Shown in pieces: positions 1 through 64,000 of a stretch of DNA of 64,000 nt. The position numbers and the translations under genes are program-made. The stretch's first letter is position 1. Each line of letters begins with the position of its first letter. Location of the stretch: positions 12,432,501-12,496,500 of the forward strand of contig OX485805.1 in assembly GCA_950295325.1 (NCBI GenBank), given 5' to 3'. The DNA is from Polytrichum commune. Lineage: Eukaryota > Streptophyta > Polytrichopsida > Polytrichales > Polytrichaceae. The notes beneath the pieces were generated by a model. It was not told the origin of the DNA. It saw only the letters and a list, made by a program, of their open reading frames with translations, and did not search any database.

Positions 1-1235
1 AGAACCAACGTCAGGCAATCCGATGTGAATTTGAGCCTGTTGGTCCAACCCTGCTCAAGATGCCACTTGGTGCAGGGAGGGGTTTACTACCTGCCTTGCA
101 ATTGGTGGGCTTTTCTTTGATGTTGTAGTGACAAAACAACTATACTTTCACACTCACTAACGCTATGCATCCCTTGTAGTGAAGGCCAAAATCCACATTG
201 TAACTTGAGATAAAGTTGAAGAGTTGTGGATCAAGGTGAGAATTATTTGGACTCTTCCATGTTCCTAGAATGGTGGAGCTTTGGTTCCCCTTTTTTGGAT
301 TGAATTTGAAATTGCAGCCCAAACCTTGGGAGAAATTAAAATAAATTAAAATAAAGAACATTGGTGCCATTTATACCAAAGTGAATGTGAACCGTTTGCC
401 CTGTAATGTATGTGGGTAAGCCACGTTACAATGTAGGGTCGGGGGCTCCCTTTTAAGAGGTGGGCTTAAAGGGAGTAACTATGTTGATATATGCAATTAG
501 GTGGCCTTCACGGATAGGGTGCATCTTTTATCCAATGTACAAATCACCTTGGGTCAAAACTAATTGACAAACACTTATATCTTTGTTTAATCATCCATGT
601 AGCAGCCAAATTGCAACCCACTTAACAGAGCAAGTATTGTGTGTTTGTTATTGTGTAAGTAAATATTCAAAAATTATATTGTGACATGTTGGTAAAATAG
701 GGTGGGGCAACCCAATTTCACACATCAATATACATACCTACTTATTTATTTACCATAATGGTCTCAATGTAAATAATTAGGGGGAGAAAGGTGAAGGAGA
801 AAAGTGACATGGGCTTGTTTGTTGTTTAGTTTTCATTTGTTTAAAACTAGATGTGTTAAATATTTGTGATGTTTTGAGAGATGCTTTTTATTTATTTAAA
901 TGTGCAAGTGTGATGTGGAGGTCTTTTAGTTTTTCCATAGGCTTTGTATGGATGGACATGCCTCTAAACAATGAGGTAATTACAATAAGGGGATTGGTAT
1001 CCCATCCTTCTTGGTGTTTGTAATTATAGTAGTGTGGTATATTGTATGTCTTTGTTTTTGGGTGGCTTCCTATGTGTATTTGCCTAAGCTTCAACTTGTA
1101 GCCAGCAAACTAAAAAAATGCACTTTGTGCAAGACTTGAACTGAAAATCAATATAGGAAAGGTGAAGACTAACCTTGAAACAAAGGGCCACCATCTTAGT
1201 CACGTGTAGCTCTCATAATTTAGACTAACTCACTA
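1..1235. other. AT-rich intergenic sequence, no gene seen
   Basis: Short open frames occur here but none has a recognisable domain, a convincing start or splice sites. I see no clear repeat ends in this stretch. Confidence 0.5.
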
Positions 1236-1759
1236 ATGCCCCCTTCCCACCTGACTTCAGCTAAGGCCCAAAGCATTTCCTAAAAAACAGGTAAAGCTCC
1301 CTTGGTTATAGCGAAGGCATCTGGCTATCCCAATGCACCTACAAGAACTTGCTCTGGAGATTTTCAAGTAGCTTTTAGTTAAGTAGCTTTCACACATGTT
1401 CATTGTTTTATGTATCAAGCAATGACATGTTGGGTAGTTTTTGTCCCATCCCCAAATGCCTTACTACTCGTCGATCTTACCATCGGTTGTTGTTAATGGA
1501 GCTCCACGTGCCCTCATAGCTAAGACTGAAAAACAACCAATCACAAGGGTGGGAGGCGACACTTTTAAAGGTCCTATGTTATTGCCTCATGTTTAGGTAC
1601 CGATGGGAGGGTCAGTACTTGGGGCTTAAAACCTCCACTTTTAAGCCATGCCACATCATTTGCCAACTAGGCTCGGCACTAGATAATGTCGATGGTGTGA
1701 AGGCCGGGTTGTTAGAACCAACTTTTAGTTTTAGCTAAAGTCAAGTGGGAAGGGGGCAT
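1236..1759. repeat. MITE-like element with terminal inverted repeats
   Basis: The two ends are inverted copies of about 29 nt. The left end begins ATGCCCCCTTCCCAC followed by CTGACTTCAGCTAA. The reverse complement of the right end begins ATGCCCCCTTCCCAC followed by TTGACTTTAGCTAA. The 524-bp interior has no coding capacity, as expected of a non-autonomous DNA transposon. No clean target-site duplication could be read, so the superfamily is unassigned. Confidence 0.6.
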
Positions 1760-2309
1760 AAGACTTGCAAGCTTGAGCTTGACATCAAGTTGCGTGTCTA
1801 CCAAATGTGTGAAAATAGGAAGGTGAAGTAGTCACCTACATTAATTAAACATCCATATTTGAATGGTGTTTGGTTAGGTGTGAAACTAGTATGAATGGAC
1901 ATCAAACATGATAGTTGTGTGTGGGGGTTGAATCAATCCTTAAGGTTTCCTTAAACAATGAACAAGAAGAAAAGAAAACATGTGTGTTGTCTAGCCAATG
2001 GGAAGAAATTTGAGTGCAACCCTCTAAGAACCCCCCAACAGATGGCATTTAAGTTGGTTGAGGAGGTAGGGTGGCCGGTTGGAGCCAAGTCATCCAAAAC
2101 AATTTCGGTTCATTTCCCCAATTTGTTTACCCATCTCGCTTAAAAATCGGACCCCTTGAACACTAAATGATTAAAAAAACCATATTTTGTTTGTTTTATC
2201 ATCAATTAGATTTCCCTCCCATCCTTGTCCCCCACCATGTGACCTACCCTCCAGCCATCAACCCACCAACTTCCTCCCCTCTTATTGGAATTTATACCCT
2301 GCATGTTTG
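1760..2309. other. Intergenic sequence, no gene seen
   Basis: Two short open frames (from 1958 and 2167) have no recognisable product. Nothing else could be supported here. Confidence 0.4.
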
Positions 2310-2522
2310 CACCATTGGAGTAGAGGTACCCATAACCAATCACTTCAAAGAGATTATGTGCCAAATTTGGAGAAGTACAAGGTGGTGCAAATTTATCTTG
2401 TGTAGGAAGATAGAAACCACGAGGATTGTAATTTTTTTTGGTAATTTTATTCCTTAAATTGAAATTACTATGATGTTTTGAAGCAAAAGTTGGGGTGGAC
2501 ACAATACCAATGTCTAGAGTCA
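2310..2522 (-). repeat. Dispersed repeat, inverted relative of 61750-61962
   Basis: Read on the minus strand, this segment closely matches the plus strand at 61750-61962. Both contain a run reading AATTTCAATTTAAGGAATAA, and both start near GACTCTAGAC. In this copy the minus strand stays open for about 100 codons, whereas the other copy is broken, so it may be a relic of a coding repeat. No domain was recognised and no termini could be defined. Confidence 0.6.
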
Positions 2523-2665
2523 ACCATAATTACTCATTTTGAGACAAATTCTTCCTCCTCATTTTAGCACTCAACACCGGGAACTTGTGTCATGGCATTA
2601 TTGATTCCATGGTGATATCATAATTGAAGTTGGAGAATTAGGGTTAGTTTCCACGTAGGTTGTTG

Positions 2666-2738
2666 AACCCACTAGATTCTAGTGGAAATGTAGATTCCAC
2701 TTGGTGGCATCTACATTTCCACTAGAATCTAGTGGGTT
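2666..2738. repeat. 73-nt perfect-stem hairpin
   Basis: Positions 2666-2695 and 2709-2738 are exact reverse complements over 30 nt. After one mismatch the stem continues for four more pairs (CCAC/GTGG) around a 3-nt loop. Each arm also contains the nested near-palindrome ACTAGATTCTAGT. No flanking duplication was found. It could be a very short fold-back element, a recombination product or a small-RNA precursor. Confidence 0.85.
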
Positions 2739-3462
2739 AAGCGGATTGCATGGAACTAAATAACCCTTAGAAACCGTAAAATGTGGAACCTTGTTTCAAG
2801 CACCCACAAAAAAGAAATTACCAAAATCAATCTAAACCTTGTTGAAATTATGGCACCCATACACTCCCGATGGGGTCATGATTAGGAAGGAATAGGTGGT
2901 TCTACTCTAATGTAGGGATGATGCAACTTGCACAACACGAGTTGTGTTAACACCCATGTTTGTCCATCGTCCATTTCCAAAATCTATTAAATTAGTGAAT
3001 CCACCAATTGTGTTTCCCACTTGATCATGTGTATACAAGGTAGACGTTGCACACCAAAAAAAAAAAAAAAAAAACCCTAAAATCTTGCACAATAGGTATA
3101 ATGATTATGAGAATGTGCACCACCTTAACATCACATTCCTTTATTGACTTAGGATAATCTATCAATAAAACTTTCAACCCTTATAACTTTTACATACAAA
3201 GAATTCATTGGAATCTTCTTGCATTCAATTTGCTGCCAAGAAAACTTACCTTTCTTTTACCTTTTTTTTAAATTTGTTTTTTTAATAAACTAGCTATAAT
3301 CAGTGCTTAAAGCGGTGGTTTTATTAGCAGGTCCCTCTATGTTAAGGATTCAATATGCCCTTCGAATAAGAAGCGTCTTACGCTTTTGTCATGCACAAAA
3401 GACCCACAAAACAAAATAGCTGACTTCCACTTTAATATTATTAGTAAACACAGTGAGGTTGT
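2739..3462. other. Intergenic sequence, poly-A tract only
   Basis: The stretch contains an A-run near 3055-3074 and AT-rich sequence. I see no gene and no repeat boundary. Confidence 0.5.
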
Positions 3463-3789
3463 CAATGTCCGGGGATATTTTTGGGCATAATTGGTCAATT
3501 TCCTAGTGTTTCCAAGTCCAACCAGTTAAAGATGTTTACAAGTCCAACCAATTAGAACACAAATGACTTTGCTTGATAATAAAGTATTACATTCTCATAA
3601 AATAATTATATCCGAATGGCAACACACACTAGTTGTTCATGAGTTCAATAGGTTATCCGGGCTTTATAGAACACAAATGACTTTGCTTGATAAAGTATTA
3701 CATTCTCATAAAATAGTCATATCCGAATGACAACACGCACTAGTTGGGATAATCAGTGTAGTTGTCGGTTCTCCCCTGGCCATTCATTG
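3463..3789 (+). mobile_element. Decayed, interrupted 226-bp-family hAT MITE
   Basis: The left part (CAATGTCCGGGGATATTTTTGGGCATAAT, 3463 onward) and right part (GTCGGTTCTCCCCTGGCCATTCATTG, ending 3789) match the two ends of the MITE family whose clean copies lie at 40404, 50579 and 50928. The middle was replaced by a direct duplication of an unrelated unit of about 78 bp (near 3558-3637 and 3668-3745). The flanking 8-mers GAGGTTGT and AAGATTGT agree at 6 of 8 positions, consistent with an old 8-bp TSD. Confidence 0.6.
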
Positions 3790-5022
3790 AAGATTGTCAT
3801 TCAATACAAGCTCAAACACCACATTCACAAGACTATCATCTTACTATAGCCCAAACCCATGGGTTCGTGGCAAGTGCCAAGCATATTCAACCTAATATAT
3901 AATGTATGTGGGCCACTCTTCTTGACTGGGCACTTACATTTGAGTGGTGCTATATGGCATTAAGAATGGACACCAAAAAATTGCATTTTATGATAAATTG
4001 GACTATGTGCTCAAATGTAGACACCATTCTAAACTGAATAGTAACACAATTCAAAAAGCGTACGCGACCACTTAAAGAGGAAGAGAGTATCCACTTTGAC
4101 TTCCTAAAACTTTTGCATCCCAACCGTGATTTTGAAAAGTGAAATAACAACACGTATGGATTCTTAATTGCTAACTATACGAGGCAATTCTTGATCAAAT
4201 CCAATGGTCAAAATCGTGTGTCGAGTTAGAGGTGCGCACGATAGGCGGCATACCTTATGTACAAGTATGTGGGATTGACCCAAGAATCAAATTGAATGCT
4301 AGAATATGAACATTCTCCTCTCTTATTATGACTAGTGTCATGTTATACGTATACGTCCACTCCTACCACTTCACATTAATAGACATGGCCATGGTTTATG
4401 TTTTGTGGCAAAGGTCGTTGATCCATCATAATTCCTTGAGGCACTGTGAACACCTCCCGTGTGGTCTGGGGCTAGGACATCCTTGGGTGTCGATTGTGAT
4501 CTGACAGATTTAAAGGTTCTTATGTTGCCCCAACTTTTGGTTTCTCTTCCGCTTGGGTAGAGCTTATAAAACTTTGCTTTGGATGAAATCCCCACCTTCA
4601 TTCACTCACAAATCTTGGATGGAAATGTTCAAACTAAGTCCTTCATTAAAAGGACCTACGGAAGAGATGATGTCAACAGGGGGATTCGAGCTCCTACCTC
4701 TTCCTTGTAAAAGGTAGAACAAAGGGTGCTAGCCATCAACTCCAAGCCCCAAATGAAGGCTTATTCGTATGTTATCTGACCTAAAAAATGTGGTCCGATT
4801 GACTTTCAATTTTTACAACAAAAATATATGGTAGTCTAGTTCACACCAATACGGTTGGATTTGAAGAAAACATATTCTATGTGGCTACACAATAGAAACT
4901 TTCAACATTGGTGCTAGAGGTGCCCGGAAATGGAATGTGAAGGCTCGAGCAATTCGGATTAAGTAAGTACGTAAGTTAATCAATTAGTCTATGAAAACTG
5001 CTTATAAGAAGATGATTACTTG
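3790..5022. other. Intergenic sequence, no gene seen
   Basis: Short open frames near 3950-4153 and 4371-4601 (minus strand) lack recognisable domains. I found no well-bounded repeat. Confidence 0.4.
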
Positions 5023-5699
5023 GGGTCCAGTCATACCACCTACTTAAGAGAATTAGCTAACTTACGAGTTAGTGAGCACTAGCTAATCAAAATTCTAGCT
5101 AGCTAAAATGATGGTTGCATCATCTAGCTAGGAGAATTAGCTAACAATATGAATTAATGAAATCAACTACTATAGATGAAACATGGAGCCCTCTACGGTA
5201 ACTCATGTGCGAGCTAGCCAATCGCATGGCCGCACATCCCATTTACCATTGACCAAAGGTTGACCAAATTGAGAGAGGAGTTAAGGTTCACCAACCAAAG
5301 CTTTGCTCAACTTGCCTAAGTTTTGAATATGACATTGATTATGATACACATTCTAATATTGTGGTGGGGCAAATGATGGGGAAAATGAAAGGCGGGCATT
5401 CAAGACAAAAACTTGGGCTACTCATTTGTAAAAGTTAGTTAGCATTAGGGGTATGGATGAGTTAAGATTTCTTCACAAAATTAAGGTCCCAAAAGTTAGC
5501 TAGCTTCTATTTTGATAACTTTTATTTAAACCTTAATTTTAACTAGGTGATGTGGATGTGATATAGACTAGCTTTCACATAGGTTATCTACTTCATATGT
5601 TAGCTAACTCTCTTAATTGGGTAGTGTGGGCACAATAAATATAATTTGAGTGGTTAGTTTTTGTAACAGGCGCCTTAACCGAGATGTGCAACTGGACCC
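5023..5699. repeat. Possible TIR element with inner TTAGCTAAC inverted repeats
   Basis: The segment begins GGGTCCAGT and ends ACTGGACCC, a 9-nt inverted terminal match. Just inside lie imperfect inverted copies of TTAAGAGAATTAGCTAAC (near 5043-5060 and 5600-5620), and the TAGCTA motif recurs through the interior. The ends resemble Tourist-type elements, but no clear 3-bp target duplication could be read. Confidence 0.35.
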
Positions 5700-6938
5700 T
5701 AGGTTTGTGTTTTGGAGCTCCAATAGACTATGTAGATGAGTTAAGGTTACTACTTCACCTCACAGGCGTTGTAGTGGCTTTAGCCCCTCTTATAACTTAA
5801 CACATGTTCACAAACATATATAATGATATCCTTGCTATCCAACGTACATGAGGTGATTGAAGAAAGGTCACAATACAATCCATCCTTGATAATTGTTAAC
5901 ACTTTGGAGCAGAGCAACTTGTAGCATTTATGTGGTGTAAACGTTTTAATGATTATTGGGGGTATCATAGACAATTTGTAACACTTACTTACATGAATAA
6001 CACTCGTGTGACTTTGGAAGTAAAAGCAATAATATTGATATAAATAAAGGATGAAATACACATGATATGAATGTCATCATACACCTAAGTGCAATGGAAG
6101 TACAAAACTAAAGTAATTTGATGAGATTCTTGTGCATGCCAAGATCTTATTATTTCCTCTTGAAGTGTTCAATTGCTCTAGATGAGAGGTGTAACATCAG
6201 TAGGGTTGTGTCCCAAAATTTGCTTCAAGGTCACTGATGCACTTTTAACACCCTTGAATCCTACTCTCTCTACCACTACATCACCAATTCACACATTGGT
6301 AGCTTCTTGATGGTTTCATTTTCAATTGCATCATCTCTTGCATCAAGCACACTCATAATATCCTCCTTAATAGCTATGTAGGGATTGTTTGGATTAAATT
6401 CTAGTCCGTAATTGATGAACTCGTGTGCATTCCTAATGGGTCCACTTTCACTCTCTGCAGAGGTCAAATACATGATGAACCTAGTTCGATTTCATCCAAG
6501 TTATAAAACTTCATCGCTTCGCTTTCATCAAAATCAACACTTATTGAGTTGATTGAAGAGGGGAACATAGTTCTTGTAAATTCTCTTCACATTTAACAAT
6601 TAACACTTCCTAAATGTACTTTTTGGAGTTTTTCCTTCTTCCGCGGAGCAAAAATTTCCTTTATTCATAGGCGATTTTAACACCGATCGGGGTATACACA
6701 TATCGAGGGTGGACTAGTGTATGGAAAGTATGGATCTATCAATAGTACATAGCACAGCATGTAGTAAGCTACAATTCAACATCGTGCTAAGATGCAAGTG
6801 GCAAGCTTTGATGTTTCCCAGAAAGTAAATTGTTAAGAAATCCTGAAATCATTAACTTTGTGCACATTCCGCCCCAAATCTTTAATGAAAATGAAGCTAA
6901 GATTATTTTCTTACTCATTGAGAACTATACCTATCTTA
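5700..6938. other. Intergenic sequence, no supportable gene
   Basis: Two minus-strand open frames (5780-6061 and 6276-6473) have no recognised family and no splice context. I do not call them genes. Confidence 0.4.
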
Positions 6939-7466
6939 GAGGCGGTTTACACTATGGACCACGAAGTCGGACCATGGCGTTGTAAGAGCGTTGATTGGCT
7001 GCTGAACTCGTCCCGGGGACCACTTCAGTTTACAGTAAGGAAAAAATGGCAGAGGGACCATGGAGGTTGAGGTCCCCAAAATATAAATTTCATAACATGG
7101 TCCAATGGGTTTTGCGATGAGAGAGGCAAGAGAGGTGGTCTGGTAGAAAAAGGCAGAGGCCCATGGCAAAGAGATGCCATTATAATAGTTTTTTAAAGAA
7201 ATTCTTTTAGGGGCATTGTATACAACTCTTTCCACTAGGCAAGGCTCGTTTTTCAACATCTATATGATGCAATGAATCTTGAGAAGCAATTCCACCTTCT
7301 ATGTGCCTAGACCATATCATAGCCCATGGGACATACCATTTTTCCCATGCCCTACCCCTTAAACTTGCTCCCACATGTTTCATCAAACAATGTGGGACAT
7401 CTAGAACTCAAGAATTTGAGTGTGGATTTGTTTTTTTGGTCTACCAACTGAAATGTTTGGAATCTG

Positions 7467-7531
7467 GGGGCTTGTAATATACCGTTGGAAAGGTCTTGAA
7501 AATATTTTTCCAACGGTATATTACACGCCCC
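7467..7531. repeat. 25-bp inverted repeat with 15-nt loop
   Basis: Positions 7467-7491 and 7507-7531 are reverse complements with a single mismatch. The inner 18 nt (GTAATATACCGTTGGAAA and its complement) are perfect. The hairpin lies in the central part of the expanded Harbinger-type MITE that is absent from the compact copy. A precursor-like foldback or a recombination product are both possible. Confidence 0.8.
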
Positions 7532-7663
7532 AAAATTTAAAATAATTATAGTTGAAAAATGAAACAAAAAAATCTTTAGTCGTGTAATGACTGTAGATCA
7601 AGGTGGTCAAAAGAACCGCAATGGGAAAATGATTGTGGTTCTTTTTCGCATAGTTTTCTACTA

Positions 7664-7962
7664 CACTAGACAAGATATTTAGTGATCGATACACTAAATA
7701 TCAATAACTCTATGAAAGTAAGTAACATTAAATATAAACTTAAACACTAAATATCAACTAAGGTAATATGTGGAAGTTACATGTTTTGATATATAGTTAG
7801 TAAGGATGTTGAAAAAATAAAATGACAATGATAAATGGAGAATTCCAAGATATATTCTAGCAAATCTTCTAACACTAATTATCAAAGAATTAAAATTAGT
7901 GTTGAGCAAGTAATGTGGTAAAAACATTAAATTTAAACATACGTTGAATATCCTATTTAGTG
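7664..7962. repeat. Probable TA-target MITE nested in the 6939-8373 element
   Basis: The left end reads TA then CACTAGACAAGATATTTAGTG. The right end finishes TATTTAGTG followed by TG, where TA would be expected. The terminal motif resembles the elements at 39784-40350 and 50025-50396. The match is imperfect and the assignment rests on the termini only. Confidence 0.4.
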
Positions 7963-8373
7963 TGGTGACAACACAAGGTACATGTGACATGTAAATTACA
8001 TTGAACATTTTTTAAATTAAATCACTCATTTTTTTTAATAAAAATTGTTGTGAGAAGATTTGCAAGCCACATCTTCGACACACATTCAACAAAAAGCGAA
8101 AACAAGTGAAGCCCAAGAGAAGACAAGAGAATGGTCAAACTTGATTTTTCTTCTTCTTTTCAAAACTGCCTTTTTTGGGCATGTATTAAAAAAATCATCA
8201 CATTCATTTCTTAGTGCATGGTCATTCTTCTTGGTCCACATTCGGTTTACACTTAGTGAGGGACCCAAGGCTTTCACAACTTATTTTTCAAGAAGTCGGA
8301 CCATGGAAGTCGGACCATTGAAAAAGGCTCTCTTCCATGGTTCGACTTCGTGGTCCATAGTGGAAACTGCCCC

Positions 8374-8836
8374 TCAAGAAGCAACTCAATGTCATTTGCG
8401 GTATTGAGAAATCCACACTACCTGCCTGCCTATCAAAATGAGGTATTCAATTACGTAGCCCTAAACATCCCAAAGTTGAGGGCCCTTGATTTTGACTCAT
8501 CGGTTCTTGCTGAAATATAGATGTAGTTTGAAATTCCAGAATAGAATTTGTGTGATATTGTTAGAGGAGTTTTTTTTTTGGGGTGGGGTTGCTTAATTTC
8601 ATGACCTAGGAATTGGGGTATGTGCATTGACCTGAATCCATAACTGTAGCAGGTTACTCCATGATTCTTTCTAGTTTTTTTTATGGAAGGCGACAGAGAG
8701 ACTCAGAGAGACTCGGTGAGGATCATCACATGCCTCCCACCTGTTGAGTACTTGGCCCACCTAAATCGAAGATAATCATCAACGAAGAATGGATTAATTA
8801 TATTGGGGTGAAAGAGGAGACTCAACATTATTTATG
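8374..8836. other. Intergenic sequence, no gene seen
   Basis: AT-rich sequence with a T-run near 8571-8580. Nothing else was supported. Confidence 0.45.
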
Positions 8837-9943
8837 GGCTCTGTCTGTAGGACAGAGACTATGCATTAACTTCTTCATTTCAAGAGCAAATTTCCTAACC
8901 ACTTTGTGTTCACACTAGAGTTCGGGAAGATTTTGAAGCCATACTGGCTAATTGCCGGTAGTTGCTCCGAAGGGTCGGATTTTTTTCCAATTTACATCGG
9001 CAAGAGCCGGTCTTTTGTAAAATCAATCGGCCAATTGCCTATATTTTCATATTTTCATTGGCCAATATCCAATTAAATGGAATTCATATTGGCACTAATT
9101 GTTTAAAAAATGTATGAAAAGTTATTAGAAATCATTTCTTAGTACAAAATCTTGAATAAGTGAAAAGAAAGGCATGTTCAAATCTTTAAATTTGAAGAGT
9201 TAATATCCTTGGCAGGAATTGAACCTAGCAATGCCTTCACCGCTTGAAGGCCAAGGGTCCCCCAATTCTTCATAGAAGCAATTGGATTTGGTCATGGAAA
9301 GGTTGCATAATTCAAAAAGTTTAAGGTTTAGGGAACTTCCGCAAGTGCATCATCAAATGCCCCAGACAAATAGCGTTCTGGATGCTTCTGGCTGAAATCC
9401 GGTAACTCACAAGAAGAATTGGCTACATTTCCGGGACATTTTCTGGTCCATTGGCTAATTGCCGGAGGATTGAAATTACAGTCGGATTGCCATCCGATGG
9501 TTGGAAATTTGGACCGGCCATGAGGGGAAATCCATCGGCTGATAATGAGCTAGCCGTCGGTTTTCCCCGAACATAGGTTTACACTTGGATGTTACTTGTT
9601 CTTGTTATTTTTGGTCCATTTTATGTAATGTGGATGTTAACTATAGTTTATATATATATATACACACACACACACAAGTGCTCCGTAAAATGCATTGAAA
9701 GAAATCTAGTTAACTATAGTTATTTCGACAGTTCTTGATTATTTATTTTAAAAGTTTTGGGTGATAAATGAGTAGCTTCAATCCTTGACCCGTATTTGAG
9801 AAGAAGGTGCACAAAATCCAAGAAAGGTTTGGTATAGTGAATAGCCATGGATTGGCATGAGCAAAGTAATCAGCTACAATTGTAGTCTTTCATAGCAAAG
9901 GACAAAGCCTCACAGTTCTACCGTTTTCTTGTTAAGCTATTAT
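8837..9943 (+). repeat. Dispersed repeat, inverted relative of 27010-27429, with an insertion
   Basis: Outer parts match the reverse complement of 27010-27429 over about 400 bp, sharing blocks such as AAGAGCAAATTTCCTAACCA and GAAATCTAGTTAACTATAGT. The edges, GGCTCTGTC and the complement of GGCTTTGTC, look like short terminal inverted repeats, but similarity extends some 30 nt beyond one of them. This copy is split by 8921-9571. It also contains a TA/CA dinucleotide run near 9650-9676. Confidence 0.7.
8921..9571. mobile_element. 651-bp insertion with TTCGGG ends
   Basis: The related copy at 27010-27429 is uninterrupted at the corresponding point, so this block is an insertion. It starts TTCGGGAAG and ends CTTTTCCCCGAA-like (TTTTCCCCGAA), giving short inverted ends. 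The host sequence appears on both sides as TTCACACTAG and TTTACACTTG, suggesting a degenerate duplication of about 9-10 bp. The interior repeats CCGG- and CGGCTAATTGCCGG-type motifs and has no long open frame. A Mutator-like non-autonomous element is likely but not proven. Confidence 0.5.
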
Positions 9944-9965
9944 CAATTGTTCCAATAAGAGGAAA

Positions 9966-10170
9966 CCCTAGTGTTCCAAGTCCAACCGGGTACATGTTGA
10001 CATCTCTCGGTTTTTCTTTCAATTGTTGATTGAGGACATATTCTCTAGACTCCTCTAAAATGATCAATAAATTTGTCTAAAGTCTTGAACACCAACTGGA
10101 GATTCCTCAAACGCAACCCGGGTCATCCATCCGAAGCTCGCTATTAGCAGTCGGTAGTCCCCATTCATTG
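9966..10170 (+). mobile_element. Decayed 226-bp-family hAT MITE
   Basis: The segment matches the family core (CCTAGTGTTCCAAGTCCAACCGG, ACATGTTGACATC, CTCTAAAATGATC) and ends in CCATTCATTG as other copies do. The left terminus is too decayed to locate exactly and no target duplication is visible. Confidence 0.55.
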
Positions 10171-10319
10171 CTTACGCATGTGGCATGATGGACTCTACTA
10201 CTTATGGAAAACCCGAGCCTCTACATAAAAGGACTTGGAGATCATAACTTCCAAAAGGGCCTAATTGCCCAAACTATAAAATTAGGCCCAAAGATGCCTA
10301 AATTGAGAAGGCCCATGTC

Positions 10320-11364
10320 ATGCTAACCCCCAGGCACACGTGGCGCCCTGCCACTGGTCGATGGGCCGCGACACCGCCGCGCGCTCCCATCACTCTCGCC
10401 GCTTACAGACTCCACGGGAATCCATCGTCGCCCGCCCGCCTCTCCCGATCCTCCCTCTCCCGATCCTCCCTCTCCCAATCGATCGATCGATCCATCCGTG
10501 GACCTCCGCAACAATTGTGCAAAAGTTGTGCTCAGCGACATGCATGAACGCATCAGGGTTGTCGTGGACTCCACACTTGCCTTGTGGCTCCGGTTCTAGT
10601 CAACTGGCTTCGTGGATACTTCGACTGCAAAGCTGCAGGTGGCTGTGTAAGTCAGGGGTTTTCGGGGGTCCAGTGTTGGTTACCGGTCATCGTGAACTGT
10701 GGATTTGAGCAAATGGATGTGCAAACTCGGGGGTATCAAGATTGACTGTGTGTGCTATGCCTCTGGTTGTCCCGACTCGCTGGTTTCCGAGACAATAAGG
10801 TTGTGGTGGTGGGTTGTGTTGGCACTGTGTCGGGGGCATTGGTCTCGGACGTGGCGGATTTTTTTGAAGAAGTTGTGCAAGTTGGTGGAGGGAGAGGTTG
10901 AGGGAATCTGAGGAACACTGGGAGAATTCGAGAGGATGAGGACTGCGAGTGGTGAGATTCTGGGCCACGCAGCAGGCAGAGTGGCGCGGCATGTGAAGGA
11001 GGATTAGGAGGATTAGCTCTTGGGTAGCAACGTCGACCGGTGCAGCAGGAGTGTGAAGGAAATCTTGGTGGGGATGAGGAGATGGTGGTGGAATGAGGAG
11101 CCTAGGCAGTTTAGGTGACGGCCGAGGGCTAGCCTGTCGTGTAGGAAGCTTGTCGAAGTTTTTGCGGTGAATTTGATGCAGGGTGAGGTTGAGGGTGGTG
11201 GTGGAGGAGGAGGAGGAGGAGATTAATTGAGTGTTTGAGGAATCAGGAGTAGGGAGATGGTTGAAGGAGGAGGAGAGATGGTGGTAGCCGATGCGGTTGA
11301 GAGGTGGGATGGGTGTGGGTGTGGATGACGAGAGGGCCCGTGCCTACTGTGGAGTGGGAGACCG
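10320..11364 (+). promoter_or_regulatory. GC-rich 5' flank or leader of the histidine-kinase gene
   Basis: Base composition changes abruptly from AT-rich to GC-rich here and stays so to the kinase start. The stretch contains direct repeats of CCCGATCCTCCCTCT followed by a CGAT run (about 10444-10492) and a GGAGGAGGAGGAGGAGGAG tract near 11200-11220. Many overlapping short frames exist on both strands but none looks coding. It probably holds the promoter and a long 5' leader. No TATA box was recognised. Confidence 0.45.
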
Positions 11365-14300
11365 ATGGAGGCGGAGAGGCGAGCCGCGAGGGCGCAGATG
11401 AGGTTGGTGCCGTGCTGCAAACTGAATCCGCTGCGGTCAGTGGCCGTGCGCACGCTGTGCGTGTTCTCATCGTGGGTGCTGGTGATTGTGGTGGGCGTGG
11501 TGGTCTACCGCAGCACCTTGGCCAACAAGCGCCAGGAGATTCAGCTCAAATGCGAGAACCGCAAAGAGGTCGGTTTGCATGCATCCTACTTGGCTTGATT
11601 GGGAAGCAGGCAGCAGATGAATCATTCTATTGTCACATGAGTTGCAAATTTGGAAGTGCCACAGTTGTGTATGAATATCTAAGTTAAGATTTCTGTCTGC
11701 TCCTCATTTCCTTTCGTCCCTCAATATGCGCAGCCTCTTTATTTTGCAAGCACTTGTTACAAGTTTTGGGAGGAGGTTTACATGGGCATGAACCGATCTT
11801 TTGTCGATGACTCCCACGTTTTACGACCAAGCGTGTGCGCTAGGGGGTTTGTTCTCGGCTACGGTCATGGGAATTACAATAGAGTTCGAGTCCAAATTGA
11901 TTTTGATGCTCTAATTAATCGGGAAGAGTGCATCCGATTCGACGACAGGTCTGTAGCCTTCCAAGGGCTGGTAATTCTTGTTGCTTTGAATCTACTTGAA
12001 TCCTGGTGAAATGTTAAGTGGATGAGGTTTCAATGGAGGTTCTCCGCAATGGAGCCCAATTTCATATGCTACAGTGTTACTGAAAATGCAATCCGCAAAA
12101 TTACGAAGTTTTGATGACTAGTCAGACAGTTACCCTTGCTGTCGGTGTTTAGGTTGAATCCTCGTAGCACAAATATTATTGGAGAGCCCCGTAGAAAGAT
12201 TAGTTCAACTGGTAATGCAACACCCAGACGTCAATGGCGTTCCAGTACGGAAGTCGCTCTGTATCACCATGGCTGCTATGACATAATCGGTAACCAAAAT
12301 TAAGTGCTGCCGCAAACTTAAACCATGTAACACAAGTTTCCAGAATTTGTAGCAAGAGCGAGAATAGAACCGGAAATTATGAATGACTCTTTTCTGCTGG
12401 TTCGAGTTTTGAAGTGTTCCTCGTACCCACTTTTCGCTTTTTATAGCATGCCTCGTTGTCCTGTGCAAACACCGTTACCCATTTCAAGCTCAACATGCTG
12501 ATTAAATTACAACATTTGTGTTGGCAATTTGGACAACAGATTTTCGTGTCAGAAGTGGACAACAATCTCGGAGCGTCTTTCGTGATCCTTGGTTTGGTGG
12601 CCAGCGTTCCATATGTGGACCAACATATTTGGCTGACCTTTACACAGCAGACTCTGTTTTTGCGTCCTCATGTGAGGAGTTTGGCATACTGCCTGCGAGT
12701 ATTGGCAGATCAAAGAGCAGCGGTTGAACAGAAGTACAACAGCACCTTTTATATAACCGTCAATGGGACAGCACAAACTCGGGGATACGCATCGGAGTAT
12801 GCACCTATCATCTTGCAATCCGCCAATATAAGTTCTTTCATGAACGACCTATCAGGGTATCCAATTTTGGATAGTGCAATTGTTCTTGCTAGGGATACAG
12901 GAAATTTCTCCCTGTCGGCGCCTTACAAGCAGGAAAAGTATTGGCGGATGGGATCTTTCATACCTTATTTTGGTTCTGAAGATCCGGATAATCTGACAAC
13001 AATTGAAGCTCGGCGAGCAGATTGTCTTGGTTATGTGGTGACAGTCTTGAATGTTGAGGAGGTTTTTGGCTCTGTCATCAACAGGTGCTTTTGAACACTC
13101 ATTGAGCAAGTTTATGGAGTTGCCTTGTAATGTACATTATTTTTTTTTCATATTCAAGCAAGAAATATGTGGGAAAGCTGTCATGCCGCTGACTTATCTT
13201 GCAGATAATCTCTGAATATGTCTCTACAAACGTTGCTGATATACTACTTTGAGTGGGAATTGTGTTTGATTTAGAGCCAATGTGGGCATATCTATTGGGA
13301 TGGAACCAAACAATTGTGATAGCACTCACATTGAGGTTTATGGGCAGGTTCAAAGATGTGGACCTGGATGTCAGTGCACTTTCCTATGTGGACAAGTCGC
13401 TGGAGCTTAATTCGTATTACAATTGTACTCCAGATGCAAATCCATGTGTAGCTTATTTCTACGGGGCACCAAAGAAATCCAAGAGCTCAAACACAGTTTC
13501 TGTTCCTTTCACATATGGGACCCAGAGCATTGAGCTGCGGTGCTCTTATCCTCACAGCATTGAGCTGTTTGTTCTTCGGAGTATGATTGCATGGCCATTG
13601 TTGATGACGGCAGTGGTGGTCTTTTGTACTGCTGCTGTTTACCTGGTACTCAAGAGAATGTCAACTGCTGAAAAAGATGTGGGGATCATGGAGAAGATGA
13701 ATGTGGACTTGAGAGCTGCGAAGAGCACTGCAGAAGCTGCAGATACAGCAAAATCAAGTTTTCTTGCCACTGTTTCGCATGAGATCAGGCACCACTCTCA
13801 CTTTTGCATTTGCTTCTGCTGATGGATAAATTAACCGCATATCTAGTTGACAAAAGCTCTGCTGCATTGTCAAGCAGATGCAGTGCAAGCCGTTGTATTG
13901 GTTTTCGCTATTTGAAATTCAAAATTACAGGTTTCCAATTCGAGAGCCTGCAAAGTGACCTACTTTCATTGATCTCAGCCTTCATTGCCATCTACTAGTG
14001 GAAATCTCTTGGGTTTGGCTCTAGGTTTTTGGAATGATCATGTCATTGATTTAAACTCGGGACATGTCTGTCAAGGAAATGTTCCTAATCGAGGTGTTGT
14101 TTTTGCATGTTTTACTCCCACAGGACTCCCATGAATGGTGTGATAGGTAAGCTTCATCTCCACGACCCTAGTTTTCTCAAAATCATATATGTAAAAGTTA
14201 AAATTTGTGCTGGCTTGGTTGGCCTTGCATCGTCGGTTTGAAAAGACCTTGCTTTGGGAGTGTTATGCATAACTTTGATATCGTCTATTCATTGAAGGCT

Positions 14301-17300
14301 GTTTAGGGTATCTGAGACACTTGGTTTCCTGTTTGCAGGGATGACGAATCTCCTGATGGGAACAGAATTGACACCTCAGCAGCTTGAGTATGTTAAGATT
14401 GCTCAGGCCAGTGGCAATGCTCTAGTGTAAGTAGCATAAACAACTCTTATCGGTAAATTGATCCCTATTTGTTATTTGGACCAGTTGTGCATTTGGGACG
14501 CGTGGCTTTGATATCAGGAAGCCCTCAAACTCCTTGGATTCGAGCTTTCCTTAGTTTTTCCTATCATTCTGATGTGTATCTGATGTATTCACACATTGTG
14601 AGTGCTTTGCTCCACAGGTCCCTTATCAGTGATGTGCTGGATTTGTCCAAGATTGAGGCTGGAAGAATGGAAATTGAGACCATTCCCTTTAACATACGCG
14701 AGGAGGTTGACAGCATACTATCTCTCTTTGAAGAGAAAGTGCATCAGAAAAGGTTGGAGGTTTCGGCCTTGGTGCATGACTGTGTTCCGGCCTGGATATA
14801 TGGCGACCCTGGGAGATTTCGGCAAATTCTTATTAACCTTGTTGGGAACGCAATCAAGGTATGTCCTGGTTGTCATCTCCAAGCATGTTACCAAGTAATG
14901 AACATTGATAGAATCTCTGATACTCATCAATTGAGGGGTCTTATGCTTGAAAGCACTACCACCTCCACATCTGCTCTTTTAAATCATAACCCTGCGTTTT
15001 TGCTATTGTCCTTATATTTACCGTGTACTTTTGGTAATAAGTTACTCATGAGCACTGTGGGTGTGTCTGGTTTTCTTCTACAGTTCACAAAGCAAGGGAG
15101 CATCTTTTTGTGCATAAGGCTTGTGGACACGTCTGGTTATGACTCTGCTTTAACCCCACCAAGTCAATTGCTTGATCTGGTGGATTCTAAACATAGGAAA
15201 GTTGGGTCAGAGTTGCCTGCACTTTCTATGGAAGCCATTGATTTGGAAACTGAAGATCTTGATGATAGTTTCACTGCTATCCATGTCAACGGTCGTGTTG
15301 ATAAAGGAGTTCCTGATGTCACCAGCAAGAGGTTGAGATTAAGGCGTTCTACACAAATGGCTCCTCCGAGGCTGAGCATGAAGCCGGGCCCTTTGAGCTC
15401 AAAAGCATGTGTTGTAAAATGGCGAGAGTGGAAATCCGTTTTCACCCTGGAAGCAGACGAAGTATGCGTTCTTGTCTCCATTGAAGATACAGGTGTGATT
15501 GATGCGTTTCTTATTAATTTGAATAGTTCAATGTTCCTCTGTTGCCACTGACAAGATGATTTGACTCTCTCAAAAAAGTGTTCATCCGATTCTCTATCAT
15601 CATGAAATAGGTCTTCACAGGAGCAATGTCGTGGCCTCAAGATTGGAGGGTTGGGAGGATAAATTGTTGATACAGGATACGCAGATACTGTTACTCTGTT
15701 GACTACTGAACTTGAGGCAAAATTTCATTTGCAGGTATAGGGATTCCTAAAAACATGCAGACTCGGCTTTTCGAACCGTTTGTGCAGGCGGACAGCAGTA
15801 CTTCTAGGGAGTATGGAGGAACTGGCATTGGTCTATCTATATGTCAGGTTTGTGCCACATAATGATTGGAGACTCTATTCCTTTCTTTGATATCATGAAG
15901 AGTGGTGGGTTTCCTGTGATGAAACGAGATTTGGATTAGTCTGTTTGTTGTGGGGCTTTTTGAGTTGGAACTAGCACACCACTTGATTATCAGTTTTCGA
16001 TTGAGGGTATAGATTAGTCTGTCTGTTCTTGGACATTTCTGACCTGGCAAATGTATGCACAGAAATTGGTGAAGTTGAGGAAAGGTGACATAAGGGTTGA
16101 TAGTGAGCCAGGGGAGGGCAGTGTGTTCAAATTTTTTCTGATGTTACCAACATCAGGCTCATGTGGGAATCTGGACAAGTTGTCACACAGTATGAGGTGC
16201 CAACCATCAGAGCTAGAAGACAAGCGAATTAAAGGGATCAAGGTACTCCTGGTGGATGCCAATCCTGTGCGGCAGGTATGGAAGACGACACTTAGACCTT
16301 GGTTACCTTCTTTTTCACTCAAACTGAGCGCACTCTCTTCATTAGGTAATTGTTGTCTCGGTTGGTTAATTCATGCTAGTAGTGAAGGTTTAAGAAGTAT
16401 CTGTCAAATTAGAATGCAAGACCTGCCTGCTAGGTGCGCACATGAGAACTAGGAATCAGCTTTGAATCTTTAGCTAATGATTTCACAATGAAACAGGAAG
16501 TGGCGGCAACCTATTTACGGAGAGTGGGAGCCGTGATTGAGTATGCCCAGGATGTGGAAACTGCACTAGAGCTACTCACAAGGTAACAACTCGGATGTAA
16601 TTAGATGGAGATTTTTTTGAAAGAACATGCTTCCACTCTTCTGTCAGTCATGCAAAGGGTGGAGTTACCAGATTGTAGACTATTCTTGTGCATAACGAAT
16701 CCTGTGAAAACCACAAAACAAGCAGAGGACTTCAATCACAGAGCAGTTGCTTGACATTAAATGGCAATGTAGTTGTTGTTTTTCTTGCTTGGTTCATCAA
16801 CCACTAGTTGGCTTTTGATACTGTGACCTACAATATAACTGGTAGTTTACTTCTAAGGGGATGTTCGTCATAGGTAACAGATGATAGAGAATTATTCAAT
16901 GTTATACCGATTAGTCATATCTAAGAAGTATTTCTATGAAGATTGTCAGGGTAGCAAAACCGTGGGCAAAACCTATGTGTTTTGTGGTTTTTGCTGTTGC
17001 TATGACGAAACATATCAGTTGTTCCATTTGTGTATTAGAATTGGAGGATACCACTCGTCAAAATGTTCTAAATTGACATGTTAGTAAGGCTTTGATTAAA
17101 TTGGGCCTGTTAAAGGGGACAAAAAGTATAAAATTGGGAAAGGCAGAGAGGTCCATAAGTGGCCAAATTGGAGCTGTTCTGTCCCGAGCTTTCCCCAAGC
17201 ATACCTTGTTGCCCTAATTTCTATTTCTCTCTCAGCACATTAGTTACTAGATTCTCTAATAGTCAATCCCATTCCTCTCGATCATGAGGTGCCTTGATGT

Positions 17301-18947
17301 GATGCAAGCCTTGAGTTGAATTCTTGCAATGATTGTGTAACAAGTAGTTACTTATGTTCTCATAAGGATACTTGGTGATTCTTTGCAGAACTGAGGAGCC
17401 AAAGATAGAAGCTGTCATTGTGGATCTGCAAGGCTTGGAACACAAATCTGCCCTACAACTCGTGCAAGAAATGCAGAAGGAGCCAAGCACTAAGAAACTT
17501 CCTGTGTTGGCTCTTTCCATTCCACCTGAAACTGCCGTGCAGAATGAGTTACTTGAAGCTGGTTTTGGACATATAGTTCACAAGCCACTGCGATGCACAA
17601 CGTTAATATCTGGATTGTTGCAAACGCTTGGCATGCAAGTGAAAAACTACTCCAGGAAGGCAAATACTAATGCCAAGATGCTGTCTGGCAAACGGTTACT
17701 TGTGGTATGGCTTTGTTCCATCCCTTTTCATGAATTTTGGTTGGGTCAAGCAAGTCAATGGTGTGTATAGGTTTAATATCTATGAAATCTAGTTTTCTTT
17801 GAAATATAAAATGTTCATTGACTTTCTATTAATCCTAGATTGTGTTTGTATGTGTTTTTTGACGTCTCATTGCAATCTTGTTGCGATGCATCTGATCTTG
17901 TGTTGATGTGATTTCTTTGGGTGGGTAATGAAGCTAGCGGTTCTGTTTCTGCTGTCTCAGGTGGATGACAATATGGTAAATAGAAGGGTTGCAAGTTCAA
18001 TGCTTCAACGCTATGGAGCAACTGTGGTCACCGTCAACGGTGGGAAGGAGGCACTTACTGCTGTACAGAAGCAGAAAGCTGAGGGTCAATTTGACCTCAT
18101 CTTAATGGACATTCAAATGCCAGAGGTATAAGCTGGAATACTCTACTTATTATCGATCGAGTTACAGTGATGTCAAGGCATTCTTGGACGTTTTGATGGT
18201 GCTCTTTGGCAGGCCTGTGCTTGGCCAAATTGATATGACCTTTGTAGTTGTGGAGAAATATTGAGTACCAGCTATATAAATTGCAATCAAATCCCGTTTA
18301 GAAACAGTGGAATGCTGGAAAGTATGTGACTGTCATGTATAGTGCATGTGTTTCTGAATAATCACATGGTATTCGAGGAGGATCTTCAGTTTGAGAACTT
18401 AGATACATCTATGTTTCTGGCATCAATGAGGTAGCTGGAAGACCCATAACCTTAATTGTAATTGCACAGATGGACGGTTATGAAGCTACTCAGCTCATAA
18501 GAAAGTGGGAGGTGGACAACTGTGATCAATGTCGGGCCACTGGAAATGTTGGAGCAATTATGGAGGAAGTGAAAGAGTGCACCCACCACCGACTCCCTGT
18601 AGTTGCAGTTACAGCCGATGTCATGAAAGGAACTCATGAGATGTGCTTTAGTTGTGGGATGGATGACTACATACCTAAGGTATGTATATATTAGCAATTC
18701 TTTCGTGACTGCTGTGCAGTAGGCAGAGTGGAAGCTTGAGTTTGCTGTCTTCATGCTGTCCTGCCCATCCATCTTGGTTCAAAAACGAGTGCAAGCAATT
18801 GCAAGATACATCATATGCCCAAGAATGAACTGTGGGGAACTAATGAAATTGTTATGGTGTTGGCAGCCTCTGGACCAGAAACAGCTCAACCTGCTCCTTG
18901 AGAGGTTTCTCGAGAACAGATTAGTCAATTCCCCAGTTTCAAAATAA
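11365..18947 (+). CDS. CHASE-domain hybrid histidine kinase, cytokinin-receptor-like (14 exons)
   Basis: Membrane sensor kinase that would pass phosphate from His to Asp to phosphotransfer proteins. Modelled exons: 11365-11572, 12553-13084, 13348-13788, 14124-14146, 14339-14426, 14618-14858, 15084-15492, 15735-15847, 16063-16275, 16497-16582, 17389-17704, 17961-18125, 18470-18679, 18867-18947. The phases agree and give 1041 aa. Order: membrane segment about 27-48; CHASE domain about 70-300 with EYAPII (151-156) and five N-glycosylation sequons; second membrane segment about 324-348; H-box SHEIR with His391; N-box GNAIKFT; G-box DTGIGIP (646-652); degenerate receiver about 743-870; functional receiver with VDDN (891-894), phosphoacceptor Asp940 in MDIQMPEMDGYEA, and a C-terminal K in DDYIPK. 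The start is the first in-frame ATG after an upstream TGA. Oddities are a GC donor after exon 3, an uncertain exon 2/3 junction, and CHASE residues unlike canonical AHKs. The family call is strong; the junctions of exons 1-3 are least certain. Confidence 0.9.
13205..13252 (+). other. Candidate alternative or disabled exon of the kinase CHASE domain
   Basis: A good acceptor (CTTATCTTGCAG) precedes a frame reading [15 protein letters not shown] and then TGA at 13250. It could join an alternative donor at 13073/13074, giving V-F-G-S-I-I-S-E-Y-V. A donor at 13253 would then join 13348, but out of phase by one base. The simple model (intron 13085-13347) skips it and stays open. This is either an optional exon, a relic damaged by a one-base indel, or a sequence error. 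Confidence 0.4.
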
Positions 18948-20070
18948 TCTTCCAAGATTCACAGATCAGTGGCTTAGTAGTGGGGCATTCGAGCAGGTTG
19001 GCTTTTGTTGCACTTTTGAACATCTAGCTGTCTGTGGAGCTAACATGCTGACATCATGGGAATTCTTGCCTCGGATAGGCATGTTCTTGAAGTTGTGAAG
19101 GTTTGCCTGGTTACTTCAAGTTTATATAGTGACGCTGACTTGAATAAATTACTGAATGCGCTGTTTGTTTGGTGGTCTTCAGAGTTTTTTCATCTGAATT
19201 GGAGGTTCTGATGCCCTCCTCAGTGGGGCCAACATACTTTGCTTCGATCAATATGAACTCGAATTTTTTCTCCAGCTCAACTATCAGGATCAAAGCTCAT
19301 TTGAGTTGTTCACAGGTTGATCCAAGAGCTTCTGCCTAGTGAGGACAGAGAAGATCAGGGTCCTTGTCAGTAGACTGCATCATTGTGAAGATGCTTTAGC
19401 ATTCAGGTTTTGGAGTTGGGGAAGCTCTTCTTGACATCCACTCTGAAAAGTGTACAAAGTGTGTCAGCTCCCATCTCAGGTTTTTAGGCATCCAAACTTA
19501 GGGAGGCACGAACTTGACTTTATCCTGGGTCAGTCTTTTTGAGTACTAATGTTGAGGCTGGTACTCGCTTTTTAATTCTAGAAACATAGGTAGATTTTAT
19601 GATGTTCGAGCACAACTTTTTTGAAAACTGGGTTGCTCGGAAAACAGCAATGCAAATTTTTGTGGTCCCCAAAGTTAGTGAGGATCTTTTATGCCAGACT
19701 CATACTGTGCATGGTTTTGATGACAATAATTTATCATTCTCGTCAAAGTCCAACTTTATCCATAACGAAACTGCCTTCTTGCCCTGGCCTGTTCTTTTGA
19801 GATTTAGTGTTAAGTCCTGACTGTGACATGTATCCTTGGCACAAAAATTTAGGATGCCAATAGTTATTTAGGTGGTTTTGTTTATTTCTCTAGTGTGTCT
19901 GTTCAACAATTCCAAAAAGCGATGAATCTTGGTGTTGAGATATATTAGGTATTCTGGAGGGATGGGGTTTGCACAGCATATAAATAAGTGAATATATCGA
20001 ATGGAATGCCTTCAAATGGACAAGGTTATTTTGTGTTAGGAGATTTGAGCAATTGAAGCATATCAAGTAC
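18948..20070. other. 3' flank of the kinase gene, no further gene seen
   Basis: Contains the likely 3' untranslated region, then AT-rich sequence. Short frames (for example 19599-19820) have no recognised product. Confidence 0.45.
19143..19148 (+). terminator. Candidate polyadenylation signal of the kinase gene
   Basis: AATAAA lies about 196 nt after the kinase stop codon, in a sequence without further coding signs. Confidence 0.4.
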
Positions 20071-20983
20071 AGTCCTACTTCAGTAATATGACATGTTTGG
20101 GAAACAAGAGAACTGTAGTATTGTTGAGGTGTCACATATTCAATAATATGACATATTTGACCTTTGTGTCATAATAATGAGGTACTTCATGAAAACACAC
20201 ATTAGATAAGATGTCACATATACAAAATAAATATTCTTTCAAATGTCTTCACAAATATGCAAATTTCTCTCATGAAATCTATGTGGACTTGAAGAAGGAA
20301 TCAATAGTCTATCGATGTTGCCACTTCAAATCAACAACAAACATCTTATTGAGCTTCTCCAATGTGGCCTACAGTTTCATTACATTTGCATGACTAAACT
20401 CTAATGGGTTGTCCATTAAAAATGTAGCTACCAATTAAGCACGATGTTGAGAATATGCTAATTTCACAATAAATGGAGGTCTCTCGCCAACATCTAAAGA
20501 ATCCAAGGGTTTTGCATTAAGGTCAAAACTAGGTGGCTTAAGACCATATCAACTAGCGCTAATAATTCTGCCAATACAACTTGGAAGTGGTTAAACTACC
20601 ACCAAAAGAAGTGAAATTTCAAGAGCTTTCCAACAATATGCAAATAATAGTAATTTGATAAATATTGAGTTCAAAATGCTTGAAAATAGACCATGCACCT
20701 TGGTTTAGGGTTTAGGTGAAAATTTGATGCAAAAGAGAAAAGCTAATGAGTCTCTTGATTAGGTTTTGAGATAGAGAACCTAGTTTCCTTAATTCCCATG
20801 TTTTAACATCATTTTATGTTAAAATTTCTTTTATCTATATTTCATATGTAAAAGTTACATAAATTTAATATTAACTATGTGCTTATACTTGTGTTGGACC
20901 TGTCATGTATGCATTTAATAACCTCTATAATATGACATTTTGGGGGTCTAGGAGTGTCATATTATATAGGTAGGTTTTAACTA
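20071..20983. repeat. Possible pogo-type MITE with TAATATGACA ends
   Basis: The motif TAATATGACA occurs near the left edge (about 20085-20095 and again near 20143). The motif and its complement recur at the right edge (about 20927-20970). The left edge starts TA then CAGTCCTAC, and the reverse complement of the right edge reads GTTAAAACCTACC. This pattern resembles pogo/Emigrant-type non-autonomous elements, but the termini are imperfect. The interior is non-coding. Confidence 0.35.
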
Positions 20984-23850
20984 GAAAGTTTGGTGCCTTG
21001 TGTGGTTACCAATGAATAGAATGGGCACCTCATTGCACCCCTTACTGCGACAAAACTGGAGGAGGTTGTTTGCCATCTCCCCATGAGCAAATTTCCCGGT
21101 CTCGATTCCATACCCAATGAGTGCTTTAGGGAGATGTTGGATGACATAATTAAAATAGGACTTTGTTGTCCTTGAACCAATTCGTTCTCAACCAAGGAGT
21201 CCTACTTGGAATTCTAAATACATGGATGGTTGTTCTCATTCCCAAATTAGGTGACACGCATCTTCTAAAAAACTTGTGACCAATTACACTGCTCACCTCC
21301 ACATACATGGTGCTTGCAAAACTTCTCACCAATAGGATGAAAATTGACATCCGGAAATGGTTCCTTCCCTCTCAAACTGGTTTTGTTCTAGGTCGTTGTA
21401 TCTTTCATAACATTTTTATGGCCAATGAATCAATGTCTTGGATCCCATTAGAAATTGGTCAACTTATTGCTAAATTTTCATAAAGCCTATGATAGAGTCT
21501 CTTGGTCATTTTTACAAGCCGCAATGAAAAAACTAGGCTTCTCAACTTTAAGGTTTTAATGGATAGCATCATTATGCCTTAGTGATTCATATTAATGAAG
21601 AATGAAACCAACCTTTCCAGCTTCATCGCTTGGTCCCTCAAGGTTGCCCCTTGGCACCCTATACTCTTGCTTATGGCGGATGTTCTAGCACACTTGCTAC
21701 AAAACCCAAGGTTTGGCACTACCGGATGGCAATTCTGCATCTTCTTGGATGTTTGTTGATGATACAACATTATTTCTACAAGGAGACTTTACGAATTTAC
21801 AATGCACATGGGGAGTTCTAGATTTATTATGATGCCATTGGTGCATTATTCAATATGCATAAATCCAAAGCTTTTTGGATCACTTTGAAGGATTGTCCAT
21901 GGCAATGAGGTGGGGTTGAGGGTCTTTGATGGATGAAACTAGGTGAAGCCATTGAGTACTTAGGCTGCCCATTTGGTTTCCAATTGCATCAAACTACCAA
22001 GGACAACAAAATTCTCACCCACATGCGCAAACATCTCATACAATGAATTCTTGTTAACTTTCATTGGTAGGTAGAATTCTCATTTGCAACCATGTAATTC
22101 TTGCCTCCATTTGGTACTTTTGCTCTTGCCTTGATGTCTCTTCCATGACCCTTAAGAGGGTTAGGGCGTTGGTTAGGGACTTTCTTTGATCTTCACTCCC
22201 AGGTTAGGGCAGAAGTATGCTGGATCACTTCTAACCTCCATGTGGCCCTCGACAATATTAAACTTTTACATTTGTTGATTCAAACCTTGGCATTGTTGAC
22301 CAAGATGATGGTCCGAGGTCTTCTTTTGGGGTATGCACCCTGGGAGACTCTCTTGCAGTCCTGAGTTCTATCCTTTCAACAAAGAAGGGCGGGTACTCGG
22401 CCACCTCTCATGCTTTACTCTTTGAGGCCAATTTCTTCATGCCTAGGGGTTTGGACCATTGGCAAACAACGATGTGGTTTTGGTGAGCATCGCGCAAAGG
22501 CATTCGCCCGGTTGTCCCAACAGCCTAGGTCCTATGCACTGCCAACCATGATTTTCAAACCCACATTTAGTTTATGCAGAGGGCATCACTTAGGATTAGG
22601 TTAGTCCCTCCACCTTCCAATTTTGGATGAACTCTAGGAGGCACCTCCACCTTCATGAAGGCCCATTTCTCGATTGCTAGTTGTACCTAGGTTTAACCCA
22701 TGCATTTTTGTCGACAACTTCAAGGTTTGGTGTTGATTGTTTTGTATACATGCGCCTCATTGAGAGTGGGAGATTGGAACTTATTTTGTCATCCACTCAT
22801 ATGGTGGTCCTTTATGTCACCAAAGTGAGTTCCACTCATTGTGATGTCTGTATATTTTCCATCTCATCTTTCCATTTATTGAAATTTATTGGGATGGCTA
22901 GCCTCGACCCCAATAGGGTTTGTAGTTTTGTAGATGTGTGAGTGTTCCATACCAAAGGGCCTAAAACATTTGTGGTTGCATATAATCCCCCATATTCTAT
23001 ACCATTGGATTCCCGTTTATGGTATTACCTCAACATGCCTGTAATAGAGCTTCCATTCGATCTAATTGATTGGGAATGGAAACGTTGCACGTGTGTTCCA
23101 AAATCCAATTTTTTTGGATATTCTATACGACAAGGATACCAAAGAACACTCCTTTAACAACTCCCCACTGCCAAGTGCACAACCCCTTTGCTAGCCAAAG
23201 GATACACCTTTGGTTAGCGCAAAACCTTTTATTACAAAATTTGGCATTCGTGGATGCCTTGCAAGGTCTCTTCATTTTCATGGCAATGTCTGGAAGAAGG
23301 TTTGTCCATTGATGAATGGGGGATTAAGGTCAACCTCCGTGAATCATGTTCGTTATGCTTTGTACATACGTTATTAAGACCCAATTTTGTGCATTTTATG
23401 AGTGCCCTCACGTAAACATGGCTTGGGTGCCTTTTGGTCAATTAAAAGAAGCAGCATGGCTTCCCAATGTTTACCACAATTGGGAGTCAATTCCCTTTGG
23501 TGATATTGATGATGTTTCTTCTTTCACTAATGTTGAAGAAGGCCATTGGGATATGACAACTACTTTCCCAGTTTCTGATTGCACCCCCTGGGATATTTTT
23601 TGTCACTTGCTTTCTTGGAATATTTGGTGTCTCAAGATCTCACCTGACATGCGTCAAGAGCCATTCCAGCTCAGAGTTGCTTTTCTCCAAGCGTGGCAAG
23701 CCACTATGCATGTAGGTATGGCAACCCGGGACAATCCCCCATGCAAGAAGGCAAGAAGGCTAGTTGCCAATCAATGTTTGTGGACACTACAACGAAACAC
23801 GTCTTTCTTGATTGGATTTTTTTTACTTCTACAAGTGAGAAAACACTGAC
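20984..23850 (+). pseudogene. Decayed non-LTR retrotransposon (LINE) reverse transcriptase
   Basis: Frames broken by many stops and shifts give, in order, reverse-transcriptase landmarks of plant L1-type LINEs: K-F-P-G-L-D-S-I-P-N-E near 21085; L-I-P-K-L-G-D then P-I-T-L-L-T near 21230-21300; S-Q-T-G-F-V-L-G-R near 21370-21400; L-N-F-H-K-A-Y-D-R-V-S-W from 21470; and the catalytic M-F-V-D-D-T-T-L-F-L box from 21749 (equivalent to YADD). The 3' part (22400-23850) keeps longer frames that fit the C-terminal part of such a protein, including one from 23346 to 23849. No endonuclease domain, poly-A tail or target duplication was located, so it is probably 5'-truncated. It is not functional. Confidence 0.75.
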
Positions 23851-25514
23851 TTCATTGTTGTTAAAAACAACTAGTTGCTTTAGACAAGGAGTGAAGTATG
23901 GGCCTAGTCATGTCGGACAAGATGTTCTTATTGGACACGTTCCTAATGGTAGTGAAGTTTAGTTTACTACACCTACATTACTTCATAAAATAATGTCCAT
24001 CTTCACTACGCCTCGTCAATATAAGTAAGATAAAAAAACACCTCCATATGACTAAGCCTAGTGATATCATGGCACTAGCATTAGTCATAAATGTAGTCTA
24101 GGAAAATTTGCACTTCACTACACAAAGTCACATCATGTGCAATGCATAGACATACCAACCAAAGTACTAGTCAATAAGAACAATATGGTTAATACAAAGA
24201 TGATTCAAGCTAATTAACATTAGTTAATTTTTACTTTCCACATTACTACTTCTAGTAAAGTCGGACAACAATGAAACCTGTTAATAACTCTATGTAGTAA
24301 GTGTGTGTGACTGGACATAGTAAACAAAAAAGACAACATCATATATTACTCACTATACATAATGATATATAATTTACTATGTGGAGTAATATATTGCATA
24401 CAAAGGAGGTAAAGTTCACTTCAATAAGTAGTATTTGGCTTACTTTGTGAAGTCATGTGGTAGGTATATGACTCAATTATGTATTACAAGTAGTGAAGTT
24501 TGTATGACTATGTTAAGTATCATATTTTGGATAAGTAAGATTTTGTTGACTAAAAGGAGTAAAATGTGTATGACTCAATAAAGTCATATGTTTATTTAAT
24601 GAACATAATATTCAATCCCATTGGTCATATATCACAGGTAGATCACTCTAAGGCATTTTTGTGCACCACGCGCGGCTGGGGTTTTTTTGTTTTGGGGCTA
24701 TTTACCTTCAAGGGATGAATTAAAACCTCCCTATAATTACTTAAATTTCAAAAATGGCCCATTTGTTTGCACCCTTCCATTACTTATATTGTCCAAGTCA
24801 CTGTAATTTTTTGTACTCTATATTCCTTTTAAGTAATAAAAGCTAATCTACTTCCTAATGCAATTGACGAGTGTTGCAGGAAAGCATGGAAACAAAGAAG
24901 GGTGCAAACAGTAATACCATTGAAATAGAGTTATAAAGAAGACACATAGGAGACCATAGCAAAGTAATACCATTGCAAACACTGTTATGATGAAAACACA
25001 TAGGAGATGCCAACACAAATACTACATAGGAGATGGCAGCAACATACCTTCTAGGATCCTTATCTTCAGCCCCTATATTAATTTTACAAAAAATAATGGC
25101 CCACGTTTTATGTCCATCTAACTTACTTATAATGAGATTGTCTACATTTAATGGCCCCTTCATTATTTGGAATTCATTTATAATTTTTATTTCAAATGAT
25201 TTTAATCTTCTCTATATTATGCCGCACGTCGTTTTTAAAATGCACTAAGTGATCTACCCGTGTCATATATGCATTACTATGTGGAATCACCTAAATTCAT
25301 TTGACTTTACTTGGAAAAGTAAGGTGGAAGTTCTTGTCTTTACTACATGAATTGAATTATTGGTAATTACGATGTTACTTAAATTGGTCTTGCATGACAT
25401 AACTTTTACTCCACATTTTTTTGATTCTCACAAGATAGAGTGAAGTACATAACACAATTATCTATCAAGAGTAGTCACATAAAAACACTTGCAACACTCA
25501 AAATCAAGTCATAA
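23851..25514. other. AT-rich stretch with recurring TACTATGTGGAGT-like motifs
   Basis: No gene was seen. Variants of TTACTTTGTGAAGTCAT, TTACTATGTGGAGTAAT and AGTGAAGT recur in both orientations between about 23940 and 25460. That pattern would fit the subterminal repeats of a CACTA-type transposon, and a possible CACTA coding relic follows immediately. Terminal CACTA ends could not be fixed. Confidence 0.35.
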
Positions 25515-26640
25515 TTATACAAATAGTATGTCATTCATGTTTTTAAATTCACTACAAGCAGTGATAATTACAAAACTCCATAGAGTTATATGTCTCAAAA
25601 TCAATATTGGTCTACAAGTCCAATGTAGACTCATCCAACCACATATAACCTTAGACAATGAGTTGGCCAAACAATAAATTTTTTTTTTTGCCTTGCCAAT
25701 TGTAGTAATTAGAGGGTCCTCTTCATTAAGGGGATCAAGTAGGGGATAGTCATCTTGATACAACTTAGTGATTGACTCAGAGAAATGTAGCCCTTACTTA
25801 TCACCCTTAAATGCAACATCCCACTTGCTACATTCTGAATAACACCCTTTCCAATGAAGCGTGTCTTGGAGTTTTCCTCCTTATAATTACACATTTGTAC
25901 CACATCCCCCACTTTCTGCACATTGTAAGAGCCATATATTAGTCACAAGAATATATTGTTATGTGTTTTGCAATTATATCATACTCCATGTTAAGTTAAA
26001 TCAGAAAACCTCACCAAATCTCAAAGGGGCTCAATCTTCTTTGAAGCCTTAATAGCAAGGGGAGGTTTATCAACAAACTCTTCCTCAACAAGCTCCTCTT
26101 TCTCCTATTCTATTTCCGATTCTAATTTGTAGTCTACATCATAATCTTCCTTTTCTAATCGTTCACTTCCCACACCATCTTCTTTGTTGATCTTTGTTGC
26201 CGTTATTTGCGTTGATATTGATGGTAAGGTGGGCAATCTTGAAGTCCTAGGGGGCTTGAGGGAATTGGAGAGTTTCTTGGAATCCTCGAATGTGTTAGCC
26301 AATAACTCTCACATTTTTCCTAGCATACAAGCATTGATTCCACGGAATTGGGAAATCTCTACAAACAATGTCCTAACATCTTCTTCACTCCATGTAGCTA
26401 TTATACTAAGTAAGGAGGTCAAATTGGACTTCATAACAAGGGGAATAAGAGTTGTTTTTGGCAAAGATTCCATGCCGAACATAGCATGCCTATCTTTAGG
26501 CAATGTTGAAGAGCATTGTGGATTAGTATCACAATCATTAGACAATGATGCAACACCAATTGATCCAAAGTTAGATGAGGTTGTGATTTTAAGCAATGAT
26601 CAAGTGGTTGTAGCTTTGAACACAAATGAGGATGAGCCAT
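25515..26640 (-). pseudogene. Possible Ptta/En/Spm (CACTA)-type transposon ORF relic
   Basis: On the minus strand one frame runs from about 26596 to 26105 interrupted by a single TGA, and it ends in a charged tail rich in E, D and K. Farther on, two frames carry G-D-V-V-Q-M-C-N-Y-K-E-E-N-S-K-T-R and Y-Q-D-D-Y-P-L-L-D-P-L-N-E-E-D-P-L-I-T-T-I-G-K. Together these resemble the C-terminal region of plant Ptta/En/Spm-type transposon proteins. The similarity is from memory of the family pattern and is moderate. A plus-strand frame at 26184-26699 overlaps but matches nothing I know. Confidence 0.35.
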
Positions 26641-27009
26641 CTTATGAAGATGAGGATGAAATTGGAATTGAAGAAAATAAAAATGCTTCAGTAGATTAAA
26701 TTAGAGTATGCTTAGTGCTTAGACATGCCATATTGTGTATTTGTATGTATAATTTATAAATCATCCATTACAAATGGGAAAAAAGTTATGAGTATTCAAC
26801 GCACATTTTGAAACAATTGACATGTGTGAATTGACTATACCAAATCTACCACTTCATTATCCATAGTCATGCACGTTCTCAAAGACGTTCCCAAACACAT
26901 TCTCAAGTATGTTCCCAAGTGAATTTATGTCCCACTTCACTAGCATTTCACTACGAAATTAACTCGGACATACCATGAGTAAAGGTGGACAATGACCATT
27001 TCACCAGTT
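26641..27009. other. Intergenic sequence, no gene seen
   Basis: AT-rich, with a small cluster of GTTCCCAAG/ATTCTCAAG-like repeats near 26875-26925. Nothing else was supported. Confidence 0.4.
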
Positions 27010-27429
27010 CATTGTTAATAGTAACAAGAAAACGGTAAAACCGTGAGGCTCTGTCCTTTACTATGAAAGACTATAATTGTAGTTGTCCACTTTGCTCATG
27101 CCAATCCATGGCTATTCACTATACCAAACCTTTCTTGGATTTTGGGCACCTTCTTCTCAAATGCAGGTCAAGGATTGAAGCTACTCATTTATCACTCGAA
27201 ATTTTTAAAATGAATAATCAAGAACTGCCGAAATAACTATAGTTAACTAGATTTCTTTCAATACATTTTAGGGAGCAATTAGAGAGAGAGAGAGAGAGAG
27301 TCCACATTAAATAAGGTGGACCAAAAATAACAAGAACAAGTAACGTCCAAGTGTGAACGCAAAGTGGTTAGGAAATTTGCTCTTGAAACGAAGAAGTTGA
27401 TGCATAGACTCTGTCCTACAGAGAGAGCC
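27010..27429 (-). repeat. Dispersed repeat, uninterrupted inverted relative of 8837-9943
   Basis: The reverse complement aligns with the two outer parts of 8837-9943 and lacks the 651-bp block found there. It contains an AG dinucleotide run at about 27281-27300. The ends are GGCTCTGTCC on one side and GAGAGAGCC on the other. No coding capacity was seen. Confidence 0.7.
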
Positions 27430-29391
27430 AACAAAAGACATGTATTGTTGTAGTGGGATGTATGGTTTTCACACCAAATAATTGCCACTTATGACTCATG
27501 CATGAGATGGAAACTTACATCACCAGTTATCTCCTTCCCACTTGACTTGCCACTCTTTCAAGTGACTCCATTCCAAGTACCATATGACCATCCCTTTATT
27601 GGAGGAATTATTGCCGACATCACCCACGGGTGGTTTGTTCAATGTGGTCCATATGGACTCACTTTGGGTGCACAAAAGGGGTATTAATTATGCCTAGGGG
27701 TTACAAGATATACATAAGGTGCTATTCTAGCTTTGTAAATATATATTAGGCATATTATTCATATATTCCTAGTTGTATTTCTACCTTTAGGCCCATAGCG
27801 AATTATAATGAAGTGGGTAATCTTTAAGAGGTCCAAATGAATATTTCATCCAATATTTAAGTTGAATGGTAATCCCACATTGCCCAATGATGGATTCACT
27901 AGAATCAAGTATAATATGTTGTGTGTCAAACCTACCATTAGACTATCCAAGGTAGGGGATGATGATTACTCATTGAAATTGAGATATGATTGTGCAATAT
28001 CGATTGTTCCTCAAGTAGTAGTTGAAAGAATGAAGAAAAAAGAGATACCACCAAGACGCCCAAGCTAGATCACATTTGCCTAGGGTTGGGCCCCACCTTG
28101 GACACACCTCCTTTAGTGTCCGAATAAAACCCGTGCTCTTCGCTGGCTCTGCCCAACTATCCATGCCAACATCCCATGGCCGTGGTATGGGCTCCAACAA
28201 TGGACCAACCGCTTTCTCCAACCACTGGAATGTTCTACAACATTTATGGATTAAGCATCCTTGTGGCTCAATCTTTCCCCATTGGCTCATCCCACCATTG
28301 TTTTTTTTTTCCACTCCTCATCTCTTGCACTCACTCCTCTTTCATGTTATGCATTGGTGACCTCACATTGTTGACATCCACTATGACCACCATGGCTAGT
28401 CAGCAATTGTGACCTGGCACTAAACCATCTTACGGTATTGCATGGGCTCCCATCTTCGATTTGTTCCACTTCAACATGTTGGGTACAATCCACACATGTG
28501 AATCAAAATCAAAATCTCCCTATGAGTGCAATTTCGCCCTCTTCCAGGAATACAATGTCTCCACTCTTCTTGGTGGTTGCATGGAGGCTTAAAAAATGAA
28601 TCTCTATGCGATCTCTAGGTGTATGACGTTATTGTCACCCCCCCCCCCCCGCGGGTCATTACTTGGTGATGGTGCCTTCATTATCGTTGAGCTCTTCATA
28701 GAAAAAATGGACTTCAAGCGTTGCTTGCTGCTTTCAAGGGACGACCTCAATTTTGACACATAGGGCCTCTTTGTCATGGCCTCCTGAGCCATATTCTATG
28801 GAGTTTGGTTACACGTAGTCATTGTGCCAGAAATCCTTCCAGCCATGTTGCTTGTGATTTAGTCACTTCCTTTTCATGCTTTTTGTATAGTTTACGACAT
28901 GTCCATTTTGGTAGTTGGTGGGCATTCTATCATTCAAGCCTTGTGCCTTGTGAACTTTCACCTTCTAACCCCAGTGGAGATTTTCAAGATTGGTTAGAGC
29001 GTTGTGCTAATAACGTGAAGGTCACATTACATAGTTCAAAACATTGTTCAAAACATGTATAGGGCATTCTTACATTTCTTTGAAAGAACATTTTGGCAAT
29101 GGAAAATAACTATTTCCTCCCAAAAAAAGAAGAAGAGGGAGAAGCTTGAAGGATCCTTTTTTGTACATGGCCTGGGCCTCACTTCTACGCCAATTTTGAT
29201 TTTAATAAGATCCCAATTGCAAATTTAGTCTAGTTTACAAAATTGTCATTGAGTTGACCCTCTGAAATGCCATGATGCAGTTAACAATACAAACACATTT
29301 GAGTGTTACAATGAATAAAAGATATATTACGCTCTTGGCTTCAACAATGACATGTGATATAGGACTGAAATTAGGATATGCTTACCATATA
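27430..29391. other. Intergenic sequence with unrecognised open frames
   Basis: Frames at 27502-27687 and 27862-28068 (plus) read like protein fragments but match no family I recognise, and they are separated by stops. A C-run (13 nt) lies near 28639-28651. I do not call a gene. Confidence 0.4.
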
Positions 29392-31326
29392 CTCCCTCCA
29401 TTTCATATCAAAAGTTACGTTTCACTAAATATGTGGGATTAAGGCCATTTTTAGCATTTTTAGCACGAAATTGTGTGCATTGTATAGCTCTCACTAAGCA
29501 CTTTCCGGTGAGCTAGGGGTGTCCCAAAAAAAAAATCATTTTTTTAACGCCAATTTCATTGGAAGCCCGTCATTTTGGGCGGATGGCACCGAAGCTCATT
29601 TGCTAATGAGTAGTGAGGTTGAGACTCGTGCTCCTTAAGGTTTGTGTTTAGGGTTAGGGTTTTTGAGAAGAAACGGCATGGCGATGTCCATTTCTGATGA
29701 AATCGATATTGACGGTGATGCTCACGGAGTGGAGATGGAGCCCATTGTGAACAACAAGAAAAAGCCCAACTTGGGTAATGAGAACCGCCAATTGATCTAC
29801 CAGAAGTTGTTCGCCAAGCAGCAAGACGATGGATCGCTCCCGAAAGGTGTTTTACTCAATGTTGGCAAGGAGTTTGGTGTCACACGTCAATTCATCTCGC
29901 GAATCTGGAATCGTGGAAAGCAATCACTTGCGGCTGGCGATCGGTTGGCCAACATATATATTGAATCGCAAGCAGAAGACAGGTCACAAGAAGAAAATCA
30001 TCAACATGGATTGGATTAAGGCGGTTCCGCTAAGAGAACGCGGAACTCTGCGGGCGTTAGCAGCTGCGCTTGGCGACGTGTCATCCACGACCATTCATCG
30101 TCGCATTAAGGACAAGAGTCTTAGATTCCATTCAAGTGCGGTTAAGCCTTTCTTCACCGATGCGAACAAGTTGGAGCGGTTGAAGTTTTGCATGTCCATG
30201 TTGACGTACGACACCTTGCAGCACCGGGATTACAAGTTCGACAGCATGATGTGGCGTATCCATTTGGACGAAAAGTGGTTCCAGGTGACGAGAACCCAGA
30301 CCGGATACATCCTTGCGCCAGACGAGACGGACCCTCATCGTACGTGCAAGAGCAAGCGCTTTATTGACAAGATCATGTTCCTCTGTGTTGTCGCGTGACC
30401 TCGATGGGATATAGTTCGGAATCAATATTTCGATGGCAAGATCGGAATGCACGCATTCATTAGGGTTGAGAAGGCCAAAAGGGCCAGCCGCAATCGCCCA
30501 AGAGGGGCAGACGTGATCAAGCCGGTGGATGTCGATCGGGAAGTGTCGCGTCGGATGCTAATCGACAAGGTGCTCCCAGATATTCGTGCGAATTTCCTGA
30601 AAGGATGGGACGGGATGGGCCCTGAATGGGAGATTGAGCTTCAGCAAGACAACGCGACACCCCATGTTAATGGCGATGATGAAGAGCTCGCTCCTGAGCT
30701 CGTCAAGGACGGCATCAAGATCGTGCTCGTCAATCAGCCGCCGAATTCACCTGACATGAACGTTCTAGACTTGGGATTCTTCCGCGCAATTCAATCGTTG
30801 CAACACACTCTGCCTCAAGAGGGGTACGCTGGGATCATCAATGCAACAACAAAGGCCTTCGAATTGATGTCGACGGACGCGTTGAACAATGTTTTTCTCA
30901 CTTGGCAGTCATGCATGATTGAGGCCATCATGACTGAGGGGTCGAACCACTATAAGATTCCACACATGGGAAAGGCAGCGTTACAGCGCAGGGGCGAACT
31001 TCCTCACACTTAGCGTTGTTTGACAAAAATCATTAGGAATGCTCGTGAATTTGTTGAAGGCAACACGCCCGTTCATCACCATTGACGAATGATACACATA
31101 AAACCGTGTTGATGTTTGGGTTTAGGTTGAGTTCAAATATCAATTGTTAAATAAGTGTAAATTGTTAGTTGATTGACTTGGTAGTTCATTAGCAACAACA
31201 TTTACATTGTTTATAGCAACATTCCAATTCGTTTGACGAAGTTTGAAAGAAATTTCACCAAACGTATCTTTTGTTTCATAACGCAAATTATGTCCAAACG
31301 TAACTTTTGATATGAAACGGAGGGAG
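29392..31326 (+). mobile_element. Plant mariner-like element (MLE), nearly complete
   Basis: The element is bounded by TA on both sides (29390-29391 and 31327-31328). Its terminal inverted repeats of about 31 nt begin CTCCCTCCATTTCATATC on the left and CTCCCTCCGTTTCATATC on the right, with one mismatch. CTCCCTCC ends with a TA target are typical of plant mariner elements and Stowaway MITEs. The 1935-bp element carries a single transposase pseudogene. The near-identity of the ends and the few coding lesions indicate a relatively recent insertion. Confidence 0.93.
29678..31013 (+). pseudogene. Mariner-like transposase, DD39D, disabled by a frameshift and a stop
   Basis: The frame opens at ATG 29678 and includes a helix-turn-helix region (about 29850-29920, K-E-F-G-V-T-R-Q-F-I-S-R-I-W-N-R-G). 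The reading then shifts by one base between about 29950 and 29975. After the shift it continues to a TGA at 30396-30398 and then stays in the same frame to 31013. Catalytic residues are present: D in H-L-D-E-K-W-F, D in L-Q-Q-D-N-A-T-P-H, and D in N-V-L-D-L-G-F-F. Exactly 39 residues separate the last two, the plant mariner signature. The TGA sits where a CGA arginine codon would become TGA by C-to-T change at a CpG. As read, it makes no full-length enzyme. Confidence 0.92.
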
Positions 31327-32213
31327 TACATGTTATCAGGAATTGTGCTTGACCTTGGTTCCGGTGAGTCATACCTCATATTGGGTAACATAATAAATTA
31401 CTCTAAGGGTCTCTTTAATATTCTTCATGTGTAAGATGTATCGTGCACTTATGGCTTGCCTAAGAAGATTGCTCAGTAATTGTGGTATGACCTGTGTAAG
31501 ATCTAGAGCAATTGGAGGCCCCCTAAACATTTGTTGCTCCCCAGTGATTTTCATTTCCACATGTAGGTTCCGATGCATATTTTCATCATTCCAAACTGAT
31601 TCAAGATTCCAAAAACAGAAACCCACATTTGGTACCGACTCTTCAATCATTCCGGAGGTAGGTTTAAGTGGAATTACTGTCTTGGTTCCTATACCTTTCC
31701 TGCACTTTCGTCAGGGTTTTCCGTTGCTCTGCCGTTATTAGACCAACCCTAAAGAAAATAATGGCCACTTCTAATGTTGAGCTTTACACACGACACATGA
31801 TTACGCCAAAGCTGAGCGGTTCACAACGAGTCACTGGAACCCAAGCAATGCAACATCTGGTGGATTACAGGCTGCAAATTCAACTGTTTGGAGATTCACT
31901 ACAGAAAAGGAGTGCCTGTATGAAAGGCAACTGTACTTCAGTGTGACATTGAATCTTTCACAAATTCGTTGGCCGGAATGTGGTAAAGTCGCTTACTCAG
32001 GAATGAAGGGTAAAATTGTGTCTCCAGGATGGAGAAGAAGAGTAAATTTGCTTAAAAATCACTAACTCGTAGCTTGCTTGCATTTCTGGAAATGGCGGAC
32101 TAACCAGGTTCCAGAAACATTACGTAGTACAAACAACATACAGATGCTGAAGAATTATGTACATAAGCATGTGCAGAATCCTAACGATGCTAAATTAATA
32201 TCACTACATGCCC
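31327..32213. other. Intergenic sequence, one unrecognised minus-strand frame
   Basis: A minus-strand frame at 31369-31650 (93 codons) overlaps plus-strand frames and has no known domain. It may be part of an unrecognised exon. The segment next to 32214 probably includes the 3' end of the dehydratase transcript. Confidence 0.35.
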
Positions 32214-33500
32214 TCAAGCGCGCATGGGACTCATGTCCATGGGGTAGCTACCCAAGACTCTTAGAAAAGTTGCAAACTCTTGCAGATGGCTAAGAGCATT
32301 CTGGGCACGCACATCAGCCATGGACGCCTCGAAATCGATGTAGAAGAGGTAATCGAAGTACTTAGCGGTACCGTTATTGCTGTCATCAACTACACGCAAC
32401 GGCTGCTTACGCTGCGGCCTGCTCTCGATCTTCGTAAGGTTGATGTTGCGGAGCGCGAACACCGAGAGTGCCTTGAACAACACCCCCGGGCCTTCCTCCA
32501 GGGTGAACACGATGCTGGTCTTGAACGGCCGGTCGTTACGTGGGATGACTGGCTCCCGTGCCAGCATCAGGAACCTAGTCACATTGTCCAAGTCATCCTG
32601 GATCCCATCCATTAGAACCTCGAGGCCATAAATCTCCGCTGCTCTGGAGCTCGCAACCGCCCCCGTGTCCCTCAGGTTGTGGGCTGCGATGAACTGGGCC
32701 GCTCCTGCAGTGTCATCCACGGCCTCCCTGGTGACACCAAGCTTCACCAAAGTTGCCTCGCACTGTGACAAGGCTTGCGGATGGCTCACCACGCGGACTA
32801 GCTCCTCCGTCTTCACCCCTGGGAGGCCTAACAAGCAATGGTGAATCGCAAGCTGAACCTCCCCCACGATGTGCAAGCGGTGGCGGAGCAGCAGGTCGTA
32901 GTTGCGGTGGATGCTGCCACCCAAGCTGTTTTCGATGGGTAACACTGCCCTGTCCACCAACCAAAGCTCCACGGCTGAGAACGCAGCTTCGAATTGCTCG
33001 CATGGCACTGCCTCGCACCTTGGGTACGCCTTTGCGGCCGCAGCCTCGCTGTAAGCCCCTGGGACTCCCTGGTATGCCACTCGCAGGTCGGATCCGTGGC
33101 GAGGTGGGAGGGCTAGGTCGGTGATTGACAGCGGTTTGGGGAGCTGCAATGACACCAGATGGCTCGTGGAGACTTGCATTGCGGAGCCGTTTGTGACTTG
33201 CTGCAATCCTTGCTGCTGCTGCTGCTGCTCCAGTGGCTTGTTCTTCACTTGGGAGGAGTTGCTGTGGTTCCCACCAGGTTGATCGGTTACCTTCTGAAGA
33301 AAGGCGTTCGATGCTGGCCATGAGCTTCCGTTCCCAGCTTCGGCCCGGCATGACTCCATGCCTGTATGATCTCCCTGCTTCCGAGAATTCATCATCTTCA
33401 CATGCTTTGGCGAAGGCACATCCAGACCCGCCATGTTGCCGAACACCGGTGACTCGAAAGCTAACATTTTTCCATCAGCGGGACACATTCGCAGTGCCAT
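32214..33500 (-). CDS. ADT: Arogenate/prephenate dehydratase (ADT/PDT), intronless
   Basis: Decarboxylates and dehydrates arogenate to phenylalanine (some family members also convert prephenate to phenylpyruvate), the last step of the plastid pathway that feeds protein, lignin-like and flavonoid synthesis. The 428-aa frame has no intron. Residues 1-135 are a low-complexity leader with a glutamine run (92-97), consistent with a transit peptide plus linker although the first residues are not classic. The catalytic domain spans about 138-314, with [11 protein letters not shown] (141-151), P-I-E-N-S-L-G-G-S (188-196) and the catalytic N-V-T-R-F motif (306-310). The regulatory ACT domain spans about 328-420, with G-P-G-V-L-F (337-342) and the phenylalanine-binding E-S-R-P (359-362). 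Length and order are typical of plant ADTs. The sequence alone does not decide between arogenate and prephenate as substrate. Confidence 0.96.
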
Positions 33501-34382
33501 GGTTTCTCCTAGACGTATCTTAAAAATTCCAATCCCCCCAAATCCAATTCCCAGGAAAAGATTCTCAAACTAGTTCGATGTCTGCAGGAAGTATTGTTCC
33601 CACCCTCCTGATGAATGCAACTAAACCGATCTCGAATTCTCTCGACCTAACCCCAGGATTAGAGCCGTTACCCAATTTTCTGCAACTAGGATTCTTGACT
33701 CTGTCGGCCTGCAAAACCCCTGCTTTAATTTCACTCCCACTCACAATTCCCCCCCAAGTGAATTCCCTCACGACCTATATAAATTCCCGAGAGGCGATCG
33801 AGAGTCAACAGACCCCACAAACCCTCAAAAAAAACTCTTCAACCGACTCCTATGACTCGCAATTTCCTCCAGGCACAAGATCCTTGAGAAGCTCGCCGGT
33901 TTTAGCTCGGCAGTGAACCCCCAATCAACCAACCCAGCTTGGGGAATGCAGTAGCGCCGGAGGGGCGTGGAGGTGAGAGGTGAGGGAAGAATTTAGGTGG
34001 CTACTGGCTCACTCACCTGCTTGCCATGTGACTGATTCGATGTCTTTCCGCTTTCTTCAGTTCCTCATTCGTGATTGTCGTCGTCGTCGTCGTCGTCGTC
34101 GTTAAAATGGTCTGAGGGGGGACTAATCGTAGGCGGCCCTGGCTGAAGGAAGTCTTCGCTAGCTCGACCCAAGCAAAAGGGCGGCCGCGTCGTTTCACGC
34201 ACAGTCTCGCTCGCACTTTGTGTCGATCGAAGCAACCAGGTGTTGTCGATGACTCTTCCGAGATGCTTTGCCCGGTGACGAAGTTACCTCCCGCATGGCT
34301 CTTTTGACAAATGATTTTGACCTACACTTCCTGCAGCAGAGAAGAAGACTCAGATTCGTCGTAGTCTAAGCATGGATTTCCA
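33501..34382 (-). promoter_or_regulatory. Upstream region of the dehydratase gene with candidate TATA box
   Basis: On the minus strand a TATATA core (33776-33781, in the context TTTATATAGG) lies about 276 nt before the ATG, implying a leader of roughly 240 nt. Farther upstream is a trinucleotide run of CGT/GTC units at about 34075-34101. Short frames on the plus strand are not supported as genes. Confidence 0.4.
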
Positions 34383-34597
34383 CAATGCCCAAGACCGAGG
34401 AAACTCCAAAATCAAGCGATCCTATCCGGTTACATGTTGTGATCTTATAGTTTTTCTTCGACAATTTTGAGGTATATTCCACAATTCCTCTAAAATGATA
34501 TGATCGGTTGTTTTCGTGAAGTGTAGAACTTCAACCAATTATTTCTCAGACTGAACCAGCTCATATGTAACTAATGGCCGGTTCTCCCTACTCATTG
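34383..34597 (+). mobile_element. Decayed 226-bp-family hAT MITE
   Basis: The core (CCGGTTACATGTTGTGATC, CCTCTAAAATGATATGATCGG, AACTTCAACCAATTATTTCTC) and the right end (GCCGGTTCTCCCTACTCATTG) match the family. The left end is poorly preserved and no target duplication was found. Confidence 0.6.
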
Positions 34598-35360
34598 CTC
34601 TCTTCATTCTAAAACAAGTGAGCTTATAATCCTACATAGCTCATTATTCACATGCGTGTATGTCCAACCAGGTCACTTGGACATCGTTTCACTCACAAGG
34701 TCCCTAAAGTTCCTCATCTATGTCTAGTACCTAGGAAGAATGTAGAACTTCACTGGTGAAAGTGGTACATCTACCAATATCATACTGTAGTTATTAAACC
34801 AAAGGTGATGAATTTTAGGACCTTTGTGATTTAGTGAGAATCTGACTATACTCTCACATTCAAAGTACACAGAGGAGAAGTGTGTTTCAAAGCCGTTATG
34901 TTATTCTTGCATCTTTGGACATTATAGATATTGATCTCTTGAGCTCAAAAGTTGCAAAGACCATCCATTGACCAAATATAAAAACTCTTTTGACTAAAAC
35001 ATGTCTTCTTTGTCCCACTTTTCCGATTTGGATGCTCTTTAAGCACTAAGGTATGACAATATGCAGACTTGGTAGCAAAAGGTCATTTTATAAGGGAAGT
35101 GCCTATTGGCTATGATAGAGCACTTAAGACTCTTGTTGTGCTTGTGCAATTTGAGCTCATCAATATATATATATATGTATATATTTTTATTTTTATTTTA
35201 AAATTTAGGGAATTCGTGGGGAGATTAAAGTAATTTGGTTAGTAGAATTCAACATCATGTGATTTAGATCTATTTACTAGAAGTCAACGTCTAATGTTGA
35301 ACTAAATCATATACATGGATTCTCCTCTCCCTCAGTAGATATTGTTGAATGCACTCTGAA
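34598..35360. other. Intergenic sequence between two MITE copies
   Basis: AT-rich with a short TA run near 35163-35182. No gene was seen. Confidence 0.45.
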
Positions 35361-35588
35361 CAATGAACATGAAAAAACCAACCACTAGTTACATATGAAC
35401 TGGTTGAGTTTGAAAAATAACCGGTTGAAGTTTAAAACTTCAAGAAAATTACCAATCATTTAGAAGAATTTATGAAATATACCTCAAATTAATTAAGAGA
35501 AACCAAAAGATCACAAACATGCAACTAGTTGAATATGGAACACTAGAAATTTGACCGATTATGCCCAAAAATCTCGGGCCGGACACTG
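35361..35588 (-). mobile_element. 226-bp-family hAT MITE, old copy
   Basis: Full-length (228 bp) and in the opposite orientation to the 50579 copy. It starts CAATGAACATG and ends CGGGCCGGACACTG. The flanking 8-mers ACTCTGAA and ACACTGAG agree at six positions, consistent with a decayed 8-bp TSD. Confidence 0.65.
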
Positions 35589-36054
35589 ACACTGAGAGTT
35601 GATCCTTTTTTAGGGGGGGGGGGTGATCAATGAGTTATGCATTTCATCCCTAGAATTTAGCCATTAGTACTATTGAAGTACTTAGCTTCCCACTTTTGGA
35701 GGAAAAAAAGGTGTCGGAATCGGGTCATGGATGGAACCGGATTCTTCAACTTCATACATGACGATATAACTTGCATCCCATTTGTTGGAAATTCAAGTTC
35801 ATGCTCTATAGGAGTTAAGGGGCTAGACCTCTCCCCAACTACATTGAGTATGGTAAATGTGGGCCACACTATAAACAAAATATCCACATTAAGAACATTG
35901 AAGACGATATTGGGGTGTACACTATTTACCAATCCACAATATATCACATTGGAGGTGCTATGTATTCCTATTTATTCGACAAGTGACTTTTTTTTTTTTT
36001 TTTTTTTTTTTTTTCTAAAACTTATTGACAAGGTGGTGCTCATTCTCAAACCTA
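35589..36054. other. Intergenic sequence ahead of the large palindrome
   Basis: Contains a G-run (about 35613-35622) and a T-run of about 26 nt ending near 36014. Overlapping frames on both strands have no recognised product. Confidence 0.4.
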
Positions 36055-36063
36055 CCTTCAAAC

Positions 36064-37564
36064 GGCCAGGGTGAACCAACACCTACACTCGTACCTTCGG
36101 GGCATGAAGGCCTCGCAGATGACACTGAAAACGTCATCCTTCTTTATGGGAAAGCCCTCCTTTAGAAAGCCTATCTTTATGGCATGGGAAATATAGGGAG
36201 AACGTTAAGTACCCCCCCCCCCCCCCACGAACTTTTCGAGGGGAATATTCTGTCAGGGGCAGCCCCCCGACATTTTTTCTACACCCAACCGAAAATTGTT
36301 GCCCGCCCGCCCGATTTCGAAAAAACTAGTGTACTTGCATTTTTGAAGGCTACTTGTCCACAAATCCCATATTGACTGCACTTCATTTTCAAGGTCTCAA
36401 ATCCAATATATATGTTCACTTCCATCAATAAAGCATGCAATTAACTTGGAAGTCAAAAACATTACAAAATCCTCATTAATACTGAGGTTATAATTTTTGT
36501 CACTTACAATTGAAAGGGACCTTGTCATTCTAAAATGAAACTAAAATTCATGATTTATTTATTTATTTATTTATTTATTTATTTTAAATATTATATAATG
36601 TATTCTAGTAATATATTTTAAATATAGTATATACTATACTATATTATAAACTATTTAATATATATTTAATACCTTTTACAATCACAAAGTTTTCATACGC
36701 ATTTAAACTAGTAAAGTAAGATTGAATGCAACTAATTCTAATAATTTTTGGTTAATCCTAATGAATCGTATTCAAGCCCAATTAAATCAGAAAATATGCA
36801 TACCAAATTAATTAACCCTAATTAATTATAAATTTTACTTACTGGAATTAGGCATGATTTAAATGGAATTAACTCCAATAAATATAATTTATGATTAATT
36901 AGGCTTAATTAATTTGGTAAGCATATTTTCTGATTTAATTGGGTTTAATTAGGATTAATCAAAATATATTAGACTTAGTTGCATTCAATCTTACTTAACT
37001 AGTTTAAATGCATATGGAAACTTTGTGATAGTAGAAGGTATTAACTATATTATATTAAAATATTAAAAATAAAATAAATAAATCATGAATTTTAGTTTCA
37101 TTTTAGAATGACAAGGTCCCTTTCAATTGTAAGTGACAAAAATTATAACCTCAGTATTAATGAGGATTTTGTAATGTTTTTGACTTCCAAGTTAATTGCA
37201 TGCTTTATTGATGGAAGTGAACATATATATTGGATTTGAGACCTTGAAAATGAAGTGCAGTCAATATGGGATTTGTGGACAAGTAGCCTTCAAAAATGCA
37301 AGTACACTAGTTTTTTCGAAATCGGGCGGGCGGGCAACAATTTTCGGTTGGGTGTAGAAAAAATGTCGGGGGGCTGCCCCTGACAGAATATTCCCCTCGA
37401 AAAGTTCGTGGGGGGGAACTTAACGTCCTCCCTATATTTCCCATGCCATAAAGATAGGCTTTCTAAAGGAGGGCTTTCCCATAAAGAAGGATGACGTTTT
37501 CAGTGTCATCCGCGAGGCCTTCATGCCCCGAAGGTACGAGTGTAGGTGCTGGTTCACCCTAGCC
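36064..37564. mobile_element. 1501-bp fold-back (Mutator-like) palindromic element
   Basis: Nearly the whole element is one inverted repeat. The outer arms of about 500 bp (36064-36560 and 37075-37564) are almost identical, and weaker arms continue toward a centre near 36830-36850. The ends read GGCCAGGGTGAACCA on the left and, reverse-complemented, GGCTAGGGTGAACCA on the right. It is flanked by a perfect 9-bp duplication, CCTTCAAAC, at 36055-36063 and 37565-37573. Long inverted ends with a 9-bp TSD fit a Mutator-like fold-back element. No transposase is encoded. The left arm has a 15-nt C-run where the right arm has 7 G. If transcribed it would form a very long hairpin RNA. Confidence 0.92.
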
Positions 37565-37573
37565 CCTTCAAAC

Positions 37574-39783
37574 CCCCTTCATGAAACACCTCCAACGGCT
37601 TCAACTAACAATAGATTTTCCTTCAAATCGCGCACATTATTCACAAACAAACAATCTATATTACATATATTTTTCATCCTCTTTCTACATACATCAAGAT
37701 CATAGGCCAAGTCTTAGCCATTTGGTTGTAGTGACTTGTTAGAAAGATCACCGAAACCCACCTTTAAGAAACACCTTCACTTGCTTCAAATGATATGTGA
37801 AGTCTTTCAAATCTTGTTCATTTTTATAATTAAACAATGTTACATCTAGTTTCTCATGTTATTTCTATAGATACCAAGATTGTTTCCTAGCTCTTAGTCA
37901 TTTGGACACAATGGTCATTCATGTTCTTTGATGTTTTCGCCCTCACTACTTGAACTTAAGAAGTGATTTTATGCGCTTTGAATTCATATGCTTAATAGTT
38001 GTCAAGTGAAACCTTATTCATAACTAGAAGTGAAAGAGTGATAGCATAGTGAATGTTTGAATATTCAAGTTTGACTAGTATTGCACACTAATTTCATGAT
38101 GATGATCTATATTGTGGGCCACACTATAGGGTTACAATGGGTAAGCCACACTATACATATGCCCATACAATATCCCATAATAAGTTTAGCTAAATTGATT
38201 AAATTGGAAGGCTACAATGCACTTACCGTTCATAGGATGGCCTCTGTAAATAAAGTTCATTTAACTCTAAAAGGATCATTATAGACTCCCATAGTAGTCT
38301 AGTGGGACCCAATTGTAACGAATCAACCATAAATCTATAAAGGTTTGTTCCCAAGGGCTCCATTCTTCACACCACCTACAAACTAACATGACTATAAAAT
38401 GGGGTATTATTAGAGGCATTATGGTACATAGTATACATAAAGAAGAATTTTCTTTCTCTCTAATGTGTGAAAATAATAAGGCTACTAAGAATTTAAAGTA
38501 GACATGTTAGATATACAAAAGGGGTCCTAAAGTTTAGAGAAAGGTTGACCAAAAACATGTGTTGTACAATCAGATTAGTACGAGTAAATCATGTGGATGA
38601 AAAAATCTCTAGTAAATTTTTCAATAAAAAGTGAAAGTGGATAGTATACGTAATAAGGATATATATGAACATTCAAAGTGTAAGATCGTAACTATCACAT
38701 GTGAGAATATTATTATTGTGGTGTACATTCATTTCAATTTGTGATTTCTTAGAGTGTGTATAGTGGAAAGGCATTTCCAATGCATGAAAATATCATAATT
38801 TGACACTCAAACACACACCAAAAAAACTCAAATTTCACTTCCCAATATAAGACCTTGGTCTTGCAAGAGAAGGATCAATTTCTAATGACATAACATGTTG
38901 CATTAACAAGGACATATTTATGAGTATCAACATAAGAAAAGAAAGAAAGAGACACAAGCAATCAATAGCCATGGCTAAGTTTTATTGAACTTCACTTAAC
39001 TAGATGAAAGGTGGATTAGCTTCATTGTATTGGGATCCAAAACCACAAACTATGGTTCTAGACTCCTTTAAATATGGATCTTACATTTCCATGATGCAAT
39101 GACATGCCTAATACTTTGTATATTTTGGGCTCCAAGATCCATATCCCAAGGTTTTCCTTGGATCCAAAGTATCCAAATTACTTTCTAGGTATACTCTCTA
39201 ATGCAATTACACTACAAGATTCACGTGGTCATCCCACTAGACCATGTCATTGGGTTCAATATTTTCACACAAAAGTGGAAGAAAGTGGTTGAAGTCATTG
39301 TTGTACATTCACCTGATTTATGGCATAATTGACAACCTCACCAAATGTTCTCCAATTAGGGGCCCTCTAGTGAGGTGAACTATGTCACACAAGTTTGGAA
39401 TGTAAGAAGGGTGTCACTTATATGATTGCAATACCTATTTACGCTGATGGTAACTACAATCAAGATATGGTGCAACTTAACACCCAATCAAAGAACATAT
39501 CATGAGGAATATGCACATAAGTGCTCTCGCAAAGTCAAATGAGGAACACAAGGCTTGAGCTAACAAATTTTTGGAGTCAAATTGAATACTTTGTGAGTTC
39601 CTAGGTTATTGCTTGTAGATTTCCTTGAGCAAGTTTTTTCTTGATATGTACATCACATACTTGAGAATGTACACATGCCTTAGAGTTTATAGATAAAGGA
39701 TAGCTATTGTTCAATGGTCGTCCTCTAGATATGTACATTGTAGACTCGAAAATGCACCCATGTTTAGAAATTGGTGAAAACTA
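37574..39783. other. Long intergenic stretch, no gene seen
   Basis: About 2.2 kb of AT-rich sequence with only short frames and no recognisable repeat termini. Confidence 0.45.
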
Positions 39784-40350
39784 CGGCATTTATGGTATTT
39801 AGTGTTACATGTGTAATAGTGTCACTTACCCTATTTTGAGGCGTATGATGATCAACAACTTTACATGTAGTGTCACCTCATGACACTTGGCGTTCAAGTG
39901 CACTTACTAGTATCTTGACATGAGTACATTCAATAATGTTATAAGGTGTATGCTTATGTTACACAATGGTCTACAAGTTGACTAAAAGTGTAAACATATG
40001 AAACTTGAGCATTAGAGATAGGCTCAAGAATATCTTCCTCTTGCATACTAAAATGTAAACAAGTGACACTTGCCATTAGTATGCTCAACAACATCTTCCC
40101 TTTACATACTAAAACAAAAAACTACCATCTCAAATATCCCAACTTGTTACACTAAATGTAAGCAAAACTTCATATCCAAACGTGTTACTAAATATCATAA
40201 TATATATAAAAGTTCACTTAATTTTTAATTTTTGTTGACAAATATGATCATATTAGCCATTAGCAGATGTGACACTTTGAGACCTCTAGGCATCTAGTTT
40301 AGACCCTTCATAATCAGTGTCAACTGTGACACTAAATACCATAAACTGTG
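39784..40350. mobile_element. 567-bp TA-target MITE
   Basis: Flanked by TA on both sides. The terminal inverted repeats of about 26 nt share the core TTTATGGTATTTAGTGT followed by YACA. The interior repeats AGTGTCAC-like motifs and has no coding capacity. A TA target and the TTTAGTGTCAC motif link it to the element nested at 50025-50396. Tc1/mariner superfamily is the likely parent. Confidence 0.7.
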
Positions 40351-40403
40351 TAGTGTTTGAATAAGACACATCTACATTTAGCACAAGAACCAAATGTGTG
40401 ATC

Positions 40404-40629
40404 CAAGGATCGGGGAGAACCGGCAGTTGGGTACAGATGAACTGGTTGAGTTTGAGAAATAACCGGTTGAAGTTCATGACTGCAGGAAAATCACCGATCA
40501 TTTTAGAGGAATTTATAGAATATACCCCAATTTAATAAAGGAAAACCGGAGGATGTCAACATGTAACCGGTTGGACTTGCAAACACTAGGATCTTAACCG
40601 ACTATGCCCAAAAATCTCCCCGATCACTG
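40404..40629 (-). mobile_element. 226-bp hAT MITE with perfect 8-bp TSD
   Basis: Starts CAAGGATCGGGGAGA and ends TCTCCCCGATCACTG. A perfect duplication GTGTGATC flanks it (40396-40403 and 40630-40637). An 8-bp TSD and CARTG-type ends are hallmarks of the hAT superfamily. The interior has several ACCGGTT motifs in both orientations and encodes nothing. Confidence 0.93.
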
Positions 40630-40914
40630 GTGTGATCCAGAAAATGTGCAAACTTAATAGCATCAAAGAATCCTACTCAAGAGTAGGTCAGTACAGAGAG
40701 AATATATTTTCCAGAGTCAATGGATTTCTCCCAGATATTATGTATCTTTCAGACTTGATAATGTACACACGTTTTAGAAACCCTAAGAGAACTTGTGTTT
40801 AAATAATGTAAGCCACTGTACCTAAATGGCACGAGGACCAAATGTGTGGATCAGAGAATATGAAATTTTAATATTGTTTCCTAAGGATTTCACGCTTGTC
40901 GTAAAGTTAACTTA

Positions 40915-41479
40915 GGGGCTGCTTACGTCTCGGACCATGAAGTCATCCCTTGCTCTTCTAAAATATGCGATTGGCTGTTGAACTCCTCCCGGGACCATTT
41001 CAGTTTACATCAAGTAAAAAAATAAGAGTGACCATGGAACTTGAGGTTCTCAAAAGGCCTATTTTCAAGCCTACATCATTCACTGCCATGGTCCAATAAG
41101 TTTTGCAATGGAAGAGGTGAAAGAGATTTTCTCGTTACAAATGACAAAAGGACCATGGCAAAGAAATACGGTTTTAATGTATATATATATTTGCCAAACG
41201 TTTTTCATAGTTACGAGGAAAAAAGGTGAGAAGGACAAACATGAAGAAAATTCCCAAAACTGCCATTTTTGGACATACATTAAAAAAAACAGCACATCCA
41301 TTTGGTACATGGTCACTTCTCTTGGTCCACGTTTGGTTTACACCTAATCAAGGGCCCAAAAACCTTAAGAATGCATTTTTTAGAAATCGAACCATGGAAG
41401 TGTGACCATGAAGTGTGACCATGAAAAAAAGGCCCTTTGAACATGGGACAACTTCATGGTCCATGATGTAAACAACCCC
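40915..41479. mobile_element. 565-bp Tourist/PIF-Harbinger MITE with TTA target duplication
   Basis: Starts GGGGCTGCTTACGTC and ends TGTAAACAACCCC. The inverted ends continue inward for about 30 nt (GGACCATGAAGT). TTA is repeated at 40912-40914 and 41480-41482. GGGGCTGTTT-like ends with a TTA duplication are typical of Tourist/PIF-Harbinger elements. It is the compact relative of 6939-8373. No protein is encoded. Confidence 0.9.
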
Positions 41480-41528
41480 TTAGTTTTGAGTACTTAATCG
41501 GAGAATGAACTGATTTGTGGATCAGAAG

Positions 41529-41732
41529 CAGTGTCCCGGGAGATTTCTGCACACAACCGGTGAAGATCCTAGTGTTTCCAAGTCTAACCGGTTACATGTT
41601 GTGATCTCTGGGTTTTTCTTTATTAATTTGAAGGTATATTCCACAGATTCCTCTAAAATGATGGGTAATCTTCCTGAACTTCAACCGGGTATTTCTCAAA
41701 CTCAACCGGTTCATCTGTAACCGAACCGAACC
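41529..41732 (+). mobile_element. 226-bp-family hAT MITE, right end lost
   Basis: The left end (CAGTGTCCCGGGAGATTTCTG) and core match the family up to CAACCGGTTCATCTGTAACCG. The sequence then diverges before the usual CTCCCGGATCATTG terminus. The exact right limit is approximate and no target duplication can be read. Confidence 0.6.
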
Positions 41733-42240
41733 AAAACAAGCATCGAATAATCCAGTCAGGTAAGTTAGTTAGGAGGATACTAATTTCTGGTAGGTGCTTT
41801 TTGCTTTGACCGAAGCCCAGTTTCTAAGTAGGTCAAGTGTTGTGCGATTGTTTGTTGGAGGAGATGATGTAGATCGGAAGACTGGAAGCATCGGAAAGGC
41901 TGACCGGTGACCCCACGGTCGCTCCTGGACGACGCTAATTGACCTGTCAGCCGAGAGTCCCCCGGGAGTCCGCCCTGATTCTCTCAGCCAGGATATTACA
42001 CCCTGCCTTCCTCAACCTGCACGTGAGAGGCAGAGTTAATTAGAGTGACTGATCCCGCAACCACAGAATTGGTTATGCACACTTAGAAGCAGCTACAGAA
42101 TGGGTGCAGTTTCATAAGATACAGTTGTTCGGTGGATTCTGGATTCTGTGTACTTTGTTGGAATGCAAAGGTTTTGACAGTTTTTGAGGGTGAGGAGATT
42201 GTGTGGCGAGTTCCTAGGGTTGGGAGGTTCGATCGTCAAG

Positions 42241-44909
42241 ATGGTGGCAGGGACGTATGCCATGGAAGTGGAGCTAGGAGTACCGATCCACAGAATGTGG
42301 AAAGTGGCACGGAAGATCGATGTGGTGGCTCCCAAGCTCATGCCGGACTTGTTCGGAGGCTCGGAGCTGCTGGAGGGAGATGGTGGCACTGGCACGGTGC
42401 GAGTCATCACTTTGGGTCCGGGTAAGTGATCATCGAGTGTTGAATTCGTCTTTCTTCTTCTTTTTTTCCAATTTTTTTGTATTACCTTTTGGTCGGTACG
42501 GTCGTGTTCTCTAATTCATCTATTTTGTATCATCGTCCTCCTTGTGTGACCTGAACATTTCCAAGGTTCCCGCCCTGTCGTAAAGATCGAGTTTGAAAAT
42601 AAGTTATTGTCAAAAAGGCACCAAAAGTGCGATGCGCATATCTTGACTTGTTTCTCTCTTTTGTGAAGAAAGGTCACGGTAACTACTATTGCATCTTGGG
42701 TGCGATTTCATCCACGTTTCTTCCGAGGTCAAATTCCAGTGTCTTCGTCACATACAGATTGCTTTAGCGTCCCTCGAAAGAATGAGCGTTCAAATCAACT
42801 AGAAGTCGACAATATAATGGGCCCCTCTGGTCCATGTATTGGTCATCAACACGCGCCATTTGGTGTCAAATTTGTCAAAATTGTGTCAAAATATGTGTTC
42901 ACAGGGTACCCACATTCTAGTAGTGATACCTCGGAGAAAGATGAAGTTGTTTCTCCAAGAATCGCACATTTGTCACGAAGCCTAAAAAGCCGGCCTCGCT
43001 CAAAAAACCTGTGTTACTTTCATCCTATCATCAATTCGGAGCCGCCGTACACTATGGAGGAATTCATCTATCAGTCATTCGCGCATTCTTACCACGATAA
43101 TCTTTCAAACTGTCTCTAAATATCGATGTCAGCCTCGTCCACTGCACCAACAATTTACGAATGTTCTATTCTGAAAGCCATGGCCAGAGGCTGCTGGCTT
43201 TTAACATTAGCCAGTGCAGAATTTTAACTGCAAGATTGCTCGAAGCTAAACTAGATGAAATCTAGTGGAAGCAAGCATCTGGGCAGACACTTAATCACAT
43301 CGGAACAAAGGCATTTTTGGGAAGCAATCGAAACTGGGAAGCCAGTAAAGACCATAGCCATCATCAGTTTGCAAAATTTAGGAGTAGTTCGCTCGTTGAC
43401 TTAAGGCAATAGGGTCTTAAAACGGACACTTTTCTCTGCACCCACTTCGCGAAAGATACGAAACATGCAATTAGTGCGAGATGATTAGCAACTCCATATC
43501 ATGACCATAGCCACTTTCCTCATAACTTCTGGAGCTTGTGTGAATATCTTATTCATTGTCAAAGTGAGGGTTCTCCGAGTTAGTAAATGATTACATTGGT
43601 CCTTCAATTATGTTGACCATTTCACCTAGAATGGTTAATAAATATTGAGCACGCAATCCATTCTCTTTTCAATACATGTGTTTTTGGTGTCCTTTTTTAG
43701 ATCCACACCCAACCGTTTACCACTCAAATATATGTGTCCGTTTAAGATCATGCATCAAATCAAGCACATTCACCTTATTCATGAAAACCCTATGGAGTGG
43801 ATGAATGGCTTGCAATGTTTCAAAGGGACATAACTTGTGCCCTTTGCACAATCATATATTCCATGTCCCTTGACTTGGCAGACCTTCACATGTGGTACAT
43901 GTGACAACCCCTTTGTGTATGATAGTTCGAGGGTTGGGGGGGGATATCTCCTTCATTTTGGATGTCAGAATTCCATCTTGTTGTTTGCAATATGTTCAAT
44001 GGGTAGATATATTTTTTTATGGCTAGGGCCTAGATGCCCACCTCTTTGAACTAGGCCCCCACCAATGTTACCCAAAGTGTAAACTCATTCCATTGTATTA
44101 AAGCTTGTTAACTTATATTTTAAGATTATTTGACTTCAAATTAACATCAGAGGTCATGAATCAATCTAGGGAGACTCACTTGAAACGAATTAACCACAAC
44201 CTATGTGGGTCAAGTTTTTTCATTGACCCCTTTACCTCGATAGTTGTGGGAGCCCAACTCAAAGAGGTGGGTGTCTACCCTAGCCAGCTCTTACAAACCT
44301 TGCCCTAAAATCATTTCATCTGCGAGAAAAGTGAGCATGAAAGGGAAGTAGTGAGATTATAAGCTCGCAGGAGGCAGCACCTCATAAAACGGCGGGCGGA
44401 GAGGGATGGGGTCCCCTCTGCAACACTTGTCCCTGATGATTTGATGTACAATGCTTTAGGATGAACCAGGAGAGGATTCTACATAGGATTCTACATGGGC
44501 GAGATGTCAAATAGTCCAAACTCCAGAGGTATAAGATTTGCTGAAATGCAGAAATGCTGAAAAACTACATTCTGATTGTGAAAACATTGATGAGTGTTGA
44601 TGTTTGTCTGCGTTGGCCATAGCTTTCCCTGTCAAAGGAGAAGTGAAGGAGCGAGTCGACTCTTTCGATGACGCCACCACCACTATCAGGTACACAGTCT
44701 TGCAAGGAGATCCAACATACAAGTCCATGAAAGCTTCCATGAAATACACCCCCAGTGAAGATGGAACAAAAACCACAGCGCGGTGGGAAGCAGTGTATGA
44801 CACAGTGAGTGAGGAGGATAAACCTCCCGTGGAAAACAGCAAAATTGCAAAACTCATCCAAACTACATTTGCCAAGTACTTGACAGAGAATCCAACAGAA
44901 TTCACTTGA
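42241..44909 (+). CDS. Bet v 1/PR-10/MLP-like protein (2 exons)
   Basis: Small cytosolic START-like protein with a hydrophobic cavity. The family binds hydrophobic ligands such as cytokinins, flavonoids and sterols and includes defence-induced PR-10 proteins. Exon 1 is 42241-42421 and exon 2 is 44623-44909. The donor (GTAAGT) and acceptor (GGCCATAG) join in phase 1 and give 155 aa, the usual family length. The glycine-rich loop G-D-G-G-T-G-T lies at about residues 46-52, and the intron interrupts the codon just after residue 60, the conserved Bet v 1 intron position. Exon 2 carries the strands from V-K-G-E-V-K-E-R-V-D and the C-terminal helix ending K-Y-L-T-E-N-P. The intron is unusually long (2201 bp). 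An AATAAA lies 15 nt after the stop (44924-44929). The ligand cannot be predicted. Confidence 0.92.
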
Positions 44910-45947
44910 GATCAGGCCATTTCAATAAATTACTCTTATTTGAAAACATGATACGCCACCAGAACGGTACCAGCTCAGTAGGACATATATAGCTCAGATC
45001 GCTAACTGAGGTACTAACCTTGGATTGGTTCCAAAGTACTTGGAAACTACCAAGCTTTGATCTATACCTAGATGCAATGTCCATGGAGCACCTAAAGTTG
45101 CTTCTATTTTTTTTCTTTTTTTCTTTTGCAGCGCCACCTTGTAGTCAAAATTGATTCAATTGTGGTCTTATGATCGACAAATTTCAAACCTTTCCAACCA
45201 CATTCCAAAATGACTGTCGGTTTCTACCTTCCCAGTGTCGCAATACTATGTATCCATGAAGGTGTCAGTAATATATTGTTTTTTGATGTGGAGTTCCTCA
45301 ATACAGGGCAATGAATCGAAGAACAGATTTTATGTGTTGTTGACTGCAGTAAGATCCTGTCCTTCTAAAAGTTAACTCTGAAATGAATACTGAAACAAGG
45401 TGATGAGTTCGAGCAAAGAGATTTACGATTCAAACTGTTTGTCTGAGACCGAGAAACTCAGCAGAAATGATCACAAAGTTCACGATGCTATTTTCAGTAT
45501 TCCACAAAGATGACGATGGTTCAGTTTGCGCTCCTCTGAACCTATGCGGCCACTGTAATATGATTTTAGTTCTACAGAGTCTGTTGTAGAAAATGAGGAG
45601 GATTCTTATTAACGTTGCATACTATTAAGAAAGGATGTGCTCAGTATTAGTAATAGAAACAATCTCCACCTTCTATCAAGGTTTGTATGTGATTTGCCAA
45701 AGTGGAAAGAACTGTGCATGACAAAACCCACCAGAATATGTGTAGTACGTAAAAACATCTCCATGGTGCTGAAGGTGCTGCATCTGTCATTGGGGCGGCA
45801 ATTTATCCTGTACTGCCATAATGTCAAAGCCCACAGTATTACCACACAAGACGTGTTTGGTGTCAAGCATAGCCAAATTAGTGTAACACCACCCAGCTAT
45901 GCCGAAGGCGCAGATGTGTTTGTTGTGTTCGACCTATGAGCCAATGG
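44910..45947. other. Convergent 3' flanks of the Bet v 1-like and membrane-protein genes
   Basis: The genes on either side end toward each other here. The stretch should contain both 3' untranslated regions. Overlapping frames at 45609-45939 have no recognised product. Confidence 0.45.
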
Positions 45948-48461
45948 TTAGTGCCATTTCAAACCAAGAGGATCCTTGTAGCATTTGGTTGCGTCCACGC
46001 CAATCAAGTGGCCTTTGGGATTGTTATCTGTGTTTCTGGCAATTCCAGAGCTCACTCCTTGGCATTTGTAGCCATTACGAGCGGTGATCACTGTGAGTGC
46101 CGCCTGGTCTTGTCTATGGTTCTTGCGGCTGGATCCATCTGGGGCAATGCATTGCCTGGTGATGGAGCACTCATACCATGGCCTTGCAAGCCCTTTGTAC
46201 CTGAATTGAAATTGAAAAATCATATCAGTGCTTCAACTTCACAGTAGAATTTGTGTGCCCTAAACCTTCATGATGGAGCTCAATAACCTCAAGAATCGTC
46301 GTCTCATATAAACCTCAAATCATTCAGAAATGTAGCTATCTTCGCTGCAAAAGTTTGTTGAAGCATGAGACTCCCTCTTCAATAACCAGGGGCACTTGGT
46401 AGTATAAGGGTTTCGCACAAACCTTCAAGGCAGGCAGCACTTTCTTTCATGTAATTAAGTGTTGGAGATGGGTGTCATTCCTTTGCTAAATAGTACTAGA
46501 GAGAAGGGAGCACCTTCTGAGGGTGAAGCCAATGCCCGAGGCGTCACAATTGGGCTGCTTGAGAAGGCGGGGTTTGTTGGCATCCAAGTACTCCAGCTGC
46601 TTCACATGACACCATTCCTTAACTTTGCCACTTGAGTTCCGTGAAGCAAACCCATTCCGCTTCACATAGTCTAGAGTATCGGTGAGTGCACTTGCAGTTC
46701 GAAACCGAGCACCTGCATCGGCCCAGTACACAAACCCCCTCTCCAGTAGGACCGTGTGAACCATGATGGCCTTCCATGCATACTCACCTGCATTCCACAG
46801 ACCACTGATCAAATGCAAGGTACAAAAATATGCCATTCCCAAAAGTTTTACATTTATTTTTCTTCACTCTTCTGCAAATCGTCCTGACAAGGATCCATGA
46901 GACTTCACTGAGTCACCGCCATGGTGCAAAGAGAACCCTAAACTCTAAAATCTAAATCCTCTCTTAGATTGTTTCACTTCCACGAAAAAAGGTCCTCGGC
47001 AGATCTCTCTATTCTGTATACAGAATACCAACAGATCGTCAAAAGAAGCTCTCGAATTGTCATGGAAAGGCATGATCTCTCCAAGGGATTGATTCTAGAA
47101 AACCTAGTCATCGACACTAACATCAAAATTATGGGTATTATATGGATCTGTCTTAGCTGCTCATATCCTACTGAGATGAGAATTCAACCATTAACATCAA
47201 CTTTTGGATGTTGCAAAACAGGATTGAATGAAGCTGAGATCGAAATTATAAGGAAGCATCCAGGACTTGGCCAAATGGTGACAAAACCTTACCTCTCCCT
47301 CCATTGTAACCACGCTTCTGATTGATCCGCATCCAACTCGGCCAAGCCTCAAACGGAAATGCTCGCACCTCAGTCCGGACTTTGTAAAGCCTCTGAAGCT
47401 CTTCGACCACACAAGCAAAGGCAATTTTGGCGCTCGGTGGGAACTCGTTCATGGTCCACACCACAATGGAGATGTTGTACGCACTTTGGCCGACCGCTGC
47501 CCGCCCCACAGATCTGAGGAAGAGCAGGCCCACCTCCAGGTGGTTGCTGCTGAAGGCAGTCACTATGGTCGGTTGCCATTCAGATTCGGAAAGAGATGGG
47601 GGTTCCCTTGCAGGATCCTCTGTGTCCAAGTCCACAGCTTTTCTCGTCTTCCACAGAACCCCCAAACCCTCAACTTCTTCTTGAGAGGGCTGTCGCGTGT
47701 ATCTGCCTGTCTCTCCTACCACCAGATGTCTGCACTGGAGCAACCCAAGAGAAATGTCCAAGGAAAATATTGAGAAAGCAGTTTAGGTTTAGGTCATGAC
47801 TAAATTCTACCAAAAGGAATTCTAACCAAGATTTAAAGCAGGGACTCACTGTATTGCTTCCGACTTTGGGCAGTTTCGGGAAGGCGGAGCAGGCTACCGG
47901 CAGACCCAGGTCTGCATCCCGGGTCATTTTGCAAACCAGAGTCGGACTGTCTGTTGCTACGTAAATTCCTGCACCAGCTTGCACAGACTCCCTGCTCTGC
48001 CGAGACTCTGAAACCAAATCTCTTACGGCATTGAACAGCCTGTAGAGCTCCGTGTAAGGGAGGGCTGGTCTGCTTGCAGTCTTCCCAATCCGCACCAGGA
48101 GACAGATCTCGTGCTTCCATTTCAAAATTAACCCTTCATCATCTGTGGGTGCATTGTTTTGCAGATTAGTTTCTACCCTGGATGCATCCTCCGTAAGTTC
48201 GGGGGCGGAATTTGAATCAGGTGATGAAATGTTAGTATTGGTGCTGCTTTCGGGGGGATGATCGCCAGCTGCGTCCTCATATAAACTCAGATCCGATTCA
48301 CCGGCACCAAAAAGCCAATCCAGGCCCTTCCGTTGCGAATGCAAAGTTTGGATGTCGACGGAGGAGATGGTGAACAAAATGCACACAACAAGCACTAGCA
48401 CCGTGGTGGCCCCGGCAGGCGTCACAAATATGAGCTTCAGTACGTCGCTCGAACGCTTCAT
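45948..48461 (-). CDS. Type II membrane protein, DUF1647/glycosyltransferase-like (4 exons)
   Basis: Four exons on the minus strand (48461-47850, 47734-47293, 46787-46514, 46200-45948) join in phase with GT-AG introns and encode 526 aa. A short basic N terminus is followed by one hydrophobic segment (about residues 12-34), then an acidic, Ser/Asn-rich stem (about 50-110), as in Golgi type II enzymes. Landmarks: V-T-A-F-S-S-N-H-L (exon 2), N-G-G-R-G-E-Y-A-W-K across the exon 2/3 junction, Y-W-A-D-A-G-A-R-F (exon 3) and S-R-K-N-H-R-Q-D-Q-A-A-L-T (exon 4). I recall this pattern from DUF1647-type proteins, which look like nucleotide-sugar transferases but lack a proven reaction. Donor sugar and acceptor are unknown. 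The gene model is strong; the family name is moderate. Confidence 0.8.
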
Positions 48462-49036
48462 GTTTCTCCAACCTCAGGATAAATTTCACCCCACAATCTC
48501 CTTTCAAAATTGTTTTATCTCTAGTGCCTACAAAAAACACCATCCCTGCATAAACTCCATGTAAATTTCTTCGTATCTCCTCACCCTATTCGCACTCGCA
48601 TCCAAGTTTGCATCATGCTCACCTCAACCTCAACCTTGTGTACATTCAGATCATTAACAAATTCCTCCAAACTCGCTCACGCGAGGATCCCAACACGAGA
48701 AGAAAGTGACAATTATTATGATCACAATTTCCTGGAGCTTCCTGCCCGGGTGGAAGGGCAAATACAGTTTCGTAGTGATTAAATTTTGGAACCGTCAAAC
48801 TCGAGAATACGGGGTGATTCGAGCAAGGCACCTGCCGTGATGCCACGCGGGGAGGAAAGGGTCATCTTTTATACTTTCTCGGCCCCCACCAGATGCACCC
48901 GCAAGAAAAGGTAAGCAGTACATCTGCACACGACCCTCCCCACCATCTAATTTTGAGATGTACCTCTCCCAATGCGTTGTCCATGCGAATCTCATGCGTG
49001 AGTCATTGACCCTGTTGACCTCCGTGGCAACCAAAA
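48462..49036 (-). promoter_or_regulatory. Upstream region of the membrane-protein gene
   Basis: Expected promoter and leader of the minus-strand gene ending at 45948. I see no convincing TATA box and no separate gene. Confidence 0.35.
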
Positions 49037-49590
49037 AGGTCTTTTTGATCTCCGGTCTCCACCACTTCCGCAATCAATGCCATCATCGACACTGTAACCT
49101 GATCAGTGATCACCAACTCGTCAATAATGGCGCCGATCATGCTCCGAATTACTGTCTATATTAAACCAGGTTCAATTGTATCATACAAGCAGATCCATCC
49201 GAGTAGCAGAACCTTCGGCACATAATCTACATACATGTCATAAGATGATCAGCGAACAAAGTGAAGTGAATTTGTTTCATCCTATATGAGATCCTTATTC
49301 CATCATGACGACTCCTGTGATCGAAAGCTCTTTTTGATCTCCGGCATCCACCATTTCCGTACTCTATGCCATCGTCAACACTGTAACCTAATCAGTAATC
49401 ATCAACTCAAGCTTGGCGTCGACCATCCTCCGACTTACTACTGTCTGCGTTGAACCCGGTTTACTGCATCATACAAGCAGGTCCTTCCGAGTAGCAAAAA
49501 CATCGGCACATAATCCACATGCATGTCACAAGATGGTCAGAGCACTTACAAGGTGGAGTGAATTTATTCCATACTATATCAGATGTTTAC
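49037..49590. repeat. Direct tandem duplication of about 255-290 bp
   Basis: The stretch from about 49037 to 49291 is repeated from about 49325 to 49590, an offset of 288 nt. Shared blocks include CTTTTTGATCTCCGG, CACTGTAACCT followed by ATCAGT, and CATACAAGCAG followed by TCC-TCCGAGTAGCA. The copies differ at many scattered positions, so the duplication is not recent. It lies upstream of the membrane-protein gene. No coding frame is conserved between the copies. Confidence 0.85.
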
Positions 49591-49990
49591 TTCTGTGATT
49601 TAAATTAGCTATTTTTAGCAAGTATTAATTGGGAGTACAGTGCAGACACTACGCCGATGCTATTAACTTTTGTATAGGAGATCTGTGATGGAATGGGTAT
49701 GAACTTGAAATGGGATTGCTGGTGGAGCTATGCAGTGGGCGATGGGAGGGAAGGTAGGTAAGTTAGTTAAGAAAGAGGAGTTCAGCTGAAGTGTATGGCA
49801 CTAACTGTCAATGAGGGAGCATGGGGAATACTTGGGTAATTAAGTTGCAATCACTCATTATTAGTGGTGCTAATTCTAAATTCTAGCTTTCAATCTTACT
49901 TCATATTGTTAAATCAACTATGTACTTAGATTCTCATGCAGCCGGTCATGCAGCGTGCCCAAATTTCTACTAATTCAAGGCCCCTTCAAG
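49591..49990. other. Intergenic sequence, no gene seen
   Basis: Only short frames are present, and I saw no repeat boundary. Confidence 0.45.
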
Positions 49991-50024
49991 GCTGAGAGCA
50001 ATGAACAGGGAGAACCAACCACTA

Positions 50025-50396
50025 CACTAAATATGAGATTTAGTGTCACCAGTTCTAATTATCTTGCTCAATACTAATTGTAAACCACAGTATAGTGTCA
50101 CCAAAACTAAATGTTAAGCCAACATTATTTGTCATTCCTTGTAAATTTTTCGGGGGATTGTAGAATCACATTGTTGCAATTACTGTCAATTACCAAGTGA
50201 TTTTTCATCCAAATTTCAATCATCTGTGACAATATTTCACCACAAGTTACTGACAAGAGGAGGTAGGCTTTTGGCCAATGGATGAACTCATCCATCCTCC
50301 ATGACAATATTTGTTCACTTATTCGTAGGAAGTGTCATCTGAAAAGTTACCATAGTGACATCAAATACCTTATGACTCTAGACATCATATTTAGTG
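50025..50396. mobile_element. 372-bp TA-target MITE nested in a hAT MITE
   Basis: TA precedes it at 50023-50024 and follows it at 50397-50398. The ends are CACTAAATATGA on the left and the complement of CACTAAATATGATG on the right. Removing it with one TA restores the host MITE sequence (CCAC-TA-GTTAC, as in the copy at 35361). The interior contains TTTAGTGTCACC-type motifs shared with 39784-40350. The CACTA-like first bases are misleading, since the target is 2 bp rather than 3. Confidence 0.8.
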
Positions 50397-50578
50397 TAGT
50401 TACACATGAACCAGTTGAGTTGAGGAATAACCGGTTGAAGTTCAAGACTCCAGAACAATTACCAATCATTTTAGAGGAATCTAGAGAATAATAAAGAAAA
50501 CTGAAAGATGTCAACATGTACCAGTTGGACTTGGAAACACTAGGATCTCGACTGATTATGTCCAAAATTGTCCCTAGT

Positions 50579-50804
50579 AGTGATCGGGGAGATTGTTGGG
50601 CATAAGCGGTTGAGATCCTAGTGTTTGCAAGTCCAACCGGTTACATGTTGACATCCTTCGGTTTTCCTTTATTAAATTGAGGTATATTCCTATAAATTCC
50701 TCTTAAACGATCGGTAATTTTCCTGCAGTCTTGAACTTCAACCGGTTATTTCTCAAACTCAACCGGTTCATCTGTAAGTAACTACCGGTTCTCCCAGATC
50801 ATAG
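50579..50804 (+). mobile_element. 226-bp hAT MITE inserted into another copy of its family
   Basis: Starts TAGTGATCGGGGAGATTG and ends TCTCCCAGATCATAG. A perfect 8-bp duplication GTCCCTAG flanks it (50571-50578 and 50805-50812). The target lies in the terminal repeat of the older copy at 49999-50818. Confidence 0.92.
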
Positions 50805-50927
50805 GTCCCTAGTCATTGGCTGGGAGTTATTGCCCTCCAAGTGTTTATAAACCCAGGTCCCAGACCCACATTTGTTTTCCACATTTGTTTTCCCCACTAA
50901 CATCATAATAAAATAGGGTGTACAAAT

Positions 50928-51153
50928 CAATGATCCGGGAGAACCGGCAGTTAGTTACAAATGAACCGGTTGAGTTTGAGAAATAACCGGTTGAAGTTCA
51001 AAACTGCACGAAAATTACCAATCGTTTAAGAGGAATTTATAAAATATACCCCAATTTAATAAAGGAAAACCGAAGGATGTCAACATGTAACCGGTTGGAC
51101 TTGCAAACACTAGGATCTCAACCGATTATGCCCAAAAATCTCCCCAATCATTG
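50928..51153 (-). mobile_element. 226-bp hAT MITE
   Basis: Starts CAATGATCCGGGAGAACC and ends TCTCCCCAATCATTG. It is flanked by GTACAAAT (50920-50927) and GTACAAAC (51154-51161), an 8-bp duplication with one difference. Same length as the copies at 40404 and 50579. Confidence 0.9.
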
Positions 51154-54100
51154 GTACAAACTCGGAAGCCAAATGCCAGCGGCTTATATCATCTCAAAGC
51201 CCCAAGTCCCCTCTTTGCACACAGGCCAAGTTTCACTTCACACTAAAAGCAACAAGTATAACATAAGTGCAATATCACAACCTATGTATACACATTTTGT
51301 GGTTGTTCATTCTCACACGAAGCGGCCAGCCGAGTCTCTCGGATTGCTTTGCACAATTCTCTTGCTGTCAATGTAGTTACTCGTAAAGTAAAGCAGATGA
51401 AATCATGGGTTTAGTCCCAAATCTTCGGTTTATGAGAATTAACACAAAGTCATCCAAGTCTTCTTAATGTTCAAATTATCATACAGTACACAAAGAGTGG
51501 TGTTGTGCTATTAGAAACCGGATTTCTAGCTTGTCCTACTAGGACGGGTGGGTCAAGGTAGCCTTGCATAGCCAATATGAGATCATGGAAAGTGGGTCCC
51601 ATGCGCAAACCCATTCTAGTCGGTCTACGTCCTAATATTCTCTTAAAGTTTGAGAGGTGGAAAGAGGAAGACCCAAAAGTTTCACCCAACTTTTTTAATA
51701 GGCTCTGATCCATGCTCCGGGGGGGGGGGGGAGGGGTTCACTAGCGAAATCGTAGAAACAACGTGCAATAAAAAATAGGGTCTAATATATTCATCGTAGA
51801 TAAATTTGCAAAAAACATACATATAATATAGGGGGGTTTTAAATAGTGAAACATGTTTACATGTAAAATACCATCACATACAATGGCTTTTTTTTATCTA
51901 GTCAGTACATGTAGAAAAGCGTGGAAATAATTACTAGGGGTAGCGGGTCTAGGGCAGGGTTTGTGCTAGTGGATGAAAAGAGGTAATATTTTGTTGAAAA
52001 AACTTGGATGGATGACTTCGCAAGTTGGTTGGCTTGAACAACACTGTACCAATGTATCTAATGTGGAGTTAAGATTCTCTACGTATGTGCCGGGAGGGAA
52101 AATTTCAGCGCGTTGTTTGAATTGCAATCTTCTTTCCAATTTTCTTTGGCATTATAAGTAAAATAAGGTATTTTTAAATGATTCTCCTCAAATTATAATA
52201 CAAGATTTTACCTTTATTTGGAAAAATACCATACCTTATAATATTTTTTGCAAGGCAAATAACCCCCCGATAAATAGGTCCTGAGCGCAATTGTATGCAT
52301 TCATATAAGAGGGAGTGAACCCCCAAGGATGCATGACGAGCTAAGAACTCTCAATGAAAAAATTTCTCAAAGAAGGATCAACCCACCGGACTTTACAAAT
52401 AACTCTATTATACCCATCAAATGACATTTGTTTGATTGCATGAAGCACAGGGAGGAAGTGACACTTGCAGGTGAAGTTGAACCAACACACAGATAATTCT
52501 TGTAGCTACATTTTCTACACCTATTAGTGTAGCCCACTATGATTTTGTCATACCGCAATAATTTTTGTAAATGTAGTTTTTCTTGAACCATGTCATTTTT
52601 GAGCCCATGGTATTGTATGTTTAAACCTAAGAATGAGAAATCAATGTGTTTTCCAAGAACATGTAATAGTAAAGGCTAAAAAAATTTATTTTATGGTAAA
52701 TAACTCTCAAGTAGGTGAGTCACCACAACACTTAGGTATTTTAGAAAAGAAAGGTGCACACATATAATAAAGCAACATTCTTCAAAAAAGACTTCCATAA
52801 CATTGTTAAGTTCCACTGACCTCTTCCCGTATACATGAAGATATTATGCCACTATTATGCCAAAGGCCATGAATAAGCATGTTGTGATTCTTCAAAAACA
52901 ACAACCTAAGTCTTAGTGCCATGGCAAGGCCCCATGGAACATAGCATCTATTTTATTCAGAAAGGGTGAGGGATCATGAGGCTTAGTAATGTCCTTTGCG
53001 GACCATTTGGACCATTGCCATGCGAGCCATTTGGACAAATGCCATGTGGACCAATTGGGTTAAAAGCAATGACCTCACATTCAACAATACTAGATGAGAT
53101 GCCAAAAAAGCACAACAATTTTTTTGGTAAAGCTTGCTTGAATATGGTGCAAGCCATATGTGGGAAACTTGTGCCAAAATTGCATGGGACACCCAGGGGG
53201 TGGAGTCTTCTTTGGAAACCTAAATGACGTGCATGGATGACAATGAATTAAAACCCTCTATATATGGGACATTTATAGCGCAAAAAAAACCAAATGTATA
53301 CGTACTTATAGTAGGCTAGAAATGGACCCATGTATTTATACTTTAAGCTTTTTATTTTAATGAATGTCTATGCTACACACACAAAATATAAATCATGAAA
53401 TAAATAGGCCTTTTGATTACATATTATATAATCCACTTTCACTTTCCAATGAGAAAATCACTGACCATTTTTTCATCCATAGTATATAAGTCATAATAAA
53501 TAAGACCGTAAAACACACTTCATTTGAAAACATTAAGGTAATTGGACAAAACAAGCACATCTAATTGTCAATTTTCCTCAAAACCTCAGGGGCCACTTTT
53601 GTACACCTACCTTTGGTTCAAAATTCTTAATAGAAATTTTAAATGTACATAGTAGAGAAAAACGATACCTCTCCCTTATATATATATATATATATAGTAT
53701 GTTAATGCCTCAAATAATGCCCCTTCGTACACTCACGTTAATTTGTACATGGTATGAAGAGTCCACCCCCCGGGATGGGACGTTGCCCATAAAGATGCAA
53801 TATGACAACCATCTATGATGATTCACTCAAGTCTTGGAAACTATGACAAGGTATGGGGAGGGAACAAACTTCTTTACCACAAGGATAACACTAGAACTGT
53901 GCATTGGAATACAAGAGCTCCTAATGTGGGCTTAGTTCATCATGTATAGGTTATTTACTCATCATGGTTTGTTTTCGTTCCATCAGGTCCACCTAAGAAA
54001 GTGCCCCCACACTCTTTTTCCCCAAGTCCCTGGTGGTCTCGTATGGTTTTTGGGCATTAAAATAAACTTGTTTGAATTGTTTCTATATATAAATATGCTA

Positions 54101-55379
54101 TGTCCTTTGCATTGGGTAAGCGCTTAGGTAGTGTAATCACAAGTCTGCACTTATACTCATTTGGATCATCATAATTCAACATGTTCGTTGGCTCTAACAT
54201 GATGATCCAAATGGAAAAAAAAAAACTAATGAACAATTCATCAATATGCATGATAGCATGCTTGCCTACATGGTTCCCCTCTTCACTTAATTTTGTCTAT
54301 ACATTTTCATTTTTTGATGATTTTTTTTGCAAAATTGGGTTTGCACATAATAATTATTATAGAAAATATTGGAGTTTCTTACTATTCTAAAGAGGGTAAA
54401 AAGGGCATGATATCCAACCTCAATAGTTGTATGGTTGTACTTGAAAGGAGTTTCAAGCACATGACACACAATGGGAGTTCTTGGGTCCAATGTATTTGCG
54501 TGTGTGAATCTAGATTGGGTGAAGTTGGGTGAGGCCCTTAGAGAATTGGCTAAACTTGATACAACTTTAAGGACGGTTCCCATCGGATTGTGATAGAGAG
54601 TTCTTAACACCAAAAAACTTATTTGGGAAAGCACTTGAGGATAATTTACCACCTCAATCACCATTCAAAGTAGTAGCAAAGTGTTGATTAAATTGGATTT
54701 GTTTTCATGGCACCCTCTATTATTGTGTTAGGTACTCAAATATTGAACATCAACATGAGATCTTCAAAACTTATCATTAAAAGTGCTACTTAAAAGGTAA
54801 TAATTGAATTTGGTTCTGGATGTAGATTTCATGACCTTCATTATTTTGAAGTTGGGATTTTTCCATATTCCTTGAATTCATTATTAACTTGAGGATAGCA
54901 TTACAAAAATTATTAGAAAATATCATTTTAATGTAATTTTATCATGTTTTAAACAAATTTTAGATAATTACTTGTTCAATATGTCTACTTGTACATTATT
55001 TGCACCGTCTTCTAAAATATGTAGATTTTTCTTGAAATTTTGTGTCAACATAAATTGCTTGGTTATGTAGATCAATGTGTTTTTCAAATATTTATGATTT
55101 TTCCTTCACAAAGTTCAAAGTTAGTATATAGTTTTAAATCACTTTCACTTTAAACTATGTGGGGTAATGGAGTTGTGTGCTTGAATGTGCTTGCGCTCAT
55201 CCACGGAAGTCAATCCCATCTCCAATTTAAAATTCCAAAGATTGAATTCATTTTCTCTATTGAACTCATCAATGATTCTAGCATCCTCACCCTCAAGTGA
55301 TGCTTTTTTTCACTAAAAAATTGGGGATATATTCTTTAATCATTCAAATCAACCTCTTCTAAGCCATTATACACACTCA
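51154..55379. other. Long intergenic stretch, no gene seen
   Basis: About 4.2 kb of AT-rich sequence with a G-run (about 51719-51731), a TA run (about 53681-53698) and short unrecognised frames. I could not define any transposon termini here. Confidence 0.45.
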
Positions 55380-56213
55380 ATGGCTTCACGTGCCTTAATC
55401 AACACTTCTTAAGCTAAAAGTGCCCCTCTTAGACTCAAATGTATTCTTGCATCTCAATCCATTCAAGTCATAGCCTTTTGCTCTCAATCCGCTCAAGTCA
55501 TACCATTTTGTTTTCAAATGTGCCTTTGCACACTCAATCCACTTAAGTCATATGCTTTGGAACTAAATTGAGCCCTTTTGCTCTCAAAAATGATTTTGCA
55601 CCATCTATTCATTCAAGTCATATCCTTTTGAACTCAAATGAGCCTTCTTATTCTCAATTGTCCCTTTGCACCCTCCCTCCACTCAAATACGCCTTTTTAA
55701 TCTCAAAAATGTCTTTACACTCTCAATCCACTCAAGTCCGATCCTTTTGAGCTCAAATAAACTCTCATGCTCTCAAATGTGCCTTTGCACCTTTAAATCA
55801 GACCCTCTTCAACTCTAATGTGCACTTGCACACTTAAACGACTCGTATTAAATTCTCTTCATCTTTAACTCAAATGTGTCTTTGCACCTTCAAATCATTC
55901 GAATTAGGCTATTTTCAACTTTGATATGCATTTCACCCTAAAACCACTCAAATCGTGTCTTTTTCTCAACTCAAATGTGTCTTTGTACCCTCAAATCACT
56001 CAAACAAGCCCTTTTGGTCTCAAATGTGTCTTTACACCCTCAATTCATTCAAGCCAAATCCTTTTGAGCTCAAATGAGCCCTCTTCTTTCAAGTGTGCCT
56101 TTGAATCTTTAAATCAAACCCTCTTCAACTCTAATGTGCACTTGCACAATCAACCACACATATGAAATCCTCTTCAACTCAAATGTGCCTTTGCACCCTC
56201 AAATCACTCCAAT
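55380..56213 (+). repeat. Degenerate tandem array, left part
   Basis: A loosely repeated unit of roughly 40-80 nt is built on CTCAAATGTGCCTTTGCACC, CTCAATCCACTCAAGTCAT and CCTTTTGAGCTCAAATGAGC. Units vary in length and sequence. The same units resume at 60110, after the pogo-like insertion. The open frames here are side effects of the repeat. Confidence 0.8.
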
Positions 56214-56539
56214 TACCGTAGCGCCATAGCTGGTTCATGCACCTCAAAACGAATATTTATTTATTTATTGAAAAATAAGGTTCGTCAACGAAAAATAGAA
56301 TTTATGCAATTTCGTCAATCCTATGATTTTAAAAAGATTAATTCGTTTTTTCGTTAAGGTCCAGCAGTTGTGCAAGTAGGTTGTTGTTTTTTCATTCATT
56401 CGTGGCGGCTTCTTGGCCTTAGACCTAAGTATCCACCTTAACTTTACTTAGTGCGGCTCTTGTTCGTCTTTGCACAATGTATGTGTTAGGTCTTTTTTTA
56501 TGTATTTGCACTTTGATATGTGTGAGAAGAGTGTTAGAA

Positions 56540-58318
56540 ATGGCACCAAAACAACGACAAGTTGATTTTTCTTTTATCCCTATTAGCAAGGAAGAGAGGG
56601 AGATGGATATAGAAAGAGAGTTTGCCGCTTTGAGTGAGAGATTGCAGGAGGAGCAATCAAGGCCCAAAAAAGAGACATTCAAGCGGCCAATAGGGAGACC
56701 AAGGAAGGAGAGACAAGCAATGCTAATGAAGCCAAAGGTTGAGAGGAAGAAGCCAATTATCAAGCCAAAGAAGGTCAAAGGTTCATACACCAATTGGTTC
56801 ACCCCTATTCTCTGGCCTCCTATATACAAAGGTGTAAAACAACATCGTAATATCACAAAGGCATGGAGTTTTCTTGGGTCAGCTTATAGAAAACTAGAAG
56901 ATCTATCTTGTGTCTAAGGACAATTTATCTAAAAGCTCTATGCGGGAATGGTTTCATCCGAATAGAGATTTGAAGGAGACCTATAAATGGTGTGTCGATT
57001 TTGGCACATACTTTGTCAAAACTGCACAACGCTGCCCAATCTTGGAATCTAATCCAATTATGAAGAATGAGATTTGTGCCATTCTTAGGAATCAAAGAAA
57101 AACATGCCAACCTTTATATGCAGTTTGCATTCAACCACTTATAAAGGCCATAATACAAGAAAAAACTCCATAACTCTTAGAAAGTATGCATAATACCTCG
57201 TTTAATGTTTTTTATGCTTGGACTAAGAATTTTGTGAAGAGTGAATTGAATTGGAGTTACCGAGCAGCAACCAGTGCAGCAGGAAAACTACCAAAAGATT
57301 ATGAGGACTAAGATAAGGCTATGGCTCAAAGATATGCATACTTGGTAAGCGTTCACAACATTCCTTCGGAATTAATTATCAACACTGACAAAACCGGGAT
57401 ACATCTTTTTCCTATATGTGGCAGTAGAACATGAGAAACGAAGGGTGCTAAGCATATTAGAATACATGGACAAGACGACAAACGACAAATTATTGTGGCA
57501 GTATATTCTACAACTAGTGGAAAATGCCTCCCTTTTCAGGCAATTTTCCAATTGATAACTAACAGAAGTCTACCGAAGTTAGAAGGGGGGAAGTATGATT
57601 GTGAATATAAATGATGGAATTTGACTTTCAGCCATAACCATTGGTCTACTTTGGACACATGCAAATAATTTGTGGAGAAGATATTGGTACTGTATAAGGA
57701 CTCACAGGTGGAACTATTGAACCTTCCAGCAATGCAAGAAATAATTTGGCTCATCGATTGCTAAAGTGTTTACATCAGTAAGGAATTTCGGGAGTAGATG
57801 AAGAATCATTATTCCAAAATTCACATTCTTTACATTCCAGCAAATTGTACAAGTATCTATCAGCATGCAGATGTTATTATTTAATGACCGTTCAAACATG
57901 CATTTCAACAAACATTTAACAAGTATACTATGGAGGCTATAACAAAGCAACTGAAGGCATGTGAGGATGTTCACATAGACTTCAAAATGAGCAAACTAAA
58001 ACCTCACATATATGTTGCATAGACAAATGTTTTAAGTTGGATTGCTATGGTCCTTAAGGGTTAGGAGCGAATTGAACTCCTACGTGTTTTTGACAAAGAA
58101 TTCCAAAAGCAAGCTATGTTGGACAACATAAAAACACCATTATTCAAGACAATTGAAGAGGAGGTTCAGACATACAACACAAAATGTAACGAGGAGATAG
58201 ACATTGAAATGTCTTTAGACATTGTTATGGAAGAGAGCTTGACAAAAGTTGTTGAATTGTCAAAGTCTATTTCTTCAAGCAATATGATTACTATTAGAAA
58301 TCTAGCTAGAAAGAAGTG
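56540..58318 (+). pseudogene. Pogo-like DDE transposase with AT-hook, multiply disabled
   Basis: The first 126 codons from ATG 56540 are open and include a charged stretch and an AT-hook core (P-I-G-R-P-R-K-E-R). Then come S-M-R-E-W-F and, in frames broken by at least eight stops, N-T-D-K-T-G-I-H-L-F-P near 57380-57410 (first catalytic D), L-I-D-C followed by S-V-Y near 57750 (second D) and Y-I-P-A-N-C-T-S-I-Y-Q-H-A-D-V near 57830-57880 (third D). About 37 residues separate the last two. The layout matches pogo/Tigger-type DDE endonucleases of the Tc1/mariner superfamily. The last 68 codons (58116-58318) are open. No functional product is possible as read. Confidence 0.85.
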
Positions 58319-58817
58319 ACAATTTTGATTGTGTAAGTGTATTATTTCACAATTTTTCATTTGCATAAATATGTTCGGAATTTACGCATAAAGTTGAATG
58401 TTGTACAAGTCACTCAACTAACCACCATTATCTACGTAACATTGTCATCATTGTCTACATATGATGTTCATTTTTATGAATATAGTAGAATTCTCTTACA
58501 ATGTGAAGTAACCTACATAGACAATTAGGTTCTACTGAACCAGTATGGATTCAAAAAACTTGATCTCTCATAACCAAAAACATTCAAGGCAAGGTAAAGT
58601 GAGCTATGCTAAGGCAGTAAGCTGCAATCAACAATCCAGACACAAAATCCATATCAAAATGTAATTTTTTCTACATGATCTCACTCACATGCACATCTGT
58701 TTAAGATAGATTTCTGAAGAACCAAACTTGAACAAATAAGTCAAGATCCAAGAAACTTGTCGTATAATGTACTGGACATAAATCACATAATGTTCAAAGA
58801 ATCCTACTTTAACTTAC

Positions 58818-58958
58818 CCCACCACCCGCAACAGCAGGGGCCCAAAGAAGAACTAAGCAACTCGATATTAAGACCAGGAAATAACCAAACGCTGCATAAG
58901 CAAGGAATACAAATGGCAAATTCATCCCTTCGTCGATAGTTTTCTGTGTCCAGTCTTT
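58818..58958 (-). pseudogene. Captured chloride-channel (CLC)-like exon fragment
   Basis: On the minus strand a 141-nt, 47-codon exon-like block follows an acceptor (TTGGTGATGCAG) and precedes a donor (GTAAG). It encodes two parts typical of CLC transporters: N-L-P-F-V-F-L-A-Y with a hydrophobic segment, then W-A-P-A-V-A-G-G-G, where CLC proteins have the start of the GSGIPE ion-selectivity motif. The rest of the protein is absent. It lies inside the pogo-like element, opposite in direction to the transposase, so I infer capture from a host gene including flanking intron sequence. Confidence 0.65.
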
Positions 58959-59231
58959 CTGCATCACCAATTCAAAGGTCACTTGTTTGTCAGTTGGAAA
59001 TTTAAAGAGACAGAGGGTGGACAAAATGAAAACTGCAGAATCACCAACCCTATACAAAGCAGATTCAAGCCATCCCACGCTCTCAACACAAAATCCAGCA
59101 ACGCGTATCTTAAGCATAGTTATCAAAGCCAGATTGCGGATAAGGAACATGGCCTCTATTTCTTCAACACAGAAAATAAGTAAATGACTTGCTTAGCTCA
59201 AAAAAAGATAAACCGTTTACAACCAACATAC

Positions 59232-59361
59232 CTGCTGTAAAGCACGACGAGCCTCTTCCCGCTCAACTTCCTTTTCTGCTTATCGAGTATAGCAGCCTGA
59301 GCTTGAGCTTTTTGTTTCGTAACTTCTGTTGCCTTTGCTTCTGCATGCAACCGGGTTTTTT
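59232..59361 (-). pseudogene. Captured GTE/bromodomain-protein-like exon fragment
   Basis: On the minus strand an acceptor (AACTGTGCAG) and donor (GTATGT) bound 130 nt. One frame reads L-H-A-E-A-K-A-T-E-V-T-K-Q-K-A-Q-A-Q-A-A. After a one-base shift it continues A-E-K-E-V-E-R-E-E-A-R-R-A-L-Q-Q. This Ala/Glu/Arg-rich coiled coil resembles the C-terminal region of plant GTE (BET-type bromodomain) proteins ahead of their M-E-K-T-V motif. The short, compositionally biased sequence makes the family call tentative. The internal frameshift shows it is not a working exon. Confidence 0.5.
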
Positions 59362-59369
59362 CTGCACAG

Positions 59370-60107
59370 TTGAAAAGTAAAGATCCCTGATTACATTGCA
59401 GGAAACAGACTTACGAAAGAACACACAAAAAAACAAGGATGCAAGCATCCAAATCTCCACATATCTAATCACAACCATTTTCCAGATGAAGGAGTCCCTA
59501 TGCATTCCTACAGGTGGGCACACATGCTGCTAATGAAAACAAAAAGTAGCAACAACATGTGTTGTTGACCATGTAGATGGACAACAAATCTCTTTACTTA
59601 AACATCGACTAACAATTACATCAAAAGATCATTCAAGCATATGGGAAGGTGGCGAGTGAAAACCTTGGGAATTAGCTCATGCCCTTATCCCCTAACGAAT
59701 GAGAACAACGTGATTTGCAAATATAAAAGCATAAAAACGATGGTTAGGTATAGGTTGGTGGAGCCGCTCCCCGTGTAGAAGCCTTTGGGTTTCCTCGCCC
59801 TCATGAGCCCCTCCTCTACACTTACTAGGCAAAATGAAGGCAATGCATTTTAAGGGTAGCATTGGGAAGTGCTTGGTGTTTTGTCCCATGACTTGAGCAA
59901 CCCCATGAAGTTCGTGAGCAAGGCGCCAAGCCATTAACGCGTAATCATGCATTCTCTTATAACACGTTGACGTGGTTGGAGCTTAGGAGTTTCGTTTTTT
60001 TTCTAATGTAAAATTTCAATGTTCGTTTGATTCGACTCATAATTTCCGATTTTTTTTTGTTTTTTATTTGAGAATTATTTTTGCACGAACCAGCTATGGT
60101 GCTTTGG
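59370..60107. other. Distal part of the pogo-like element, content unrecognised
   Basis: A minus-strand frame of 86 codons (59692-59952) has a protein-like composition but no family I recognise. It might be a third captured fragment. The last 100 bp are the AT-rich terminal region. Confidence 0.35.
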
Positions 60108-60109
60108 TA

Positions 60110-60520
60110 ATTCAATTTCAATTCTCATGTGCATTTCACCTTCAAACCATTCAAATCATGCCTTTCTAAACTCAAATGTGCATTTGCACCCTCCATCCAC
60201 TCAAATCAAGTCCTCTTCAACTCAAATGACCTTCAATACATTTGAGTATGCACAATTACACTCAACCAACTCAACTGAACACTCAATTGCATCAAACATC
60301 CTGTCAAGTATTAGAAACATTCAAATCAACACCTACAACCTCCAAATGTGCACTTGTACACTTACGAAGCTTCAATATTCAAACTTCCAAAAACCAACTA
60401 ATGCTCCAAACATGCACCATGCACCTCCAACATGAAGCACCCCAAAACCTCCTCCAATCCCTAAAACCACTCAAGATCCACTCCCTAACAAACTAGCAAT
60501 CAAAACTCTAACTCAAGAAT
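60110..60520 (+). repeat. Degenerate tandem array, right part
   Basis: Continues the array interrupted at 56213. Units such as CTCATGTGCATTTCACCTTC and CTCAAATGTGCATTTGCACC recur before fading near 60520. Confidence 0.75.
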
Positions 60521-61749
60521 TTGCATGAGTGGGCCCATAACCAATTGAAGCATAATAGAACTAGAGATCAGATTGCACAAGCAAATACACATATACAAAG
60601 GCATATGAATAATGTTTGGAGTGAGATAATCACTTCCACTCATTGCCCTGCTTTTTATTGCACTCTTCTTCTTTGGTTCATACAATACATATGGGATATC
60701 TCAACTCCCAATTCCCACAAACCGTACGGATTTATTCAAACCTTATTTATTCTTAAACCTCTAACAATCATCATTTTATGACTACAAGCAATTTAATGCT
60801 CTAATTTCAATATGCCACTTAAATATTTTATATAAATACGAGACAAAATAAAATAAAAGAAGCACAAAAGGAGTATTTTGAAAACTTAAATTATTATAAA
60901 AATAAATAACCCACATGCTAAGTCAACCACAATTTTGGAGTGGCTTTCCCATTTAAGAAGGTGTCATCCCTTGTTGTCAAAGGTAATGCCCATTGGTTGT
61001 TGGAATAGGTGCACATGTGATGAAGAGTGATGGTGTGAAAAGTCTGGCTATCTCAATTTGTAAAAAATATATATATATATAAGTAAAAAAGTAAATAAAA
61101 ATCTGTGGTTATAAGAAATATGCAAACACACCACTTGGCAATGTAGGTGATAGCAAAGGTGGTCCCCTAGGTGGCACATCCTATTTTATAATATGCAGTA
61201 TATTGGTGCATTATAGTACAATGTTGAAAGGTATCATTGTTTCAATGGCTAGTATTCCAAAAGCCAACATAGTTTTGATCGCATGAGTCATTTTTTTAAT
61301 CATTTTTGTGTGATTATGTTGCTATCCATCAATGAAACATGTTCACAAGTTGCACATCGATTTCCAACATATTTATGATGATAATGAAAAGATAGCTCTC
61401 GATCTCATCCAACTAGGCATCAAAAACCACACAAATTGCCATTTCAAATTTCAAAATCGGAGTTGAGATGCAAATGCCATAAGTTCCAAAGTAAAGTTTT
61501 CCCCGTTTTTAAAACGACCACATAGCCCCCGCCCCCAGTTGTGTTTACCAATAAACTTAGAATGGTTAGTATATTCTAAGCATATATAGTGGAGGTGCCT
61601 ATTCCCAATTGGGACCCCATCGGTAATCTATAGGGTACTAGAATTTCAATCAAGCTAAGACTAAATTTCAAGTGGGCTGGAACCAATAGTGCCATGACAC
61701 ATGTCTTGGTTTTGAGTGCTAAAGTGAGGATGAATGAGCGGTAATGGCA
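60521..61749. other. Intergenic sequence, no gene seen
   Basis: AT-rich with a short TA run near 61067-61080. Frames are short and unrecognised. Confidence 0.45.
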
Positions 61750-61962
61750 GACTCTAGACGTTGGTAATATGTTTGGGCCAACTTTTGGCTTCAAAAATTC
61801 ATAATAATTTCAATTTAAGGAATAAAATTACCCCCAAAAATTGCAATCCTCTTGATTCTTATCTTCCTGCACATGAAAAAAATGGCACTGCCTTATACTT
61901 CTCTAGATCTAGCTCATAATCACTTAAGTGATCGCTTATGAGTGCCTCTACTCTAGTCCATT
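61750..61962 (+). repeat. Dispersed repeat, inverted relative of 2310-2522
   Basis: Matches the reverse complement of 2310-2522, sharing AATTTCAATTTAAGGAATAA and the flanking context. Small indels break the frame that is open in the other copy. Confidence 0.6.
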
Positions 61963-62200
61963 CTCAAAGCAACAAGTGTTTTTCCGGTGTCCGTTCTTAA
62001 TTACAAGCCTTGCCATACAACATTAAGATATAGGCGTTTAATTTAAGAAGAGTGACCACATAAGGTCCACATAACGCCTTACAAATTCTTGTCTCAAGTG
62101 ACCTCCCTACCCACTCCACTCCACACCACTCCTCCATCACTCTTTATTGGGGTTAGATTGGACACACATTTGTATTGATTAAGAAGCAATGAGCTATGTC

Positions 62201-62354
62201 CAGGGGCGTTGCCAGGCCTACCCTAGGTCCGAAAGCCCACTTGAAAGCCTAGATTGTATATGGAAAATGTTTTATTCTTGAGAAAATATACCCTGGATAA
62301 AATTTGATTTCCCGAGCCGACCTCCCCTTAAAATCAAGGTTGGTGATGCCCCTG
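62201..62354. mobile_element. 154-bp hAT MITE with perfect 8-bp TSD
   Basis: Starts CAGGGGCGTTGCCAGG and ends GGTGATGCCCCTG, giving inverted ends with the CAGGGGC core common among hAT elements. GCTATGTC is repeated exactly on both sides (62193-62200 and 62355-62362). It is a different family from the 226-bp MITE. Confidence 0.9.
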
Positions 62355-62660
62355 GCTATGTCATGCAAACTGGAATCTATTATATCAACACACAAGGAGG
62401 TGACGACAGCGACGGCAGCCGTTGCCCCACCGTTCTAGAAAGGTAGGGGAACACGCGTCATGTGCATGGGTGGAAAGGGCCAGGCAGCATGGGCCCATAC
62501 TAGAAGAAACTAATGCATGAACTCCTATCTCCAACTCAATTTGCAATTGCTTCGCAACTAGTATTGCATTGCCAACCCAGCATGGGTGTCAATTTTTCCT
62601 GCCATTTCCCAGTCTAGATTGCCGAACAATCCAATATGGTGTAATCTAATTGCAAAGGAT

Positions 62661-62880
62661 ATGTCGTAGTTATTCCTATTAGGATCTCATAAAAACTGAT
62701 ACTTTGACTCCAAGCTCACAAAGACAATGTGTGGCAGCAACCTCAAATTTGGGCTGAGGAAGATATCATGCATTCCCTTGTGAAAATGTCATAGCAAAGT
62801 TCATACCCATGTCGTAGTTATTCCTATTAAGATCTCATAAGAACCGATACTTTGACTCCAAGCTCACAAGTTCGACAATG
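62661..62880. repeat. Direct repeat of about 60 bp next to the F-box gene
   Basis: ATGTCGTAGTTATTCCTATT and the following GATCTCATAA, ACTTTGACTCCAAGCTCACA occur at 62661-62720 and again at 62809-62868 with few differences. A block near 62741 (CTCAAATTTGGGCTGAGGAA) also resembles one near 63012. Together these suggest a local duplication in the 3' flank of the F-box gene. Confidence 0.8.
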
Positions 62881-63059
62881 GTCGACAGCAAGTTGTTGTC
62901 CACATTGACAACCATTGAAATAATCAAACTTCCTTTCGATGACAGATCGAAGTGTGTAAAGTCGCCCAAATTTCTCCAACTAATTCCTGTGAATGATTGT
63001 TTATTACCACCTCAAAATTGGCTGAGGAAAGATTTCATACATTCCAAGTGGAATTCAAA

Positions 63060-64000
63060 TCAAGCCACACTCGTGAACGTGGGAGTGGCTGCGAAGATGC
63101 CCTTGAGGTCCGGGTTGTTGGTGAATTCCTTTGTTGGCTGCAACGGCACAAAGCTCCATCGCCGTGTCATCCCATCAAACATCACCACCACATTCGATCT
63201 CGGGTTTGCAACATAGATAACATTCTCCTGTCCAACACAACTCAATGAAGTGTGCTGCATACCGGGCACAATCGCATGAAGAGAAGCTTCAAGTGAAGGC
63301 TCACGAGGTGCAACCTGGCCCACATTTGTCCAGTCTCCACTTCCGACGCTCGAATCGAGCTCCATAATGTGGAGCCTCGAAGTTTTGTTGTGCACTCCAA
63401 CGACGGCGACGTTGCCACGAAACTTAACGAGCGTTGGGCTGCACAAAAATAAGGGTATGGTCGTTAAGAGCTTCTTCCACACGCCATCGAAGTCATCGTA
63501 CGTTCGTATACATTTCGCGCAACAATCGAAATAATGAAAACTTCCATTCACAAAATGGCATTGCTTCTCCACTCCGAAAAGTTCCCGGGGTAGCTCGGCA
63601 CCCGTCGTCCATTGCGCGGTGGATGAGTTGTAGAGATGGGTCAGCCTTCCATCTGCATCATCAAATGTGAGGATCTGACCGGCAAGGATGACTTTATATG
63701 TTCGTGTCACCTTGTCCACATGCATGCCACAAATGAGTGGGGGTTTCATCGCGCGGTTGGATGGGAAAGGTGGAAGCTGTCTCCACTTGTTAGTGATAGG
63801 GTTCACAACAAGAAATTTCACATCCTTTTGAGGCGTTGTAAAACCTACCATGAAGCAGAGGAGGCCTTCATCGGCCGCCACAAGATAGACATCACCCCGC
63901 GGCTTCCACAGATGCAGTTGCTCCATGGCGGGTTGCAAATTGCTGAGAGGCAGATGGTACCACCGTTGCAATGTGGGACTGTATGTTGCAATCGAAGCGC
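63060..64000 (-). CDS. F-box/kelch-repeat-type protein, C-terminal part
   Basis: The minus-strand frame is open from the window edge to the TGA at 63060-63062, giving the last 312 residues or so. The N terminus, where an F-box would lie, is outside the window. Kelch/F-box-associated features include the start S-P-T-L-Q-R-W-Y-H-L-P-L, V-N-P-I-T-N-K-W-R-Q-L-P-P-F-P, T-A-Q-W-T-T-G-A-E-L-P, F-V-N-G-S-F-H-Y-F-D and V-W-K-K-L. Proteins of this class select substrates for SCF ubiquitin ligases. The substrate is unknown. An AATAAA on the minus strand (63005-63000) lies about 55 nt past the stop. No intron is seen in this part. The F-box itself is inferred from family architecture, not seen. Confidence 0.82.
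   Translation of the reverse strand, partial: ASIATYSPTLQRWYHLPLSNLQPAMEQLHLWKPRGDVYLVAADEGLLCFMVGFTTPQKDVKFLVVNPITNKWRQLPPFPSNRAMKPPLICGMHVDKVTRTYKVILAGQILTFDDADGRLTHLYNSSTAQWTTGAELPRELFGVEKQCHFVNGSFHYFDCCAKCIRTYDDFDGVWKKLLTTIPLFLCSPTLVKFRGNVAVVGVHNKTSRLHIMELDSSVGSGDWTNVGQVAPREPSLEASLHAIVPGMQHTSLSCVGQENVIYVANPRSNVVVMFDGMTRRWSFVPLQPTKEFTNNPDLKGIFAATPTFTSVA

Follow-up and report, generated by a model that had tools for sequence, protein, structure and literature searches.

A decayed, putatively pogo-type transposon carrying interior fragments of three host genes in a plant genome

Termini, insertion site and transposase of the element

The window analyzed herein, a stretch of 64,000 nucleotides at C3:12432501-12496500 of a 408-Mb genome, contains a transposable element at positions 56216-60107 (no strand assigned), which is delimited by its inverted repeat, by termini shared with other copies and by whole-element matches throughout the genome. 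The terminal inverted repeats, located by an inverted-repeat search and by alignment of the ends of copies, lie at 56216-56241 (+ strand) and 60082-60107 (− strand) and are bordered by TA target duplications at 56214-56215 and 60108-60109. The inverted repeat reported by the search is 31 nt in length and 87% complementary (56211-56241 with 60082-60112). The terminal repeat CCGTAGCACCATAGCTGGTTCGTGCA is common to the window copy and 17 others, aligned at one or both ends, and it adjoins TA almost always, with decay in several copies, such as at the left end of L010 and the right end of L024. A preliminary description of this DNA had reported a TA-flanked element with matching ends, and this is confirmed by the inverted repeat and by the same termini on other copies. 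When the two flanks of the element are joined, they match positions 55780-56026 of the window at 80% over 248 columns with no long gap. By this alignment the matched segment is an empty-site-like paralogue in a repeat array, so the element inserted into a repeat array that was already in place.

A decayed transposase gene occupies positions 56429-58319 on the + strand, where the open reading frame is interrupted many times and stops and frameshifts are found throughout; it shares 90.6% DNA identity with the sister copy L007, which aligns to the window from 56214 to 58476. An AT-hook (RPIGRPRKER) was recognized by eye near 56690, and the DDE part reaches about 58020. The Pfam domain DDE_1 (PF03184) is matched by the frames of the sister copies L007 (1.6e-10) and L009 (3.6e-8), and six short transposase frames of the window copy, each compared alone with Pfam, gave no match at E 1. 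A CENP-B/Tc5-type helix-turn-helix, HTH_Tnp_Tc5, is matched in L008 and L010 at an E of 0.0049, which is under the curated cut-off, and in L008 the second and third catalytic aspartates are separated by 37 residues, the first (in NTDQTG) being assigned by eye. The earlier reading of a DDE/AT-hook transposase relic therefore stands, as the broken frames are seen directly, L007 matches DDE_1 and the AT-hook is visible by eye.

The pogo superfamily of the IS630-Tc1-mariner group is recognized by a TA duplication with short terminal inverted repeats and by a DDE_1-type catalytic domain; the former are present on the window element and the latter is found through its sister copies L007 and L009, and the predicted transposase fits the pogo (IS630-Tc1-mariner) group. 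The duplications, ends or transposases that characterize MULE, CACTA and Helitron elements are absent, and TA duplications, 26-bp repeats and DDE_1 are found instead. The features of a Pack-TYPE or Pack-TIR element are also present, in that the repeatedly broken transposase frame makes the window copy non-autonomous and host gene sequence lies between the terminal repeats with parents that are identifiable elsewhere. Identical cargo joints are found in copies on several chromosomes with differing flanks, the pattern by which an element and its cargo can be taken to have been mobilized as one unit. Judged from these features, the window element is a decayed, non-autonomous Pack-TIR transposon of the pogo type.

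Captured fragments of CLC, GTE and EXO70 genes

The first of the captured fragments, at 58698-59129 with its sense on the − strand, consists of an intron, an exon and an intron of a CLC chloride-channel-like gene and is 96.3% identical to C2:43841218-43841649 (432 columns, E 2.1e-202); a second match, at 84%, is a paralogue at C2:42543714-42544119. The 141-bp exon (58818-58958, − strand) preserves its CAG and GTAAGT borders and remains open, with two amino-acid changes relative to the donor. Two separate exons of the donor locus, L001, match Voltage_CLC, with E of 0.0011 and 0.00035 and neither reaching the curated cut-off, and the motif GQEGPMVHIGAA was seen by eye in the donor region. The frame of the cargo exon in the donor itself gave no match to Pfam, and the donor frame of 106 aa gave no match at 0.01 in the Protein Data Bank.

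The adjoining fragment, at 59118-59453 and likewise in sense on the − strand, is an intron, exon and intron of a GTE (BET bromodomain) gene and is 95.3% identical to C1:52128386-52128721 (337 columns, E 1.4e-148). Its coiled-coil exon (59232-59361, − strand) preserves CAG and GTATGT borders and has a 1-bp deletion that breaks the frame. One upstream frame of the donor locus, L016, matches both Bromodomain (1.9e-21) and BET (1.2e-25), and the frame at L016:4264-4623 gave no match to Pfam. For both genes the introns on either side of the exon match the donor in residue-level alignments, with positions counted by hand, and the donor genes at L001 and L016 run on past the fragment on both sides, as judged by eye. 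The two donor families and the two exons with their splice signals had been proposed from the letters alone. Both assignments prove correct, that of the CLC gene by the Voltage_CLC matches on two donor exons together with GQEGPMVHIGAA and that of the GTE gene by Bromodomain and BET; both exon positions are exact, with the acceptor and donor motifs in place, and the suggested comparison of flanking introns with the two parents gave a match on both sides in each gene.

A third fragment lies at 59455-59682, also in sense on the − strand, and comprises an exon tail and the sequence after it from an EXO70 gene, with 84.9% identity to L026 776-1013; exons of the L026 locus match Exo70_C at 7.6e-12 and 4.6e-13. 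The preliminary description had counted two host genes, of which the CLC and GTE fragments are both real, but the count is three, the EXO70 fragment having been missed. The 3' subterminal region of the element at 59684-60107 (no strand assigned) is common to most mapped copies and assigns the window copy to the GTE lineage described below.

Three short cargo frames of the window copy, each compared alone with Pfam, gave no match at E 1. Exon and intron alike are spanned by the donor matches of the CLC and GTE fragments, and chance is excluded by their alignment lengths and E-values. The alignments show that the window element carries DNA copies, introns included, of CLC, GTE and EXO70 genes at interior positions, and the preserved introns of the CLC and GTE pieces indicate that capture was from DNA. 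The outcomes that had been named in advance as speaking against host-gene capture, namely fragments that match no host gene or match ordinary transposon sequence, the same region in all family members as part of their own gene, or blocks belonging to an intact gene older than the insertion, did not occur.

Cargo and lineages of the transposon family

A search of the genome with the whole element gave at least 72 matching places, a lower bound as 40 of 457 candidates were scored. Thirty-two copies, including that of the window, were mapped, and a call of cargo required an E of at most 1e-5 and an identity of at least 80%; L020, in which only part of the element matches, was left out. CLC cargo is present in 14 of the 32 copies, GTE in 12, EXO70 in 11, EFG1 in 6 and TIR-NBS-LRR in 2, with cargo from the C4 locus L031 in a single copy and the C7 stretch (L032 2343-2886) in four, and these counts are biased upward because the copies were chosen by whole-element and by cargo searches. 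A C4b match in L025, which is outside the element, and C7 matches in L006 and L028, which involve a different stretch of L032, were set aside. All but L028 and L029, and so 30 of the 32 copies, carry one or more fragments from CLC, GTE, EXO70 or EFG1. Seven short copies among these matching places of the whole element, for example C1:9910070-9910693, have by their coordinates the first approximately 420 bases joined to the last approximately 190, and on these coordinates we judge them to be copies without cargo. Copies with and without fragments, for which the preliminary description had proposed a search, thus both exist in the genome. For the unique interior of L003, L004 and L005 (583 bp), the 40 scored candidates yielded nothing besides these three copies and a repeated segment, short, from its first part, and no gene was recognized in the frames tried for the donors of the C7 (L032), C2 (L056) and C4 (L057) cargo.

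Identity to the donors is mostly 90-98%, with the EXO70 cargo being older (82-95%). The GTE cargo represents three stretches of the gene, one at 3885-4567, one in which 3226-3594 abuts 3952-3885 out of order, and one at 3738-3849. Both L010 and the L011+L017 copy have EFG1 nested within the CLC piece, and L007 has a C4 stretch (98%) nested within C2 sequence (97% on one flank, 94% on the other). As new cargo is nested in older cargo, the cargo must have accumulated stepwise. The window piece is one product of family-wide capture and probable recombination and does not record a single capture event.

Trees were built from the 3' ends of 25 copies (434 columns) and from the 5' ends of 23 copies. 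In the 3'-end tree the GTE carriers, L014 and the window copy form one clade (99/96), and the CLC carriers together with L043, which carries both CLC and GTE, form another (95/94). Forcing the window copy among the CLC carriers was rejected (AU p 0.0008); membership of the CLC group had been set by cargo when the tree was built, and the test followed inspection of the tree. The left joint between transposon and CLC sequence is identical within a base in the window copy, L010 and the L011+L017 copy. The window copy is probably a recombinant between the CLC-carrying and the GTE/EXO70-carrying lineages, because it shares a CLC-type left joint yet has a 3' end in the GTE lineage. The 5'-end tree of 23 copies resolves no lineages, and windowed identity favors neither parent for the left part of the window copy. 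Gene conversion confined to the 3' end would yield identical trees.

From their maps, several other copies may be further mixtures, including L012, which has EFG1 on the left and GTE on the right, and L043 and L044, in which a GTE piece is accompanied by a remnant of CLC adjoining the 3' end. In L002 GTE is present but element-like sequence is kept past 58698, and this sequence is common to L006, L009 and L021. In the window copy CLC replaces what L002 has kept, so the order of cargo in the window is not simply ancestral.

Origin of the cargo and relation to known transposons

We propose that the region is well explained by break-repair capture, movement and recombination between copies acting on a decayed Pack-type element of the pogo group, and we regard this explanation as likely. 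Double-strand breaks or stalled forks would arise within copies of the element, and repair would change template, at sites of short microhomology, to unrelated chromosomal sequence, thereby inserting short genomic segments. Transposase supplied by other copies could then mobilize the loaded elements, subsequent breaks would trim the cargo or add fragments into earlier cargo, and recombination between copies, joining the left part of the CLC lineage to the right part of the GTE/EXO70 lineage, would give the window copy. Exact matching was applied to 9 joints and gave a measurement at 5, no shared word being found at the remaining 4. Two of the five have exact overlaps, of 1 bp at the GTE|EXO70 joint of L002 and 2 bp at the EXO70|3' end joint of L012, given here as raw values. 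By eye, overlaps of about 1-4 bp are seen at the EFG1|CLC joints of the L011+L017 copy and L023, at TNL|GTE of L002 and at C4|C2 of L007. The other three measured joints are those of the window copy itself, which have filler of 3, 8 and 1 bases with no overlap, in part owing to later substitutions.

The same interior position of cargo would result from the fusion of two neighboring insertions, in which host DNA between them became interior once the internal ends were lost, a model put forward for Pack-TYPE elements from a number of superfamilies, Pack-Mariner among them, in the accessible part of PMC8903248. We consider fusion improbable here. The 9.0 kb examined of the CLC locus L001 and the 8.0 kb examined of the GTE locus L016 contain no element sequence besides the cargo match, nor do the examined stretches of L030-L033, the donors are spread over several chromosomes, newer cargo is nested in older cargo, and the cargo joints lie deep within the element, with no internal terminal repeat at the joints printed out. 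Repair is favored over fusion because of the stacking of cargo in order, the donor identities and the element-free donor stretches. The survey of donor loci for elements covers the examined stretches only, and older insertions farther out, or since lost, may have existed. It is also unlikely, if a little less so, that an ancestor had the CLC-GTE-EXO70 order of the window copy and that the other copies arose from it by deletion with no recombination. Many small copies do resemble internal deletions, and 10 of the 14 mapped copies with CLC share one junction between the CLC remnant and the 3' end (3' match starting at 59684 or 59685), but L002 retains element-like sequence past 58698 where the window has CLC, the nesting of CLC carriers with the window copy that this order predicts for the 3' tree was rejected, and GTE pieces run against the gene order in L012, L025 and L040-L042.

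Capture from RNA, by the copying of spliced transcripts into DNA, might be suggested by L010 and L007, which skip stretches of their donors, but the skipped stretches lack GT-AG borders and introns are present in the CLC and GTE pieces, so that we give this route very little credence. The retained introns refute it for the window copy's CLC and GTE pieces, and the skipped stretches in L010 (donor L031, C4) and in L007 (L056, C2; L057, C4) were rejected as spliced introns on their borders. The intact splice borders could also be read as those of an old host gene on the minus strand around which a transposon has decayed, which we consider barely credible. The blocks are of unrelated gene families in a row, each with its gene located elsewhere, identical fragments occur in other copies at unrelated places, and the flanks of the element, once joined, align to repeat-array sequence that has no interruption; on these three grounds this reading was refuted.

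Pack-MULEs, Pack-CACTA and Ds-l4 elements likewise contain intron-bearing gene fragments as filler DNA; they belong to different superfamilies, and their target duplications are longer, at 8-9 bp or 3-5 bp. Ds-like elements resemble the present family in having gene fragments inside, according to the available portion of PMC3260210. Pack-Mariner elements of rice and maize, for which a fusion model was presented, are similar to the present family in the accessible sections of PMC8903248 in their TA duplications, terminal repeats and interior gene fragments, some of which come from multiple donors, and one cluster was shown with and without cargo, as is the case here. They differ in having been found via Stowaway terminal repeats, in being mostly of low copy number and in being attributed to neighbor fusion, whereas the present family has a pogo-type transposase, nested cargo, element-free examined donor stretches and apparent recombination between lineages. 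The part of PMC8277862 that was available describes 370 animal Pack-TIRs, of which 115 are TcMariner and include Pack-Tigger1 of gibbon, Tigger being a pogo-group family according to the available text of PMC7386202. In these animal cases capture is internal, as in the present family, and microhomology, also seen here, was reported there at 1-36 bp (median 2 bp) for at least one breakpoint in 67.6%, with a gap-filling or template-switching model being put forward (PMC8277862). The single-copy animal elements are biased to nearby sources, in the accessible text of that study, and the present family differs in drawing on several chromosomes, in its many copies and in its stacked cargo.

Pogo-type elements of land plants include Lemi, found in 23 eudicots among land plants (PMC7386202, available part), and elements of dicots and Selaginella (PMC7325037, available part). 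The present family resembles Lemi in being pogo-type and in a land plant and differs in its host, which is probably a moss, and the word stem 'captur' does not occur in the main text of the Lemi survey, in its available part (PMC7386202). As to the host, a light-harvesting protein encoded in this genome has its highest scores among single-domain Protein Data Bank chains with 8htu_U and 7xqp_a of the moss Physcomitrium patens (482 and 480.1 bits, the next chain reaching 447.4), although 9vfj_2, a longer chain in which two domains match, totals 547.9; seven large chromosomes and 408 Mb would likewise suit a Polytrichum-like moss. No plant pogo element with captured genes was found in the literature searched, which was covered by titles and abstract openings and only thinly for subscription journals. 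Pack-TIRs are a known kind of element, and one of pogo type from a plant seems to be a new addition to them. The suggestion that this is a little-described capture route is accordingly upheld for plant pogo elements within the literature searched, but not for Tc1/mariner elements in general, for which capture is described in the accessible parts of PMC8903248 and PMC8277862. Relatives of the element in the same genome bear and combine fragments of several further genes, so a transposon of this type is able to shuffle parts of genes, and the pogo group in a probably early-diverging plant joins the transposons that capture and mix them. The many joints within one genome are also material for testing how capture happens.

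The cargo is in sense on the minus strand of the element for all six donors with a known gene strand (CLC, GTE, EXO70, EFG1, TIR-NBS-LRR and the C4 locus L031), the direction of the L031 gene being that of a frame of 471 aa whose match to TauE is sub-cutoff. The C7 (L032), C2 (L056) and C4 (L057) donors were left out of this count since no gene was recognized in them. Against a coin toss the 6/6 pattern has a two-sided p of about 0.03 and was noticed after the fact, and a real bias is a lead only. A candidate reason for it is that splice sites in the sense direction would disturb the transposase message, and a uniform cargo strand, if it holds, would point to selection or to transcription-linked capture. 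Rather speculatively, the pogo family could be a modular shuffler of gene fragments, in which recurrent minus-sense capture, recombination of lineages and putative transcription from the 3' end would give rise to spliced chimeric RNAs.

TIR-NBS-LRR donor loci and EXO70 loci

The TIR-NBS-LRR cargo of element copy L002 has 86-92% matches at six places on C4 (G000:C4:139377-528027 and C4:4073540), and a TIR domain is present in L033, the sole scanned locus of those six, which makes a disease-resistance gene family the donor. The EXO70 loci are spread over several chromosomes (L026, which matches the window cargo, L027, L045, and L046), and the high likeness among them shows recent duplication of the EXO70 segments themselves, with L026 and L027 the most similar at 97% identity across 1.6 kb.

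Repeats within and around element copies

The EFG1 cargo of the 8-kb element copy L017/L011 (C1:27805596-27810372) is broken up by a repeated sequence that has at least 30 partial matches among the matches listed in the genome search and is probably a piece of an LTR retrotransposon. The window element is surrounded on both sides by an array of degenerate repeats of the CTCAAATGTGTCTTTGCACC type, with a unit of ~50 bases (window 55700-56215 and 60110-60480).

Lhcb cluster on C5

Fourteen Lhcb matches (L048-L055 and six further places), each a single open frame with identical Pfam scores, are packed into ~95 kb of C5 (G000:C5:1751760-1846160), and represent one light-harvesting gene strongly amplified locally.
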